A stretch of DNA of 64,000 bases from Coemansia sp. RSA 487 (Eukaryota > Kickxellomycota > Kickxellomycetes > Kickxellales > Kickxellaceae): the NCBI GenBank assembly GCA_027577595.1, contig JANBRJ010000024.1:124001-188000 (forward strand), in the 5' to 3' direction. The notes under the pieces were generated by a model that had not been told where the DNA came from, searched no databases, and worked only from the letters and a program-made list of their open reading frames with translations. Shown one piece after another: positions 1 through 64,000 of the stretch. A program made the translations under genes and the position numbers. Position 1 is the first letter of the stretch; each line of letters opens with the position of its first letter.

Positions 1-487
1 GCTCGGCAAATGGGCGCACGTGACGTGGCGTGGCAGGCGAAGGCTTTGGGCGGGCGCGCACATCGAGCTCGACGACAGACCACTCGCCGTTCCTGTCGTC
101 CCAGTCGCGCGGCGGGTCGGTGGAGTTAAAGTGCAGGCGCACTATGTGCGAGAAGACGCAGTACGCCATGAACCACGCCACCAGAATGGCCGAGAACACA
201 GACGTCGACGACCAAACCACCGACGAGAAGAGCAGCTTCGGATACGCAGTGATGGCGCGGACGCCCAGCTTGATGTCGATGTTGGCGGTTGTCAGCGACA
301 GCAGCACCACGGACGCCAGACACAGCACCGACGACAGCAGCGTCACTCGCAGAAGAAACATCGCGTCGTTGAGCGTCTCGTAGTGCACGCGCGTCGCCAG
401 CACGCCGCCATCTGGGATAAGCAGCTTTGCGCGCGGCAGCGGAAGCTGTACCTTGGCGCCTTTCAGGCTGATAGTCTTGGGGTCCAT
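1..487 (-). CDS. Partial membrane protein of unknown function, runs off the left edge
   Basis: An open frame begins with ATG at 487 and is still open at base 1, so about 162 residues are visible and the C-terminus is missing. The start MDPKTISLKGAKVQLPLPRA is followed by two hydrophobic stretches, near residues 45-70 and 85-120, suggesting a two-pass membrane protein. After the second helix comes an acidic, Trp-containing cytosolic or lumenal segment (DWDDRNGEWSVVELDV). I do not recognise the family. It is divergent from the LMBRD2-like gene, with about 500 bp between the two starts. Coding seems likely because the frame is uninterrupted and has a sensible membrane topology, but no homology can be claimed. 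Confidence 0.55.
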   Translation of the reverse strand, partial: MDPKTISLKGAKVQLPLPRAKLLIPDGGVLATRVHYETLNDAMFLLRVTLLSSVLCLASVVLLSLTTANIDIKLGVRAITAYPKLLFSSVVWSSTSVFSAILVAWFMAYCVFSHIVRLHFNSTDPPRDWDDRNGEWSVVELDVRARPKPSPATPRHVRPFAE

Positions 488-993
488 TCCGGGCTGTGGA
501 GCTTTTGCAGAGGGTTCTTCTTTGTGTGTCAGGGTCTGCGAGCTGGGAGAGTGCGGGTATCTCTTTGCTTCGGGAGCCAGATGAGTGCTGTAAAAGGATG
601 CAGTGGCGCGTGTGCTACAGAAGAAGACCGTGCTGGCCTCTTCCCGCCGCCAGCGGCGACGGCTGCCCCCGCCGGGCTACTGCGCTGTGGGCGACCTGCT
701 ATTTGTGCGTGTGCCAGAGCTTTAGACAGCGTGCGCGTTAGCATTAATTTTGTGGGAGCGGAGCTTGCGCTTCAAATGCATGCCTACTTCCTCTTTCTCC
801 ACTGGCCCCTCCCTTAACGCTTTTTTTTACTTTCTATCTCGCATTTACCGCATTTCGCTGTCGGCGCCTAATTCCCGCCCATTCCGCTGCGCCCACCGTC
901 TCTGCCCGTCTGCCGCCGCCCGGCCCGTCCTGACCCCTGACTCTCTTCCGCACCACAAGCCCGAAAGCGCTATCCGTCCAGCAACCTCTACAT
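488..993. other. Divergent intergenic region
   Basis: This is the shared upstream region of the left-edge membrane protein (minus) and the LMBRD2-like gene (plus). It is C/T-rich from about 800 to 990, as expected for a fungal 5' leader. I see no further gene in it. Confidence 0.5.
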
Positions 994-3679
994 ATGCTGT
1001 GGCCTCTGCTTCTCTGCGGCGCCGCCAGCCTGCTGGTCATTCTGCGGCTCCTACACTCGTACGGCGACCGCAGGCGCTGCGCCTGGTATGTGCAGGTTGC
1101 AGCCGTCGCCAGCTGGTACCTACCGTTTACAATTGTGTTCATCCTGCCGTTTGACTTCAGCTCGGTAAGTGTCGCAGTCCTGCACTCGCAAAAGCGGCGG
1201 GGTATGGGGCGATATTCTCTGTGCATAATGCAGCCAGCCATTGCTAACGCCATCTCCTGCTTCCAATCTGTAGACACTCTATCGCACATGCAACCAGAAC
1301 TGCAGCGAGCCCGTCGGCTACATCGGCTCCCACTTCACACACGACCTGTGGGCCGTGCTGTACTGGACCATGTATCTGCTCACCTGGCTCGTGCTTCCGC
1401 TCATGATGTCCTACGTCGACTCTGGCGCATTCGCCTTCAGAGACCGCCTGCGTGCCGCCGTGTGGAGCAACCTGCAGTTCTACGGCATTAGCGGTGCCGT
1501 CGGCATCCTGGTGGTTGGCTACATAGCGCTGACGCGCGGGTTCTTTGGCGCCGACCTCATTGCGTTCCTGATGGCGCTGGCCAACTTCTGGGGGCTTTTC
1601 CTCGTCATCACGTTTATGGGCTTTGGACTTGTTTCGATTCCTCGCAAGCTCTGGCGCTGCGGCGACCTGGAGCTGGAGCTGGCCAACATCGAGGGCCGCG
1701 CTATGGCCCACAAGGATAAGGCGTATGACTCGGCCCTGGAGCTTGCTGAGACCCTCAACGAGGCACAGCTCGTCTCTGCACGTATCAACTCGGCCGACGA
1801 TCTTCGCCACTGCGTTGACCGGATCATGGAGCACTGCTCTCGGGTTTCGCAATCCAGCAGACTTCCGCCCCAGAACGTTGCCATGTCGTCACGCGTGCCC
1901 GCAGACATCTCGGAATCATATCTTGCGAGCCTTCATAACAGGATCAAGCACGCGCTGCTGAAGGAGGAGCGCGACCGCTGGCGGTGGACTAGGTCCGCAC
2001 ACCGCGCCTTCTTCCTCCAGGACACGATAAAGTCGCGCACAAACCCGCGGAGGCAGTTCAACTCCACGCTTGCGCCATGGAGCCACTGGGGAATGGCCAG
2101 GCGGTCCGCTGCGTGGTGGTGGTACGTAGCCCTCCGCCCGGTCGTCTGCCGCTCGTTGGCTGTGGGTGCTGCCGTGCTGAGCGCGGTCATCCTGTGGTCA
2201 GAGCTGACGTTCAACTTGGCGTCGTCGCACATATCGGCTGTGCGCTATCTCCTGCGCGCCCTGGACCTGTCTTATCTGGCCATCGAGGTCTCCAGCATCG
2301 TGGTTATCGCATACATGTGCCTTTGCGCCTACAGCTCGGTCATGAAGCTGCGTATCTTCAACATATACTCGCTAGAGTCGCACCATCACACAAACGAGCG
2401 AAGCCTACTATTCTGCGGCGCATACCTCTGCAGGCTGATGTTTCCTCTCTGCTACAACTTCCTCAGCATGGCCGGCAGCGGCTTTGCGGACGGCAGCGAC
2501 AGTAGCGAGATCACCGAGTTTGCCGGGTTCATGGACCGGATCGACCTTGTACCGGTGTTGGGCGAGCAGTCGAACCGCGTGATACCCGTGCTGATCATGA
2601 TTCCTGCCGCGCTTGCGCTCTTCAACGTGCATGGGCGCGTAATGGAGTACTTCAGCATCGACCGCGTGGCGTCGACGTCGCAGTCAGCCGATGGTCCGGA
2701 CGAGGAGCTCGGCCCGCTGTGCCTGCCGCACGAGGAGGGCCGCGGGCTGCTGGCAGAAGCAAGGCTTGCAGCAGAGCGCGAGCAAGGCACTGCTGACACC
2801 CCCCGCTACTCGCCCGCTGGCTCCGCATACTCGAGCAATGCAAACCTCCGCGCGCATGCGGCCTCCATCAGCGCAGCGAGCGACTTTCCTGCTGCCACCA
2901 GACGTGGATCACACGAATGGTATCTGGGTCGTTCCTCCTTCGACCACGCGCGCGACGACGTCTCTGCCGATCTACTGAACGACCACTCCAGCCTCTTGGC
3001 GGTGGGAGACCACGCACCTCACTATCAAGGCCGCCGGCCGTTTGGCAACTACTCCAGCCATCCTGACCTTGTCGGAATAGCAGATGGCAACAGCAGCAGC
3101 AGTGGTAATGGCAGTGCCAGTGGCAATGGCACCAGTCGTAGAGTCGGTAATGCCAACGGCGCAGGCGTCGTTTCAAGCAATATCCTCGGCCATGCTAGCA
3201 CTAGACTCGACGTCCACAGCGACAGCAACGACTCAAGCAGCGTGGAAAACAGCGGACAGGCTAGCCATGGCTCGAATCCGCTTAGCCCACGTGGCGCGCT
3301 AAAGCCCACAGGCATGGCTGCTCGCTTCGGGCGCCTTCTGCCTGCACGGCAGGGCTCGCAGCTGTCCAAGACGCGGTCCAAGTTCAACGCTGGCAGACCT
3401 AGCAACGTCACCCGCCTGCGACCTTCGTCGCGCCAGTCGAGCCGCAGCAACTACGCCAGTGATGAGGGCGTGCATCCGGCCCATCTGCTTAGCCCGCGAG
3501 GCGGAGAGAGCGTGCGCAGTGCTGCACAGCCCCAGACCGGCCACCAGCCGCTGGTTCTGTCGCCATCCAGCCCCGGACGGATGCCCAATCCGTGGGCCGA
3601 CGGCGCTGACACCCGTTCACAGGCCCGGCGCCACGCTCTGTCAGACAGCTCAGCGCGTGCATACACGCCAAAGAGCTGA
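994..3679 (+). CDS. LMBR1 domain-containing protein 2 (LMBRD2) homologue, two exons
   Basis: Exon 1 is 994-1164 and exon 2 is 1274-3679, joined by an intron with GTAAGT and TAG ends. The product is about 858 residues. The N-terminal half is a multi-pass membrane protein with a helix at the start (MLWPLLLCGAASLLVILRLL), then FILPFDF, and the conserved WTMYLLTWLVLPLMMSY block typical of the LMBR1 family. A helical cytosolic segment around residues 200-300 separates the two membrane halves. The last roughly 330 residues are low-complexity and rich in Ser, Gly, Asn and Arg, including an SSSSGNGSASGNG run. LMBRD2 proteins are putative membrane receptors or regulators linked to beta-adrenergic signalling in animals; the fungal role is unknown. 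The start was chosen because the upstream exon restores the first helix. Confidence 0.85.
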
Positions 3680-3788
3680 TCCTCCACACAACCACACCAA
3701 CTGATTTGTAATGTACATGCTCCTTTTCTTTCATCCATAGCGACCAATGTTACTTTTTTAATCGTAGTTTTCAGTTGGCTTATATGTA

Positions 3789-4754
3789 TTTTGCAAAACT
3801 AATTGCTTCAAATGAGGATATATATACGCGCCGAACGGTCAAAGGTTTGCGGTGGCAATAATGCATTTTGCGTTCCAAGAAAAGCCGTTTGCGCAGGCGT
3901 GGCATGTGCGTTAGTGCAAAACAGGAAGACAAAAAAAACACAGATGATTAGTACCATTGTCAAAAAGCAGTCACAGATGCTTATCTCCTCGGCTCTCATT
4001 TGAGCACCTATCTGCAAAAGGGACACCATCAGTATCTTCCTGTCCTAGAACTAGGATTTGCCGCGGCTATAACCTTGGCTGAATCTCGTGGTGGTTGTTA
4101 TTTGTTCATCCTCGTCGCTGGCTTCTTTTCCTTCTTAGGAGCTGCTGTTCATTGGTGGTAGCAACGGCTGCAGACTGACTGCAGCAAAAGCGCTCTGGAG
4201 TCTCGCTGTGGCCACGAAGACCATGGAAAATATGGCTGAAGTTGAGAACGGCAACGAGATCTCGGCTGTACATGCGAGAACGAGGAGTCAAAGCACCATC
4301 CACTTCCACGGGCTCCATACATAGCTCGCTGGTGCATTCAAGGAGACTGTGGCAGAGCACTTCTTTCATCATCTCTCGTTGGTAGGCAGCATTTTCCAAC
4401 CAAATGCCGGTGTAGTGCTGACACTGATATTGTCAGGCTGTTGAATGCTTCACATAGGCCCTTCTTGATATCTGCCAGCACTGCAGGTGGGTTCTTGTGC
4501 GAGGTAGTGGTGGTATTTCTTCGGATTGCTAGATTTTGTTAGGATTAATATTAACTAACCACATTAAAAGCACAGACAAAGACCGAGAAGCTAGTCCATT
4601 TTAGTGTGAAATAATAGGCGTTTAGCGAACAGCTTTCTCTACAAAGCTCAGTTTGCGCCTCTTGTTTCCAAGCGCAAACATAGCACCAACAGACGCAAAT
4701 ATATCATCATTCAATGTGTATACATCCTTATTTGACGCAATTAGTTTTGCAAAA
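3789..4754 (-). mobile_element. Inverted-repeat DNA element, copy A, with transposase-HTH-like and TnpB/Fanzor-tail-like relics
   Basis: The ends match each other in inverted orientation. 3789-3835 starts TTTTGCAAAACTAATTGC and goes on to a CAAATGAGGATATATATAC-like stretch; its reverse complement is at about 4712-4754. Read on the minus strand, roughly 4493-4395 encodes a segment with TISVSALHRHLV, which resembles the N-terminal helix-turn-helix of IS630/Tc1-type transposases. About 4365-4106 (in an ORF opening at 4399) encodes LLECTSELC, then 18 residues, then RDLVAVLNFSHI. That pattern resembles the second half of the zinc ribbon and the RuvC-III motif of TnpB/Fanzor proteins. At 966 bp it is far too short for either whole enzyme, so it is an internally deleted, presumably non-autonomous copy. 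A related copy lies at about 44011-45011. No clear target-site duplication was found. The family assignment is inference. Confidence 0.65.
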
Positions 4755-4931
4755 CACAGCTTTGTATTTTGAACATGCCAGCTTTGCTATCCACATCAGA
4801 TTGAAACTCCGTGGCACCAGATCCAAGTCTCAAAAATGTTGAACTGATAGATAAATTTTGCAAGTAAACAAGCCAGTTCGGAACATAAAAAGCTATTGAG
4901 AGGAGGAAAACTAGTCGACAGGCGGGGGTGC

Positions 4932-6067
4932 TTATTTCTTGGCGTTCTCCTTCGCCTGCTTGAGCGTGAGCTTGCGCTTCTCGATGTACCCGGCCGACCT
5001 GAAGTCGCCGCGTGTCTTGCGCAGAGTGATGTAGGCGTTGCTCTTCTTCTCCTCGGCGGTGATGGCGCGGGGTGCCTCGGTTTCGATCTCGGCAGCAACA
5101 GGGATCGGCTGGCCGCTGATCTGGACAGCGTTCTTGTAGGCCTCGACATCGGCAGCGCTGCGCTTCTTGGCGCTGAGCGGGAGGACAATGAGCTTGGCGT
5201 GGTACGCCTTCAAGCGCTCGACGTTGCGTGCAAGTGCCTCCTCGCTACGGTTGCGGCGGCGGTAGTCAACAGCAATGCCAATAGTAGCGGCATACTTGGC
5301 GCTGATGCCAGCTGCCTTCAGCTCCTCAAGCGTGAACCCGCGGCCGACGCGGACCTTGCGGTTGTACTTGACGGTGGGGCAGCGGACGGCTGGGCGAAGG
5401 AGCTCGGTAGGGCGCGGAGCGATCTTGGCTGCCTTAGCAACGCGTGCGCGACGGCGACGGAGCTTGCGACCGGGTTGGTTGAACCAAGTGCGGACGCGGA
5501 GATCCCACTCCTTGCGGAGATGAACGTTCGGCAGCTGTTTGTTCTGCATCTATAGGAAAGTAAATGAACATTGATGCCATGTATATTGTTGTTAGTATCA
5601 ATATATAAAACGTTGGGTGCTTTGATTTGCTTCTTGGCACCAGCCATACCAAATGGGCAATAGGACCAACGCAGGAGATCCAAGTCACACCCACGGCTTT
5701 GCCTACATATTTTTATCTGTCTAGAAGCAACTTGCACCTCTCATCAGAGCAGACCTCAATGGCTGTGCTTGTGTCATTTGGCCACATTACAAGAATGTTC
5801 AGTCCTGTGCCACACTGATAGCCAGCAACAACCAACAACATGCGAGAAGCTCTAGCTTGCGGTGAGATGGAACGACAGCCGCATGCAAAAAATATATAGA
5901 ACTCGGTGTTGAAACGCCGCTCCATCAGTTAGACCTTGCGGCTGCGTTGTTTGCTGAGACAGTCCCACATTCTGAACATTGGTCGTTTTGTAAAAACAAG
6001 ACAACTTGTTTTCAGTTATAGAACTATCTGAACTTAGTGGACACAGTGTGCTCCTCACCGCAACCAT
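4932..6067 (-). CDS. RPL13: 60S ribosomal protein eL13
   Basis: The main exon, 4932-5549, encodes NKQLPNVHLRKEW, then the eL13 signature blocks AAKIAPRPTELLRP, CPTVKYNRKVRVGRGFTLEE and a lysine-rich end. An acceptor CTATAG lies directly before codon ATG at 5549, and a GATACTAAC branch site lies about 45 bases upstream, so an intron precedes it. The best candidate for exon 1 is 6059-6067 (ATGGTTGCG, then GTGAGG). It would give MVA plus the main exon and places the conserved Trp at position 18, as in human and S. pombe eL13. A TTTATATGG TATA-like motif lies about 60 bases farther upstream. The intron would be 509 nt. The protein is a structural component of the large ribosomal subunit. Identity is secure; the tiny first exon is inference. 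Confidence 0.9.
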
Positions 6068-7399
6068 CGCCACCACAAAAAACACCGCCAAAGCAAGTAG
6101 CAGGCAAAATATAGAAGTTTGAGTCCATATAAATGGGCCTTCCAATCTCGAAATCTGTAAATTCGACATTTGCATGTGAATTTTCAAGATGCTTCTACAA
6201 ATGCTTCTGCTAACCCGACTAGTCACAAATGTTTTCAAACAGTGCTTGGTGATGGATTCATCCCGCTCGTGGTCTGTCTCCTTGATGGATACGCGTTATT
6301 CTTCCGATTTATTCAAGCTGCCGCAAACCAGTATCTATTCGAGATGCGGTTACTTCCGGACCCACTCGCCATTAACATGGCTGAATCCTCACGTATTTTC
6401 AATGGATGCATACTTTTATCTAGCCTGATATGATATAAAAAAGCACTTGAAAGAGAAAGACCCAGATTTGTGTTTGGTGCTGAGACTTTTGCAATATTGA
6501 TTTGAAGCAGACTCTTTTGGCCAATTTTTGCTTAATCACTGGCTGTCTGACTTTGCTTATTTTTTGGCACCAACATTCTGATAAAATCCTGGCCACTCAA
6601 CCAATCATATACTATAATATCACATGACTTGAGAGGTTAATGGCCATCATCAAGCTAGCTTGCAAAGCCAAAGTCGAGTCTTCATACGTTGTAAAATCAG
6701 AGCCCGTTCTTTCTTTTCCAGCAGTGCTTACTTCTATTATAAATCAAGCCTATTCAAATAGTAAGCATCCATTGCCGCATCCAGGCGACGATAGATTCAT
6801 GGATTCATTGTAGCAGGCAGAACGAGCAGTACGCGATTCGCAAGTATCAGGAGTTTTGGAGATGCGCTTATCGAACAGGACAAAAAAGTTTGGTTTCGTC
6901 GCGTGCGTGTCTTCCGAGGAGGCGTATCCATCAGAGCAGATGCTGTGTGCACATCCAGAGAATGTGTCTGCGTGTAGTTTGGGTCTTGCTCTGGATTCGG
7001 CCAATTTGAGGCATTTCGTAATTTCGTTTTCATTTGGATTCGAATGAGACTACCTTTATGCTTTGACTTTCCAGTCAACCTGACAGGCCCGCACTTGACA
7101 CGAGCGTATTTCAAAGCACCTCCTTTTGACGGGTAATTTAGCAGTGCCAGGACAAAAGGCGGAAAGCGCAAGCAAATGTCTGATAGTTTCCGCGTGCCTT
7201 CTTTTACGACTGTAGAACGCGGAGTATACGCTATATTTGGAGAACGCGCTCTGCCTGCGTTTGGACCTTGACAGATTAATTTTCTGATGCCACCAAAGAT
7301 ATTGGCTAGGTGTTGATGATGCTTTCTATTGAATATGCTTACTAACTATTTAGCCGACTTGGAGTTGCTTGTATTTTCTCTCTTTACGCTGTAGAAACC
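6068..7399. other. Divergent spacer between eL13 and uS9
   Basis: This 1.3-kb region is rich in short A/T runs and has no ORF resembling a known protein. Near its right end a CTTACTAAC branch-like site (7338-7346) and a TGTAG acceptor (ending 7394), just before the uS9 start, suggest a 5'-UTR intron for uS9. A minus-strand frame at about 6797-7171 is open but has no ATG near its start and no convincing homology. Confidence 0.45.
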
Positions 7400-7822
7400 A
7401 TGGAGGCCGTCCAAACTTATGGTCGTAAGAAGAACGCCACCGCCGTTGCCTACGTCAAGCGCGGCAAGGGCATGATCCGCATCAACGGTCACCCGCTCGA
7501 GCTCCTTGAGCCCGAGATTCTCAGATTCAAAGTCTATGAGGCCATCCTGATTGTTGGCGAGGACAAGTTTGCTGGTCTTGACATCCGCATCCGCGTCAAG
7601 GGTGGTGGCCACACCTCCCAGGTCTATGCCATCCGCCAGGCAATTGCCAAGGGCGTTGTTGCCTTCTACCAAAAGTACATTGACGAGGCTTCCAAGAAGG
7701 AGATTAAGGACCTGCTTGTTGCCTACGACCGTACTCTGCTTGTTGCCGATCCTCGTCGCTGCGAGCCCAAGAAGTTCGGTGGACCTGGTGCCCGTGCCCG
7801 CTTCCAGAAGTCGTACCGTTAA
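7400..7822 (+). CDS. RPS16: 40S ribosomal protein uS9 (S16)
   Basis: A single coding exon gives 140 residues and starts in a good context (AAACCATGG). The sequence runs [19 protein letters not shown], then [21 protein letters not shown], the invariant [30 protein letters not shown], and the universal C-terminus [11 protein letters not shown], whose last arginine reaches the decoding-site tRNA. Length matches the family (141-146). A TGTAG acceptor lies five bases before the ATG, so the 5' UTR is probably spliced. It is convergent with eL32 and divergent from eL13, forming a three-gene ribosomal protein group. Confidence 0.97.
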
Positions 7823-8141
7823 GTCGGCGTGGTATGGCAAACGGAGCTGCTCGCGACCAGCAGCCATTGCCAGCTCATCTACTACATATCTACCTCTCTT
7901 TTTGTGCCTTTGTCTACTTTCTGGTATAGCCCCAATAAACGTTGTGGAGTGCACTTCTATCTATAACCCTTTTAATGCGTAAAGCAAATGATATAAACAC
8001 TCCTCTGCACGTGTGAACAAGGTTTATCTTTGTTGTGCTGCGCAAAATGCCAGTTAGCTTCTTATTTTTGGAACAAGATCTGTTGTTATTTGGAAAGGAA
8101 TGGGAAACACCAAAATCGAAAAGATAAAGACACATGTAGCT

Positions 8142-8540
8142 TTAGTTCTCGACGCTGCGGATGCGGGCATCAGGGTTGATGACCTTGATGCTGAGCTGCT
8201 TGGCGCGCTCAATAAGCTCGACGCGCTTCTTAGCACCAATGTCGTGGGCAATCTCGGCAGCATAGGTGCGGTTAAGCATCACAAGGCTCTCAAGGTCCTT
8301 CTTGTTATGGACGGTGAACTTGCGGAAACCGTCGGGGAGAAGGAAACGGGTCTTCTTGTTCGATCCGTAACCGATCTTGGCATGGGGACGGGTGCCCTTG
8401 AAGCGACGGCGGGTGCGGGAATCAATACCCACGGGGCGGCGCCACGAGGTGGGAACACGCTTGAAGCGATCCGACTGAACGCGGACGAAGGGCTTGGTGC
8501 GCTTCTTCACAATGTTAACCTTACGAGCAGGGCGAACCAT
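8142..8540 (-). CDS. RPL32: 60S ribosomal protein eL32
   Basis: The 132-residue product begins [16 protein letters not shown]. It contains the family blocks [45 protein letters not shown] and [20 protein letters not shown]. It ends with the short RIRSVEN tail, close to the human RLRSEEN. The ATG follows TGTGTAG directly, so a 5'-UTR intron ending just before the start is likely. It lies 319 bp from uS9 in convergent orientation. It is a structural protein of the large subunit. Confidence 0.96.
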
Positions 8541-9557
8541 CTACACAGACAAACAGCCCCACACCAGTGCATAAATCATCAGGATAACTGAAAGTTAGTA
8601 TAAGTATAAGTTTTGCGGAAGTCGGGATGACCTTGGTCCTGCACTCGGCAGCAGCACTAGATGAACAGACACAGAGGATTCGCAGAGCAGAAGACCAACG
8701 GTATTTAAAACTGCATAGTTCCAGAACTGTTTTGCACGTCCATCCCCTTTTCTTGCCGGGATTTGCAACGCTTGACGCAATTCTATGCCACTGTAAGAAA
8801 TGCTGTTGTTTAATGGAAAAAGCAGCTCTTCTGTCGGGCGTTGCAGTCATGTCCTTTTTTGTAACCCCATTCTAGCTCCAAACTGAGAGAAAACGTCGAT
8901 TGAAAGAAATGGGCCGAATTCGACAAAATCCGAATCTCGCTGTTTTCGGCTGCTGTCTCAACAAGTTGAATCCAACGCAGCTAGGTCTGCGCAGTCAACG
9001 CCAAAACATCCACAGCACCTTCTTCCAATATGTTTTGATGTGATGGATGCGTCTAATCGCTATTCATACATTGTATCTGCGAATCTATCTTGCTCTATAA
9101 CTAGGGTGTTCTGCGTTTGATGGTCCTCTGTCTGCTCTCTGCAATCGATGGATACGCGATGCTCACCTCTTATATATATTTTTTATAAATGTGGCTACGA
9201 ACTATACAGTCGAAAAAAGAGAAGTTACTCTTTAGCTGATGTCGATGCTGAGTGCCATCTCACTTTGCAATATTGGGTGTTTTTTTCTCTTCTTGCAAGT
9301 TTGTCTGGCCAAAGGCTGGTTGTGATGATCGCTGCTGATCGATCACGGGATTTGCTGATGGCGGCCGCGTCATTTGTCCATTTCACGCTTTCTTCTTGTG
9401 GCACATGCAAGAAGGCAAAGCAAGCAAGATGCCACAATAAAATGGACAGAGCACATCTTTCTTCACCCAACAGTGCATTTTGGTTTTCCATCTTTCTGTT
9501 TGTAGCTTTCATCACTCAATTTTTCAACTCATTTATCTTGACTATTAGTAACAACAA
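8541..9557. other. Divergent spacer between eL32 and Rpt6
   Basis: This is about 1 kb containing the 5' regions of both genes. The eL32-proximal part probably contains its 5'-UTR intron. T-rich leader sequence precedes the Rpt6 start. I see no protein or RNA gene I can support. Confidence 0.4.
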
Positions 9558-10917
9558 ATGTCCAGCAGCACAGCCATACGCGGAGCACAGCCCAGCAGCA
9601 GCAATGCTGCAGACGACGGGAGCGGCCTCCAGGGAATACGGGAATATTATCTACACAAAATCCAAGAGGCTGAGCAGAAGATTGTCGACAAGACGCAGAA
9701 TCTGAGACGTCTTGAAGCCCAGCGCAACACGCTCAATACCAGAGGTATGCATTGCGTTGATGTATTTTAATTTGGAATCCCATTTGAAGCTGCACATTGT
9801 GTTTGTGTTGCTAAATCTATTTGACCATTGTACTTTTGTGCTTTCTTAATTCAATGTAGTCCGTCTCTTGAAAGATGAGCTAAATCTGTTGCAGGAGCCT
9901 GCGCTTTCGGTGGCAGAGGTGGTCAAAGTTATTGGAAAAAATAAAGTTCTGGTGAAGCTTCATCCAGAGGGTAGAAACGTGGTCGACATCGCCGACGATA
10001 TCGACATTACATTGCTTACTCCCTCGACGCGCGTTGGGCTTCAGTCGGAAACGTACAAACTGCTGAAGATTTTGCCCAACAAGATCGATCCTCTGGTCAG
10101 CCTTATGATGGTTGAAAAGGTCCCTGACTCTACCTACGACATGATCGGTGGCCTGGATAAGCAGATAAAGGAAATCAAGGAAGTCATTGAGCTCCCAGTA
10201 AAGCACCCGGAGCTATTTGAAGCTTTGGGCATTGCACAGCCAAAGGGCGTCCTCCTATACGGTCCGCCGGGCACTGGTAAGACGCTTCTGGCACGTGCTG
10301 TCGCGCACCATACTGACTGCCGCTTTATCCGTGTTTCGGGCTCTGAGCTGGTCCAAAAGTACATTGGCGAGGGCAGCCGTATGGTCCGCGAGCTGTTTGT
10401 TATGGCCAGGGAGCACGCGCCATCGATCATCTTTATGGACGAAATCGACTCTATCGGATCTTCCAGGGGAGAGGGAGGATCGAGCGGCAGTGACTCGGAG
10501 GTGCAGCGCACCATGCTTGAGCTCCTCAACCAGCTTGATGGATTTGAACCCACGCAGAGCATCAAGGTCATTATGGCAACGAACCGAATCGACATTCTCG
10601 ACTCTGCGCTGCTTCGCCCAGGACGCATTGACCGTAAAATCGAGTTCCCGCCGCCAAATGAGGTTGCACGCACGGATATCCTGCGCATCCACTCACGCAA
10701 GATGAACCTCACCCGTGGCATCAACCTACGCAAGATTGCAGAACGTATGTCTGGTGCTAGCGGTGCTGAAGTCAAGGGCGTGTGCACAGAAGCTGGCATG
10801 TACGCTCTGCGTGAGCGGCGTGTGCATGTGACGCAGGAAGACTTTGAGATGGCAGTATCAAAGATTATGAAGAAGGACTCTGAAAAGAACACCTCCCTCC
10901 AAAAGCTATTCAAGTGA
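9558..10917 (+). CDS. RPT6: 26S proteasome regulatory ATPase Rpt6 (PSMC5)
   Basis: Exon 1 is 9558-9744 and exon 2 is 9860-10917, with GTATGC and TGTAG intron ends; the product is 414 residues. The N-terminus has the coiled coil ([19 protein letters not shown], then [10 protein letters not shown]). An OB domain follows ([19 protein letters not shown]), then the AAA module with the Walker A motif GPPGTGKT, Walker [10 protein letters not shown], and [37 protein letters not shown] and [18 protein letters not shown] are nearly identical to the human protein. Rpt6 is one of six ATPases in the proteasome base that unfold substrates. The family's usual length is about 405, so this one is complete. 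The intron falls between the coiled coil and the [10 protein letters not shown] segment. Confidence 0.97.
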
Positions 10918-11532
10918 GTTTGGGTGCTTTGCAACCGGCTGCCATTTCCTTTTCTTTGTTTGTTTTTCTCTCAACCACCGTAGTTTTCTATATCGCTTCT
11001 CAAAGTAGATCTGGATACATTGTCATTAGAATAACGCCAAGATTTTATCTTACACGTATATATTTAGCTATATATGATATATGATATTAGCTCTCTCAAA
11101 AGCGGATTGTGTGTAGCATTAAACCAAACTGCAGACCACATAAAGCCTAGTCCACTGCCACACTTGTACTAACCATTCCTCCACCGAGCTGTCCTCGATG
11201 TTGTCAGCGCTGTTTGTGGTTTTGTGGCTACATACAGCATGAATAGGGTAGTAATAAAAATATGTGGAGGGAGGAGCCGCAGAGCTGGTTGTTCTGATGA
11301 GCCGAGTCTCAGTGCAGCTCAAAAGCAAAAAGAAGCCTGATTTTTTTAAAAAGGATGTTTACACAGAAAGAAGCAACTTTCAAAACTCGGTTGCTTCATC
11401 CTCTTTAAAAGCCACTCCTTGCACACTTTGCTCTTTTTCTTTGCGAACTAGCTTTTTTTAATTTCATCAGCTTTAGAATACTTTCAGGAAAACACGCCCC
11501 CCAGAATACACACAGGGCCAAAAATCACTCAA
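10918..11532. other. Spacer between Rpt6 and the DCP1-like gene
   Basis: About 600 bp of AT-rich DNA holds the Rpt6 3' end and the T-rich leader of the downstream gene. No gene was recognised. Confidence 0.35.
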
Positions 11533-12888
11533 ATGACACCAGGCAACCTAACGACAGATGCGCGCAAAAAGCTGGCAGCGAATCTTCAGGTCTTACGTCG
11601 ATACGACAACCAAATCGAGGCGATTATAGACACAACGAGTCATGTAGTTCTGTACCAGTTCCAGGAGGACACGCAATCCTGGGCAAATAAAGAGGTTGAA
11701 GGCGCATTGTTCATTTACAAGCGGGCCACGATGCCACACTACGGGTTTACAATTATGAATCGAGTTGGAGTTGAAAACTACACGGAATACCTAAGCGCTG
11801 AAATGAGCTTTCAGACATCCGGGCAGATTTTAATTTACACGTCCAAAAACAGCAGCAGCATAGTTGGGGTATGGATTTATGAGGAAGAAGACCGCGCGCG
11901 TATCCCAGAACAGCTGAGTATCTGCTGCAAGAGCGAGGCAGGCGACCAGAGCCCCCAGCGGCTATACCCAAAGAACGCAAACGAGGAGAGCGAATTCCAG
12001 CGCCTGTATCCGCGGAGCCGCTCGAACAGCAGAAAGGATGGCAATGCTCTTTCTACTATTGTAAATCACACACGCCAGCAGAAGCAGCAGCAGAAGCAGC
12101 AGCAACAGAAATGTTCAACCGATTCTAGTGTTCTGGCGGCAGATGCAGGAGGGGTGGCAGACCTTGTCAAGAAGCTACGTGCAATCGGTATAGAGCCCAC
12201 CGCCAATCTAGACAATCAGCCCAAAAGCGCCGTAGCGGATGCAGCAGGAATTAAAGCAGACTATGTACAATTTTCAGGAGCGCAGCACGCCAATGAACAA
12301 GAACAGGTCAGGCGGACGCAACCAACAGTACAACTAGCGAACGGACAGGGCGTTGCGGCAGTGTTCCAGGCAGTGACTATGTCGATTCAGCCGCCATCGT
12401 CTCCCGCGCTGCACCCAGCACCGTCGCCGTTCCCGCCATCGACAATTGCGACGCCACTGCCAGCGCAAGGAATGTCTGGGATCGGACCTGGTGCATCATA
12501 TGGACAGACGTGGCAAGCACAGATGAGTGGTCCGCCGATGGCGCGGCCGGCGCACGCATCGCCAGCACCAGCAGCGTACGGGGCCGGAATGCAGGGTATA
12601 CCTGGGATGGTGGTGCCTGAAGGCATGTCGCCGCAGCCGCTGGGCGTGCCAGCGGTGGCAGGAGCAAGCATTGCACAGAACCTGGCGGAGCAGCTTGTAT
12701 CGCTGGTGCGGCAGCGGATGAACACACTGCATACTGGCAGCACAACAGGCAATACGGCAGTTGTGGCGCAAGCGCAGCGCGAGTACTGCCGCGAGTGGCT
12801 GATCCGCGTGATCCAGATGGATGATGAGCTAGTCGATGCGTTTGTGCGGCGGTTCCCGCCGCCTGCGCCGCCACCACAGCAGCAATAA
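11533..12888 (+). CDS. DCP1: mRNA-decapping enzyme subunit 1-like protein (EVH1 domain)
   Basis: This single-exon gene encodes 451 residues. Residues 1-125 form a DCP1-type EVH1 domain: LQVLRRYDNQIEAIIDTTSH, VVLYQF, WANKEVEGALFIYKR, YGFTIMNR, then an acidic IYEEEDR end. The middle is low complexity with a glutamine/lysine run (residues about 178-192) and a proline/alanine-rich stretch. The C-terminus has a helical segment (LAEQLVSLVRQRM) and REWLIRVIQMDDELVDAFVRRF, resembling the DCP1 C-terminal trimerisation helix of larger family members. DCP1 activates the decapping enzyme DCP2 in P-bodies. The domain call is firm; the role of the long linker is unknown. It is tail-to-tail with the SH3 gene, only 94 bp apart. 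Confidence 0.85.
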   Translation: MTPGNLTTDARKKLAANLQVLRRYDNQIEAIIDTTSHVVLYQFQEDTQSWANKEVEGALFIYKRATMPHYGFTIMNRVGVENYTEYLSAEMSFQTSGQILIYTSKNSSSIVGVWIYEEEDRARIPEQLSICCKSEAGDQSPQRLYPKNANEESEFQRLYPRSRSNSRKDGNALSTIVNHTRQQKQQQKQQQQKCSTDSSVLAADAGGVADLVKKLRAIGIEPTANLDNQPKSAVADAAGIKADYVQFSGAQHANEQEQVRRTQPTVQLANGQGVAAVFQAVTMSIQPPSSPALHPAPSPFPPSTIATPLPAQGMSGIGPGASYGQTWQAQMSGPPMARPAHASPAPAAYGAGMQGIPGMVVPEGMSPQPLGVPAVAGASIAQNLAEQLVSLVRQRMNTLHTGSTTGNTAVVAQAQREYCREWLIRVIQMDDELVDAFVRRFPPPAPPPQQQ

Positions 12889-12981
12889 AAGCAAGAACGT
12901 AAGAGGTTTGGATCACATGGAAGAGAATTTAAACAAAGTACATCATTGTTGGAAACAGAAAATTAGAGGAAAGCCAGCTAG

Positions 12982-14664
12982 CTACAGTGCGACGTGGCTG
13001 CGCGGGAACATGCCTGAGCGACCAGTTGATCCGCGGCCGGCATCGGGAAGAATCGACCCGAACCACCAGTCGTCGTTGACTTTGCTTTGAATGACGATGC
13101 GCTCGCCGCGCAAGAACTCCAGATCGCCCTTGATGCCTGACGCGTAGTCGTAGGCGGCAGTGGCCACCAGCGCCATTGACGCCAGTGCGGCATCTGATGT
13201 CGAGTCGCTTAGCGCGCGCGCAATGGGCGGCGGTGTGGGCTTGGCGCGACGGTCGGCGTCGTGCGGTGGCGACAGCGGCGTAGCAGCAGAGAGCATTGCG
13301 GCCTGGCAGGCATCAGACGGCATAGGTGGGAATGCCAGAGTGCTGGGAGCGGCCGACTTGCAGGGTGCAGCTGCGCGTGACTGGACGATGCTAGTCAGGC
13401 CGCAGTGGATACGTGCAGACATCGGGCTGCGAGGCTCCTTGACGGTACTGAGGCTGCTGTGGTGGCGTTGCGCGCGGATAGACACTGCCAGCGGCTTTGG
13501 CTTGGTGGCAGCTAGCGCGGCAGACGACGACTGCAACACCAGCCCAAGCGAGTTGGACGGCGCGGCGAGACGTGCCATGCCCTCAGTGACGGCGCCGGGC
13601 GAGCCCAGCTTAGTCTGCAGCGCTGAGATGTTGGCTGCAGGCTTTGCTCGCCGCAGCTGTGGTCCAGACGCTCCAGATGACAGCGGCCGGAGTGCGGCGT
13701 CCGCAGGCAGCATTTCCATCGATAGACCCAGGTGTGTGAAGCTGCGCTTGCGGTTGGCAAGCGTCGAGGCGCCCGACGCGCGGTTGGACAAGCGGTTCGA
13801 CGCTGCGGTGGTGCGACCGGATGCAAGCGTACTGGCCTCGCTAGACGCCTGGCCGCTGCTTGCGCCTGACCGCCTGCTGCCGTGCGATGACTTGCGCTGC
13901 GTATCGCGCGTTGGCGACTGGCAGTGGCTGACGGTGACACGATGCGGTAGTCTTGGCGCGTGGCCGGCGGGTTGCGGTGTGTCAGATAGACTGCGTTCGT
14001 GGGCGCGGCGCCCATCGTCGGCAGGCGACACAAGCGCAGACTCCGAATGGACAAAGCTGAGTGCGCCAGGCGACTGCGGGAACGGCACCTTGCCGATGGC
14101 CGGCGTCAGGCTGCCCTTGGTGCCGCGTGAGCGTGGGCTGGTCTCGGAGTCGAGCGTCAGCTTGTTGAAAAACGCGCCAAGCCGTGCGCCCAGGCCCTCG
14201 TGCCGCTGCTTTTCTTTGCGCGGCGATCCACTTTCGCGCACATGTGCCTGCTGCTTATGCGTCTGGACCGGCCGCAGTGGGGCAGTCTCGGACCGCTGGC
14301 GGTTGAGCTTCTTGGCCTGGGCAATTGGCCGCCGCTCGTCGCCAGTGTCCTTGGGCAGGCTGCCCATTGACTGACTCAGCACGGCAACGGCGCTGGCTGG
14401 AGACAGAGGGCCGTCATGTGCGACGTGAGCCTCCAGCGCACGCACCATAGCATCGTCGCTAGGGTCGTCGGCGTGTGGCAGGTAGCTGGCGATAACTTTG
14501 GCGCCCTGCTCAGAGATGCAGCCCATGGCTGTCAGTAGGCGTACATCGCGTCTGATAGAGCCGCACAAGTAAGCAACCAGCGGTTTGATGCCGAGAGCGA
14601 TGGGCTCGTGGAGACTGTATTTGGGGAGGGGCCCGGGCTGGGAGGTCTGTGGGTATACAAGCAT
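12982..14664 (-). CDS. SH3-domain protein with disordered Ser/Ala-rich middle
   Basis: The frame gives 560 residues. Residues about 1-65 form a helical segment (YLCGSIRRDVRLLTAMGCIS, then EQGAKVIASYLP) that resembles the short N-terminal region of fungal Lsb-type SH3 proteins. The middle, about 70-490, is rich in Ser, Ala, Arg and Pro with many SP sites and no clear fold. The C-terminal 65 residues are an SH3 domain: ATAAYDYASGIKGDLEFLRG, then ERIVIQSKVNDDWWFG, and GMFPRSHV, including the ALYDY-like start, the WW pair and the final FP. Such proteins usually dock to proline-rich actin, endocytosis or polarity factors. The specific orthologue is not identifiable by eye. Confidence 0.8.
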   Translation of the reverse strand: MLVYPQTSQPGPLPKYSLHEPIALGIKPLVAYLCGSIRRDVRLLTAMGCISEQGAKVIASYLPHADDPSDDAMVRALEAHVAHDGPLSPASAVAVLSQSMGSLPKDTGDERRPIAQAKKLNRQRSETAPLRPVQTHKQQAHVRESGSPRKEKQRHEGLGARLGAFFNKLTLDSETSPRSRGTKGSLTPAIGKVPFPQSPGALSFVHSESALVSPADDGRRAHERSLSDTPQPAGHAPRLPHRVTVSHCQSPTRDTQRKSSHGSRRSGASSGQASSEASTLASGRTTAASNRLSNRASGASTLANRKRSFTHLGLSMEMLPADAALRPLSSGASGPQLRRAKPAANISALQTKLGSPGAVTEGMARLAAPSNSLGLVLQSSSAALAATKPKPLAVSIRAQRHHSSLSTVKEPRSPMSARIHCGLTSIVQSRAAAPCKSAAPSTLAFPPMPSDACQAAMLSAATPLSPPHDADRRAKPTPPPIARALSDSTSDAALASMALVATAAYDYASGIKGDLEFLRGERIVIQSKVNDDWWFGSILPDAGRGSTGRSGMFPRSHVAL

Positions 14665-15478
14665 TATTGCGTGTCTATTCTATTGATTTAGTTGTTGGGA
14701 ACTATGTGCAGGCGGGGGGAGGAGAGAGCGCGGATAAAAATAAAAATAAAAGTCTATAGCCGGCGGTGTATTTGGGCAGTTCGCATGCAAAGGGGAGGGA
14801 AACTCTTCAGAGATGAGAATAAGAGAGAAATAGAGAGAGAAAATGTTACGTCGTAGGCGTGAAAGGGGGGAAGGTGGTGGGATTTATGAGCTGGAGCGGC
14901 GCGACGGAGGCCAGGTTTCAATGAGGCTGAGCAGCGACGTCCTAGGCAGCAGACAATGGCATGAAAATACAGAGAGGTTCAAAAAGAGAAGAAGGCGAAA
15001 TGTGGAATGCTTTTGGCCAGCAGCGCCTCTGCGCGGACTATCGAATATATATTGCTCAGCCGCCTTGTTTGCAGGCCGATTGTTCGCACCAGATGCCGTT
15101 TGTTGGCACAGCTGCATGATGCATTAGTTTGGGCTGTGTTTGGGTCTTTATTGTTTACATCTTGCTGCACGCTGGCTTTGAAAAATCTAAAAATGGCCAA
15201 TCCTGCACATCCAGATATGCCACTTTCCTGCGTTCAGAACAGCAGATGGGGATGTTTGGACCCCATTATCGGAGGATTGCCCTTGCCATGCATTGGTCTG
15301 CTCGGGTTTCGCCGAATCCTTTGTGGACCGCTCCATTTTTGCCCTTTGTTTCTCCGCCAACAACATCTAATATCCTCCACCTCCTCAAAACATATCCTGC
15401 TGTTTCTTGTTCTTTCTGCATTCTCAGATCTCCCCATCGGTCCCACAAAGCACACACTTTCTCGGTCCGCTGCAACAC
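14665..15478. other. Divergent spacer between the SH3 gene and Cox20
   Basis: About 800 bp with purine-rich sequence at 14710-14900 and a pyrimidine-rich stretch from 15340 to the Cox20 start. Several overlapping ORFs exist, but none shows a conserved motif. I see no supported gene. Confidence 0.35.
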
Positions 15479-16153
15479 ATGTCTGCCGGCGACAGTACGG
15501 ATGCATCTTCCCGTGGCAGCCCTCAGCCACCACAAAGATCCTTCTGGGGGTTTATCCAGGTATGTTCCAGTGACATGTTGGCTGTGCATTTTCTTTCTAT
15601 ATCAACCGCTCTGCTCAGCTAAGGCTTGCCCTTTGCGCCAGACATCGCCGATCACAACACTACGGCTGGATATCCTGCTTGTTTTGCCACCCACCCCCAC
15701 TTTTTTCCATGCTTGCAGAAAAAGCAAACAAAACAAGTGCTCCCTCTTTTTTCCGTTTTTCTTCAGCTAACCAGCACAAAGAAAGACATCGCTGTTCTCT
15801 CATGTGTGGTGTAGGCTCACAAAATGGACGACCTCAGTACCAAGCTGCGAAAAGAGCCATGCGCACGTGAGGGGTACCTGTACGGAATGAGTATTGGTGT
15901 TGGCGTTGCAGTCCTGCGCTTTGTCAAAAAGGGCAGCCTGCTAAGCGCCGGAAACTGGGGCGTCGTTGCGTTCGCTGTTGGCTCTGTTGTCTCCAAAAAG
16001 CTGTGCTGTTTCCAGAGAGCCCACTACCACGCAAAGGTGAACACTCTGCTCGAAAAGCACCTGAGTCCAACTTCTCAGGGTCATGTCGATGGATTCGAGG
16101 ATAGCCAGCAGCCGATTGCTGGTGACAGCTCTAAGAAAGAACCACCAAGTTAA
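15479..16153 (+). CDS. COX20: Cytochrome c oxidase assembly protein COX20
   Basis: Exon 1 (15479-15559) encodes 27 residues ending SFWGFIQ; exon 2 is 15815-16153. The 255-nt intron has GTATGT and GTGTAG ends. The 139-residue product contains PCAREGYLYGMSIGVGVAVL followed by RFVKKG, then NWGVVAFAVGSVVSKKLCC and FQRAHYHAKV, matching the two-helix Cox20/FAM36A family. Human COX20 shares the PCAR motif and the (C)xxR/Y end of helix two. Cox20 is an inner mitochondrial membrane chaperone of newly made Cox2. Its length (118 in human) fits. The two helices lie at about residues 45-60 and 70-90. Confidence 0.85.
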
Positions 16154-16267
16154 CATTTTATCTTTCCTTGATACGATTAGATCTATTCAGTGTGATTAGT
16201 TGTAATTTCCACATTTAAATTGGCTTTACCTGGAATTCAGACGCCAAAATAGAAATTGCTGCTGTGG

Positions 16268-16308
16268 TGACTCACAGCTTGATGAGTCTGACGAGTTTGA
16301 CGAGTCAG
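16268..16308. promoter_or_regulatory. Candidate Gcn4/Cpc1 binding cluster upstream of homoaconitase
   Basis: An exact TGACTCA site lies at 16268-16274. It is followed within 35 bases by TGAGTC and GAGTCA half-matches in the run GATGAGTCTGACGAG, and another GAGTCAG. TGA(C/G)TCA is the known binding site of the amino-acid starvation factor Gcn4/Cpc1. The cluster lies about 270 bp before the start of a lysine-biosynthesis gene, which is a typical target. The site is seen directly; its function is inferred. Confidence 0.5.
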
Positions 16309-16542
16309 ATCGCTGATAGTACCCCCCTACCTGCTGTGACTGGCTTGTTTGCTCTAAAAAAGCACCTTTATCCATCTTATCTCTTGAATATACAGCAGTG
16401 TGTTTGTCCTTCCTTTTCAGCTGATTCGCTTGTCATTTTTCTCTTTCTCTTTCAACCCGTTTTCGCTTTGCCATTCTGTTTATTTATTTGGGCTTGTTCA
16501 CGCACCCATCTTTTTACTAATAGATACGTCGTCGTTTTGACC

Positions 16543-18762
16543 ATGAGCTTCAAGCTACTTGTCGCCGCCGCTGCCGCCCGTAGGGTTCGGCCATTTTCCG
16601 TGTCAGCCGCACCGCGCAGACATCCGGCACTGGATGCAAAACGCGGATTTTCCTTCACTTCGCCGCGCCGGAATGGCCAGACGCTTGTCGAGAAGATTGC
16701 CCAGCAGCACGCCGTGGGTCTGTCTGAGGGCGAGGTTGTGCACAGCGGCGACTTTATCGGCATCCGCCCACGACACATCATGACGCATGACAACACCGGC
16801 GCCGTCATCCCAAAATTCAACAGCATCGGCGCCACAAAACTTGCCGATCCACAGCAGCCGGTTTTTGCGCTTGACCACGACATCCAGAACAAGGGCGAGA
16901 AGAACATCGCAAAGTACCAAAGCATCGAGCGCTTTTCCAAGCTTCACGGAAACAGGTTCTACCCCGCCGGTCGCGGCATTGCGCACCAGGTTCTGGTCGA
17001 AGAGGGTCACGCGTGGCCGGGCACCATGGTGGTCGGGTCGGACTCGCACTCAAACATGTACGGCGGGATCGGCTGCCTTGGCACTCCTGTTGTACGGACC
17101 GATGCAGCTGCGATCTGGGCCACTTCGCAGACGTGGTGGCAGGCGCCGCCGGTTGCAAAGGTCGAGCTGCGTGGCCAGTTGCCTGCTGGTGTTGTCGGAA
17201 AGGACGTCATCGTGGCCCTCTGCGGCCTGTTTGCCAAAGACGAGGTTCTGAACCATGCTGTCGAGTTTGTCGGCGAGGGTACACGCAGCCTGGTTGTTGA
17301 GGACCGTCTTGCAATCGCAAACATGACCACCGAGTGGGGCGCGCTTGCTGGTCTATTTTCTGTAGACGAGATCACCCTGCAGTGGTACGAGGCACGTGCT
17401 AAACGGATTGCTGAAACCGATGCGGGTGGTTCGCATCCGATAGTTAACCAAGGAGCCGTCGCCGCATTGCGCAAAAGTGTCGAGTCTGACCCTGCTCGCT
17501 GGCGCCCAGACGAGGACGCTGTCTATGCAAAGCACCTCTGGCTTGATCTCGGGTCGCTGACTCCGCATGTTTCTGGACCAGATACGGTCAAGACCGCCAC
17601 GCCGCTGGCCGAGCTCGAACAGAAGAAGGTTGCAATCAACAAGGCCTACATCGTCTCCTGTGTCAACTCGCGCGCAAAGGACCTGCGCGAGGCCGCCAAT
17701 GTCATCCGCGCCATAAAGCAGGCACGTCCTGGCTATGCTGTGAATGCGTCCGAGGGCGTGTCTTGGTATGTAGCTGCTGCGTCGAGCCAGGTACAGGCCG
17801 ATGCCCAAGCGAGCGGCGACTGGCAGGTTCTAGTTGATGCCGGCGCCAAAACATTGCCCCCTGGCTGTGGACCCTGCATCGGCCTTGGCGTTGGGCTGTT
17901 GAAGGATGGAGAGGTTGGAATTTCAGCGACAAACCGCAACTACAAGGGCCGCATGGGCTCAAAAAAGGCACACACCTACCTTGCATCGCCGGCCGTTGTA
18001 GCTGCATCTGCTGTTGAGGGCTACATCTGCTCTCCGGCAACTGCGATCAAGGGTGCTATAGAGCGGAATGCAGCCTCCATTAGCACTACACAGCGTGTTT
18101 TGTTTGGTATCGAGCAAGCCGTTGTGGCAGCTGCAGCCAAGGCAGATAGCGACGGCTCGGCTTCTGCGGCTGCAACTGGTAGTGCAATTGACGGATTCCC
18201 GGAATCGCTCAGTGGAAGGGTTATATTCTTACCTGCAGACAACCTCAACACCGATGGTATCTACCCAGGAAAATACACATACCAGGACGACATCACCCGC
18301 GACCAGATGAAGCTGATTGTCATGGAGAACTACGACCCCGAGTTTAGCAGGCTAGTGCAGCGTAATGACGTTGTTGTTGCAGGTGCGAACTTTGGCACTG
18401 GGTCATCGCGCGAACAGGCAGCAACAGCGCTTCTTGCTGCTGGCGTGCGTCTTGTTATCTGCGAGAGCGCCAGCGAGACGTTCAAGCGCAATGCAGTCAA
18501 CAACGGGCTTCTTGTGCTCGAGTCGCCGGCGCTCGTCAAATGGCTACGTGACAGGTACCAGAAGCCCGGTGCAGAGCCAACAATTATCACCGGCCTCAAT
18601 GCGCGGGTCGAGCTGACTGCAGGCAGGCTAATGCTTGTGGACGAGTCCGGCAACAGTGAATACACTGGAAGCATTCCGCGCATCGGCAAAGCTGCACAGG
18701 AGATAATCGTTGCTGGTGGCCTGGAGAACTGGGTCCGCAACCGGATGGCGGCGTCCGCATGA
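16543..18762 (+). CDS. LYS4: Homoaconitase, mitochondrial (lysine biosynthesis)
   Basis: The product is 739 residues, starting MSFKLLVAAAAARRVRPFSV, an arginine-rich mitochondrial presequence. This ATG (16543) was chosen over the longer open frame because of the presequence, and because a branch/acceptor-like TTACTAATAG lies before it. It has the aconitase-fold motifs HDNTGAVIPKF, LDHDIQNKGEKN, DSHSNMYGGIGCLGTP, and cluster-binding cysteines in SCVNSR and PPGCGPCIG. The swivel-domain NFGTGSSREQA is also present. Residue choices match Lys4 rather than aconitase (VRTDAAAIWATSQTWWQ). It converts homocitrate to homoisocitrate in the alpha-aminoadipate pathway, which is specific to fungi and a few others. 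Length is close to the family's roughly 700. Confidence 0.93.
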   Translation: MSFKLLVAAAAARRVRPFSVSAAPRRHPALDAKRGFSFTSPRRNGQTLVEKIAQQHAVGLSEGEVVHSGDFIGIRPRHIMTHDNTGAVIPKFNSIGATKLADPQQPVFALDHDIQNKGEKNIAKYQSIERFSKLHGNRFYPAGRGIAHQVLVEEGHAWPGTMVVGSDSHSNMYGGIGCLGTPVVRTDAAAIWATSQTWWQAPPVAKVELRGQLPAGVVGKDVIVALCGLFAKDEVLNHAVEFVGEGTRSLVVEDRLAIANMTTEWGALAGLFSVDEITLQWYEARAKRIAETDAGGSHPIVNQGAVAALRKSVESDPARWRPDEDAVYAKHLWLDLGSLTPHVSGPDTVKTATPLAELEQKKVAINKAYIVSCVNSRAKDLREAANVIRAIKQARPGYAVNASEGVSWYVAAASSQVQADAQASGDWQVLVDAGAKTLPPGCGPCIGLGVGLLKDGEVGISATNRNYKGRMGSKKAHTYLASPAVVAASAVEGYICSPATAIKGAIERNAASISTTQRVLFGIEQAVVAAAAKADSDGSASAAATGSAIDGFPESLSGRVIFLPADNLNTDGIYPGKYTYQDDITRDQMKLIVMENYDPEFSRLVQRNDVVVAGANFGTGSSREQAATALLAAGVRLVICESASETFKRNAVNNGLLVLESPALVKWLRDRYQKPGAEPTIITGLNARVELTAGRLMLVDESGNSEYTGSIPRIGKAAQEIIVAGGLENWVRNRMAASA

Positions 18763-19597
18763 GAACTCCAGAGACAATGGCGGCGACAGGCCTGTGCGCC
18801 TTCTTGTACATCACCTTGGTTAGACTTGCAACAATGTAAATTGTGCTTTTTTTTTAATAAAAAGCAATATCAGCGTCGCTTTGCACAGCTCATGTGTGTC
18901 GCAGCCATTCATCAGTGAGGAGTGTAGCCTCTACCTCTCTGGCCCCTAATGCGCCAACAGCGTTAAAAGTGCAGCTTGGAACAAAGGAGCCAACGCATCC
19001 TCATTTATCTCAACAAAACCTCGCACTTTCCGATTCGGGTAGCTTTTCTGACCCCAGCCGCCGAAAAAAGGGCCGGAACGCGGACAAAAAGCACATCATT
19101 TGGCACACCCTCCCCCAATAGCAAATGCTCCATAGTTGTCTTTCTGCTGCAAAGATTCCGCGAACGCTTGCTTCATTGAATGCATCCAGCAGGTGGAGGG
19201 ATCTACAGGAAAGAAAGCTGGCCAAATGGAAAGAGAGACACCACGAGAACATGCCAGCAAGGCAACCCGGAATGATGGCAGACAGGAATGGCGCATATAC
19301 TCTCCGAAAATGTATGCGAGCGAAAACAGACGTGGGCTTGAAGGCACAGAGATAAAGAACGGAGATTATGCTCTTTATCTCTACGCTTCATCCTCACCCC
19401 CTCCTCCTCACACCTTGCATCTGAGACTTCAAAAAAACACAGATTCGGTTAAAAGGAGAGTGGCCAGGCCTTTTCTTTTCTTCCTTGCTGTTTTCCCCTT
19501 GAACAAAGTTGCCTTGTCTCTTTTTTCTCTCCTCTCCATCCACACTCTATTGTTATATTGCTAAAGGAAACAACCTGCACTTTTCTGGCACGCAACA
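18763..19597. other. Spacer between homoaconitase and GlcN6P deaminase
   Basis: About 830 bp: an AATAAA-like poly(A) region near 18855, then purine-rich and pyrimidine-rich leader DNA before 19598. No supported gene. Confidence 0.35.
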
Positions 19598-21038
19598 ATG
19601 AGACTTGTTATTCGTAACGACGCCAACACTGTGGCTGACTATATTGGTACGTGTTCAAATTGTGCAAAATCTCTAGAAGCTCCAGAGCTACATCCATAGC
19701 TTTCGTTTTATTTTGCTTTTGCTGCCTCGCTAGCATTTATTACTTATAGGAGCAGCAGCTTTTCTTTTCTCTCTACAAAGGCGCCCAAGGTAGCAATGCT
19801 CCTCTATAAGTGATGTTGATGCCGATACAGCCATGCTTATTCTTTTTTTTCTCATTTGCTTTGACTGGAAACATGGCGTGAATCACCTGCTTTCCACCTT
19901 CGCTTCTTGTTCTTGCTATTGTTTCCGACCTAAAATGCAAATGGAAATACAAAGTGGAAAAGGCATGACCTGTCTCTCCCAGCATCAGCGACAGCTGCAA
20001 TCTTCCTTTCCTATGGTGCGGCTACTATTGCTGCGGCTGGCAATTTGTCCCTCCAGTTCTTATTGCTATATGTGAGTTTGTGGATATGCTTATTTAAACC
20101 ATTTCTGGGTTGAAAAATAAACGGCAGGGGAATATTTTATCCTATCTTTAGTTGCTACTTCTATATTAAGGTTGCTGTTTTTGCTGCTTCTTTTGGATTA
20201 ACTGAAACCTGTAGCCGAATACATCAAGGAACGGATCTCCCAGTTCGGGCCAACGGCCGAACGCCCCTTTGTTATCGGTCTCCCAACCGGATCCTCTCCA
20301 ATTGGCGTGTACAAGCGCCTTGTCAAGCTCTACAATGAAGGCAAGCTCTCCTTCAAAAACGTCGTCTCTTTCAACATGGATGAATATGTTGGCTTACCTC
20401 GCGATCACCCGGAAAGCTACCACAGTTTCATGTGGAACCATCTGTTCAAGCACATCGACATCCCGCCAGAGAACGTAAACATCCTGAATGGCAACGCCGA
20501 GGACCTGCAGGCCGAGTGTGAGAGATACGAGGCCAAGATCCAATCCTACGGTGGCATCGAGCTTTTCATGGGTGGCATCGGTCCTGACGGCCACATCGCA
20601 TTCAATGAGCCTGGGAGCTCGCTGCAGAGCCGCACTCGTGTTAAGACGCTGGCGTACGAGACGATCATCGCCAACGCACGCTTCTTTGGGGGCGATGTAT
20701 CCAAAGTACCCAAGCTCGCGCTTACTGTTGGCGTTGGAACGGTCATGGATGCTCGTGAGGTTGTCGTTATCATCACTGGCGCAAACAAGGCAATTGCGCT
20801 TGCAAAGTGCATCGAAGAGGGCGTGAACCATATGTGGACCGTCTCGGCAATCCAGACCCACCCTCGCTCACTCGTGGTATGCGACGACGATGCTACGCTT
20901 GAGCTGCATGTCAAAACTGTTCGCTACTTTAAGAGCATTGAGCAGGTCCAAGACGAGATGATCGGGCGTGAAAACCTTGGTCTTTATGGACAGGTAGCTG
21001 GCCCACTAAAATACAAGGCCATTCCGTCTGGAAATTGA
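19598..21038 (+). CDS. NAG1: Glucosamine-6-phosphate deaminase
   Basis: Exon 1 (19598-19646) encodes [16 protein letters not shown]; exon 2 is 20215-21038. The 568-nt intron has GTACGT and TGTAG ends and is long for this window. The 290-residue product matches GNPDA/NagB length. Motifs are [16 protein letters not shown] (phosphate loop), [12 protein letters not shown] (catalytic Asp), [31 protein letters not shown] (catalytic His/Asp-Glu), SRTRVKTLA and [15 protein letters not shown]. The enzyme converts GlcN6P to fructose-6-P and ammonia and so returns chitin-derived amino sugar to glycolysis. It lies in the same window as a chitinase. Confidence 0.93.
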
Positions 21039-21659
21039 TTGGTTTTTTTGCTTTCCAGCTGCTTTTTACAACTCTCTCATACAACAATATTACATCGCTG
21101 ACCTAACGTGTGTATCTATGGTGGTCAAGATATGTTTTTCCCTTTTAATGCAGGTGTGAGCAAATGTTGTTTGCGATCGTGGTTCAGCGAAAAGACAGCA
21201 GGCAGCGTAGCTACAAACGATGGGAAACAGCGCAAACGCCATTGCATAAAGCCAAAGACCAAGAAAAACGATAGAAAGCCCAGAGCAAACGACCTGATAG
21301 CGTCTACACAGGACAACCATACAAACACTACAGTTTTAGCTGTTGAGAGGCGCGATAAAAAAAGCAATGTCTACAGAACACAGCTACTGAACTAGCATCT
21401 GATGGTGGTTGATGGCGTTTCTGGCTAGAAAAGCTGATGGGCCTCCATATGAGCAATAATAGCGATTAGCCGATGTTTTTCTGTTCAACTTTTAAACATT
21501 AGTCCATTCTTTCTAGTTCCTTTTATTTTATAAAACCAAAAGACAACAACGCATACTTGTTTCTACAAACGTTACAAGTTTATCATATCTCGGTGTCATG
21601 CCATGAGCCAAAGAAGCAATAAATATATTGAAAGTAAAAAAGAAGTGAAAATCATTGCC
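21039..21659. other. Convergent spacer
   Basis: About 620 bp between GlcN6P deaminase (plus) and the secreted protein (minus). Only short overlapping ORFs are present; no gene recognised. Confidence 0.35.
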
Positions 21660-23036
21660 TTATTTCAAAAGTACATTGGCTTCGGGCGCACGTCCAGGCG
21701 CAGCACAAAGGATAGACTGGCCATATTGATAGCATACTTCATTGAATGCACAGGCAGCCGGAAGTGCAACACCCGCAGAGTCGCAAGCAAAGTACCCAAG
21801 CTCCAGACCGTGCATTGCACACACAAAGCTGCCAGGGGTGCAGACCGGTGGTGGTAGCGGCTGTGGAAGGTATGCCATGGGATTGTTGGCTGGCGGTGGT
21901 GTTATTGCATTGGCCAAGGGAGCAGCATTCGGTGGTATTGTGTTTGCATTTGCCGTCCTTGCATTTGACGATGATGCTGCTGCCGGTGATGGAGTCAACT
22001 GCTGCGTCTCAACTGCGCTGCTGCTGACTACACTGTGTGTCTCGCGGCCTGCTGTCGGAGACTGAGCTATCTGTGAAAATATAGCATTGCCAACAACCGA
22101 CAAAACGCGTTCAGCCTCAATACCACCTATCAATGGCTGTGTCGGTGCAGGATTGAAACCACCATCCATTTGCAGTGCGCTTGGAGAGCCCATCATTGCA
22201 TGGGGATGCTGTAGTCCGCCCTTTGGCTGTGGCTGCTGGAGATTGTGGCGATATTTTGTATCTGGAACCATCGTAGGTGCAGCATATGGCGCACCTCCCG
22301 AGTGTAAGGAAGGCGGCCTGGCTACATTATTGAAATTAGCAGAACTGGTGGCAGCAAAGAATGGCACGTTGTGGGGCTTGGGGTTGGCTTGGGTTTCTTG
22401 TGAGGCTGGATTCCAAGATTTCTGATGCGCATTTTGGATACTAGAAGCCGGCGTGGGTTGGTGGAGAGTGGGTTCTTGGTGCTGTATCATTTGCCCGTTA
22501 TTGAATGAGGAGTGATGAGCGAATACAAATGACGATACAGGGCTTGCTTGCGGCGATTCAATGGATAGCGATGTTGGCACCATTAGCTGTTGCTGCTGCT
22601 GTGCAGATGTTCTTGATGCCAACAATAGAACGGGAGGCTTTGGGGAAGAATACGCAATCGACGGCAATGGCGCTGGTGCAAATGCGTGTGCTGGATGGGA
22701 CTGGTGCACAATAACTGTCAGTGTTGTTGTTGGTTCTGCCGACATCATGATGGGTGAATTTATGCTTTGGAGGTTGTTTGAGCGGTCGGTAGCACAGAAT
22801 ATTGTCGTGTCCTTGGAGCCAACGCAAATACTGTCTTGCGGACAGAATCCCTCGACAAGCTTTTCGTGGACGCATTTTAGATAGCGCGTACTAGTGCCGT
22901 CCCCATCGGCACAGAAAATTGATCGTGGCTTGCATGCGTCGCCAGCATTTCTAACCGATGATGGGTACGCCGCAGTCAGCACGCCAAATACCACAAAACT
23001 GAAAAGGGCATGAGCTGTTGTGTTGCGAATGTTCAT
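21660..23036 (-). CDS. Secreted protein with a six-cysteine (CBM19-like) module at each end
   Basis: The 458-residue product begins MNIRNTTAHALFSFVVFGVL, a signal peptide. Residues about 30-85 carry six cysteines (DACKPRSIFC, YLKCVHEKLVEGFC, ICVGSKDTTIFC). A second module with the same spacing lies at about 390-450 (VCTPGSFVC, GYFACDSAGV, AAC, CYQYGQSILC). The spacing resembles the chitin-binding CBM19 fold. The roughly 300 residues between are rich in Pro, Ser, Gln, Asn and Ala, like a wall-spanning spacer. A bivalent chitin-binding wall or matrix protein is a reasonable reading. No catalytic domain is visible. The two terminal modules make it different from the three tandem modules at 31029. 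Confidence 0.7.
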   Translation of the reverse strand: MNIRNTTAHALFSFVVFGVLTAAYPSSVRNAGDACKPRSIFCADGDGTSTRYLKCVHEKLVEGFCPQDSICVGSKDTTIFCATDRSNNLQSINSPIMMSAEPTTTLTVIVHQSHPAHAFAPAPLPSIAYSSPKPPVLLLASRTSAQQQQQLMVPTSLSIESPQASPVSSFVFAHHSSFNNGQMIQHQEPTLHQPTPASSIQNAHQKSWNPASQETQANPKPHNVPFFAATSSANFNNVARPPSLHSGGAPYAAPTMVPDTKYRHNLQQPQPKGGLQHPHAMMGSPSALQMDGGFNPAPTQPLIGGIEAERVLSVVGNAIFSQIAQSPTAGRETHSVVSSSAVETQQLTPSPAAASSSNARTANANTIPPNAAPLANAITPPPANNPMAYLPQPLPPPVCTPGSFVCAMHGLELGYFACDSAGVALPAACAFNEVCYQYGQSILCAAPGRAPEANVLLK

Positions 23037-23069
23037 TATTTTTCGAACTACAGGCGGTGTTAGTTGCAG

Positions 23070-23072
<3 letters not shown>

Positions 23073-23106
<34 letters not shown>
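23073..23106. repeat. (TA)n microsatellite
   Basis: About 17 uninterrupted TA units lie 40 bp upstream of the secreted-protein start. Such tracts are length-variable and could affect promoter opening. Confidence 0.9.
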
Positions 23107-24267
23107 CAATGGAAGATGCGAAACGCAGGACAACTTTTCTGTGTAGGATGCAGCGTATCAATTTCAATTAGTGGGCTTGATTGAAGTAGAGATGGTGTTT
23201 TGCAGAACGATAAGGAAAGGATGGTACATGATCCATTGTTTTGCGTGTGTGTCGGTGCAGCTGTCGAATTATAAAGTATTGCTTGCATGAAATAGCTTTT
23301 AATGCTAAATGTCATATTTTTCGATACAGTTGGATAACGCCACCAGACACACAGAGATACACTTTATACGGAAATGCACGCTACATACACAACATTGGCT
23401 TTTTTCACGAGCAAAAAACCATCTATATTGACTGCTTTTTTGTAGATTCTTAAAAATAGATAAATGTCCCTGAGAATATCTTAACAAACTGGTTGCTGAC
23501 CCATGCTACCGATATTCAGATACCGTCGTGTGAGAAAAATATGCTCGTGTGCTATTAACAGCACATTCAATTGCAGAAGATCACTCATATATCATTATGT
23601 TCTACTTCTCCTTCCTCCCCCACGTTCGTATGTGTGGGGATATTTTCTGTAAACAAAACCAAGAAATGTTAACCAAAGTCGATGCTACTGTGCCAGTTTA
23701 TTTTCAAGGCACAGGAACTCCCCCCCGCATTTGAAACCACAGATGTGGAGACAGGGTACAGATCAAATAAGGAAAAAAAACAAACACTTTCCCAGCAACA
23801 CTCGCAGGATATGCTTCATTTGCGGCTTATTTCCCCTTTGATGCAATAGAGCGTAGCTTTTGTGCCCTTGTTTTGTGAAATAAAACGACGCGAAATTCAT
23901 GCACCAGCTGCGACCGTGGTAAAATTTTCGTGTTTGACAATACACGGCTTGTTTTTATGAATTTACTTGATCCAAATACGGATAACACCATTCTTTTTCT
24001 GTAAATGTCTTTTTCGTTTGCAGCCAGATGCAGACAGCCCAAGATATCCATGAATGAGGGGTTTGCGGTGTGGAAATGGCAAACGGAACATGAATATTCA
24101 AATGTGAATAAAAGTAGGAAACAAAAAGTGACAATTGAGAAAAAAAAAGCGAAATATGCCAAAAAGGAAAGTATACTGCGGCCAAATCGCAACGCACACG
24201 CGCATGTTCGCCTCTCTTAACCTGAAGCTTATACCATTGCAGAAAGGAATCATTCAGCCAGCGAGGC
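23107..24267. other. AT-rich spacer without a supported gene
   Basis: About 1.1 kb. Minus-strand frames at 23827-24192 and 23955-24440 are open, and the first has a hydrophobic start. Neither shows a motif I recognise, and both conflict with the better candidate at 24268-24831. Confidence 0.35.
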
Positions 24268-24831
24268 TTAGTTGACACGAAGAACCATGTTGAGGAGCTT
24301 GATTTTGGATGAATCAATCCCGAAAAAGTCGGGCTCGGACTCGTGAATCCTGCTCGATTCATCAAACTGCGACGATGACGAGCTGCGGCTGCTGCTTTCG
24401 TACTTTGCCTTTTGTGCAGTGTAAGATGTACCGCTCTCAATGCGTGGCCACATTCTGTTTACCATCCACCTCATTGTATACTTGATGCCCATTTTCAGAA
24501 ATATGCTTGTTTTGTGATGGTGCGCCGCCGTTTGAATCCAAAGTTGTGGTTTTTGCTTGCAAAATTCGTACACAATAAAGACAGGATCGGTTGTGGAATA
24601 AGAAAATATATGGCGTTTTTGTACCGAGCAAAGAGGGGTTTTACAAATACTATATTTTCTAGACGCAGTACGTGTGGCAAGTCTAGAACAGCAGACTTTG
24701 AAATATCGTTGTAGAGGAAAATGCTCTGTTGGTATGTAAAATACTGCGTATAATTGATAGATGCGTAATATATAGATGTGATGTAACTCACACGTGTGAC
24801 AAATATGGCGTATATGTACGGAACCGTGCAC
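24268..24831 (-). CDS. Hypothetical protein, exon structure unresolved
   Basis: A frame ending at 24268 encodes DPVFIVYEFCKQKPQLWIQT, then FLKMGIKYTMRWMVNRMWPR, then a serine-rich stretch, and ends with EPDFFGIDSSKIKLLNMVLR plus VN. These segments look like true protein. An overlapping frame just upstream (24791-24495) also looks coding, with SAVLDLPHVLRLENIVFVKP. An intron between them, or a broken gene, would explain this, but I found no clear GT/AG pair. The 5' end probably lies beyond 24790. The family is not recognised. Confidence 0.4.
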   Translation of the reverse strand: MHGSVHIRHICHTCELHHIYILRIYQLYAVFYIPTEHFPLQRYFKVCCSRLATRTASRKYSICKTPLCSVQKRHIFSYSTTDPVFIVYEFCKQKPQLWIQTAAHHHKTSIFLKMGIKYTMRWMVNRMWPRIESGTSYTAQKAKYESSSRSSSSSQFDESSRIHESEPDFFGIDSSKIKLLNMVLRVN

Positions 24832-26218
24832 GGTGAAAGAATTGGAAAGATAGGGTGGAAATAGTGCGTCGTGGTAAAAGTGAAATATAGGTTTCGTCAG
24901 AATTTAGAGCAAAGTCGCATTGAAAGAAAAGAAAGATGTGTCGTTGGAAGAACATTGGTATGAGCAGAAGGGCTGAAAGGCATGTAGGGCGGATTTTATA
25001 TACCTGAAGAAAATACAAGAGCACGTGGCGTTCGTTTAGAGCAAGCTTGTGCTACTTGCGTTCTGTGTTGATGGACAGAGTCATCCTCGCCAAGCACAGC
25101 ACCCAACTCAAATGGCCTCATGTACACCACACCCTGTCTGCCATCTGCGTTAAAGCTAAGAAAGAAAAGAAAAAAGAGGTGCTGTGTGTTACACTGCATC
25201 TCGCTGAACATAACAATGACTACAGAATAGAGAATAACATTGTCCCTTTTCGTTTCAGGCTTCTTTGCCGAGTGTGCTGTCCAGCACGCCAGACACCCTG
25301 GACTGGGGGCTCCTCCAGCCTTCCCCGTTCCATACCAGAGCGCAGGGGCCAACCACTGCATAGATATCTGGTGGTTACATGCCATATATTGCGCCAAATG
25401 TGTCGGCTGCCAAGCTGCCCAGGACGGCCTCTCTTTCTACAATTAGTAATATAAAGTAAATTGAAAAGAATGCAACCATACATGCAACTGAGCCTCATTC
25501 CGCTGGCTGTGCATCTAAATATCGGTTCAAAACAGCAGGCGCCATTTTCTTGTACACAAGCGAGGATAATCGGTGTCCTGAACAACAAGGACATTTCGCT
25601 CCTGAATTACAGTTGTTGCATTTTGCCAAATTATTGGCAGCAATTTCAACGCATGCGGGTATAACTGAAAGGGGTAAACCGTATAAGCACCGCAAGCCGC
25701 ACCTTCTCATTATATTTGTATTTGTATTTTGTTCGCATTTGCAGTGTCATTTTATTTTCTGTTTATGTAAAATCCCAAAAAGAAGGCACTCAGCATAGTG
25801 CACGTGACTGGGAGACCCTAAAGACTTTGATACTTGGCTAATTAGATCTGCTTTGATCATTGTTTGGAATTACCGCTCCAGATTGGCTGATGGCTGATGC
25901 ATTTTTTTCAACGGCTCAGCGGCTCAACAGCTCGCTGCTCAGGCAGCAGCTTTTCTCTGTTTGGGCACGAAAAAAAGATTGGGAGGGGCCGGCTGTTGCT
26001 TGCAAGCAGACGCTTAAACGCCTAGCTGGGGGGAGATTTGGCATGGTCCCTGGCGAGAAAAAAATAAAGTGAGCTAAATAGAAAAAAAATTAAAACCGCT
26101 AAAAGTCCAAAGCTGGCTCTTGTTCTTGAATTGGTACAGGTGCTCTTTCTCTTTTCCATACCTTTCCTATTTGTGCGGCATAGTAACCTTCAATTCGCTT
26201 ATTACGCCAATTAGAAAC
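24832..26218. other. Long spacer before uL13
   Basis: About 1.4 kb. A minus-strand stretch at about 25240-25450 has higher GC and codes QYMACNHQISMQWLAPALWY in one frame, but no start, splice sites or family could be assigned. The rest is AT-rich upstream sequence of uL13. Confidence 0.35.
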
Positions 26219-27168
26219 ATGAACGCTCCTTACGCCAAGGTAAATACGACATACATATTGAATTCCGACTGCTGAATCAGCATGTTTGACCGTCTGCTGG
26301 TCACAGCCCTCTTAGCGCCTGCGTCTTTTGTAGTAGCTGTGATTAGAGGGAGCGCGCAATGATAGTGAACATATATATGCGTGTATATATGGCGGCAATA
26401 GCGACAAAGGAAACAACTTGTCGATCCGTTCCTCTTGTCTATTATCCACGATCTGGACAAATATATCATCCTCAGAACAGAGCTGTTTCTGTTTGTCTTT
26501 TAGTCTTTGCCTACCACAGTATATTGCTAATATCTTCAACGCATTTGCTCTCTCTGCTTGCTGCGTACAACATGTAGGTTTACGTTATTGACGGCAAGGG
26601 TCACCTTCTTGGCCGTCTTGCTTCGGTCGTCGCCAAGCTGCTCCTCAACGGCCAGAAGGTCGTTGTCGTTCGCTGCGAGGAAATGAACGTCTCGGGCTCG
26701 TTCTTCCGCAACAAGATCAAGCTGCAGAACTACCTGCGCAAGCGCTGCCTGTCGAACCCCAGCCGCGGCCCGTTCCACTTCCGCGCCCCCTCGCGTATCT
26801 TCTACCGCGCTCTGCGTGGTATGATCCCGCACAAGACCTCTCGTGGTGAGGCAGCCCTTGGTCGCCTGAAGGTCTTTGAGGGCGTTCCTCCTCCCTACGA
26901 CAAGATGAAGCGCATGGTCATCCCCCGTGCCCTCCGTGCGATCAACCTCAAGCCCGGACGCAAGTTCACCACGCTTGGCCGCATGTCGACTGAGGTCGGC
27001 TGGAAGTACCAGGACGTCGTTGCCAACCTTGAGAAGAAGCGCAAGGTCCGCTCCCAGGCATTCTACGAGCGCAAGAAGGCCATCGCCAACATCCGCGCCA
27101 AGGCCATCGGTGTCAAGGAGGCTGAGCTTGCCCCCATCAAGGAGCAGCTGGTTCAGTTTGGCTACTAA
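26219..27168 (+). CDS. RPL16: 60S ribosomal protein uL13 (L16/L13a)
   Basis: Exon 1 is only 21 nt (26219-26239, MNAPYAK), then GTAAAT. Exon 2 is 26578-27168 after CATGTAG. The product is 203 residues, the same as human RPL13A. Motifs are [98 protein letters not shown] and [16 protein letters not shown]. The 338-nt first intron is long relative to other genes here. It is a large-subunit ribosomal protein. The short exon is supported by the in-frame join and the canonical donor and acceptor. Confidence 0.95.
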
Positions 27169-27286
27169 GCCCGCTTTTTTCTCTCATCACCCATGATCCT
27201 CTTCTTGTAGCTTGTGTAAGCAACGCAATATAAAACACACACACTACATATATTTACTTGACATGTGAACCTTGATTCTGACACTC

Positions 27287-27316
27287 AAAGAAAGAAAGAA
27301 AGAAAGAAAGAAAGAG
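27287..27316. repeat. (AAAG)n microsatellite
   Basis: About seven AAAG units lie in the space between the convergent uL13 and SAR1 genes. Confidence 0.9.
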
Positions 27317-27434
27317 ATCGAATTGTAGTTTTCCGCACAAGAAGCTTGCTTGCAGCCTTAAAGAAAAGCACACATCATCTTTATTTGTGTATGCGGATGA
27401 GGCTGTGTGAAGAACGCCATACTCAGACTATGCT

Positions 27435-28295
27435 CTACACATACTGCGACAGCCAGCGGAAGCCATCGCCATAGCCCTGACGCATGACCACAGAGCACAT
27501 AAAGACCTCGATGGGACGAATGATGTCCTTGAGCGGGACCTTGCCCTTGCCTGTGGTCTGGTGGAGCCCCAGCCGCGCACGGAGCTCCTCTTCCGAGATT
27601 GCGCCGCGAGCATCGATCTTGTTGCCCAGGATCAAGAAGGGCGTGGTCTGTAGCTGCTCGATCGCAAGAAGAGCATCGAGCTCAGCCTTTGCCTCGTCAA
27701 GCCTGCTTATGTCCGCAACGTCCACCAGGAAAACGATTCCGTTGACGTCAGGGAAGTACTCTCTCCACAGCCTGCGCGCCTGCTTGTGGCCGCCCAGATC
27801 AAACGTCGAGAACCTCACGTTGCCAATCGAAAGCTCTTCGGATGCTACAGTTGCAAGCACGGGCAAAGTACGTGTGTGCATGGTGCATAAGTGTTTCCAT
27901 GAAGATGTAGGAAGCATAAAACATAACATAGCAATGCAATGCAATAGCTATACTTACTGGGATGCAACGTGGGCTGCAGCGTGGCCAGTCTGTCGTTCTT
28001 CAGCATGTGTAGAAGCGTTGTCTTTCCTGCATTGTCGAGGCCAAGGAACAGAAGCTTGGCGTTCTTGTTTACCAGACCTACAGTGCCAGATTAGAACAGT
28101 CGCTTATTTATGTGGTTAAAAGCCAAGAATGCTTCGCGTTTAGTTTTCTTGCCAGAGAAAGTGTATCTTCTGTTCACTCTGCGGCTATAATACGCTAGAG
28201 GCAGGGGCATCATTGTGCAGATGCAGCGTGTAGCAATCTTTTCACTTCTTACCGAAATCGGCCAGCACATTCCAAAACCACTTGAAGATGAACAT
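27435..28295 (-). CDS. SAR1: Small GTPase Sar1 (COPII coat)
   Basis: Three exons: 28253-28295 ([14 protein letters not shown] and the first base of G), 27958-28077, and 27435-27844. All have GTAAG donors and TGTAG acceptors. They join to 190 residues, exactly the yeast Sar1 length. Features are the hydrophobic N-terminal amphipathic helix, P-loop [16 protein letters not shown], switch [15 protein letters not shown], switch [20 protein letters not shown], and the guanine-specificity motif ILGNKIDA. The usual DLGGHIQ/EQ is DLGGHKQ here. Sar1 starts COPII assembly at ER exit sites. SEC13, a COPII outer-coat subunit, is in the same window. Confidence 0.95.
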
Positions 28296-29032
28296 TTTTG
28301 AAAGTATTATACTCTTGTCAGCAATCGTGCAAGAAAGAAGGGCGAACAGTGCAAAGTCTCTTGAAGCGAACAAGCCTTAAGAATGTTTATAGACAAGTAA
28401 AAAAAAAGCAAGTTCTCAATGACGATTTGAATTAAAAATAGCAAGGGTAAAAAGACAAGAAAAGGGTGTGAGAAAGACTTGAAGGCGAATTGGCTGATGA
28501 GAGGCGTTTGCAGCAAGCAGCAACATGCAATCTGTTTGTGCTTTTTTCTCAAGGTGCGTAACTGCATCTTTTCTAGAGCCAAAGGAACAAAAGGCATCCC
28601 AGCTTTTACATTCTTTGGCCCTTTTTCGTGCGTGCGGCATGTGTTGTGTGAGTGGGTCTCGTTGAAGAGCTTGACGCTACTGTTTATAGCAACAGCCAAT
28701 AAATGAAGGAAGCCCGTCCAGAAAAATCCAACGGCGTTCACACTCACTCGTCGCTTCCTAAACAACACCAAAACAAATGGAAGAGTCAACCCACACTGGC
28801 TGACTCGGGAAGCGCTCATCGAGTCAATGAAAACAGATCATAATCTTGAGCATCAAAAAGAAAAAATGCCATCTTTTCCACAGTTGATGCTCTCTCCTTA
28901 GCGTGTTGCCTTTTTTCTTATTTCACATTTGTTTCTTTGTATCCACACTGTTGGCACCCTTTGCATTTTGTTTATTCACCCTTGTCTTTGCAGTATTCAC
29001 CTACGTGTCCTCTCTGCACTACACACTTTACA
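28296..29032. other. Divergent spacer SAR1 / KRE6-like gene
   Basis: About 740 bp. T-rich leader sequence and a CTTTGCAG acceptor-like site (about 28986-28993) before the plus-strand gene suggest a spliced 5' UTR. No extra gene supported. Confidence 0.4.
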
Positions 29033-30568
29033 ATGTCTCTGAAAAAGACTTATAATAACTGGCGCGCGCGGCTGCTGTGGTCTGGCCATGGCTGGTGCAA
29101 CGTACTCTCGCTGGCGCTCATTCTGGTCGTTCTGCTGTTTGTGTTTATCGGTCTTCCAGTGCTCAGCCATTTCAACTGGGGCCACAAACATAGCCACTCT
29201 TCCCAGACGCTCTCGGACTACGACATCAAGCTCAGTGAGCTGGCTCGGAACTACACGTCTGTTGGCCAGCCTCTTGCTCCCAAGGACTCGCTGGTTGACC
29301 CAGACTCTCCCAGCGGCCTTACATGGACATCGGCCGATAAAAAGGTTTGGAAGCTGGTTTTCAGCGACGAGTTTAAGAAGGAAGGTCGCACTTTTGGCCC
29401 TGGCGAGGACAGCAACTGGGAGGCGGTGGATCTGTGGTACTGGCCAACCCGTGACATGGAATGGTACGACCCGCACCACATCACAACCACAGGCGGAAAC
29501 CTTGTGATCACTCTAGAGAAGAATGAATCACACCCGGGCCTGCCATACACCTCGTCGATGCTGCAGTCGTGGAACAAGCGCTGCTTCCAGGGCGGCTATC
29601 TCGAGGCTCGCGTATCACTTCCATCGGACGGCTCAAACACTGGCTACTGGCCTGCCATTTGGACGCTTGGAAACCTCGGCCGTGCAGGTTACGGCGCTAC
29701 CACCGACGGTCTCTGGCCATACACATACAACGCCTGCGATGAGGGTGTTATGCTAAACCAGACAAACTCTGCGCTGTCCATGCTTCCCGGCCAGCGCCTT
29801 AATGCCTGTGTCTGCAGCGGCGACCACCCATCGACCGGCGTTGGGCGTGGTGCTCCTGAAATCGATATTTTCGAGGGAAGCATGTCCGGAAGCCTGCTCA
29901 GTGCGTCCATGTCGAACCAGGTGGCCCCATTTGACTTTCACTATGCGATTGAAAAGGACAAGTACACGCATTTTTGGAACGAGTTGACTACTGGGCAAAC
30001 GGATGCCGCAAACAAGTCTCGCTACAACTCCTACATTGGTGGCTCATACCAGCAGAGTGTCTCTGGGTTGTTCTACGTGGACCCGGCGTATAGCAATGGG
30101 AACAACTTTTTGACATACGGCTTCGAATACCGCCCTGGCCCCAAGGGCTATATCCGCTGGTTTGTCGACCAGAAGCCTGTTTGGCACCTTGACGCTCGCG
30201 CTGTAGGCCCAAATGCACTGAGCAAGGTCTCTCAGCGCATTATTTCCGAAGAGCCAATGTACGTCATTATGAATCTGGGAATATCAGACGGCTTTTCGTA
30301 TGTCAACCCGAACCTGAATTTCCCTGCAAAGATGTATGTCGACTACATCCGTTTGTACCAGGACCCAGACAACATCCGACTTTCATGCGACCCTATTGAC
30401 CACCCCACTGGCGAATACATTCAGAACCACCCGCGTGCATACTACAATGCCAACCTCACCCGCTGGAAGCAGACCGGATATAGCTGGCCGTCGTTCAAGC
30501 TTAGCAACAAGTGCAAAGCCAAAACGCCCAGCCCCTTCAATGATAGCGATTACGTGCCTATTTCATGA
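29033..30568 (+). CDS. Beta-glucan synthesis-associated protein, KRE6/SKN1 type (GH16)
   Basis: The start ATG at 29033 gives 511 residues; the open frame extends upstream but lacks a good signal. A short basic tail precedes one transmembrane helix (NVLSLALILVVLLFVFIGLP), so it is a type II membrane protein with a lumenal domain. The lumenal part has WKLVFSDEFKKEGRTFGPGE, then W.AVDLWYWPTRDMEWYDP, CFQGGYLEARVSLPSDG, WPAIWTLGNLGRAGYGA, and the GH16 catalytic motif EIDIFEGS. The yeast proteins are about 720-770 residues with a longer cytosolic tail, so this is a short-tailed form. KRE6 and SKN1 are needed for beta-1,6-glucan synthesis or cross-linking in the secretory pathway. Confidence 0.92.
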   Translation: MSLKKTYNNWRARLLWSGHGWCNVLSLALILVVLLFVFIGLPVLSHFNWGHKHSHSSQTLSDYDIKLSELARNYTSVGQPLAPKDSLVDPDSPSGLTWTSADKKVWKLVFSDEFKKEGRTFGPGEDSNWEAVDLWYWPTRDMEWYDPHHITTTGGNLVITLEKNESHPGLPYTSSMLQSWNKRCFQGGYLEARVSLPSDGSNTGYWPAIWTLGNLGRAGYGATTDGLWPYTYNACDEGVMLNQTNSALSMLPGQRLNACVCSGDHPSTGVGRGAPEIDIFEGSMSGSLLSASMSNQVAPFDFHYAIEKDKYTHFWNELTTGQTDAANKSRYNSYIGGSYQQSVSGLFYVDPAYSNGNNFLTYGFEYRPGPKGYIRWFVDQKPVWHLDARAVGPNALSKVSQRIISEEPMYVIMNLGISDGFSYVNPNLNFPAKMYVDYIRLYQDPDNIRLSCDPIDHPTGEYIQNHPRAYYNANLTRWKQTGYSWPSFKLSNKCKAKTPSPFNDSDYVPIS

Positions 30569-31028
30569 TGACTGTATAACCTTTTCTTTTTGCTTGAATA
30601 TATTTGAAAAATCCAGAAGGATTGGCACAACAACGGTAATATACCTTAGGCTAGACACAAATGTTTACGAGCATATTATTTCCTTAATTGCTTCCATGTG
30701 GCTCCAGCATCCATTACACAAAGAGGAAATGATACAACGCTGTATTTGTAAAAAAAAAATAGAAATTATCTATAGCCTCCCAACACAGAATATATTAACG
30801 CACATGTGGACCACGGTGTGCTTTTGTTTCTTCTCTATGAATATTTTACGGTAGGTAAATATAACATACCTGCCTACAAGCAGAGATATTAGGCTTTTTT
30901 CGTTGTTAGCTTTACCTTTTCTTTAATTTTCACCCCTAGCAGTGACTTTTCCATTGACGCACAACACCAATCTAGCTTAAACATTACGCAAGCTCACATA
31001 GATTTTTTTGCCATTGTATCTGAGAAAA
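30569..31028. other. AT-rich spacer
   Basis: About 460 bp between two plus-strand genes, with long A and T runs. No gene seen. Confidence 0.35.
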
Positions 31029-31610
31029 ATGATTAGGACCGCGTTTGTGAAGTACGTGCTGGTGGCGCTTGTCGTTAGCGCATCCATCGCAGTTTCTGCA
31101 GCAGAGAGCTTTAAAAGGCGTGCTGGTTGCAACGAAGGCGACCGCAGATGCTACGGCAAGGATAAAACATCGCCTTACTATTACCGCTGTACAAATGGCC
31201 AGTGGACGCTGTATACGTGTGGAAACGGTAATACGTGCAGTGGTAACGGGCCTAGTACCAAATGCGTATCGGAACGTCCGCCTCCACCAACGTGCCAAAA
31301 CGGACAGCGACGCTGTATTGGACCAGGGAACCCCGGTCTGTATTACCTCTGCTCAGAGGGTTCTTGGAAGCTGTACAGCTGTGGCAATGGATACCAATGC
31401 ACTCAGACAAGCCCCCTCCAGGCGGCATGTACTCCCACAGCACCCCAATGCATCAGTGGGACACAGCGCTGTATTGACGATGGAAGCTCTGGATCCTTCA
31501 ACAGCTGTGTCAATGGTCAGTGGCAGCACAAGTCGTGCAACCCTGGCGACCGCTGTATTAACATCCCTGGCGGACTCATAAACTGTCAGGTTGGAGGCAA
31601 ATGGATCTGA
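31029..31610 (+). CDS. Secreted protein of three tandem six-cysteine (CBM19-like) modules
   Basis: The product is 193 residues. ATG at 31029 is preceded by AAAA and starts a signal peptide (MIRTAFVKYVLVALVVSASI). Three modules follow, each with six cysteines and the same plan: CxxGxxRC, then a Tyr/Ser-rich strand, CxxGxWxxxxC, then CxxxxxxxxxC. They start at about residues 35 (CNEGDRRC), 88 (CQNGQRRC) and 139 (CISGTQRC). The modules are joined by Pro-rich linkers (ERPPPPT, TPTAP). There is no catalytic domain, so it looks like a secreted chitin-binding effector or wall protein. Similar modules occur at 21660 and at the chitinase C-terminus. The CBM19 name is inferred from cysteine spacing and the linked chitinase. 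Confidence 0.75.
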   Translation: MIRTAFVKYVLVALVVSASIAVSAAESFKRRAGCNEGDRRCYGKDKTSPYYYRCTNGQWTLYTCGNGNTCSGNGPSTKCVSERPPPPTCQNGQRRCIGPGNPGLYYLCSEGSWKLYSCGNGYQCTQTSPLQAACTPTAPQCISGTQRCIDDGSSGSFNSCVNGQWQHKSCNPGDRCINIPGGLINCQVGGKWI

Positions 31611-31675
31611 AATTTTTTGATTTTTGTGTAGCTTGATTATGCACTTGAGCCAAAAGCTACCCCCTCATCCTCCAG

Positions 31676-31703
31676 CTTTTTCTTTCTTTCTTTCTTTCTT
31701 TCT
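31676..31703. repeat. (TTTC)n microsatellite
   Basis: Six to seven TTTC units lie in the space before the aminopeptidase gene. Confidence 0.9.
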
Positions 31704-31766
31704 CAACTCGATCTGTTCTAGCTTTCTAAAAAAACTATTCTTTAGAGTTTCTAATATATATTTGGA

Positions 31767-33431
31767 ATGGCATATTTGAGCAACGCTTTGAAAGCGAGGT
31801 CCTTTTCTGTCGCATATTCTAGACAGGTAGCTTGCCCTGCTGTTAAGGAGAGCAGACGCATCTGTCGCCTATCTTATCGAACAGCCCAATGCCAGCCCGT
31901 TCAGCGCCAGCTTCATACCACAAGTAGCAAAGCTCAGGGAATTCTGTCCAGTCTTCTTCAGACCCCGGAAAGCAAAGATCCAATAACCTCACAGTGGTAC
32001 GGACAGGCAACACACAAAACACACCCAGAGCTGATACAGGAAAGCGAAACGACCCATGGAATCAAAGCGACCGAGTACGAAGCCCGGAGACAAAACTTGG
32101 TGCGTGAGCTACCCAAGGGAAGCGTCGCCATTTTATTTGGCGCGCCTGTTCTGTTTGTTGCTCCCCACGTGTTCAATCAGTACCGGCAAGACTCGAATTT
32201 TTACTATCTTACCGGATGGAATGAGCCTGATTCCGTGGCCATTATTGAAAAGAGCGAGCACACAAGCCGTGGATATACACTGATTATGTTTGTCAATGAT
32301 AAGGATCCCGAGAAGGAGCTTTGGGAAGGTCCCAGGAATGGTATTGAAGCTGCAGTGTCTCTTTTTGGCGCAGACGAGGCACGCCCAATTGGCGAGTTTA
32401 GACGATATGCCGAAAAGCTTGCAAGCAACCTGAGCGATCAAGGGCCAGATGGCAGTCTTGTATATACCGACTTTGATACAGACTATGACATTCAACGCAG
32501 TATGCACTGCCGGATTCTTAAGAAGCAGCTCAGGCTAAGGGGCCTAGGCTCCAGAGTCCATCGGCTCACTTCCAAAGTCCAGCAGCTAAGACTGATAAAA
32601 TCCCCGGCCGAGATCGAGCTGATGCGCCAGGCTAGCAATATATCGTCTTTGGCATTTACTAAGATTATGCAGACGTGCCGTCCTGGGATGAGCGAAGCCG
32701 CGTTACAAGCAGTATTCGAACACGCATGCAAGTCTGCTCCTGTGCGCGGCACCAGTAGCGCTGGCAGCACAGACCAGGCCGCACTTGTCCGGTCGGCGTA
32801 TGTTCCGGTGTTTGCATCAGGCGAGCATGCGCTATGCATGCACTATGTCCAGAACTCTGGAACGATGAAGGACGGTGACCTTATTCTTGTTGATGCTGGT
32901 GCTGAATTTGCCGCCTATGCGTCAGATATCACACGCACATTCCCAGTCAACGGACGTTTCAGCGATGCTCAACGGGATCTATACAGTGCGGTCATGAGCG
33001 TGCAGCAGCAGATGGTCCGACTTTGTCATGCAGACTCAGAGTACTCGCTTAACGAGATCCAGCGCCGCTCAACTAGGATCCTGGCAGAAGAGCTCAAACA
33101 GATTGGGCTCAGCGCCTCGGATAGTGATATTTCCAACAGGCTCTATCCGCACCACATTGCGCACTATCTCGGAATCGATGTCCACGACACAATGGACCTG
33201 ACGCGCTCGCAGCGCCTCAAGCCAAACATGGTAGTGACAATCGAGCCTGGAATATACGTGCCATATGACAACAAGTTCCCAAAGGCGTTCCAGGGAATCG
33301 GCATCCGCATTGAGGATGACATTGTTGTTGGACACACTGAGAAGGACATTGAGAACCTCGGCTCGCTTTGCCCAAAAACAGTCGAGGATATTGAGGCATG
33401 TATGCTCGCTGGAGACGCACTAAGCAAGTAG
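31767..33431 (+). CDS. ICP55: Xaa-Pro aminopeptidase, mitochondrial ICP55/XPNPEP3 type
   Basis: The 554-residue product has an arginine/serine-rich presequence followed by the aminopeptidase P N-terminal domain (EYEARRQNLVRELPKGSVAI, then FRQDSNFYYLTGWNEPDS-like). The catalytic pita-bread domain carries the metal ligands: VDAGAEFAAYASDITRTFP (two Asp), HHIAHYLGIDVHD (His), TIEPGIYVP (Glu) and GIRIEDDIVV (Glu). ICP55 removes one residue after the matrix peptidase cut, stabilising imported proteins. Length fits the family (507-511) with a longer leader. It has no visible intron. It is tail-to-tail with the thioredoxin-fold gene. Confidence 0.93.
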   Translation: MAYLSNALKARSFSVAYSRQVACPAVKESRRICRLSYRTAQCQPVQRQLHTTSSKAQGILSSLLQTPESKDPITSQWYGQATHKTHPELIQESETTHGIKATEYEARRQNLVRELPKGSVAILFGAPVLFVAPHVFNQYRQDSNFYYLTGWNEPDSVAIIEKSEHTSRGYTLIMFVNDKDPEKELWEGPRNGIEAAVSLFGADEARPIGEFRRYAEKLASNLSDQGPDGSLVYTDFDTDYDIQRSMHCRILKKQLRLRGLGSRVHRLTSKVQQLRLIKSPAEIELMRQASNISSLAFTKIMQTCRPGMSEAALQAVFEHACKSAPVRGTSSAGSTDQAALVRSAYVPVFASGEHALCMHYVQNSGTMKDGDLILVDAGAEFAAYASDITRTFPVNGRFSDAQRDLYSAVMSVQQQMVRLCHADSEYSLNEIQRRSTRILAEELKQIGLSASDSDISNRLYPHHIAHYLGIDVHDTMDLTRSQRLKPNMVVTIEPGIYVPYDNKFPKAFQGIGIRIEDDIVVGHTEKDIENLGSLCPKTVEDIEACMLAGDALSK

Positions 33432-33568
33432 TATAAATTGACCATTTTTATATTATCATCGATAGAAAGAGACAAGGTGCTACTATTCCTTGTGTTAGCA
33501 TGCTGTTCGTAGAAAAAGAAAGAAAGAGACCTACGTGTTGTTGGCATATCAGCAGCAGCCACAAGCCC

Positions 33569-33940
33569 TTAGATGCTCTGCGCAAAGTCAACCAGCACTT
33601 CATATGACTGCCCACCAGGAACTTCGCCCTTGTTGACACCCTGCGCATAGTAAACAACCGTCGGGTACCCGTCGATGTCTGCGGCGTCGCACAACGAACG
33701 GTATGCCTTGCAGTCGACCTCACCAAAGTAGATGTCGCTTGCAGCCAGAGTGTCTTCCAAGTCCTTGGATACCCTTTCCCACGTCGGGGCAAAGCGGCGA
33801 GACCAGGGGCAGGTGGGCGAGTAGTACTTGACAAGCCAGTATCCCTCCTGGGTCTTGGCGTCAAAGTTGGAGGCGTCCAGCACAGTGTAGCTGCTAACGA
33901 CTGTGGCGAGTGCGGCGGTGGCAAGTGCAGCGAGCTTCAT
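33569..33940 (-). CDS. Secretory thioredoxin-fold protein with CPWS motif
   Basis: The 123-residue form starts at ATG 33940 (MKLAALATAALATVVSSYTV), chosen because it gives a clean signal peptide; the frame stays open farther upstream. The thioredoxin fold is seen in YWLVKYYSPTCPWSRRFAPT, then YFGEVDCKAYRSLCDAADID, GYPTVVYYAQG and the end VDFAQSI. The usual active site CGHC of protein disulfide isomerases is CPWS, so only one catalytic cysteine is present. No KDEL-type retention signal is found. A single-domain, secreted or ER-lumenal, monothiol relative of PDI is likely. It could form mixed disulfides but not catalyse normal oxidation. Confidence 0.78.
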   Translation of the reverse strand: MKLAALATAALATVVSSYTVLDASNFDAKTQEGYWLVKYYSPTCPWSRRFAPTWERVSKDLEDTLAASDIYFGEVDCKAYRSLCDAADIDGYPTVVYYAQGVNKGEVPGGQSYEVLVDFAQSI

Positions 33941-34570
33941 ATTTGGGAGATAAATGCAAGGTATGCGGATATAATGGGCAGTAAAGGTGGAAATAAAAAA
34001 TAAAATATTTAAACTAAAAACAAAGCGAAAAAAAGGAAGAGGTTTCCAATAATTTTGCAGAAAAGAGAAGCCCAAAAGCATCATCCTCCCCTCCTTCACA
34101 TGCATACTTTACATGTTGCAAATCGCACACTCTTAATATACTTGGGCCACTCGCTGCTGACAGGGCTAATTTATGGCTCCACTACAAACCATCAATCACA
34201 GCCCAACCAAACCCAGACGTTCGTCAAAGCGGAAAGCTGCTTTGCCAATGGCAGGAGGCCCCGACACCAGTCCAGCTGGCAGCCACAAACAGCAAACACC
34301 GCAAGAACGCAAAAGTTCCTGGAGTGAGGCAAATAAAACAGGACCGATCGGGCCCTTGTCTGGCACGCTGTTTCTTTCTTCAGCTTCTTGTCTGCCCTCG
34401 CCTCCTTTTCCTTGTTATAGCCCTGGCGCTTTAGATTTATTTTGTGCTGCAGAAAAGACCTGCGACGGACTTGCTCACTTTTTTTTGGGTCCTTCAAAAA
34501 ACGCACACTCATTTGTACACTCATTGTACTCACAAACAAGTGCGGCTTTTTTCTCCTATAGCCCTTAAAA
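33941..34570. other. Divergent spacer thioredoxin-fold gene / SET gene
   Basis: About 630 bp. It is AT-rich near the thioredoxin-fold start and pyrimidine-rich toward the SET gene start. No gene supported. Confidence 0.35.
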
Positions 34571-36190
34571 ATGGCCGACCCGCAGGACCTTCTTCCCCTG
34601 CCCTCAGTCCAGGCTCTCAAGAGCCAGAGCGCCAAAGGGCTCGTGGACTTTGACCAGCAACAGACCGACCCCGACATCAACATCGATCCAGCTCGCTGCT
34701 TCCCAGTAAGAATTCGCTCTGTCGCTGGCCGTGGCCGTGGCTACTTTGCTGCACGTGATATTGCAAAAGGCGAAACCGTGTTCATGGCAGTTCCGCTTGC
34801 TTACACGATCAATGAAGACTGGGTCAAGAACATTTGCTGGTGGTGCTTTACGTACAACCCAAGAAAAACGCATCCCGTGGGCGCCGTCGACAATAGGGCA
34901 CCGATAGGACTTGCTGGACACCCGCAAAAATCGTCTGTGCCCTACAAGGGTGTATTTTGCTCTACCGAGTGCAAGCAAAAGGCTGTGCTTGCGCATGGCG
35001 GCCAAATCAGATGGCATAGCTATGTAGCTCTACTCAGTGCAATTGATGGCGAAGTGCGAGCTTTCAAAGGCAGGCAGAATCGCCCAGCACCAAAGCAACG
35101 ACCTGACTACACGACCAAACAACAGCTAAGTAACAGAGTGCATTGTCTTGCCGCGCCAGATACCAGTCTTTCAACGTTTGCTGACGCCCCTACGGTGCTT
35201 GATGACAATATCTGTGCTGCTGCTGTTGTATCCTGGGATATTGACTTTGACCCTGACGATCTCTCAGACGAGCAGCTCCGCGACTGGATCTCCCGGGTTT
35301 GGGATATCATTATAGCGCGCAAACTTTTCCGACAACACATCCCCGATAGCAGCCAGCGAGAACTTGCCCGCCTAATTGCCAATGCGATGTGCCTTGAAGA
35401 TGCTACAACCACTGATGCAGTGCCTCAAAATTGGCAGGTTTTGGTTCTGTCTCTGGAAGGTGCAGAATGCGACTTTGCTCCACCATCAACCCTCTCTCAT
35501 GTACGCAACAACGAAGTCGACTATCTGCGTTCAAAGCTCCGCAAATTACACTCCGAACCCCTGGATTATGATGTACCGTCTCCACAAACACCAGCCACTA
35601 TTGTCCCGATCCGCCTGCCACACCAACCAACAGCTGACCAGATAGAGCAATCACAATGGGGAACAGCGGTGTTCAAGGCTGTTACTTCAGCTTATATGCT
35701 ATTAGCGCAAGCATGGAGGTGTACAGCCAAGACTCATACGCTTGGCAAGCTGACACACGAGCGCTTTCGCGCAGTATACTATAGAGAAATGGCAAACTCG
35801 TTTGGTATCTGGGAGAATGCGGGAGACGACGTCGCGCTGCTCCAGTATGTTTCTGATTCAGCAACCGAACAACATGCTCAGCCAAAAGGCGCCGAAAGCG
35901 AATGGCTTGGTTTTTTGATATACTCCACTGCAGTGTATTTCAACCATTCGTGTGCCCCAAATGTTCGCAAAATTCGCAAGCAACGTACAATGCATTTTAT
36001 CAGTTGCCGCGACATTGCCCAAGATGAAGAGCTGTTTATTACTTACGGTTCTGTCATCGAACCTGGTACCGAGCGCCGCAACAGGCTTCAAGAGCACTTC
36101 TTCTTTGAGTGCACATGTGATCGCTGCCTAGCAGAGGCTTCCCAGTGTCTGGATCTGGTTCCTAATGATAGTAAAGTGGGAAAAGAATAG
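34571..36190 (+). CDS. SET-domain protein, SMYD-like
   Basis: The frame gives 539 residues, starting MADPQDLLPLPSVQALKSQ. The split SET domain begins at about residue 45 (VRIRSVAGRGRGYFAARDIA), then AYTINEDW. An insert has paired cysteines (CWWCFTYNP, then FCSTECKQKAV) resembling a degenerate MYND-type zinc finger. A long middle region follows. The SET core lies at residues about 450-520 (YFNHSCAPNVRKIR, SCRDIAQDEELFITYGS), and the post-SET cysteine cluster is FECTCDRC. This order is that of the SMYD lysine methyltransferases, which modify histones and non-histone proteins. Substrate is unknown. Confidence 0.85.
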   Translation: MADPQDLLPLPSVQALKSQSAKGLVDFDQQQTDPDINIDPARCFPVRIRSVAGRGRGYFAARDIAKGETVFMAVPLAYTINEDWVKNICWWCFTYNPRKTHPVGAVDNRAPIGLAGHPQKSSVPYKGVFCSTECKQKAVLAHGGQIRWHSYVALLSAIDGEVRAFKGRQNRPAPKQRPDYTTKQQLSNRVHCLAAPDTSLSTFADAPTVLDDNICAAAVVSWDIDFDPDDLSDEQLRDWISRVWDIIIARKLFRQHIPDSSQRELARLIANAMCLEDATTTDAVPQNWQVLVLSLEGAECDFAPPSTLSHVRNNEVDYLRSKLRKLHSEPLDYDVPSPQTPATIVPIRLPHQPTADQIEQSQWGTAVFKAVTSAYMLLAQAWRCTAKTHTLGKLTHERFRAVYYREMANSFGIWENAGDDVALLQYVSDSATEQHAQPKGAESEWLGFLIYSTAVYFNHSCAPNVRKIRKQRTMHFISCRDIAQDEELFITYGSVIEPGTERRNRLQEHFFFECTCDRCLAEASQCLDLVPNDSKVGKE

Positions 36191-36420
36191 CAATATACTT
36201 TTGCTTGGGGATAATTAGCCTATATACATTATGTTACTTGATTTTGACCACAATCTGAAAGTGTATTTGTAATATTTTCAAGCTATGGTTGGAACTAGTG
36301 AAATGCTTCAGTGAGCAGAAATACATAAATGTGTAGTTTATAAATATGAAGAAAATATTACAAGAAAACACATGTGTCGCAAGTCCCGTATTTCTACTTG
36401 GTGATATCAGTTCCCCAGAT

Positions 36421-37995
36421 TTAAGATGGCCAGCCACAGTAAATCGCCGATCCACTCTGTATGCAAACAGTTCCAGTTCCACATGTTCCCGAAATCAAAG
36501 CTCCATTAACGCAGACAGAGTAAGCTGCTGAAATGCCACTGGATGCACATGATTGATTTCCACTACTAGTGCAATCACTTGCAGCAGGTAGAGCTACCGG
36601 ATCTGATGCCACCAAAGAAGCTGACGAAGCAGTCAGCTGGGCAAGCGGCATACTGGTTGGCTCTGCATTCTGGTCGCTTGTTGGAAATGGGTTTGCACTT
36701 GATATGACTGTTGTGGAAGCTGAAAGTGCATAATCTATTCCAACATTTTGGTCGGGATCTGGTTGTGTATCAGTATTTGGAAACACCTCAGAAAGTGTTG
36801 ATAAATACGATATAGGTGTGGTGTCGTCGGATGCGGATGCTAATGATGGAATGACATTGCTATTATCCTTGCCTTGTTGATTTGAAGCAGAACCACATTT
36901 CATATTGCTCTTGACCCAGCTTGACAGGCCTTTCACATACTCTTGATTGTTTGTATACCATGATGCATCCCACAGCATAATACCACCGAATGTAGACGAA
37001 TATTGGCTATAAAGCTGTTTAAGATATTTCTGTGCTGCCGATAAATCGACATACCCGCTCCCTGCTGCTCCCGAGCCAGCAGGGAGCCCAACATACATCT
37101 TGGAGCTAGGGTTTGTGTTGGCCTTTGTCAGATTATCCCAGCTAGCATAATTAAAGTTCCACTTGTCATCAATACTTGCAAGGCCGCATGGGTTATTGTA
37201 GAACTGCACATAGTCGTTGTCAATCCATGCACTACCTGAAAGAGTACTGCCGAGGTTTGTATCTGGAAACACACACTGTGGTGCTGCAGAGATTATGTAT
37301 TGCTTGGATTCATCTTTAAAATAAGTGCGCAATTGGTTGATAAAGGCTACATATCCATCATGAGCGCCAGACTCAATATCCAAGTCAACGCCATCCAGAA
37401 TAGCATCACCATATGGGCGAATGTCGTGCGATCCTCCAAGGAACATATTCCAAACAGTATCGGCAAACTTTGCTCCGTCAGCTTCAGAGCTTAGTGCATA
37501 TGTGGTGATACCACCACCACCGAGTGAAAGGACAATCTTTTTTCCTCTACCCTGGCAAGTCTTGATATCTGTACCAATATCAGGACAGTTAAGCGTGTTT
37601 GTACCCTCAAACATGGTCTTCTCACAGTGGAACGCGTGGTTAAGCACTGGAAGACCAGTTAGATTGAAGTCAACAAGAAACGAAAGATTTATAATGTCAA
37701 ACGTGTCATCACCACAATATGAAGCGAGTGGTTTTTCCCATGTACTATTTTCGGTAGGGCGAGTGGCTCCCCAAGAGTTTTGTCCCCAGTATGTGGCGAC
37801 ATTGGTGGAGCATGATGAGTCGTATGCTGCAAAAGCCTGACCACCAAGGTTTGCAAAGCAAATAATGTATAATACGGACTTTAAAAATAGAAGAGATTGC
37901 TGGCAAGCAGTCAGAAAGGATTGTAATATGCAATTGGGGAACAATAAGGCAAAATGTGAACTTGACATGAATAAGTTAGCATATGAAATTGTCAC
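36421..37995 (-). CDS. Class III chitinase (GH18) with C-terminal six-cysteine module
   Basis: Up to 524 residues. The start is uncertain, with in-frame ATGs at 37995 and 37968; a hydrophobic stretch ending GGQAFAAYDSSC suggests signal cleavage near residue 57, unusually far in. The GH18 barrel starts VATYWGQNSW. It contains KIVLSLGGGG, the catalytic DGVDLDIESG (acid Glu present), FYNNPCG, and MLWDASW near the end. The domain is about 290 residues, as in class III enzymes. A Ser/Thr/Asp-rich linker follows, then a six-cysteine module (DCTSSGNQSCASS, VCVNGALISGTC, VCIQSGSAIYCG) like CBM19. It hydrolyses chitin in wall remodelling or nutrition. The linker length suggests a secreted or wall-attached enzyme. 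Confidence 0.93.
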   Translation of the reverse strand: MTISYANLFMSSSHFALLFPNCILQSFLTACQQSLLFLKSVLYIICFANLGGQAFAAYDSSCSTNVATYWGQNSWGATRPTENSTWEKPLASYCGDDTFDIINLSFLVDFNLTGLPVLNHAFHCEKTMFEGTNTLNCPDIGTDIKTCQGRGKKIVLSLGGGGITTYALSSEADGAKFADTVWNMFLGGSHDIRPYGDAILDGVDLDIESGAHDGYVAFINQLRTYFKDESKQYIISAAPQCVFPDTNLGSTLSGSAWIDNDYVQFYNNPCGLASIDDKWNFNYASWDNLTKANTNPSSKMYVGLPAGSGAAGSGYVDLSAAQKYLKQLYSQYSSTFGGIMLWDASWYTNNQEYVKGLSSWVKSNMKCGSASNQQGKDNSNVIPSLASASDDTTPISYLSTLSEVFPNTDTQPDPDQNVGIDYALSASTTVISSANPFPTSDQNAEPTSMPLAQLTASSASLVASDPVALPAASDCTSSGNQSCASSGISAAYSVCVNGALISGTCGTGTVCIQSGSAIYCGWPS

Positions 37996-38699
37996 ATTTA
38001 TAACAAATAATGAAGTTTAATGAAAGGAAAATTTGGATTTTTGGTATTATCGAATATAGGCTAACGTTTCTTTGGATGTCGTTTTATAGTTGGCAATTGG
38101 CATGGATAGGGTTTAATGAAAGGAAGCGAGAAATTTATTTACATCCTTCAACTATCAAGTACAAGTTATCATGCGCAAAACCAGATTAAGGATAATGTGT
38201 GTCGTCATTATTAATAAACGGAAACAAAACATATCCAATAAGTGATTACAGCATTAATTCTTTGTAGAACCGGGGTATGATTGGGATTTCTTGCCTAGAT
38301 AAACCAGATGGTTGTTTGTCTAGATGGTGGATGCAAAAGCCTGGTGATTTAAATGGATAGGGGGCTATCCAAAATGTTAAAGACAAAGAAAACTAGAAAT
38401 GTGTACATTAATTTTTAAAGGGTTGATACATTTCTCTTTAAAAATATTGTGTTTACCTTTGTAGATTTATGATCATGTTATATCAGTTTAAAACTATGAA
38501 AGTCACAGACACTAGTTTCTGGTTAGTAATTTATACTTTATGTTCATTTGGTTTGGCTCGGCTAATGTAAAACGAAAGATTACAAATTACAAATGCTTTA
38601 TGCGAAAGTCATTTATAATCAAGCTGACCTTCTATTGGGGTTGTTTCTTTTTCTAGTCTTACGGCTTCAGCGCATGGCTGGTTAACATTTGTGCAAGAC
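37996..38699. other. AT-rich spacer
   Basis: About 700 bp with low GC and no coding signal. It may include outer parts of the neighbouring retroelement fossil. Confidence 0.3.
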
Positions 38700-41200
38700 A
38701 TGCGTTTTGTGCTATTATCATTTGATATTCTTACATGAATAGTATATTGCAAGTGTTCAACATTTGAAATGTTAAAGTTTTAAAAACTAAAATGATATTC
38801 AAATAAACAAGAGGAAAGTACAGCACTTTGTAGAGTTGTATCTTTTGACATTTATGCAGACATGTCAGTCTGTGCCAATCAACACAAAAAGGATGAAAGG
38901 TTAACATTGTAAAAGGCGTGGTCTGATTATAATACACAGTTCTCAACATTCTCCCTTTAACCGTCCTTTTCAGCATCCACTATGTAATCGGTGTGCCGTT
39001 TAAACAACTGGGCTCAAAAGGGTTTTATCGGTGCATCTGCAGAAATGCCAACACCAGGTATGTGATATAGGGAGAAACGTCATCTGTCGTACACTTCAGC
39101 TAGTTTGTGGTGTGTGGCTCTTCTGTGCTCTGTATGCTTGTAATCAGTTGGCGAGTAAACGAGTTTAGCAGCAGTCATTATTGTTATAAAGTCCACTTTG
39201 CGATTGTCTCATCAAGCGATTTCAACAGAGCATCCAGCCAGATGCTTCGAATGAGTAGGTCACATAGAGACATGTATTTAGCCCCCGTTGCGGACTCTGC
39301 CACACTCGGCCTACATACTGATTTCCACGAAATTGTATTTCCACGAAGAAACACCACATATCGCGCAGTCGGCCTGCGTTTGCCTAAATCGTTTGTACGA
39401 TCAGCATCAGCACGTCCATCCAACATCGCTGTTCTAGTATCTGTTTTGTGAAGCACTAGACAATTTTCGGTGGTCCCTTTGAGATTGCGCAAAACTCGTG
39501 AACCCGCCTTCGAACGGGGCTTCTGTAGGCACAGTGGCAAAGGCAGTGTAATTTCTGATTGAGTGCAATTCCCCAATATCACAAACCGACTAAAGTTGCC
39601 GATTGTTTATTAGACACCAGCAGTTCTTTTCCATACTCACCATGCATTATCTTTTGCAACTTTAGCCATGTATCCATTGTGGCCTTTGTCGGATTGCACT
39701 CTTGCATTTTTAAACGCGAAAGCATATTCTCAACATACATCCATTGATGAATTCTGACGGAACCATTGTTGCGCTGGATTTGTATGCCGAGCAGGTAGTT
39801 GTTCTTCCAAATCCTTCACAGCGAATCTGCCAGAAGGACGGGCTTTAACTTCGCTCAGTAATTTTCCATTTCCTGCCGCAACAACAAAATCATCCACATA
39901 AGTAGTCGTGAGCACCTTACCTCGTTTACTCTGTTTAGCATTTACATCTAGATCAGTCGTTGAGCGTGGGATACTTTGGAGGATACCTTAAACTAATATA
40001 ACCCGAATGGGGAGGATTTGGCCCACCAAATCTGCCTCACTATATTAAATCAACTTCTAGTGCTTTTCAATCACCAGAAGTTGTAATACATCTGCACAAG
40101 CAAACATAGAACACGGCATCTGTACCAATATTCATTTCCCTCTGGTCACCGAAAGCTGAGGCAGATGCCGAAGGTATCGGTGAATTGTCAAATCTCCTAT
40201 TTTATTGTATTTTGTAAAGATTCTGGGTTAAAACTAATATCTTTTCCTGAGCCATGGGTCCATTCAAAGCTTTGTTCCAGAATTGCGGTGCTTGCCTTAG
40301 CCCATAGAGAGTTTCCTCCAAACGCAAAACATGAGCTTTTGCAATACCTTCGATCCATTTAGGTACTTTGATATGGACCATCTCTTCGAGCAATAATGTA
40401 CTAGTATATTATCATACTTTAGTACCAGTACTGGGATTATGCGAACTGAGTTCATTTGGATAAGTGGGGCATGTCTCAAAGCAGGCTTGCCCGTGTATCT
40501 GTTTGAGCCCTTGAACAACACGTTTAGCCTTTGGTAATGGTAGTTTGTCCTCGCCAAACGTCTTGACAGGTACCTATCTGGTCAAAGGTATCGTCATCGA
40601 TTTTTCTTGGGAAATTGAATGCCAGACATTGTATTTTAAGCAGGATTCGATTTACTTTTCGTATGCAACCTTCCACCCATTAGAATATTCAGGATAGATA
40701 TCTAGCTCAACTACACCATACTTCTGTGTCCCTCGAAGGAACCTACCAGCCTCGCTAGCCAGCTTCTGGATCTATTTGCTCTTGTTGCAGTCTCCGCATC
40801 CAGGCCATCTCGTTCTACGCATGCTGCGGCTATAGGATATAACTTCCAGGTATGTATCTTCCTAAGTGGCCTGATGTATCTGGTAGCAATCTAGGAGTTT
40901 GGTTTTTACTGTTAGCATCTTCCATGCTTGGTATAACACTACTAGTAGATGGCCCCATCTCTATATCTGCGAAATAGTTGTCTTGTTTCCGTGAACAATT
41001 CCTCATCTAAGCTACCGTCGCTACCATTGCTATTATTATTCGTTTCGTTGCCTAATGCTGAAAGCATTCCATGCAGCAATTTCAAATCGGGATCCTTATA
41101 GAAGTGCACATCGCTTGACATGATGTACTTGATACTTCTCTGTGTGCACGAGCGTATTTTATGTTGACTTATCAGCCAACAGCGGATCAATTTACGGCAA
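38700..41200 (-). mobile_element. Decayed Ty1/copia LTR retrotransposon fossil
   Basis: On the minus strand, pieces of a copia polyprotein can be named. They are an RT N-terminal part near 40550-40750, an RT piece at 40202-40393 (VLRLEETLYGLRQAP), the YVDDFVVAAG box at 39730-39915, and an RNase H region at 39184-39582 (ENCLVLHKTDTRTAML, ISWKSVCRPS). About 230 bases past the RNase H end, a purine tract is followed by TGTTGAGAAC at 38948, the likely inner edge of the 3' LTR. The outer ends are approximate. Gag, protease, most of integrase and a 5' LTR were not found. It is clearly broken in many places and looks old. It sits in the most AT-rich part of the window. Confidence 0.8.
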
Positions 41201-41663
41201 ACATAAATGCCATCTCAATAAGCACAAAGAGCCTTGCAATTCGTCTCTCAGTTGTTTGAAATCAACTACATAAAAAATATTCCTGACATCATCTCGTCCG
41301 CTTCTTTCTTGTTTCTCTTCATCCTTATTTGTGCAATTATATGGTTTATTAAACATATCGTGTACATCGTGGCCTTATTTCTGGATGTTGCTTTGGCCAT
41401 GCATTTTAAACGTTTGTGGAATATCCATTCATATGTGAAATCTGGCTGCACCTGTCCATCCTCCCAATATGGTGGTTGAGCGTGACACAATGGTATTGCT
41501 AAACATGTTACATTGCTAAAGTTTTTATATTGGGGATTTTCATAGGTTGTAGTTTTAAAGTTGCAGGCTTTTATTTGGTACAGAATATAAAAAGATTTTA
41601 CAGAAAAGTAGCCCAGAAACATAATACAGTTAATAGCACAGCAGTGCGTGTCAAGGGGATTTT
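41201..41663. other. Spacer between the retroelement fossil and the F-box gene
   Basis: About 460 bp. A plus-strand frame (41234-41479) would encode a hydrophobic segment, and a minus-strand frame is also open. Neither can be assigned. Confidence 0.3.
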
Positions 41664-43259
41664 TTAGTCAATGTTCCACACCATCATCTTGCATTTGGGA
41701 AACTGGTTCTCGATCAGTGACTTTGCATGGCGTGTGATCATCCTTCCACACAGAATGTGGAGGTGCGACAGCTTAGCTAGGTGCTCTGCGCACACAGAGT
41801 CATACTCCATGTCCAAGTTGAGAAGGTTGAAGCGCCTTGAGCGCACACCGCGGTGGAGTGCATGTGAAGTGAATATGCGCTGTCCATTTTCGGTCCTGGG
41901 GGCATCGCCATCAGGAACACGAGGGCTGCTTGGTGCTGTGGATGGAGGGGACACCAAGCTGCGGTGGCGTGTTTGTAAAGGCTGCTGCTGCGATAAAGCA
42001 TTTCTGGGCAAGGATGGGATATCTGCCCAAAAGTCATTGTCACTGGTGCTATTGTCAGCGGATAACGGCTGCCGAGGCGAGCGCGTAGCAGAGACAGTGG
42101 CAGATGCTGTATTGTCTCTGGTGGCTGGTGTTGGCTCAGAAGCGCTATGCATAACGACAAGCTCGCGCAGGTACCCAAGGTTTCCAAGGATAGAGCTAAG
42201 GCCATTGTCGGTGATCCCATGGCAGCCGAAAAGGCGGAGGGACACAAGACGTGGGCAGTTTTGGCCGATTGCTTCAAGGATGTCGTCGTTGACTAGCGAG
42301 TCGTGGCGAGGCGACGTGTGGGGGATGGCGGCCTTTAGCTTCAGATCTCGCAAGTAGGGCCAGTGCGCCTGCTCGTTGAACAGACCCTGGTAGGTGTCGG
42401 TGGTGACCATGACGTTGTATAGGTCAAGGGAGGCCAGCTGGGGCAGTGCCTTGGGCACAAGGTGGGAGATGGAGCGCCGCGTGAGGCTTGTGCAGTCGGA
42501 AAGCACAAGTTCGCGTAGTTTGCTGCCGCGGGTCTCGACAAGCTCAAGCAGCGCATCGTCGGAAATGCTGGATCCGCTGGCATCGAGACACCGAAGGTTT
42601 GGAGCAGTGCAGAGAGCCTGTAGCGTTTTGTCGGCTATGTCGCTCTTACCATACAGCGCAGTGAGCGACTGAGAGTTGGCGCTAACAAGGTGGTATAGCG
42701 TGGCCGCCGATGACATATCGTTGCGTCCGAGCGAGAACCAGCGGATAGTTTTCAGCCCCATAATGTTACCAAGCTGGCTGCTTGCGGGCGTATCCAGCAG
42801 AGAGACAGGACAGTCGCTTAGATCAAGCGTAATCAGGCGAGAAAGCGCGCTCAGTAGTTGACAGAGCGCCATCGACCCAAAGTAGATCTCGCTGTTGGAT
42901 AGAATAGTGCGGGCATCGGGCATGTGTAGTTTTAGATGGCGAATAGTAGCTGGCAGGCCGCCCAGAAGCATGGCAGCATTGTTGATTCGCCGCTCGTAAG
43001 CCGGAGCAGAGAGGTACCCATCTATATAGCCGAGGTCGACAGTCAAGCTCCGTACTGTGGTCAGCAGGCCCTTGCGTCGATAGTAGGCAATCCGCAGCGG
43101 AAGCTGGGTGATGTGGCAGTCAATGTTACGAGCCGACTGGCTGGTGGTGAGGGCAAGCCATGTTTTATTTAGCGTTTTGCATGCAATAAGCTCCTTCTTC
43201 CCTAGGAAAGAGATAACGCGCTCAATGATTGCGGCAGCAGCAGGGCTGGAGCCGTCCAT
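41664..43259 (-). CDS. F-box/LRR protein
   Basis: A single exon encodes 531 residues. The N-terminus (AIIERVISFLGKKELIACKT, then LNKTWLALTT) is an F-box-like helix bundle. Leucine-rich repeats follow from about residue 60 to 360, for example LITLDLSDCPVSLL, LRCLDASGSSISDDALLELV, LRELVLSDCTSLTRRSISHL, LVSLRLFGCHGITDNGLSSI and LRELVVMHS. They show the cysteine-containing LRR pattern of SCF adaptors. A Ser/Pro-rich insert (about 375-465) precedes a last repeat (FNLLNLDMEYDSVCAEHLAK). It probably selects substrates for an SCF ubiquitin ligase. The substrate is unknown. Confidence 0.85.
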   Translation of the reverse strand: MDGSSPAAAAIIERVISFLGKKELIACKTLNKTWLALTTSQSARNIDCHITQLPLRIAYYRRKGLLTTVRSLTVDLGYIDGYLSAPAYERRINNAAMLLGGLPATIRHLKLHMPDARTILSNSEIYFGSMALCQLLSALSRLITLDLSDCPVSLLDTPASSQLGNIMGLKTIRWFSLGRNDMSSAATLYHLVSANSQSLTALYGKSDIADKTLQALCTAPNLRCLDASGSSISDDALLELVETRGSKLRELVLSDCTSLTRRSISHLVPKALPQLASLDLYNVMVTTDTYQGLFNEQAHWPYLRDLKLKAAIPHTSPRHDSLVNDDILEAIGQNCPRLVSLRLFGCHGITDNGLSSILGNLGYLRELVVMHSASEPTPATRDNTASATVSATRSPRQPLSADNSTSDNDFWADIPSLPRNALSQQQPLQTRHRSLVSPPSTAPSSPRVPDGDAPRTENGQRIFTSHALHRGVRSRRFNLLNLDMEYDSVCAEHLAKLSHLHILCGRMITRHAKSLIENQFPKCKMMVWNID

Positions 43260-44010
43260 GTGGTAAAATAAAGGTATATATCGAAGCTGTTTTGCTCAGG
43301 ACACTAACCACAGCGGCTTGTGTTGTGTGCGTAAAATATAGAGTATAGAAATGGAAAAGGTGCTATTAGAAAGATGCAGCAAGGCAAACGCGTCTACAAT
43401 TTTAAAAACAGAGAAGCACAGGCGGTGGGCAGCAGCTTTTGTCAAAGTTGGAAATGAAAAATTGTTTTTCAAGGAGGTTTCTCCAGAAAAGAAAAGAAGA
43501 GAAAAGTGACGAAGTGAGGGCTGGAACTCTTCGGACATTTGTTGTCCAACAGAAGCCTCGAACTGCCCTTGCTACCATTGGCTGGGAATACAAGCGATCT
43601 GCAAAGTCGATGCACACGTGCAGGCGTTGTTAGGGTTCATGTGATCAAGTGGAAAAGTGGTGACTGCAACACCTTACCGCAATGCTTGTGTATCATCATC
43701 CAACCCTGTCTTGCTTTTGCAAGCCCAAGCTTAGACCTGGACACCTTCAGGTGATTCTAATAAAGAAAAGTTGCCCAGGCTTTTTGATCAAAATAGTAGA
43801 TTGTGCCTCGGCTTCTTTTTACTCCCGTTGCCTGCACAAGCAAGCAGAGAATAAGCAGCAGCAAATACTTGGTGCCATGGGAAAAAAAAACCAAAAGTTG
43901 CCGAACAAAACGCTGCTCATGACTTCCTTGTACAATATATACTTTTCCTGAAGCGAGTCAGGTGAGGTTTTCCTGCCCTTATCAGCGGATTTATCATGCT
44001 GCCTGTTGCT
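43260..44010. other. Upstream region of the F-box gene
   Basis: About 750 bp between the F-box start and inverted-repeat element copy B. Only short ORFs; no gene recognised. Confidence 0.35.
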
Positions 44011-44116
44011 GTATTTTGTAAAGCTGGTTGCGTCGAATAAGGATGTATACGCGTCGAATGGTGAAAGGTTTGCGGTGGTGATAATGCATTTTGTGATCCA
44101 ACAAAAAGTCGTTTGC
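44011..44116. repeat. Left terminal inverted repeat of copy B
   Basis: Matches the reverse complement of about 44911-45011, with a few mismatches and one or two single-base gaps. Confidence 0.75.
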
Positions 44117-44910
44117 ACAGGCGTGGCAAGTCGTTTGCGTCAGTTGGTGTGGCATATGCGTCAGTGCAAGACAGGAAAACACAAGAGAAAACACAGATTA
44201 TTAGTACTGTTGCCAAAAAGCAGTCACATATGTTTACCTCCTCGGCTCTCATTCGAGCACCTACCTACAAAAGGGACATAATCCTATCCTAGAACTAAGC
44301 TTCCTAGAACTAGGGTTTGCTGCGGCTATAACCTTGGCTGAGTTTCGTGGTGGTTGTTATTTGTTCGTCCTTGCCGTCTTCTTTGCCGCTGTCGTCTTCC
44401 TTTTCTTCTTGGACTGCTGTTCATTGGTGGTAGCAACGGCTGCAGGCTGACTGCGACAGAAGCGCTCTGGAGTCCCACCGTGATCGCGAATTCCATGGAA
44501 AATATGCCTGAAGTTGAGAACGGCGGCGAGATATCGGTTGTACATGCGAGAACGAGCAATCAAAGCACCATCCACTTCCACGGGCACATACATAGCTCGC
44601 TGGTGCACTCAAGGAGACCGTGGCAGAGCACTTCTCTCATCTTCTTACGTTGGTAGGGGCGGGTGTTGGGCACTTTCAGGGATTTCTTGAGAGTGCCGGT
44701 GAGGCGGTTGGGTTCTTGTTCAAAGCGGTGGTATTTCTTCAGATTGCTAGGTTTCATTGGGATCAGTGTTAACTAACCACATTGAAAGCACAGACAGAGA
44801 CTGAGAAGCCAATCCATTTTAGTGTGAAATAATAGGCGTGTAGTGGACAGCTTTCTCCACAAAGTCCAGTTTGCGCCTCTTGCTTCCAAGCGCAAGTATA
44901 ACGCCAGCTG

Positions 44911-45011
44911 ACGCAAACGACTTTTCTTGGATCACAAAATGCAGTATCACCACCGCAAACCTTTCACCATTCGATGCGTATACATCCATTGTCGCGATTG
45001 CTACAAATTAT
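44911..45011. repeat. Right terminal inverted repeat of copy B
   Basis: Partner of 44011-44116. The outer end is approximate because similarity fades in AT-rich sequence. Confidence 0.7.
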
Positions 45012-45305
45012 GCAGGAAATTTCACAAAAACAGCAGAAATCCAAATAGCAAATCAAGGAGTGCACAAGAGCCTAGATTGCAAAGTTTTAATGTACAGCTC
45101 CTGCAAATCAAATATTTGTTTGTATTTACTGAAACGGACACAATCAAAAATTTACAACACAACGAGCACTCCTGTATCTTCTTGCACTCGGTAATCTCTT
45201 TTATAATTGAACTTTATGGTGCTACTACTTGGGCAGATATATTCGCGGCTATTCTTTTTATACGACCTTATTACTTATACTTTCCTTTCATTCGTGATTA
45301 CACTA

Positions 45306-45755
45306 ATGTCAAGAAACGTCGCAAAAGTCCCCGAAAGGTTTACTCAACAACAAAAGAAAAGGATTCTTTATCCACTCTACCGTCGTTCGCGACACTTGGA
45401 CAGAAAATGGTCAGTTGGGTGGAGGAGGCCCGATGATGGTTTCACATTTCTTGCAATTCTTCCTTACGCTGGCGGTATTCTATCCACTAGTCTGGCTGTT
45501 GGTTACGTCAGGAAAATACACGAGACATTCGTCTTGCCCAAGTCCGTTGAAAAAGAGATGGCTGGTAATATTCTCAAGAATGCTGCACTTTCTATAATCC
45601 CGTATCTCGGATGGATTCTACGACGTGTATACCATGTAAACAGAAGAAACTACTTGCTTCTCGAGAGATATATAATGGAATCTCCCTCCAAAGAAGAAAC
45701 CAACAGTGGCAACAATAGCATCAGCAACAGCAGTATCGCAAGTAATCTTAGTTGA
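45306..45755 (+). CDS. DUF4112 family membrane protein
   Basis: From ATG 45306 the product is 149 residues (MSRNVAKVPERFTQQQKKRI). This start is favoured because a TTTTATAATT TATA-like box lies at about 45198. A start at 45216 would add a hydrophobic leader and cannot be excluded. The body has RRSRHLDRKWSVGWRRPDDG, then FTFLAILPYAGGILSTSLAV, a second hydrophobic stretch NAALSIIPYLGWILRRVY, and a basic/aromatic end. This follows the DUF4112 plan (R..RLD..f.....G.D...g.iPg.Gd). The last roughly 25 residues are Ser/Asn-rich. Function of DUF4112 is unknown. It is the first of three closely spaced plus-strand genes. Confidence 0.65.
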   Translation: MSRNVAKVPERFTQQQKKRILYPLYRRSRHLDRKWSVGWRRPDDGFTFLAILPYAGGILSTSLAVGYVRKIHETFVLPKSVEKEMAGNILKNAALSIIPYLGWILRRVYHVNRRNYLLLERYIMESPSKEETNSGNNSISNSSIASNLS

Positions 45756-45925
45756 TATATGGATGTATCGTTTTCGAACGCAAGAAATATCCATGTAAAC
45801 CCATATTTACACTGACATTGTATCAATAGCGGCTATATCGAAATTCGGAAAAAAAGATAAATAAATTGCGAAACGTTTGTTCCATATTTTTGTTACCATT
45901 CTTACCATTATTACTCAGTTGTAGC

Positions 45926-46331
45926 ATGGATAATAGCATGTTTAGTGGCCCTGGTACTAGAACTGCTGCCGAAAGATGTCCAAGTAGTAGTCCAGGCGAT
46001 AACAAGACATCTGCAAAAGGTATCTTGTGCTCCTATCTTAACCACAATATGAAGATACACACAAAGGATGGAAGGATGTTTATTGGGATATTCAAGTGTA
46101 TCGACAATCATCGAAACGTTGTCCTTTCAGACACTAACGAGTTGTCTCAAGGTAGGCCCTTCAAAAATCATATATTTGGTACTCACTGCTGAGGCTTCCA
46201 CCTTACTGACTATTTTTTTGGCACGGATTGCGTATTTTTGTTGAATAGGATGTGAGCGACGTGTCGGAATGATAATGGTCCCAGGTGAACATATTCTGCA
46301 GGTCCTTGTAGAGAACCTCGAGTATGTTTGA
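45926..46331 (+). CDS. NAA38: Lsm-fold protein, N-alpha-acetyltransferase auxiliary subunit NAA38/LSMD1
   Basis: Exon 1 is 45926-46151 and exon 2 is 46249-46331 (GTAGGC donor, GAATAG acceptor), giving 102 residues. The Lsm fold is visible: Sm1 motif KIHTKDGRMFIGIFKCIDNH, RNVVLSDTNELSQG, then Sm2-like CERRVGMIMVPGEHILQVLV. The VGM.MVPGEHI string is typical of LSMD1/NAA38 rather than canonical Lsm1-8, where the position is RG..V. NAA38 is the small subunit of the NatC N-terminal acetyltransferase. The Ser/Gly-rich N-terminus is not conserved. It is 114 bp upstream of the HEI10-like gene. Confidence 0.85.
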
Positions 46332-46445
46332 TTACCCTTGTAATACTTGCCTTACATTTATATAAATGATCTTATCATTAGCTTTACATTTTTCTTCTTT
46401 TCATTTCTCAATTAATATCCATAGTACAATTTTAGCATCGGCAAA

Positions 46446-47872
46446 ATGGCAGAGCGCAGTGTAATAAGATGCAATAATATCAAATGTAGGATAGCATTGG
46501 CACAGTGTGAGAGCGTTTGCATTACGAAATGCTCACGTAAGTATGCCATACATACAGTAAATAAGATGTGCAATATCGAGGTCGTCTGTATATTCTCTAA
46601 AGTGTTAGCATACACCGTTACTTTCCTTGTTTTATCTTTCTCTCTCAGTAGATATATTTTGCATGCAATGTGCTATTACTTTCTTTCAGTCCTCGCTGAT
46701 TTGCCCAGCTTGCCGATCAAACGTCGATACAAGGTAATTTCTCTGCTTATGCCAGGTTTATTTTCAGTTTATTGGTGCAACTATTTCTATGGCTGGCAAT
46801 GGTAAATGGAAACGAGCTTGTCGCTTTGCAATTGTGCTAATGCTAAATGAGTCTCATGAAAGAAAAAACATTGTACCTGTGAAAAATGACCTAAAGTATA
46901 GATCAGATGTCATGACCACGTCGTTGGCTGTAAGCGATCAGTACAAGTCGTTTATCCTTGCTGGCCTTCGTCCATTAGAAATAATCGATATATGCGGACG
47001 AGCGCTTTCGTTTTGGTCATACCAAGTTTCACAAGAGATAGCCTTCCAACACGCCGCAGTGAAAGCAGGCGAGAATCGGGCGCAGGCAATTGAAACCCGT
47101 ACAGCAACAACAATCGTGGAGCTTCGTGAAAGACTCAAAGGTAGGCAATATATATTATTTTTCGTATCCTGGTTTGATGTACATGCGATCTTGCCGTGTA
47201 GAGCAATTTATCAACATATAATCGTTTGCAAATTGTTATTATTGAATGTATATAGTCGCTGATTCAAATTTGCAATCAATGAAGGAAGCCCTCGATAGTG
47301 AGCGGCAAGAGCGTGCAGTAGCTGAAGATGCACTGGTGGAAAAATCTCAACAACTGCAAAGCACAAAGGTAAGTGTACAAAAGTGTCTCGGAGTGTTCCC
47401 AATATGTTTGTGTTGTGACTCTTCGTGTGGGTTTGCACTAAATCGATGCCATCCTTGATAATATAGTTAGCTTACGAAAACCTGCGGCAAAGAGATACAA
47501 TTTCGCAGGTCGGTAGCCACCTTGAAAATGTGGACTGCATGGCAGGCTCCTCTGCACGGGTAAGAATATGTAATGAGAAAGCACTTTTCTTGGAAGAGCA
47601 CAACAAATAGGGCTAATTTCGTACACGAAAACATTTGCTCTTCTTTCTTGGGAGATAAGATACATAAACATTGGTTGTAGGTTTGTGCTGATAGATCTGA
47701 GATTTCGAGATTTGGTAGCGAGCGAAATATACGCAGTATCCATATGGGAAGGCCATCCGACGATCGTACCTTCTGGAAATCGAGGCAACACAGCTTGCCA
47801 TTATCATCGTCATCGCTACAAGCCAGTTACCGCCAGCAAAGAGCGAGAAGTGCAAAATATCCAGGTATATAG
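46446..47872 (+). CDS. HEI10: HEI10/CCNB1IP1-type RING E3 ligase, six exons
   Basis: Exons by reading splice sites: 46446-46536, 46652-46733, 46902-47140, 47256-47368, 47467-47559 and 47681-47872. They stay in frame throughout and give 269 residues. The N-terminal RING reads RCNNIKCRIALAQCESVCIT, then KCSHIFCMQC and LICPACRSNV, with the ligand order of HEI10. It is followed by SDQYKSFILAGLRPLEIIDI and CGRALSFWSYQVSQE, the best-conserved HEI10 segment after the RING (human AMVLAGLRPEIVLDISSRAL, then AFWTYQV). A coiled coil covers about residues 100-190, and the tail is Ser/Arg-rich. HEI10 acts in meiotic crossover designation. The family call is strong; the meiotic role here is inferred. Confidence 0.85.
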
Positions 47873-48047
47873 TTAAAGCGTTTCAGCAAACGAATGCCTG
47901 TTTTAAATAAAAAAAATCGATTAAATGACAACAAAGGAAACAGTGAAAGTCTGAGCCACCACCTCTCATTAACCAATTCTCGTTGCTAGACAAGAAAAGA
48001 AAAAAAAAAAGAAGAAATGGATCAAGCAGCATGAGGTGCTATAGAGT

Positions 48048-49238
48048 TCAGGTCCTTTGGCCATTCTCATTAACTTCACTTATACGCTCCCATTCGCCTT
48101 TGAGATTCTCTTTCCACAGAGTGATTTTGTTGTCTCCGCCCGAGACAGCCAAGACGTTACCAGACATTGACCAGCTCACACGCCAAACAACATCAGGGAA
48201 AGGCGTCGACGAAAGCTGAGAGCGGGTCCACTCGGCTGGAGCGCCTTGGCTATCCGAGTTTCGCCCAGCTTGAGCGTTCTGCGTCCAAATAAAAACGTTC
48301 TTGTCCTGAGAGCAGGTTGCAAGGTATGTGCGAGGTAGACCGATGTTTGGCGCATATGCAACGTCTCTGACCCAGTCACTGTGACCTTCAAGGGTTTGAA
48401 TGACCTCATATGTCTTTTTGTCTTCAGAATATGCCCATATCTTGACGTTGTTATCGCATCCGCCAGAAGAAAACTGCTTGATAAGACTGGTCTTCTGGGT
48501 TGTGCCTGGCTGGGCAAACGTCCCAGCAGCTATCACAGGTGCCCAGCTGACGGCGTTGACACCAGTGGTGTGCGCGCTGCGTATTATCTGCGCATCCCAA
48601 ACGCCTTCTTCTGTAAAGGTAAGAAGCGATATTCTCCCATCAGATGAGCCGCACAAAAGAACGGGACCCAACTCATGTGGGGCCCAAGCAATGGCGTTGA
48701 CCGAAGCCTGGTGCTTGTCATGCTTCTTGATTACCGAAAACCCGGATCCGGGTGTCTCTTTCCAGATAAGAACAGTTCCATCGTAAGAGCAAGATGCAAG
48801 AACGCTGCCGTACTTTGGGTGTGCCCATGCTACCTGCCACACAGGACCAGAGTGCTCCTTGAGCGCTTCGACATACTTTTGCTGCTGGCCGTCAATCTCA
48901 AACATGTGGATTGTGCCGTCAGACGAGCATGTTGCTAGGCGTTTTCCGTAGTAGTCAAACTGCGCATCGTGCTACAAGTGGAAGTGCATGGAAGTCCGTA
49001 TGTTATTGTTATTTAGGTATACCATGCATTACAAGAGATAAACGTGTCCGTTTGAGAAAAAGAGCACTTACGATCATGTCCTCGTGCTGAGTGTCAAACT
49101 GAAGAGTCTCGCCGTTTGTCTATAATGGATTTTGCAGAATAACAAAAGCAAAAGAGGAAGAACAATCTATATTAGTATATTGGCTACAAGACGAAGGGTG
49201 TCTACGCGTGCATTTAGTTTGTAAATTGGCCATACCAT
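48048..49238 (-). CDS. SEC13: COPII/nuclear pore WD40 protein Sec13
   Basis: Exon 3 (48048-48971) begins [20 protein letters not shown]; exon 2 is 49072-49119 ([16 protein letters not shown]). A candidate exon 1 is a lone ATG at 49236-49238 followed by GTATGG, giving 324 residues (human 322). A TATA-like run only about 10 bases upstream makes that start less certain. Blades include [80 protein letters not shown] and [20 protein letters not shown]. The protein is a structural part of the COPII outer coat and the Nup84/Y complex. It converges with the HEI10-like gene. Confidence 0.93.
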
Positions 49239-49809
49239 TTTTCAGATATATATATAGATTGTGTGCGTAAATTGCAGTTGTTGAAAAAGACGACGTGTTC
49301 TAACACTTGCTTCACCAATCTGTCAAAAGATGAGGCAGCTAGATTTTTACTCTGAGCAGGTAATAGGCGTGTAGCAGGTTTCTTCTCAAGAGTATATGAC
49401 TGGATAGAAGAAAACGCGCGAGTAAGAGAGGCTATGCTGCAAGGAAGAAAAGAACGAAAAAAGAAAATAATTATGCAATCGCAAGCTGTGATTCTAAGAG
49501 AAATGTGAAATGCGAAAGAACCACCTTGATGTTTAAGCACAGCTCAAGCTTGTGTGTAAGAATAATAGAGCTGGCTGCTGTTTATTGGACGAGGGACATG
49601 CTTATGGCTGCATAAATCTGGTGATCAAATTGTCTTGTAACAAATGCAAAATGCGATGGGATTTGAGACTAATATTGCATTTCTTTGCTCTCCATTTATT
49701 TATTTTTGATTCTAACTGGGCGTCTCTTCAAATACAACTTGGCCGTCATTGTGTTGTCAATATTTTCAAACGGAGCAAAAAAGGAAAAGGCAAAGCACTG
49801 GTAGCAGCA
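49239..49809. other. Divergent spacer SEC13 / UspA-fold gene
   Basis: About 570 bp, AT-rich. The open frame of the downstream gene extends upstream to 49552, but that part is cysteine-rich and unlike a conserved leader, so it was excluded. Confidence 0.35.
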
Positions 49810-50541
49810 ATGAGCAGCACAGAGAACACAGACAATAATAGTAATATGCGGCTAGAAGAGCAGAAGGGCTACGCTTTGGAAAAAGCCGGAGGTGTTACTT
49901 TTGACGATCTTGTTGCCCAAAGCATGGATGGCCCAAGCGGAATCGAGATGGTTGCTGAAGCAAGCCATCCACCAATATTCAGAAAAGGCACGCTTATCGA
50001 AATCCCAGAAGTGTCTCCAAACACTCCTCGGCGCCGTAAAAGTCGCCGTGGCCAGATAGCAGAGCTCAAGCCAAGACTGGTAGCAGTCTGCATTAAAGAT
50101 GATGCACATTCAAAGCGTATCATAGACTGGCTGCTACAGAAGGAGCTGGTTCCTGAGCGGGACAGGATAGTTCTGATCAATGTGCGGATAGCAGCAAATG
50201 GCATAATTGGCGACTTAACATCGACGAATAGCGCCAAGGAAGATACACAGCGCACGCAAAGCCATGATTTGCTGCGGAAGCATGCGACGCTGATAAAGCA
50301 AGAGGGATTCAGCATCAAGGGTGTGTCAATACGCGGGGTGGATGTTCGTGGCGAGCTGATACGCAAGCTGTTTGAGCTCAAGTGTGATCTGGCAGTTATC
50401 GGGTGCCCTTCATCAAAATCAATCAGAGAGCGGTTCACTGGACACAAGGCAGACTACCTTGCAGCAAACTCACCATGTCCTATCCTGGTAGTCAGAGATA
50501 GTATGAAAATCGACATTGACCAGGACCCGGTTCCAGAATAG
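49810..50541 (+). CDS. Universal stress protein (UspA)-fold protein
   Basis: From ATG 49810 (GCAGCAATGAGC) the product is 243 residues. Residues 1-90 are polar with an RRRKSRRGQ basic patch. The remaining part has the UspA alpha/beta plan: LVAVCIKDDAHSKRIIDWLL, ERDRIVLINVRIA, an acidic/polar helix, GVDVRGELIRKLFELKCDL, AVIGCPSS, then SIRERFTGHKADYLAANSPC and PILVVRDS. The Gly-x2-Gly-x9-Gly(S/T) ATP loop is altered (IGCPSSKSIRERFTG), so nucleotide binding is uncertain. Function is unknown; fungal members are linked to stress responses. Confidence 0.75.
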   Translation: MSSTENTDNNSNMRLEEQKGYALEKAGGVTFDDLVAQSMDGPSGIEMVAEASHPPIFRKGTLIEIPEVSPNTPRRRKSRRGQIAELKPRLVAVCIKDDAHSKRIIDWLLQKELVPERDRIVLINVRIAANGIIGDLTSTNSAKEDTQRTQSHDLLRKHATLIKQEGFSIKGVSIRGVDVRGELIRKLFELKCDLAVIGCPSSKSIRERFTGHKADYLAANSPCPILVVRDSMKIDIDQDPVPE

Positions 50542-50989
50542 TATATCTTTCTTGTGGGAGCAGGTGATCTCCATTAAAGACAAATGACATTTTTAGTAGT
50601 AAATACCCGGATTTTTAAATCCACACACCAATTTTAGTGCTTATAAGTTTGGAGTAGGCTCAGAATAACATTCTCGTTGCAGTAGAATGCGTTGGATGTC
50701 AAACATGCCCATGTGTATGCGGGGGAGGATAAGGCGGAGGAGGCGGGACAAAAGTGTGCGCAGTAGTATTCAATATTGGCAAACCTGCTCGTTCTCCACA
50801 CATGTAAACTTCCACGGCCAGTAAAACAACGGGTCATAATATCACGCCAAAGGAAGAAATTCGGAAAATTGCTTATGATTTAATAGGCACTGCCTGTCAC
50901 CTACAAAGCCCTCGGACAAGCTGCTATTTTCATTATTACTTATAAAGCTCTTTTTTCATAGCAGAAGTGTTTTTTTCTAATCTAAAGCG
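50542..50989. other. Spacer with a TATA box before the small secreted peptide
   Basis: About 450 bp. TATAAAG at 50941-50947 lies 43 bases before the ATG of the next gene. No other gene seen. Confidence 0.4.
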
Positions 50990-51265
50990 ATGATGCATAC
51001 TCTAGCAGCCACACGCTGCATTGTCGCTGCAATGCTTGTTATGTTGGCATGTCAAGCACACACACACAATAAACCACGCGAAAGAATTCCTCTTGAAAGA
51101 TTACAGTTACACACATTATCCGTCAGTGACATGTCACCGATTACAAATCGCATTGGTGTCAAAAGTGCAGCGGCTGAAAGCACTGGAGTAGTTGCTCGAA
51201 AAATGGGCGAGCCACCAGTTTTCACCGCAGCATGGCGACCGTTGTTTCACACAGTTGGACACTAG
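50990..51265 (+). CDS. Small putative secreted protein
   Basis: The 91-residue frame starts MMHTLAATRCIVAAMLVMLA, a typical signal peptide with probable cleavage after CQA. The mature part of roughly 65 residues (HTHNKPRERIPLERLQLHTL onward) has no cysteines and ends PLFHTVGH. A TATAAAG box lies 43 bases upstream of the ATG. No homologue is recognised. It could be a secreted peptide, a pro-peptide or a chance ORF. Confidence 0.45.
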   Translation: MMHTLAATRCIVAAMLVMLACQAHTHNKPRERIPLERLQLHTLSVSDMSPITNRIGVKSAAAESTGVVARKMGEPPVFTAAWRPLFHTVGH

Positions 51266-52028
51266 CAGATCCATCTTTATATATGCAATAAATGCATTTA
51301 CAGCCACAGGCTATACCGCTTTAAGATTACGAAACCTCCGGATTCCCATGGTACAAAGACAGAAGAGGTGCTGCTGGAGCCATGAAGTGATGGATGGATG
51401 GTCTTGGCAAGGATATCAAATCTTTTTTGTTCTTTTGTTTTATATCATTTGACATTTAATGGCGATTGTCATCTGCTGCATTACAAGAGACAACAACAGC
51501 AGCCTCTCTCTACTAACGTTCTGCTTGTCTTGTCTTGTGGCCCCTAGCCAATCTTTGTACAACTTGATTTGAGCAGTTTCACATTTTCTGTGCCAAAAGA
51601 AACTTTTTTCTTGCGAATTTTCCTTATTGCCTTCTCCCTCCGCTTAAAATCAATCAATCCATTGCTGTCAAGTGCCTGACCACATTTTTCTTTCCTGTTG
51701 TCGTTTCAGTTTTGTTTTTTGTCAACCATTACAAAACAAAAAAGTCGTTTCTTTTTGTTTCATTCTAATTGCACAGTAACACCAGAAATTCTGCTAAGCG
51801 CGTAAATAACTCGCCAGACATACAATAAGGAGATAAAAAAAGTAAAGATAGATTGCACAGGTTTGAAATTTTTGACTTGATTCTATAGAGAAAATAGACC
51901 AAACGAGTACTTTAGCAGAGCCAGACAAGGGGTTTGCTTAAAGTTTCCGACTTTTTTTTAATTTTCACCAACCAAAGGCTCTATCATTCAGACAGTACTA
52001 CCAAAAGCATACCTGCCACTAAAGAAAG
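51266..52028. other. AT-rich spacer before the RRM gene
   Basis: About 760 bp with many T runs and a long pyrimidine-rich leader. No supported gene. Confidence 0.35.
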
Positions 52029-54621
52029 ATGGCTTATCAAGGCTACCCGTTAAACCCAAGAGGTCGTGGCCGTGGCAGAGGAGGAGGCTCTTTTGGCCCC
52101 AGTCCTGCCAGAGGAAAGGGTCGAGGTCGAGGTAGAGATGACCGCTTTAGTCCCTATGCCCGCAATGTATATGACTCTCGCGATGAAGATCACTACCATG
52201 ACAATAGGGGCTTTGAAGGCAGCACCTCTCCTATACATTATGATACGGGCTCATACAAAGAGACAAGGCATCACGAGAATAAGTACAAACGCGAAGAAAG
52301 TCGTTCCACAAGCCGTTCTTGCTATCCTCGCAGAGGCTACTACGACAGGGATGCTGTTGACATTAGCGACACCCATGCATTTGAGCCTACATTCACGAGC
52401 AGTCCCCGAGGTGATAGTCGCTTAGGGTTCGGCTCCGACCATAGACCTAGAGGCAGAGGTGGTGTTCCGGCCAGAGGAAGAGGGCGAGGAAGAGGAAGAG
52501 GAATTCGCGGTCGAGGAGGTGTGTGGAGAGATAGGAGCAGATCCAGGGAATGGTCGGCTGACCACAGGCGCTATCCAACTGACGAGGGTGCTGACTATGG
52601 CTTCCAAACCTCAGCCGATTCCAACGACTTCCATTATGATGATGAATATGCCGATGGCGCAATAAGAAGCAGTCGCCACTTAGACACAAGCTACAACGTG
52701 GCAGACAACGATTCAGGTAACTTTCAACTCCTTGATGCTGCCTGTCTGCAAATAGGTTTGAACAGCCTTGTATTACTGTTATTGATATGCAATGCCCCTA
52801 CCTTGCAAAATATGATCTTCAAATGTAGGCCAGAGACACAACAACAGCGCACACGGCACTCATTACTATGGCAACGAAAACATAAGGGATCAGTTTGGAG
52901 GTGGTGGAGGCGACAATGGACCACACAACAAATACAGAAACCAATACAACTCTCTTCCACTGCCTGGAGGGGGGCGCCAGAAACACCAGCAACATTCGGG
53001 TCGGTATGGGCAACATGGCCACTTCAAAGGCGTACATAATAAGGCAAACAGTGACCATGAGATGATGCACGCTAAAATAAATGGGCATGACAGAAACATT
53101 GGTGGAATCACTGATGCTGGGAGATTTAAACGCGACATACCAATTGCGCCAAAAGAAAAGGATGTGAGACGGACGCTATTTATGCGTACATCAACAAGCA
53201 CAGTGGTGTACAACGAGGATATTGCAGAATGGTTTTCTGAGTTTGGCGAGGTTGCCGACGTGTGCAATCTGATAGGAAGAAGCGGTATTTGCTATGTGAT
53301 GTTCTATGACTCCAGAGGCGTGCAGCAAGCACTCGAGAATGTGGGCAGGCATGTTAGCATAGGCAGCGCCCACTTAACTTTGCAGCCATCGAGGCCCCGC
53401 CCAGATGCCATTGGTCGCTGTCCCAAACCTGATGATTATCAGGCTTCAGTACTTCTTTCTCTGGAAGGCAGTGATATACTGCGTGGCTTCACAGAGTCTG
53501 ACAGGGCGTTGTTTGAAAAGCATGGTGATGTGTGCGACTTTTATTCATGTAACGGGCTGCCAAATGAGTGGATTATTGAATACTATGACGCTCGCTCAGC
53601 ACATGAAGCCGCCTTGGCATGCCACGGGATGCTGTTTGTAGGCGGCACCATATATACAACCTTTATTTGGGATGGTTCTGTCTCTCGCACGAAGCCCCGA
53701 TATGCTACCGCTCAAGGAGCTGCAGGATCTAACGAATCGAATGGCGAAAATGATTTTGTTTCTGTGCAAGGCGGCAGGAATGGAGAGGAATTTACACAGG
53801 AGGCTTCTGTATCATATCCATACAGCACAGCACACGCACATGGCGACAATGCCGCCGTGTTTCAGCAAGGTATATCCAATATACACAATGCAGACTCCAG
53901 ATCAAAAGCGCCGCAGAGTAGCGAAGCAACGTTGGCCAGTAGTAACATTACTACAAATGACAGAGTGGATGTTTTATCCAAGCTGACGCTTGATCCGAGC
54001 CTGCTAAAGAAGGCTCAGGCAGCAAAAGAGATTCTACAGCAGCATAAAGGACTGCTTGGGCTTGACCTTCCAAATGGGCGCCAAACGGAAAGCCCAAAAT
54101 GGTCAGCCGATTCAAACACTGAAAACACACCATTGTCTCCTGTCGTGACAGCGGTAGATGTAAGCATGGAAAGTGATCCTTCCAAAGTGGATGACATCCA
54201 GAACCAAGAGCCTTCTTTCAATTCCCATGTATGCGCAGATACACATGCTGATAGGTATAATCCGCCCAAACGCCACGAGCCTTTGGTATCTAGCTTGCTA
54301 CTATCTGGTGTATCCACTAAAAATGGTGATACTGTCAATTCTGCTACCACTGTCACCGCTGATGCAGAACTGTCGGCTCCTGAATACTCCCTTAAAGATG
54401 GCAACGACTATTTAGATACATCCAAAATGATCTTGTCTCCATTCGACGTCCTACCAATACTGGATACGACAGAAGACCAACAGCAGCGGCAAGAAAGCGG
54501 CCAGATCTTATCCACAGATTCACAGGCAGGGGATACACAAGATCAGTCCGATGGAATCAGTCGTCTATTGGGAATTCTTGCTCAGGTGCAAAAGTCAGCA
54601 TACGATGAGGTCAAAAAGTAG
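52029..54621 (+). CDS. RGG-box RNA-binding protein with two RRMs, Mei2-like arrangement
   Basis: Exon 1 is 52029-52716 and exon 2 is 52829-54621 (GTAAC donor, TGTAG acceptor), giving 826 residues. The N-terminus is an extended RG/RGG region (PRGRGRGRGGGSFG, then ARGRGRGRGRGIRGRGG). A first RRM lies at about residues 305-395 (RRTLFMRTSTSTVVYNEDIA, WFSEFGEVADVC, GICYVMFYDSRGVQQAL). A second, weaker RRM lies at about 405-485 (ASVLLSLEGSDIL, EKHGDVCDFYS, NEWIIEYYDARSAHEAALAC). The YYDaRsA pattern is characteristic of Mei2-like RRMs, but the C-terminal third RRM of Mei2 is not present. The C-terminal 340 residues are disordered. It probably binds mRNA; a meiotic role is speculative. Confidence 0.75.
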
Positions 54622-54928
54622 TGGCCGCATATTTAAAAAATGTTCATGTAGAGCCGCACATTGTATTTGTTTATTTTTTTTTTTACACAGATCAGGTTTC
54701 CTTTATACATGGAGCTCGAAATACCATAGAGGATAGTGGATGGATTTCCCCCCTACATGCCATAGAGTTACAGAGATAAGCAGCATATTTGCAAGACAGG
54801 TTTCTATTTTGTTTGCACGCTACACTGCTTTAGGCGAGTATCAGATAATATGGATTTTATTCATGCGGAGATAGTAAGTTCGCACTTGCTCACAGAAAAC
54901 ACAGAAAGGCTTTATTTGCACGGGCCGC
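54622..54928. other. Convergent spacer RRM gene / eL27
   Basis: About 300 bp with long T runs; probably the 3' ends of both genes. Confidence 0.4.
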
Positions 54929-55949
54929 TTAGAAGCGGAGCTTGGTGAAGAACCACTTGTTCTTGCCAGCAGCATAGCGCTTCTGGAGGCTGGAGCGGAC
55001 AACCTTCTTAGCGGCAGTGCGCTGAGTAGGATCCTGGAAGGCCTCGGTAGTGACAGCGGACTTGATCTCCTCCAGCTCAAAGCTGTAACGGGTAGGCATG
55101 AGATGAGCGTAGTTCACAACCTTGATGAAAGGCTTGACGTGCGAGCGAGAAGCAACCTTCTTCTTGTTCATCGACTTGGTGACCTTCAGCGGATAGCGCT
55201 CGATACCAGAAACGATGGCATGAGGGTAGGGGCGCTCCTTGGTGCCCTCGTCAAAGCTCTTGACGATGACAGCCTTCTTACCGGCGTAACGGCCCTGAAG
55301 AATAATCACAACCTATAGGTACATTTCAGACAAACATTAGAAAAAAGGGCTTGTTTAGTTGTGCGTTGTAAGAGAACAAAAGCATCCTGCAGAAATTCAT
55401 AAAGGCGTAGTATATACCACACAACTGGGCTGGGTTGATTCGTTGCTTGCAATTGGAGATTGCGCGACAAATGAGAATTAGCGTGTCAGACTCCCTGAAT
55501 TCCCTCTTCCCCAGAGACAACACTGCAATTGGATTTTGTTTTGCCAGCCTTGGCTAGACAAGGTTCCTTTGCAGCAATTGTTTGCTAGAATGAAAAGCGT
55601 TAAACCATAGATTGGAGCAACTAATTTCTTTTCAACCCTGTGAATTGACAGCAATAGGTTTTACCACAAACAGACAGTCTAGGGGAAGCTGAAAGGAAAG
55701 TACTGAATTTGTTCGCAATTCCGCAATCTGCATTCCAATCTTAATGTCAGAATCGCTCCCTGCTCAGCGCACTGAAAACGCGTTCCTTGTTGCCTTCTGC
55801 GCCTGCTCCAATATTTCGACAGCTCAACATTTGAATTCAACAAAAAAAAACGTATCCAGTACGCCAGCCCACCATCGAGTAGTACCATCGCATCCATCGT
55901 TGCGCATCCATCAAAAACGTACTTTGCCTCCGCGCAGAAACTTTGCCAT
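54929..55949 (-). CDS. RPL27: 60S ribosomal protein eL27
   Basis: Exon 1 is 27 nt (55923-55949, MAKFLRGGK, donor GTACGT), and exon 2 is 54929-55312 after CTATAG ([18 protein letters not shown]). The joined protein is 136 residues, exactly the human and yeast length; MAKFLKAGKV is the yeast start. Other motifs are [74 protein letters not shown] and the end [12 protein letters not shown]. The 610-nt intron is the longest found here, and its position matches that of yeast RPL27A. Divergent from MCM3. Confidence 0.96.
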
Positions 55950-56352
55950 TGTAAGAATCGTATATATAAAGCGAAATCCTTTTGGAGAGAAAAAAGGGGG
56001 AATCAGGCTTTGTCGTTGGAACGGATGCACTCAACAGCAATGATTTTTGATCCTTTTTTATTTTTCGAAAGTGTGAAAAAGTGGGCAATCTGTTTATCAA
56101 CTTCCTAAATCATAATCGAATATTTGTTTTGATCAGATCAGCGAAGCAAGCTTGGGTGGTTTGTTGCTCTGCAAGCTCTTGTTTACTTTAGAAATAAAGC
56201 AAACAGAAGGCAGCAGCCATTTTCTTTTTCTTCGTTTCACAGAGACACACTTTTCTATTTCATGACTTTGTAAACGTTGTTTCGGCTGAACATTGATAAC
56301 TTATTAACTGTCTCTTTATTTTTAGTCAGGTAAGCATCTCACGTACTCGTAA
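55950..56352. other. Divergent promoter region eL27 / MCM3
   Basis: About 400 bp between the eL27 first exon and the MCM3 start. A TATATATAA run lies just before the eL27 exon (minus sense). The pyrimidine-rich side faces MCM3. No gene. Confidence 0.45.
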
Positions 56353-59097
56353 ATGGACATTGTTTCAGAGCCTGCAACGCTGCCAGGAGCAGGCGGAGGC
56401 AGCACCCAATACACTCTGCCTGAAACCAGCCTGGCAGAGGACATGTTTCTGGAGAGGCAGAGACACTGCCGCGAGTACCTCGAGCGCGAAAACAGAATCA
56501 ACAGCGATATGGAGGAGCTTGAGCGTATAGCGACAAGCGACAAGCCACGACTGATCGTGTCGGTGGACCACATACGCGAGTTCGACGCCGAGCTTGCAGA
56601 AAGCGTAGTCACCGAGCCTGGCGAGTTCATACCTGCGTTTGAGGCAGCAGCAACTGAGCTGGGGCTGTCGCTGGCCACCGGCGCAGGTTACGCAGTGGAT
56701 CCCAATACGTTCCACGTAGCAGCAGGGTTCCGCGGGTCGTTTGGTGCGCACCACCTGACGCCGCGCGGACTGCGCGCAAGGCTTCTTGGGCAGCTGGTGT
56801 GCGTCGAGGGAATTGTCACTCGGTGCTCGCTGGTCAGGCCCAAGGTTGTGCGCTCGGTGCACTACTCTGAGGCCACAAAGACATTCTACGCGAAAAGCTA
56901 CCATGACCAGACAAGCGGCGGCGGCAAAGGCGACGCGTCGGCGGGGCTTTCCAGCGCGTACCCCACCAGCGACGACAAGGGCAACCCGCTGACCACAGAG
57001 TATGGGTACAGCCGCTACATGGACCACCAGACGGTCAACATACAGGAGATGCCGGAGCGCGCGCCGCCGGGGCAGCTGCCGCGAGGCGTCGACGTGATGC
57101 TAGATGACGACCTTGTTGATGTGGTCAAGCCAGGCGACCGTGTGTCTCTGGTGGGCGTGTACCGCGCGCTGGGCGGGAAGGCAACCACAGCTACGTCAGC
57201 TATCTTCCGGACAGTTATCGTAGTGAACTCGGTGCGTGTGTTCGGCGCAGGGTCGCTTGCGGCAACAAGCGCCAGTGCAAAGGCGAGTGCTAAGGACATC
57301 AACGCACGCGCAAGCGCGTCGGGGCTCCCGGGCGCAATGGTGCTGACTGACGGGGACATCCGCAACATCCACACGGTGGCCAAACGCGGAGACGCGTTTG
57401 ATCTGCTTTCGCAGTCACTGGCGCCCAGCATTTGCGGACACAGCGAGATCAAGCGTGCGGTTTTGCTGCAGATGTTGGGGGGCATGGAGAAGAACCTGGA
57501 GAATGGAACGCACATCCGTGGCGACATCAACGTGCTTATGGTTGGCGACCCGTCGACGGCCAAGTCGCAGCTCCTGCGGTACGTGCTGCGCATTGCCCCG
57601 CTTGCAATTGCAACCACCGGGCGCGGATCTTCCGGTGTCGGTCTCACAGCAGCTGTCGTATCGGACAAGGACACCGGCGAGCGCAGACTGGAGGCGGGTG
57701 CGATGGTTCTTGCGGACCGCGGCGTGGTCTGCATCGACGAGTTCGATAAGATGACGGATGTGGACCGCGTAGCGATCCACGAAGTGATGGAGCAGCAGAC
57801 GGTGACTGTTGCAAAGGCGGGAATCCACACGACGCTGAACGCCCGATGCTCTGTGCTTGCCGCAGCCAATCCGGTGTATGGACGCTACGACCCAAAGCGG
57901 CCGCCACACCAGAACATTGCGCTGCCGGACTCGCTTCTGTCGCGCTTTGACCTACTGTTTATTGTCACAGACTCGATGGATGAGGCACGTGACCGTATGA
58001 TCTCGTCGCATGTGCTGCGCATGCACCGCTATGTGCCCCCGGGCCTGGATGCGGGCCAACCTATCACAGACCTCCTGGACCAGGGCGTCGGGACCGCCCA
58101 GCTTCTTGCCGGCTTCCGCGGAAACGACTCTGGGGCCGTGGCGGGGCTGGATGAAGACGAAGACGCGTCCGACCGCCCGTGTCAGGTCTTTGAGCCCTAC
58201 AACGAGTATCTTCACGCAGGCGTTGCAGCTGCACGCGCCCCCCGCCGCCGCGGACGCAGCCGCAGCCGCCGGGCTGTGCTCTCGAGTGGTGACGACACGC
58301 AGGGCAAGCGCGAAGTTCTTTCCACAGAGTTCCTGCGCCGCTACCTCTATTTTGCCAAGAACATGATACGGCCTGTGCTCAGCAGCGATGCCGCCGACGA
58401 CCTTGCCAACGCGTACGCTGAGCTGCGTGCCCAGGCAAGCGGCCAGTCGCTGGAGGGCCGTGGCGCCACTGGTGCTGTCCAGACTACAACGCCAATTACC
58501 GCACGTACGCTCGAGACGCTCATTCGCCTCTCTACCGCCCACGCGAAGATGCGCCTCTCGCCGATCGTCGATGCCCAGGATGCCGAGGTTGCCAAGTCGC
58601 TGCTTCGGTTCGCGTTGTTCAAGGAGCAGGCCACCAAACCGCCAAACCCCAGGCGCAGTGCGCGGCGCAAGCAGAAGCGCGTGCGCACCAGCGATGATTC
58701 GGAATCTAGCAAGGAGTCGAGTGCGGATGAGCTTGGCGAGCCTGCTGCTCAACAACCAGCAGCAGCCGACAGTGGTGGACTGAGGCCCATGCAGGTGCCA
58801 CAGGCTGTCGACGATGCTACTGCCTCTATGGAGGTTGATGATGATGCTGGAACTGGAGCTGGGGCCATTTCGAGAGAAAGGTCCGAGCTGTTTAGGTCGC
58901 AGCTTAGAAAGGCGATCTCTGAGCGCCGCCTAGACGCCAATGACTCGTGGTCATTCCCCGATCCCTTCATATCGGCCATCAACGACGGGCTCTCCAGCTC
59001 TGGTGCATTCTCACTACAGGAGGCCGAGCTGGCGCTGCTTGAAATGGAGAGCGAGAATCGCCTCATGTTCCGTGACAATATGATTTTGATGATGTAA
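56353..59097 (+). CDS. MCM3: DNA replication licensing factor MCM3
   Basis: A single exon encodes 914 residues. The N-terminal domain has LVCVEGIVTRCSLVRPKVVR, the MCM3-type OB segment. The AAA core has GDPSTAKSQLLRYVL (Walker A of the MCM type), VCIDEFDKM (Walker B), and DSLLSRFDLLFIV (arginine finger). SICGHSEIKRAVLLQMLGG and GGKGTHIRGDIN-like sequence (NGTHIRGDINVLMVGDP) also match. A basic insert (RAPRRRGRSRSRR) follows the arginine-finger region, where MCM3 proteins carry an insert. Length is above the human 808 because of this insert and an acidic, Ser-rich C-terminal linker. A small C-terminal winged-helix-like segment (SSSGAFSLQEAELALLEMES) is present. It is part of the MCM2-7 helicase. 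Confidence 0.96.
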   Translation: MDIVSEPATLPGAGGGSTQYTLPETSLAEDMFLERQRHCREYLERENRINSDMEELERIATSDKPRLIVSVDHIREFDAELAESVVTEPGEFIPAFEAAATELGLSLATGAGYAVDPNTFHVAAGFRGSFGAHHLTPRGLRARLLGQLVCVEGIVTRCSLVRPKVVRSVHYSEATKTFYAKSYHDQTSGGGKGDASAGLSSAYPTSDDKGNPLTTEYGYSRYMDHQTVNIQEMPERAPPGQLPRGVDVMLDDDLVDVVKPGDRVSLVGVYRALGGKATTATSAIFRTVIVVNSVRVFGAGSLAATSASAKASAKDINARASASGLPGAMVLTDGDIRNIHTVAKRGDAFDLLSQSLAPSICGHSEIKRAVLLQMLGGMEKNLENGTHIRGDINVLMVGDPSTAKSQLLRYVLRIAPLAIATTGRGSSGVGLTAAVVSDKDTGERRLEAGAMVLADRGVVCIDEFDKMTDVDRVAIHEVMEQQTVTVAKAGIHTTLNARCSVLAAANPVYGRYDPKRPPHQNIALPDSLLSRFDLLFIVTDSMDEARDRMISSHVLRMHRYVPPGLDAGQPITDLLDQGVGTAQLLAGFRGNDSGAVAGLDEDEDASDRPCQVFEPYNEYLHAGVAAARAPRRRGRSRSRRAVLSSGDDTQGKREVLSTEFLRRYLYFAKNMIRPVLSSDAADDLANAYAELRAQASGQSLEGRGATGAVQTTTPITARTLETLIRLSTAHAKMRLSPIVDAQDAEVAKSLLRFALFKEQATKPPNPRRSARRKQKRVRTSDDSESSKESSADELGEPAAQQPAAADSGGLRPMQVPQAVDDATASMEVDDDAGTGAGAISRERSELFRSQLRKAISERRLDANDSWSFPDPFISAINDGLSSSGAFSLQEAELALLEMESENRLMFRDNMILMM

Positions 59098-59395
59098 ATC
59101 TGCTTTTACTTACGAGCTGTTGTGCCCTTTTGCTGCTGCTGTGACGGCTTGGACACATTTCAAGAAACCCTTGCCTTTTCCGTTAGCCACTACTTTTACT
59201 CTTTTCCCTTTTTTTCTTTTCTTCTGAGTTTTGGTAAATGAATATATTGGTGCTCTGAATAGCGCTTGATTAAATGCTCTGTTTTTTGAAAGATCGCCAG
59301 CTACCTTCATCATCACAAAACTCCTGCTTGTCTCTGCAAGTGGCACTTTTTTTGTAATTAGCTCTTCTTTCTTTGCATTCCTGTTTCTGTTTACA

Positions 59396-62086
59396 ATGGC
59401 CACCGAGGCTCCTGCCAGCGCAGCAAGTGGACTTGACCTCGACGCCTCGGGCGAGATTTCCTGGACAAAGTTCGAGAACCTCACACAGAGTTTGGACATT
59501 GCCGAGATTGAGCAGGCGTATAGACTTCTCGAGCTTGAGGAGGCGCGCGTTGATATAGAAATATCTGAGGGTGTAGAGAGAAGCGATGAGGTCAATGCGC
59601 GCTTTGCTCAGCTTTCTGACCTTCGTGGCAGCCTGGCTGGAATATCCGAGCTGCTTGCACCAGCCCAGGCGGCAGTTGATGCAACTGCAACAAATGCTGG
59701 CGCTCTTAGTGCGCGAGTCCGCTTTTTGGATCAGGAGCTGACAAAGCTGGAGGATGCTGTAAAAATGGCGGCTGACACCGACCTTCTCAAGCAGCGACTG
59801 TCCGAGCTTTTGGTTGCCATGCAAGACAAGGACTTTGATGTGGCCGCTGCATTGGTCCACAAGTACATAACCACCGATTCTGCAACACTGGATAATCCAT
59901 TTGTGTCGTTTGCACAGCCTCCTTCCAATGCACCTGCTTTGACAGACGCAGCCAGCACCACCACTCAGTCAAGCAGCCCCGCCCGGATAGTCGCTGAGGC
60001 TTCGAAGGAGCTTACGGAACGCGTCTCATATATGTTTGGGACCGCTGTTGAGACGAATAACACAAAGGAAATCAGTCGCTGCTTCAGACTCTTCCCATTG
60101 CTGGGCGAGGAGACCCGCGGCTTGGATATGTACTCTGAGTTTCTGTGCAGCGTCATCGCGGAGAAATCGCGAATAACAGGGGATATCCAGACCAACATAC
60201 ACGCGCTACGCGTCACCAGAATATTCGAGGTTATTGCCACCGTCATCGACAACCACTTTCCGCTCGTCGAAACCCACTATGGACCTGGGCGCATGATCCG
60301 TGTGATGCAGAGGCTGCAGATGGAAGGCGCAAAGCGCGCGGCAATGGTACTAGACTTTTTCGAGGAGGACCGCCAAATCAAGCGCCGGTTAGCGCAGATA
60401 CAACAGGCGGATGTCCTGTCCAGGCAACTCCCAACCTTTGGTGACAGGGGGAGAACTGGTCAGCACAGTGAGGATGATATCTCTGACAACGACTTTAAAG
60501 AGATCACAAGCATACTGGCCGAGCTCGTTTTAGTTGAGCGCCAGATAGCAGCATTCAATCGTTTTATGGAGTCAAGGGCTATGCCGGAGATACAAGCGCT
60601 TGTAAGCGAACTAGACGCCGAAGAAAGGATATTCATGCCTGCAGATGCTGTGGCAAGCCTTGTTCCACTGTCGATGCAAAGCGCCTTTGGAGCCTTCACT
60701 GCCAAAAGCAACACCGCTCGTGTGTTGTTTGACAAGCGCACTGGCCTGATAAGCAGCACGCCGCTTTCGCTGCGGCTTGTGTGGTTGACCGAAACGTATG
60801 TCTCCTTTGAAACGTTCTTTTTGACAAAGTCGGTGACCAAGGCCATGCTGCTTGACGATACCGAAAGCCTTGTAGGATGGGCATACCCTTTGCAAGAAAA
60901 TGCGGATAGCGGGCTTGCGAAGAGCAGTGCACCGGTGTCTGGGCTTTCTGGCGACAAAGGCAAGGGTTGGCTCGGGAAACACATGTCACTAGATATGCCA
61001 CAGACATCATCTTGTGTCGGCGATGTATTCTTTGTAGTAAGGACATCCCTTGAGCATGCCATTGCCACGCAGCAAGCCTCTGCAGTCGAAGCTGTTGTTC
61101 AACACACGATTGGGACTGTAAACTCTGTATTTCTCTCTGCATTGGAGGCATCTGCGCTTAAGCGATGGGGTTCTGTCGGCGGTGGTAGCAGCCAAGCCCT
61201 GCAGCTGGGCATCACACCAGGAGAATCCTCCAGTTGGCGTCTTCCTGGGGTGCGGGCGCGTGCTTCTAGCACAGGATCAGAGAAGCAAACAGCGGCGAGC
61301 ACTCAGATCACTCCGTACGCGAGTGCTCAGCGTGAGATACTGGTGGCGCTGAACAACCTGGATCTTGCGTGTACGTACATGCAAAAGACCGTGGAGACAC
61401 TCTCGTCAAAACTAGACAGCGAGTGGCGACGGGTGCCAGACCAGAACGACGTAACAAGGGCACAGAATGCGATAGACACGCTCTCTGCGCTTTCCGCCAA
61501 GTTCTCGCACTCCAAGCAGCGCTCTCTCGAACAGATTGGCTTGCAGGTGTTCAAGCCATGGGTTAGAACCATTTTGCAACAATCTTATCGCGATATCAAG
61601 TATGTCTTGACAGACGAAGAGTTTAACGATATGCAAAACGACAACCTCTTTCAAAAGCGCTTTATGTTAAAGTTTGGTAGTTTGGCAAGGCAGCTGAAGC
61701 AGCGGCTATCTGCACACAACCTTTCAGCAGCACTGGAGAATGCCATTGCCTCGCTTTCCGGTGACTGGGAACGGGCGATTCGCCAGTCAAAATTCAACAT
61801 GCTTGGAGGCATCATGGTTGAAAAGGACGTGCGTGAAATACAGCGGTATTTGGAGAAAGAAACAGGGGCGGGGCTAAGACGGAGGTTTGCGCGGCTTGTT
61901 CAGATGGCTGACGTTCTTGCGGTGGAAAACATGGCCGATGTCAGCCATATACTGGAATCGCAATCGGTCGTCGACATGACAGCAGGCTCGCAGATGCCAC
62001 CGCCCCTATCTAAGAGCGATATAATAGCGCTGTTGGCTAACCGAATAGATATTTCAGAAAAGGATATACCGAATCTTAACACGTAA
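59396..62086 (+). CDS. COG4: Conserved oligomeric Golgi complex subunit 4
   Basis: A single exon encodes 896 residues, starting MATEAPASAASGLDLDASGE. The N-terminal half is helical with COG4-type sequence: ARFAQLSDLRGSLAGISELL, LDQELTKLEDAVKMAADTDL, LVAMQDKDFDVAAALVHKYI, then RCFRLFPLLGEETRGLDMYS and RITGDIQTNIHALRVTRIFE. The middle has GRMIRVMQRLQMEGAKRAAM and LDFFEEDRQI. The C-terminal half includes LVALNNLDLACTYMQK-like sequence and LGGIMVEKDVREIQRYLEKE. COG4 belongs to lobe A of the tethering complex for retrograde Golgi vesicles and binds SNARE regulators. Human is 785, so this one is longer by inserts. It lies 298 bp behind MCM3 on the same strand. Confidence 0.92.
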   Translation: MATEAPASAASGLDLDASGEISWTKFENLTQSLDIAEIEQAYRLLELEEARVDIEISEGVERSDEVNARFAQLSDLRGSLAGISELLAPAQAAVDATATNAGALSARVRFLDQELTKLEDAVKMAADTDLLKQRLSELLVAMQDKDFDVAAALVHKYITTDSATLDNPFVSFAQPPSNAPALTDAASTTTQSSSPARIVAEASKELTERVSYMFGTAVETNNTKEISRCFRLFPLLGEETRGLDMYSEFLCSVIAEKSRITGDIQTNIHALRVTRIFEVIATVIDNHFPLVETHYGPGRMIRVMQRLQMEGAKRAAMVLDFFEEDRQIKRRLAQIQQADVLSRQLPTFGDRGRTGQHSEDDISDNDFKEITSILAELVLVERQIAAFNRFMESRAMPEIQALVSELDAEERIFMPADAVASLVPLSMQSAFGAFTAKSNTARVLFDKRTGLISSTPLSLRLVWLTETYVSFETFFLTKSVTKAMLLDDTESLVGWAYPLQENADSGLAKSSAPVSGLSGDKGKGWLGKHMSLDMPQTSSCVGDVFFVVRTSLEHAIATQQASAVEAVVQHTIGTVNSVFLSALEASALKRWGSVGGGSSQALQLGITPGESSSWRLPGVRARASSTGSEKQTAASTQITPYASAQREILVALNNLDLACTYMQKTVETLSSKLDSEWRRVPDQNDVTRAQNAIDTLSALSAKFSHSKQRSLEQIGLQVFKPWVRTILQQSYRDIKYVLTDEEFNDMQNDNLFQKRFMLKFGSLARQLKQRLSAHNLSAALENAIASLSGDWERAIRQSKFNMLGGIMVEKDVREIQRYLEKETGAGLRRRFARLVQMADVLAVENMADVSHILESQSVVDMTAGSQMPPPLSKSDIIALLANRIDISEKDIPNLNT

Positions 62087-62174
62087 AAGTGCTCCTGTTT
62101 CGTTGAATTCAGTTTCAAGGATATATGGCTATGATGTGTATATGTTTCCAATACGAACATTCCGCCCCCTTTCT

Positions 62175-63377
62175 TTAGTTACCCTCGCTATCAGACCAGC
62201 TATCTGCGCGGGAAGCTACCTGCTCGTCGCTCAAGATCTCTGCTGCTGGTGGACACCAAACAAGAATGTTACTATCAGCGCCACCAGAGTATAGCTCCAT
62301 GTGCCTAGTTCTCCATTCTACGCATGTGACTGGTGCAAAATGCCCGTGGAGCACAGCAATACATCGTCCCGTAGTAAGTTCAATTGCTGATATAGTCCCG
62401 TTGCCACTTGGATAAAAGATGGCCTCGCTCATTACAGTTCCGTCATCGGCTGATGTTAGAGACGGTTCAACCGTGCCTTCTTCTGGACTATTTGATTCAA
62501 CCAAGAACTCGGCCAAAAGCGCAGATGATGACAAGCCATCCGCATCGGCTCGCCAGACCCGTGCATGCTTATCAGATCCGGAGCTGACAATAGCGTTCGC
62601 GAGCTTGCTGAACTGGATGCTTTTAATCGATCCAGCATGAGCTGCCATCACAGAATCCATATCTTTGGATTCTGTCTGTGAAAACTGTGGCGACTGGCCA
62701 AATGTCGCTATACACGAGCCTGACTGACGAATGTCCCAGAGCTTTAGCATTCCATCGGCGCCCCCGGTGGCCAGTGCGTATGGCTGGTGCGGGGACCATG
62801 CCACTGCAGTTCCGCCACCGCCCTGGTGAGCAAACAGCTGCTGTACTGCCGATGCCATTCTCAGGTCACACAGTCGAACGTATGCAGACTCATTTGCCGC
62901 TGCTATAAGTGCATGGGCTCCTGTCGGCGACATTCGATGGCAGTATATGCGAGACTCAAGATCGAACTGGCATGCCTCGGCCATGGTTGCTGTGTCCCAG
63001 ACCCTAAGAGTATGGTCAAAGGACGACGTCGAAAACATGCCACTATCCACGGGGTACCACTCCACAGCAGAAACAAGACGCGTATGCCCAGAACCTGCAG
63101 CAACATGGGATAAGGGCGCTATCTGGTGGGGGCCGCCAGAAACTCTCTCGCTCGTCTCAAGATCAAAAAGCTGAATCGACATATCTGATCCCGTTGAAAG
63201 TAAGTAGCGGTTCTGGACAGGGTCAATGGCAAGGCTACGTACAGGCGCCGTGTGTATCCGGGCCACACGCTTTGTTTCTGCTAGGGCTAGGGATTTCAGG
63301 ACCCTTGTCGACACCTCCTGGCTCAGATCTGTGGCGGATATGGCTCCTCTTTCTCGGCGGCGTGTTATTCTGTTCAT
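62175..63377 (-). CDS. ERCC8: WD40 protein ERCC8/CSA (transcription-coupled repair)
   Basis: From ATG 63377 (MNRITRRRERGAISATDLSQ) the product is 400 residues, close to human CSA (396). Blades match CSA closely: RIHTAPVRSLAIDPVQNRYL, LSTGSDMSIQLFDLE, VSAVEWYPVDSGMFSTSSFD, HTLRVWDTATM, CHRMSPTGAHALIAAA, LCDLRMAS, YALATGGADGMLKLWDIRQS, GRCIAVLHGHFAPVTCVEWR and ELYSGGADSNILVWCP. The acidic tail WSDSEGN parallels human WSSSDEEG. CSA is the substrate receptor of a CUL4-DDB1 ubiquitin ligase acting at stalled RNA polymerase II. It converges with COG4, 88 bp apart. Confidence 0.9.
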   Translation of the reverse strand: MNRITRRRERGAISATDLSQEVSTRVLKSLALAETKRVARIHTAPVRSLAIDPVQNRYLLSTGSDMSIQLFDLETSERVSGGPHQIAPLSHVAAGSGHTRLVSAVEWYPVDSGMFSTSSFDHTLRVWDTATMAEACQFDLESRIYCHRMSPTGAHALIAAANESAYVRLCDLRMASAVQQLFAHQGGGGTAVAWSPHQPYALATGGADGMLKLWDIRQSGSCIATFGQSPQFSQTESKDMDSVMAAHAGSIKSIQFSKLANAIVSSGSDKHARVWRADADGLSSSALLAEFLVESNSPEEGTVEPSLTSADDGTVMSEAIFYPSGNGTISAIELTTGRCIAVLHGHFAPVTCVEWRTRHMELYSGGADSNILVWCPPAAEILSDEQVASRADSWSDSEGN

Positions 63378-64000
63378 GAGCAAGATACAAGCAAATCGAA
63401 ACAGACCGTACTTTCACAAAACAGTCCATCAAAAAAGTTCACTGCAGGCTCGTTTTTTGGCCAATTGGCGCTTTGCTATTCTATTAGAACAATGTTATAT
63501 GGGTGGTATAGTTGTGTTGGCACGTGCTTTATGCTATGTTATCAATCGGCATGTGAAAACAGTAATTCGCTTTTCACAATTCTTCAATAGACAGCTCAAA
63601 TCCAAGTGTTTATCTGAAACAGGCCCAGGGCTTTACCTAAAAACAGATCCAGCCGACAGTACCTGCAACAGAAAATTGGCGCACGGCAAAAGGCTGTTGT
63701 GACAGAGTTGCACGCTCAACCACAACAGCAAAGACATGTGCGTAATCGGAGAGCGGACAATTATTTGTATCCGATGAAAAGCCTGTTTGAGTGAATAAAT
63801 GTTTAGCGGCTTTTTTTCAGTGGGCCTGTGCCTATACATTTTCTCTCTTTTTTCTTCCGAATTTTATATACAATTTTGTCACTTAATATTTTGCACCTAC
63901 TCTATTGTCTGTATTCGTTTTTCTGATTTCTCTTCAATTCGTATCTCGTTTTTAAAAGGTTTCGAATAATCGCTGTGTACGCTCCAGCCAATAAAAGAGC
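63378..64000. other. Right-edge spacer
   Basis: About 620 bp upstream of the CSA gene, AT-rich, with a pyrimidine-rich stretch at 63840-63950 that could be the leader of a plus-strand gene beyond the edge. No gene within the window. Confidence 0.35.

Follow-up and report, generated by a model that had tools for sequence, protein, structure and literature searches.

The window, a stretch of 64,000 nucleotides from Coemansia sp. RSA 487, contains a short inverted-repeat element flanked by two converging open frames, one at 1355-3679 (+), which we take to resemble an LMBR1-type membrane protein, and one at 4932-5549 (-), which presumably corresponds to ribosomal protein eL13. A preliminary description had placed the element at 3789..4754 and had noted that its ends match in inverted orientation. 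The inverted ends are present as arms of 43 nt at 3785-3827 and 4716-4758, which are 88% complementary and separated by 888 nt. The element itself also stands, but its true extent is about 3784-4759, five bases further out on each side. Its right repeat is partly lost, compared with terminal repeats of about 109 nt elsewhere, and its left repeat marks the Fanzor 3' side, where it would form the end point of a putative guide RNA. As drawn here, the remnants of both the Fanzor and the transposase lie on the minus strand. The ORF at 4106-4399 on this strand contains the peptide that had first drawn attention to the locus, LLECTSELC followed further on by RDLVAVLNFSHI. The features of this element, and of a second copy in the window, are collected in Table 1.

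Table 1. Features of the two element copies in the window (positions are those of the window; P0001, parental Fanzor1 protein; P0003, open transposase frame of the parent element L069).
Feature	Position	Strand	Basis or remark
Non-autonomous (ghost) element, 976 bp	3784..4759	+	Aligned with copies elsewhere in the genome; ends placed by means of the terminal repeat
Left terminal inverted repeat, about 109 nt	3785..3893	+	Corresponds to the right end of other copies, inverted
Last few Fanzor codons past the protein alignment, then former 3' untranslated region	3894..4120	-	Position as in parent L069
Fanzor1 C-terminal codons, P0001 residues 664-751	4121..4384	-	tblastn, 70% over 88 residues, E 4e-36
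Deletion junction	4383..4386	.	4-nt overlap between the Fanzor and transposase sides
Transposase start, DDE_3 frame, P0003 residues 1-53	4362..4520	-	37/53 identical, E 4e-23; tblastn E 2e-17
Right terminal inverted repeat, reduced to about 64 of 109 nt	4696..4759	-	Alignment to other copies
Second ghost copy, independent deletion of the 684/6121 junction class	44009..44988	+	Right repeat truncated; junction common to locus L017
Fanzor1 C-terminal remnant of the second copy, P0001 residues 645-744, in two frames	44414..44712	-	tblastn 81-82%, E 2e-40

The suggestion that this peptide is a Fanzor-type tail is borne out by comparison with P0001, a 762-residue open Fanzor1 frame from a longer copy, to whose C-terminus it is identical at 62 of 88 positions (blastp, E 4e-42). 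The nuclease frame of the window copy is incomplete: only residues 664-751 align, a part that includes the second zinc cysteine pair and the RuvC-III RD motif, and RuvC-I and RuvC-II belong to the deleted part. Pfam searches with the window ORF and four other element ORFs returned no match, as might be expected if the resemblance to Fanzor were accidental or the tail came from some other zinc-ribbon gene. This idea is refuted by the 62/88 identity together with the terminal repeats that the window element has in common with the Fanzor1-bearing copy, and we give it practically no credence; judged from sequence, the repeat family in the genome and the match to the Fanzor1 C-terminus confirm that the likeness lies far beyond chance. 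In the HMM comparison proposed at the outset, the window ORF gave nothing and P0001 itself reached 20.2 bits with the PF07282 zinc-ribbon model against a cut-off of 26.3. The Pfam models miss the tail of this Fanzor1 family.

By its sequence, P0001 is a Fanzor1, a putative RNA-guided nuclease. Its closest solved relative is Parasitella parasitica Fanzor 1 (PpFz1; E 2.7e-103; PDB 9cf0, PMC11423790), and it also matches the Spizellomyces punctatus Fanzor (SpuFz1; E 1.4e-43) and Guillardia theta Fanzor1 (E 0.0021). The full protein has the RuvC motifs that had been sought in intact copies: its three RuvC catalytic residues, D457, E637 and D705, are invariant in all ten aligned proteins, the Parasitella protein included, and so are the four cysteines of its C4 zinc finger (C644, C647, C680 and C685) and R704 of the RD motif. 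The catalytic residues align by position with D383, E541 and D606 of SpuFz1, which are described as binding metal ions (PMC10432273), and the order of a C4 zinc finger and then RD within 5-50 residues agrees with the pattern given in PMC3627910. The CxxxxC spacing and the long gap to RD, taken in the preliminary description for deviations from the consensus, are invariant in the ten-protein alignment and normal for the family. An insert of about 100 residues between RuvC motifs of the Parasitella protein, which we infer to be its cyclophilin-binding FRI domain, is missing in P0001. The best 38 of 81 protein relatives of P0001 (66-100% identity) are all from Coemansia. We also observed that P0081 (Coemansia sp. 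RSA 1646, EV178_003263), a 590-residue transporter model, ends in 45 residues that match the Fanzor N-terminus at 42 positions; this tail is either a gene-model fusion or an exonised element.

We searched the 17.8-Mb genome (184 contigs) with the window element as query and found at least 109 matching stretches, with 40 of 193 candidate places scored; over this and the further queries, each gave 193-235 candidate places, of which 40 were scored. At four of the first 30 loci (L026, L027, L029 and L030) the match ends at element position 602, and translation of these loci reveals extended frames resembling Fanzor, which close with ...LLKCTNELC...RDLAAVLNF... and so give the window peptide in full. 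PF07282 matches the genome nine times, once above the cut-off, and the best match adjoins a copy of the window element, 20 nt past element position 602 in L030. Two 10-kb stretches contain whole elements, L069 one of about 6.4 kb and L070 one of about 5.4 kb. Their terminal inverted repeats, which recur in the window element, measure 114 nt in L069 (83%) and 126 nt in L070 (92%). Each carries an open Fanzor frame on the minus strand, of 762 residues in L069 and 757 in L070, and at the opposite end of the element a DDE_3 transposase region encoded in the same direction; the transposase frame is open in L069 (298 residues) and the corresponding region of L070 contains stops. A Ty3/gypsy-like reverse-transcriptase fragment lies antisense between Fanzor and transposase at L069:5923-7337 (+) (PF00078, E 6.9e-32), with further fragments recognized by eye at L070:5857-6615 and L039:1012-1572, and it seems to travel inside several copies.

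Longer copies with the same inverted repeats, for which the preliminary description had proposed to search, are at hand, and the tail belongs in them to a full-length Fanzor1 and not to an unrelated gene family. Positions 1-602 of the window element align to the Fanzor end of L069 and positions 599-914 to its transposase end, so that the window copy represents a single internal deletion with a 4-nt overlap. The junction, at element positions 602/599, corresponds to positions 629/6021 of L069, and the transposase alignment runs slightly across it. Given that the longer copies with the same ends carry a full Fanzor1, and that a defined junction sets the window element apart from them, it is with practical certainty (probability about 0.9) the deletion derivative that had been proposed: a copy of a DNA transposon bearing Fanzor1 that has lost its interior and is no longer autonomous.

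At least 40 loci span a deletion junction. In 39 of the 40, the window copy included, the break falls at 619-629/6001-6031 of L069, and in the remaining one (L017) at 684/6121, the junction also found in the second copy of the window; a further locus, L122, has a larger loss on the Fanzor side (412/6024). Loci from later searches, in which one query started in about 65 nt of L022 flank, were accepted because they span the junction and not by their flank. The two distinct junctions indicate that deletion derivatives arose at least twice. These loci combine the terminal repeats of a Fanzor element with the absence of a Fanzor frame and a high copy number, which defines ghosts, and they are equally short, non-autonomous elements with inverted repeats, one size (two-ended copies measure about 0.9-1.1 kb) and one junction at 39 loci, which defines MITEs.

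Long copies are few. Scoring 59 of 266 candidates turned up at least ten places that match 600 or more residues of P0001 with an identity of 84% or higher; seven of these ten have no stop inside the match, and among the places listed only C19, C5:38076 and C82 run from residue 1 to at least 756 without a stop. Several other long copies break at residues 674-689, ahead of the RD motif. Many Fanzor matches begin within a few bases of a contig end (for example C81, C41, C54, C151, C92, C108, C25 and C38), which indicates that the assembly breaks in this family and that long copies are undercounted.

Over seven long loci, five of them free of stops, the Fanzor frame has a median dN/dS of 0.25 (Nei-Gojobori, 21 pairs). 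The transposase frame, compared at 30 loci by the same method (434 pairs, median 102 codons), gave 0.71, with stops at 19 of the 30, values that are rough because the end of the reference frame may lie in a retrotransposon fragment, inflating both stops and dN/dS. Of 151 transposase candidates, 132 were scored, and among the matches listed (at least 128) the place of the query itself is alone in spanning 290 or more residues without a stop. The transposase frames are mostly broken, and from these ratios the nuclease looks to have been kept by selection while the transposase decayed.

In the ghosts, the Fanzor codons have fared differently. For the Fanzor tail alone, dN/dS is 0.19 in nine long copies versus 0.44 in 34 ghosts, 15 of which have a stop. 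We considered a residual coding constraint on the ghost tail and dropped it, as 0.44 is only a little below the values of false frames, which range over 0.48-0.75 for five false frames of the same stretch and 0.53-0.83 for six frames of the untranslated region; these codons have lost all, or nearly all, of their coding meaning. A tree built from the left half of 27 ghosts and nine long copies is star-like, with long tips and weak support, and does not cleanly separate long copies from ghosts (3 changes). Both this tree and the decay of the codons fit the view that the ghosts are plain MITEs, passive deletion derivatives of which only the terminal repeats work and on which the Fanzor never acts. 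We hold the chances of this view to be even. The tree had also hinted at a recent ghost pair, L119 and L124, whose tips in the left-part tree are below 1%; this idea was dropped, as the outer parts are only 82-84% alike. Their inner part is 94% alike over 702 nt, a pattern that suggests gene conversion.

The ghost copies keep the Fanzor 3' end, and we looked there for a conserved RNA fold. Alignment folding of 47 left ends gave 0.0 kcal/mol, no pair in the last 110 nt exceeded a mean probability of 0.25, and an Rfam search of L069, L111 and L112 returned no match. When 240 nt are folded, pairing is weak at either end, with highest mean probabilities of 0.47 at the left and 0.52 at the right. 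The last 109 nt are common to both element ends, and nothing in the sequence marks the left end as a guide RNA. That no conserved fold was found at the 3' end again favours plain MITEs. The same genome harbours a second Fanzor1 family, L111-L114 (on C113, C101, C66 and C54), with open frames of 763-816 residues that are 85-91% alike in DNA over the gene and 38-40% identical in protein to P0001. All four copies end 128 nt past the last sense codon in a predicted fold of -41.5 kcal/mol, in which 0 of 37 pairs show changes on both sides among the four sequences. This stable fold makes the likely guide-RNA end easy to see in L111-L114, unlike in the window family. No long inverted repeats occur in the stretches of L111-L114 that were read. 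The end of this second family was found at 21 places, 11 of them without a Fanzor match among those listed (59 of 266 candidates scored), and these 11 may be its ghosts.

The transposase that would have moved the window family matches PF13358 (DDE_3, E 3.5e-19 for P0003), and, read from the sequence, 34 residues separate the second D from the E in both P0003 and L039, a DD34E arrangement. DD34E marks Tc1 transposases. Among two-ended copies, however, the expected TA target-site duplication (TA/TA) is present in only 5 of 26, and of 96 repeat lengths and offsets tried only one gave p<0.03, with 3 of the 26 copies. Because the TA test came out negative, we do not file membership of Tc1/mariner as proven. 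When the flanks of 14 copies were joined and searched for empty sites within the same genome, no unrelated place matched. The combination of a Fanzor1 with a mariner-type transposase, or with its terminal repeats, in one element has precedent in elements such as PGv-1, PUl-1 and PUl-4, which Bao and Jurka (2013, PMC3627910) place in Tc/mariner and for which they report TA duplications; compared by description, the Coemansia family differs from them in the TA duplication. Compared in the same manner, our family resembles CMe-1A, presented in that paper as an old Fanzor1 family with copies about 80% alike and some Fanzor frames intact. Coemansia is not mentioned in PMC3627910.

The bases just outside the element set its two ends apart. 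Reading inward from outside, T-R precedes the terminal C at both ends, and A-M-A stands before it only at the right end, so that A-M-A-T-R lies in the flank on the Fanzor 5' side. MATR occurs at 29 of 63 right ends versus 5 of 34 left ends (p=0.002), A at -3 at 42/63 versus 13/34 (p=0.0099) and T at -3 at 2/63 versus 13/34 (p=1.2e-5); A at -5 alone is no different (35/63 versus 14/34, p=0.21). Measured against a flank background of 29.7% A, A at -3 gives p=1.5e-9 at the right and p=0.18 at the left. The test on which we rely leaves out loci known only from queries carrying flank (among L071-L110), as these queries held 3-6 bases of L013 flank and were biased towards TTG; in the larger set with L071-L110 included, T at -2 is found at 63/76 and 47/56 of the two ends. 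One-sidedness extends to ghosts alone in the strict set, with ATR at 21/34 right versus 7/24 left ends (p=0.018, post hoc), A at -3 at 24/34 versus 10/24 (p=0.034) and T at -3 at 2/34 versus 6/24 (p=0.055). In this set p ranges from 0.018 to 0.055 for the strings ATR, MATR and AMATR as well as for individual bases at -3 and -1; at -4 and -5 it is 0.11 or higher (M at -4, p=0.11). In copies without the junction T at -3 occurs at 0 of 27 right versus 5 of 8 left ends (p=1.7e-4), a left sample too small for most tests. The window copy has no A-M-A-T-R; its right flank reads TACAAAG ahead of the element.

A transposase that meets nearly the same repeat at either end would not be expected to produce a one-sided motif, and for this reason we read A-M-A-T-R as a putative Fanzor target motif, with the reserve that the motif was spotted in the data first and that the p-values were not pre-registered. 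The motif resembles the TAMs of SpuFz1 (CATA, PMC10432273) and PpFz1 (ATN, PMC11423790), which have the same place, and is unlike the GtFz1 motif TTAAN (PMC10432273), so that it agrees with two of three known Fanzor1 motifs. The alternative is that the flank motif reflects the sites preferred by the transposase, or a piece of the element's end that had escaped notice. T-R before the terminal C at both ends would suit either a TA-targeting transposase or element sequence, and the subterminal parts do differ between the ends; A at -3, however, is far less conserved than the repeat and rises above background at the right only, and the motif resembles CATA and ATN. We regard this alternative as a serious one that is nonetheless somewhat improbable. 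The one-sided motif, which is seen in ghosts too, is also what speaks against plain MITEs, inasmuch as a transposase should be blind to orientation on near-identical repeats.

The history of the family can be read in part from the junctions. One deletion fused the start of the transposase to the end of the Fanzor, and its product now stands at 39 of the 40 junction loci; a second deletion, with a different junction, founded a second small class. The copies presumably moved by cut-and-paste, the parental transposase acting on their repeats in trans, and such passive spread is likely. They are now old (about 80% alike) and, as the transposase frames found are broken, probably immobile. More tentatively, the Fanzor 3' end may persist in the ghosts because it yields a guide RNA that extends into the flanking DNA; the Fanzor of intact copies might then cut the empty allele beside A-M-A-T-R, and repair would copy the element back. 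By analogy with Spizellomyces ghosts, that guide RNAs from ghost ends direct a Fanzor to cut empty alleles in trans is conceivable, though we think it unlikely. Use of the ghosts by Fanzor in trans is possible: the one-sided motif argues for it and the RNA structure does not.

The closest known case is Spu-1 of Spizellomyces punctatus, for which Saito et al. 2023 (PMC10432273) count 134 ghost loci beside 42 loci with a Fanzor. The account given there reports guide RNA by sequencing and ghost guide scaffolds that work in cells, and describes the role of Fanzors for hosts or elements as unknown. In both fungi many short inverted-repeat elements without a Fanzor frame stand beside fewer Fanzor-bearing ones, the Fanzor 3' end is kept in the ghosts, and Ty3/gypsy pieces lie inside Fanzor elements, as in some of those of Spu-1 (PMC10432273). 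In Spu-1, CA, part of the TAM CATA, lies ahead of the 5' repeat, and in the window family A-M-A-T-R lies on the Fanzor 5' side. The two systems differ in that the description of Spu-1 gives no transposase between the repeats, whereas the Coemansia parent has a DDE_3 transposase, and in that the conserved part of the Spu-1 ghosts is about 550 nt long, with 30-nt repeats (PMC10432273), compared with repeats of about 109 nt in Coemansia. Unlike the Spu-1 ghosts as described, those of Coemansia retain codons of both Fanzor and transposase and have at least two origins. In kind, the window element matches the Spizellomyces ghosts; it comes from another fungus and has its parent's transposase at hand. 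Within the library searched, no paper joins Fanzor and Coemansia, and only Saito 2023 (PMC10432273) brings Fanzor, ghost and mobile together.

The Coemansia case thus adds to the Spizellomyces ghosts a set of transposase-bearing parents and at least two independent ghost origins with readable junctions. It also offers a small number of Fanzor copies that are open and under purifying selection, together with a flank motif that is one-sided in ghosts as well, which makes this genome a good place for testing whether Fanzors serve copies that no longer encode them. The ghosts could be dispersed guide-RNA donors for the few intact Fanzors: the nuclease, still under selection after the decay of the transposase, would take guides in trans from some forty ghost ends and preserve ghost insertions by cutting empty alleles at A-M-A-T-R, acting as a maintenance drive; we put this forward as a doubtful proposal. 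If true, it would mean that the nuclease has outlived its own transposase and maintains elements that no longer encode a Fanzor.
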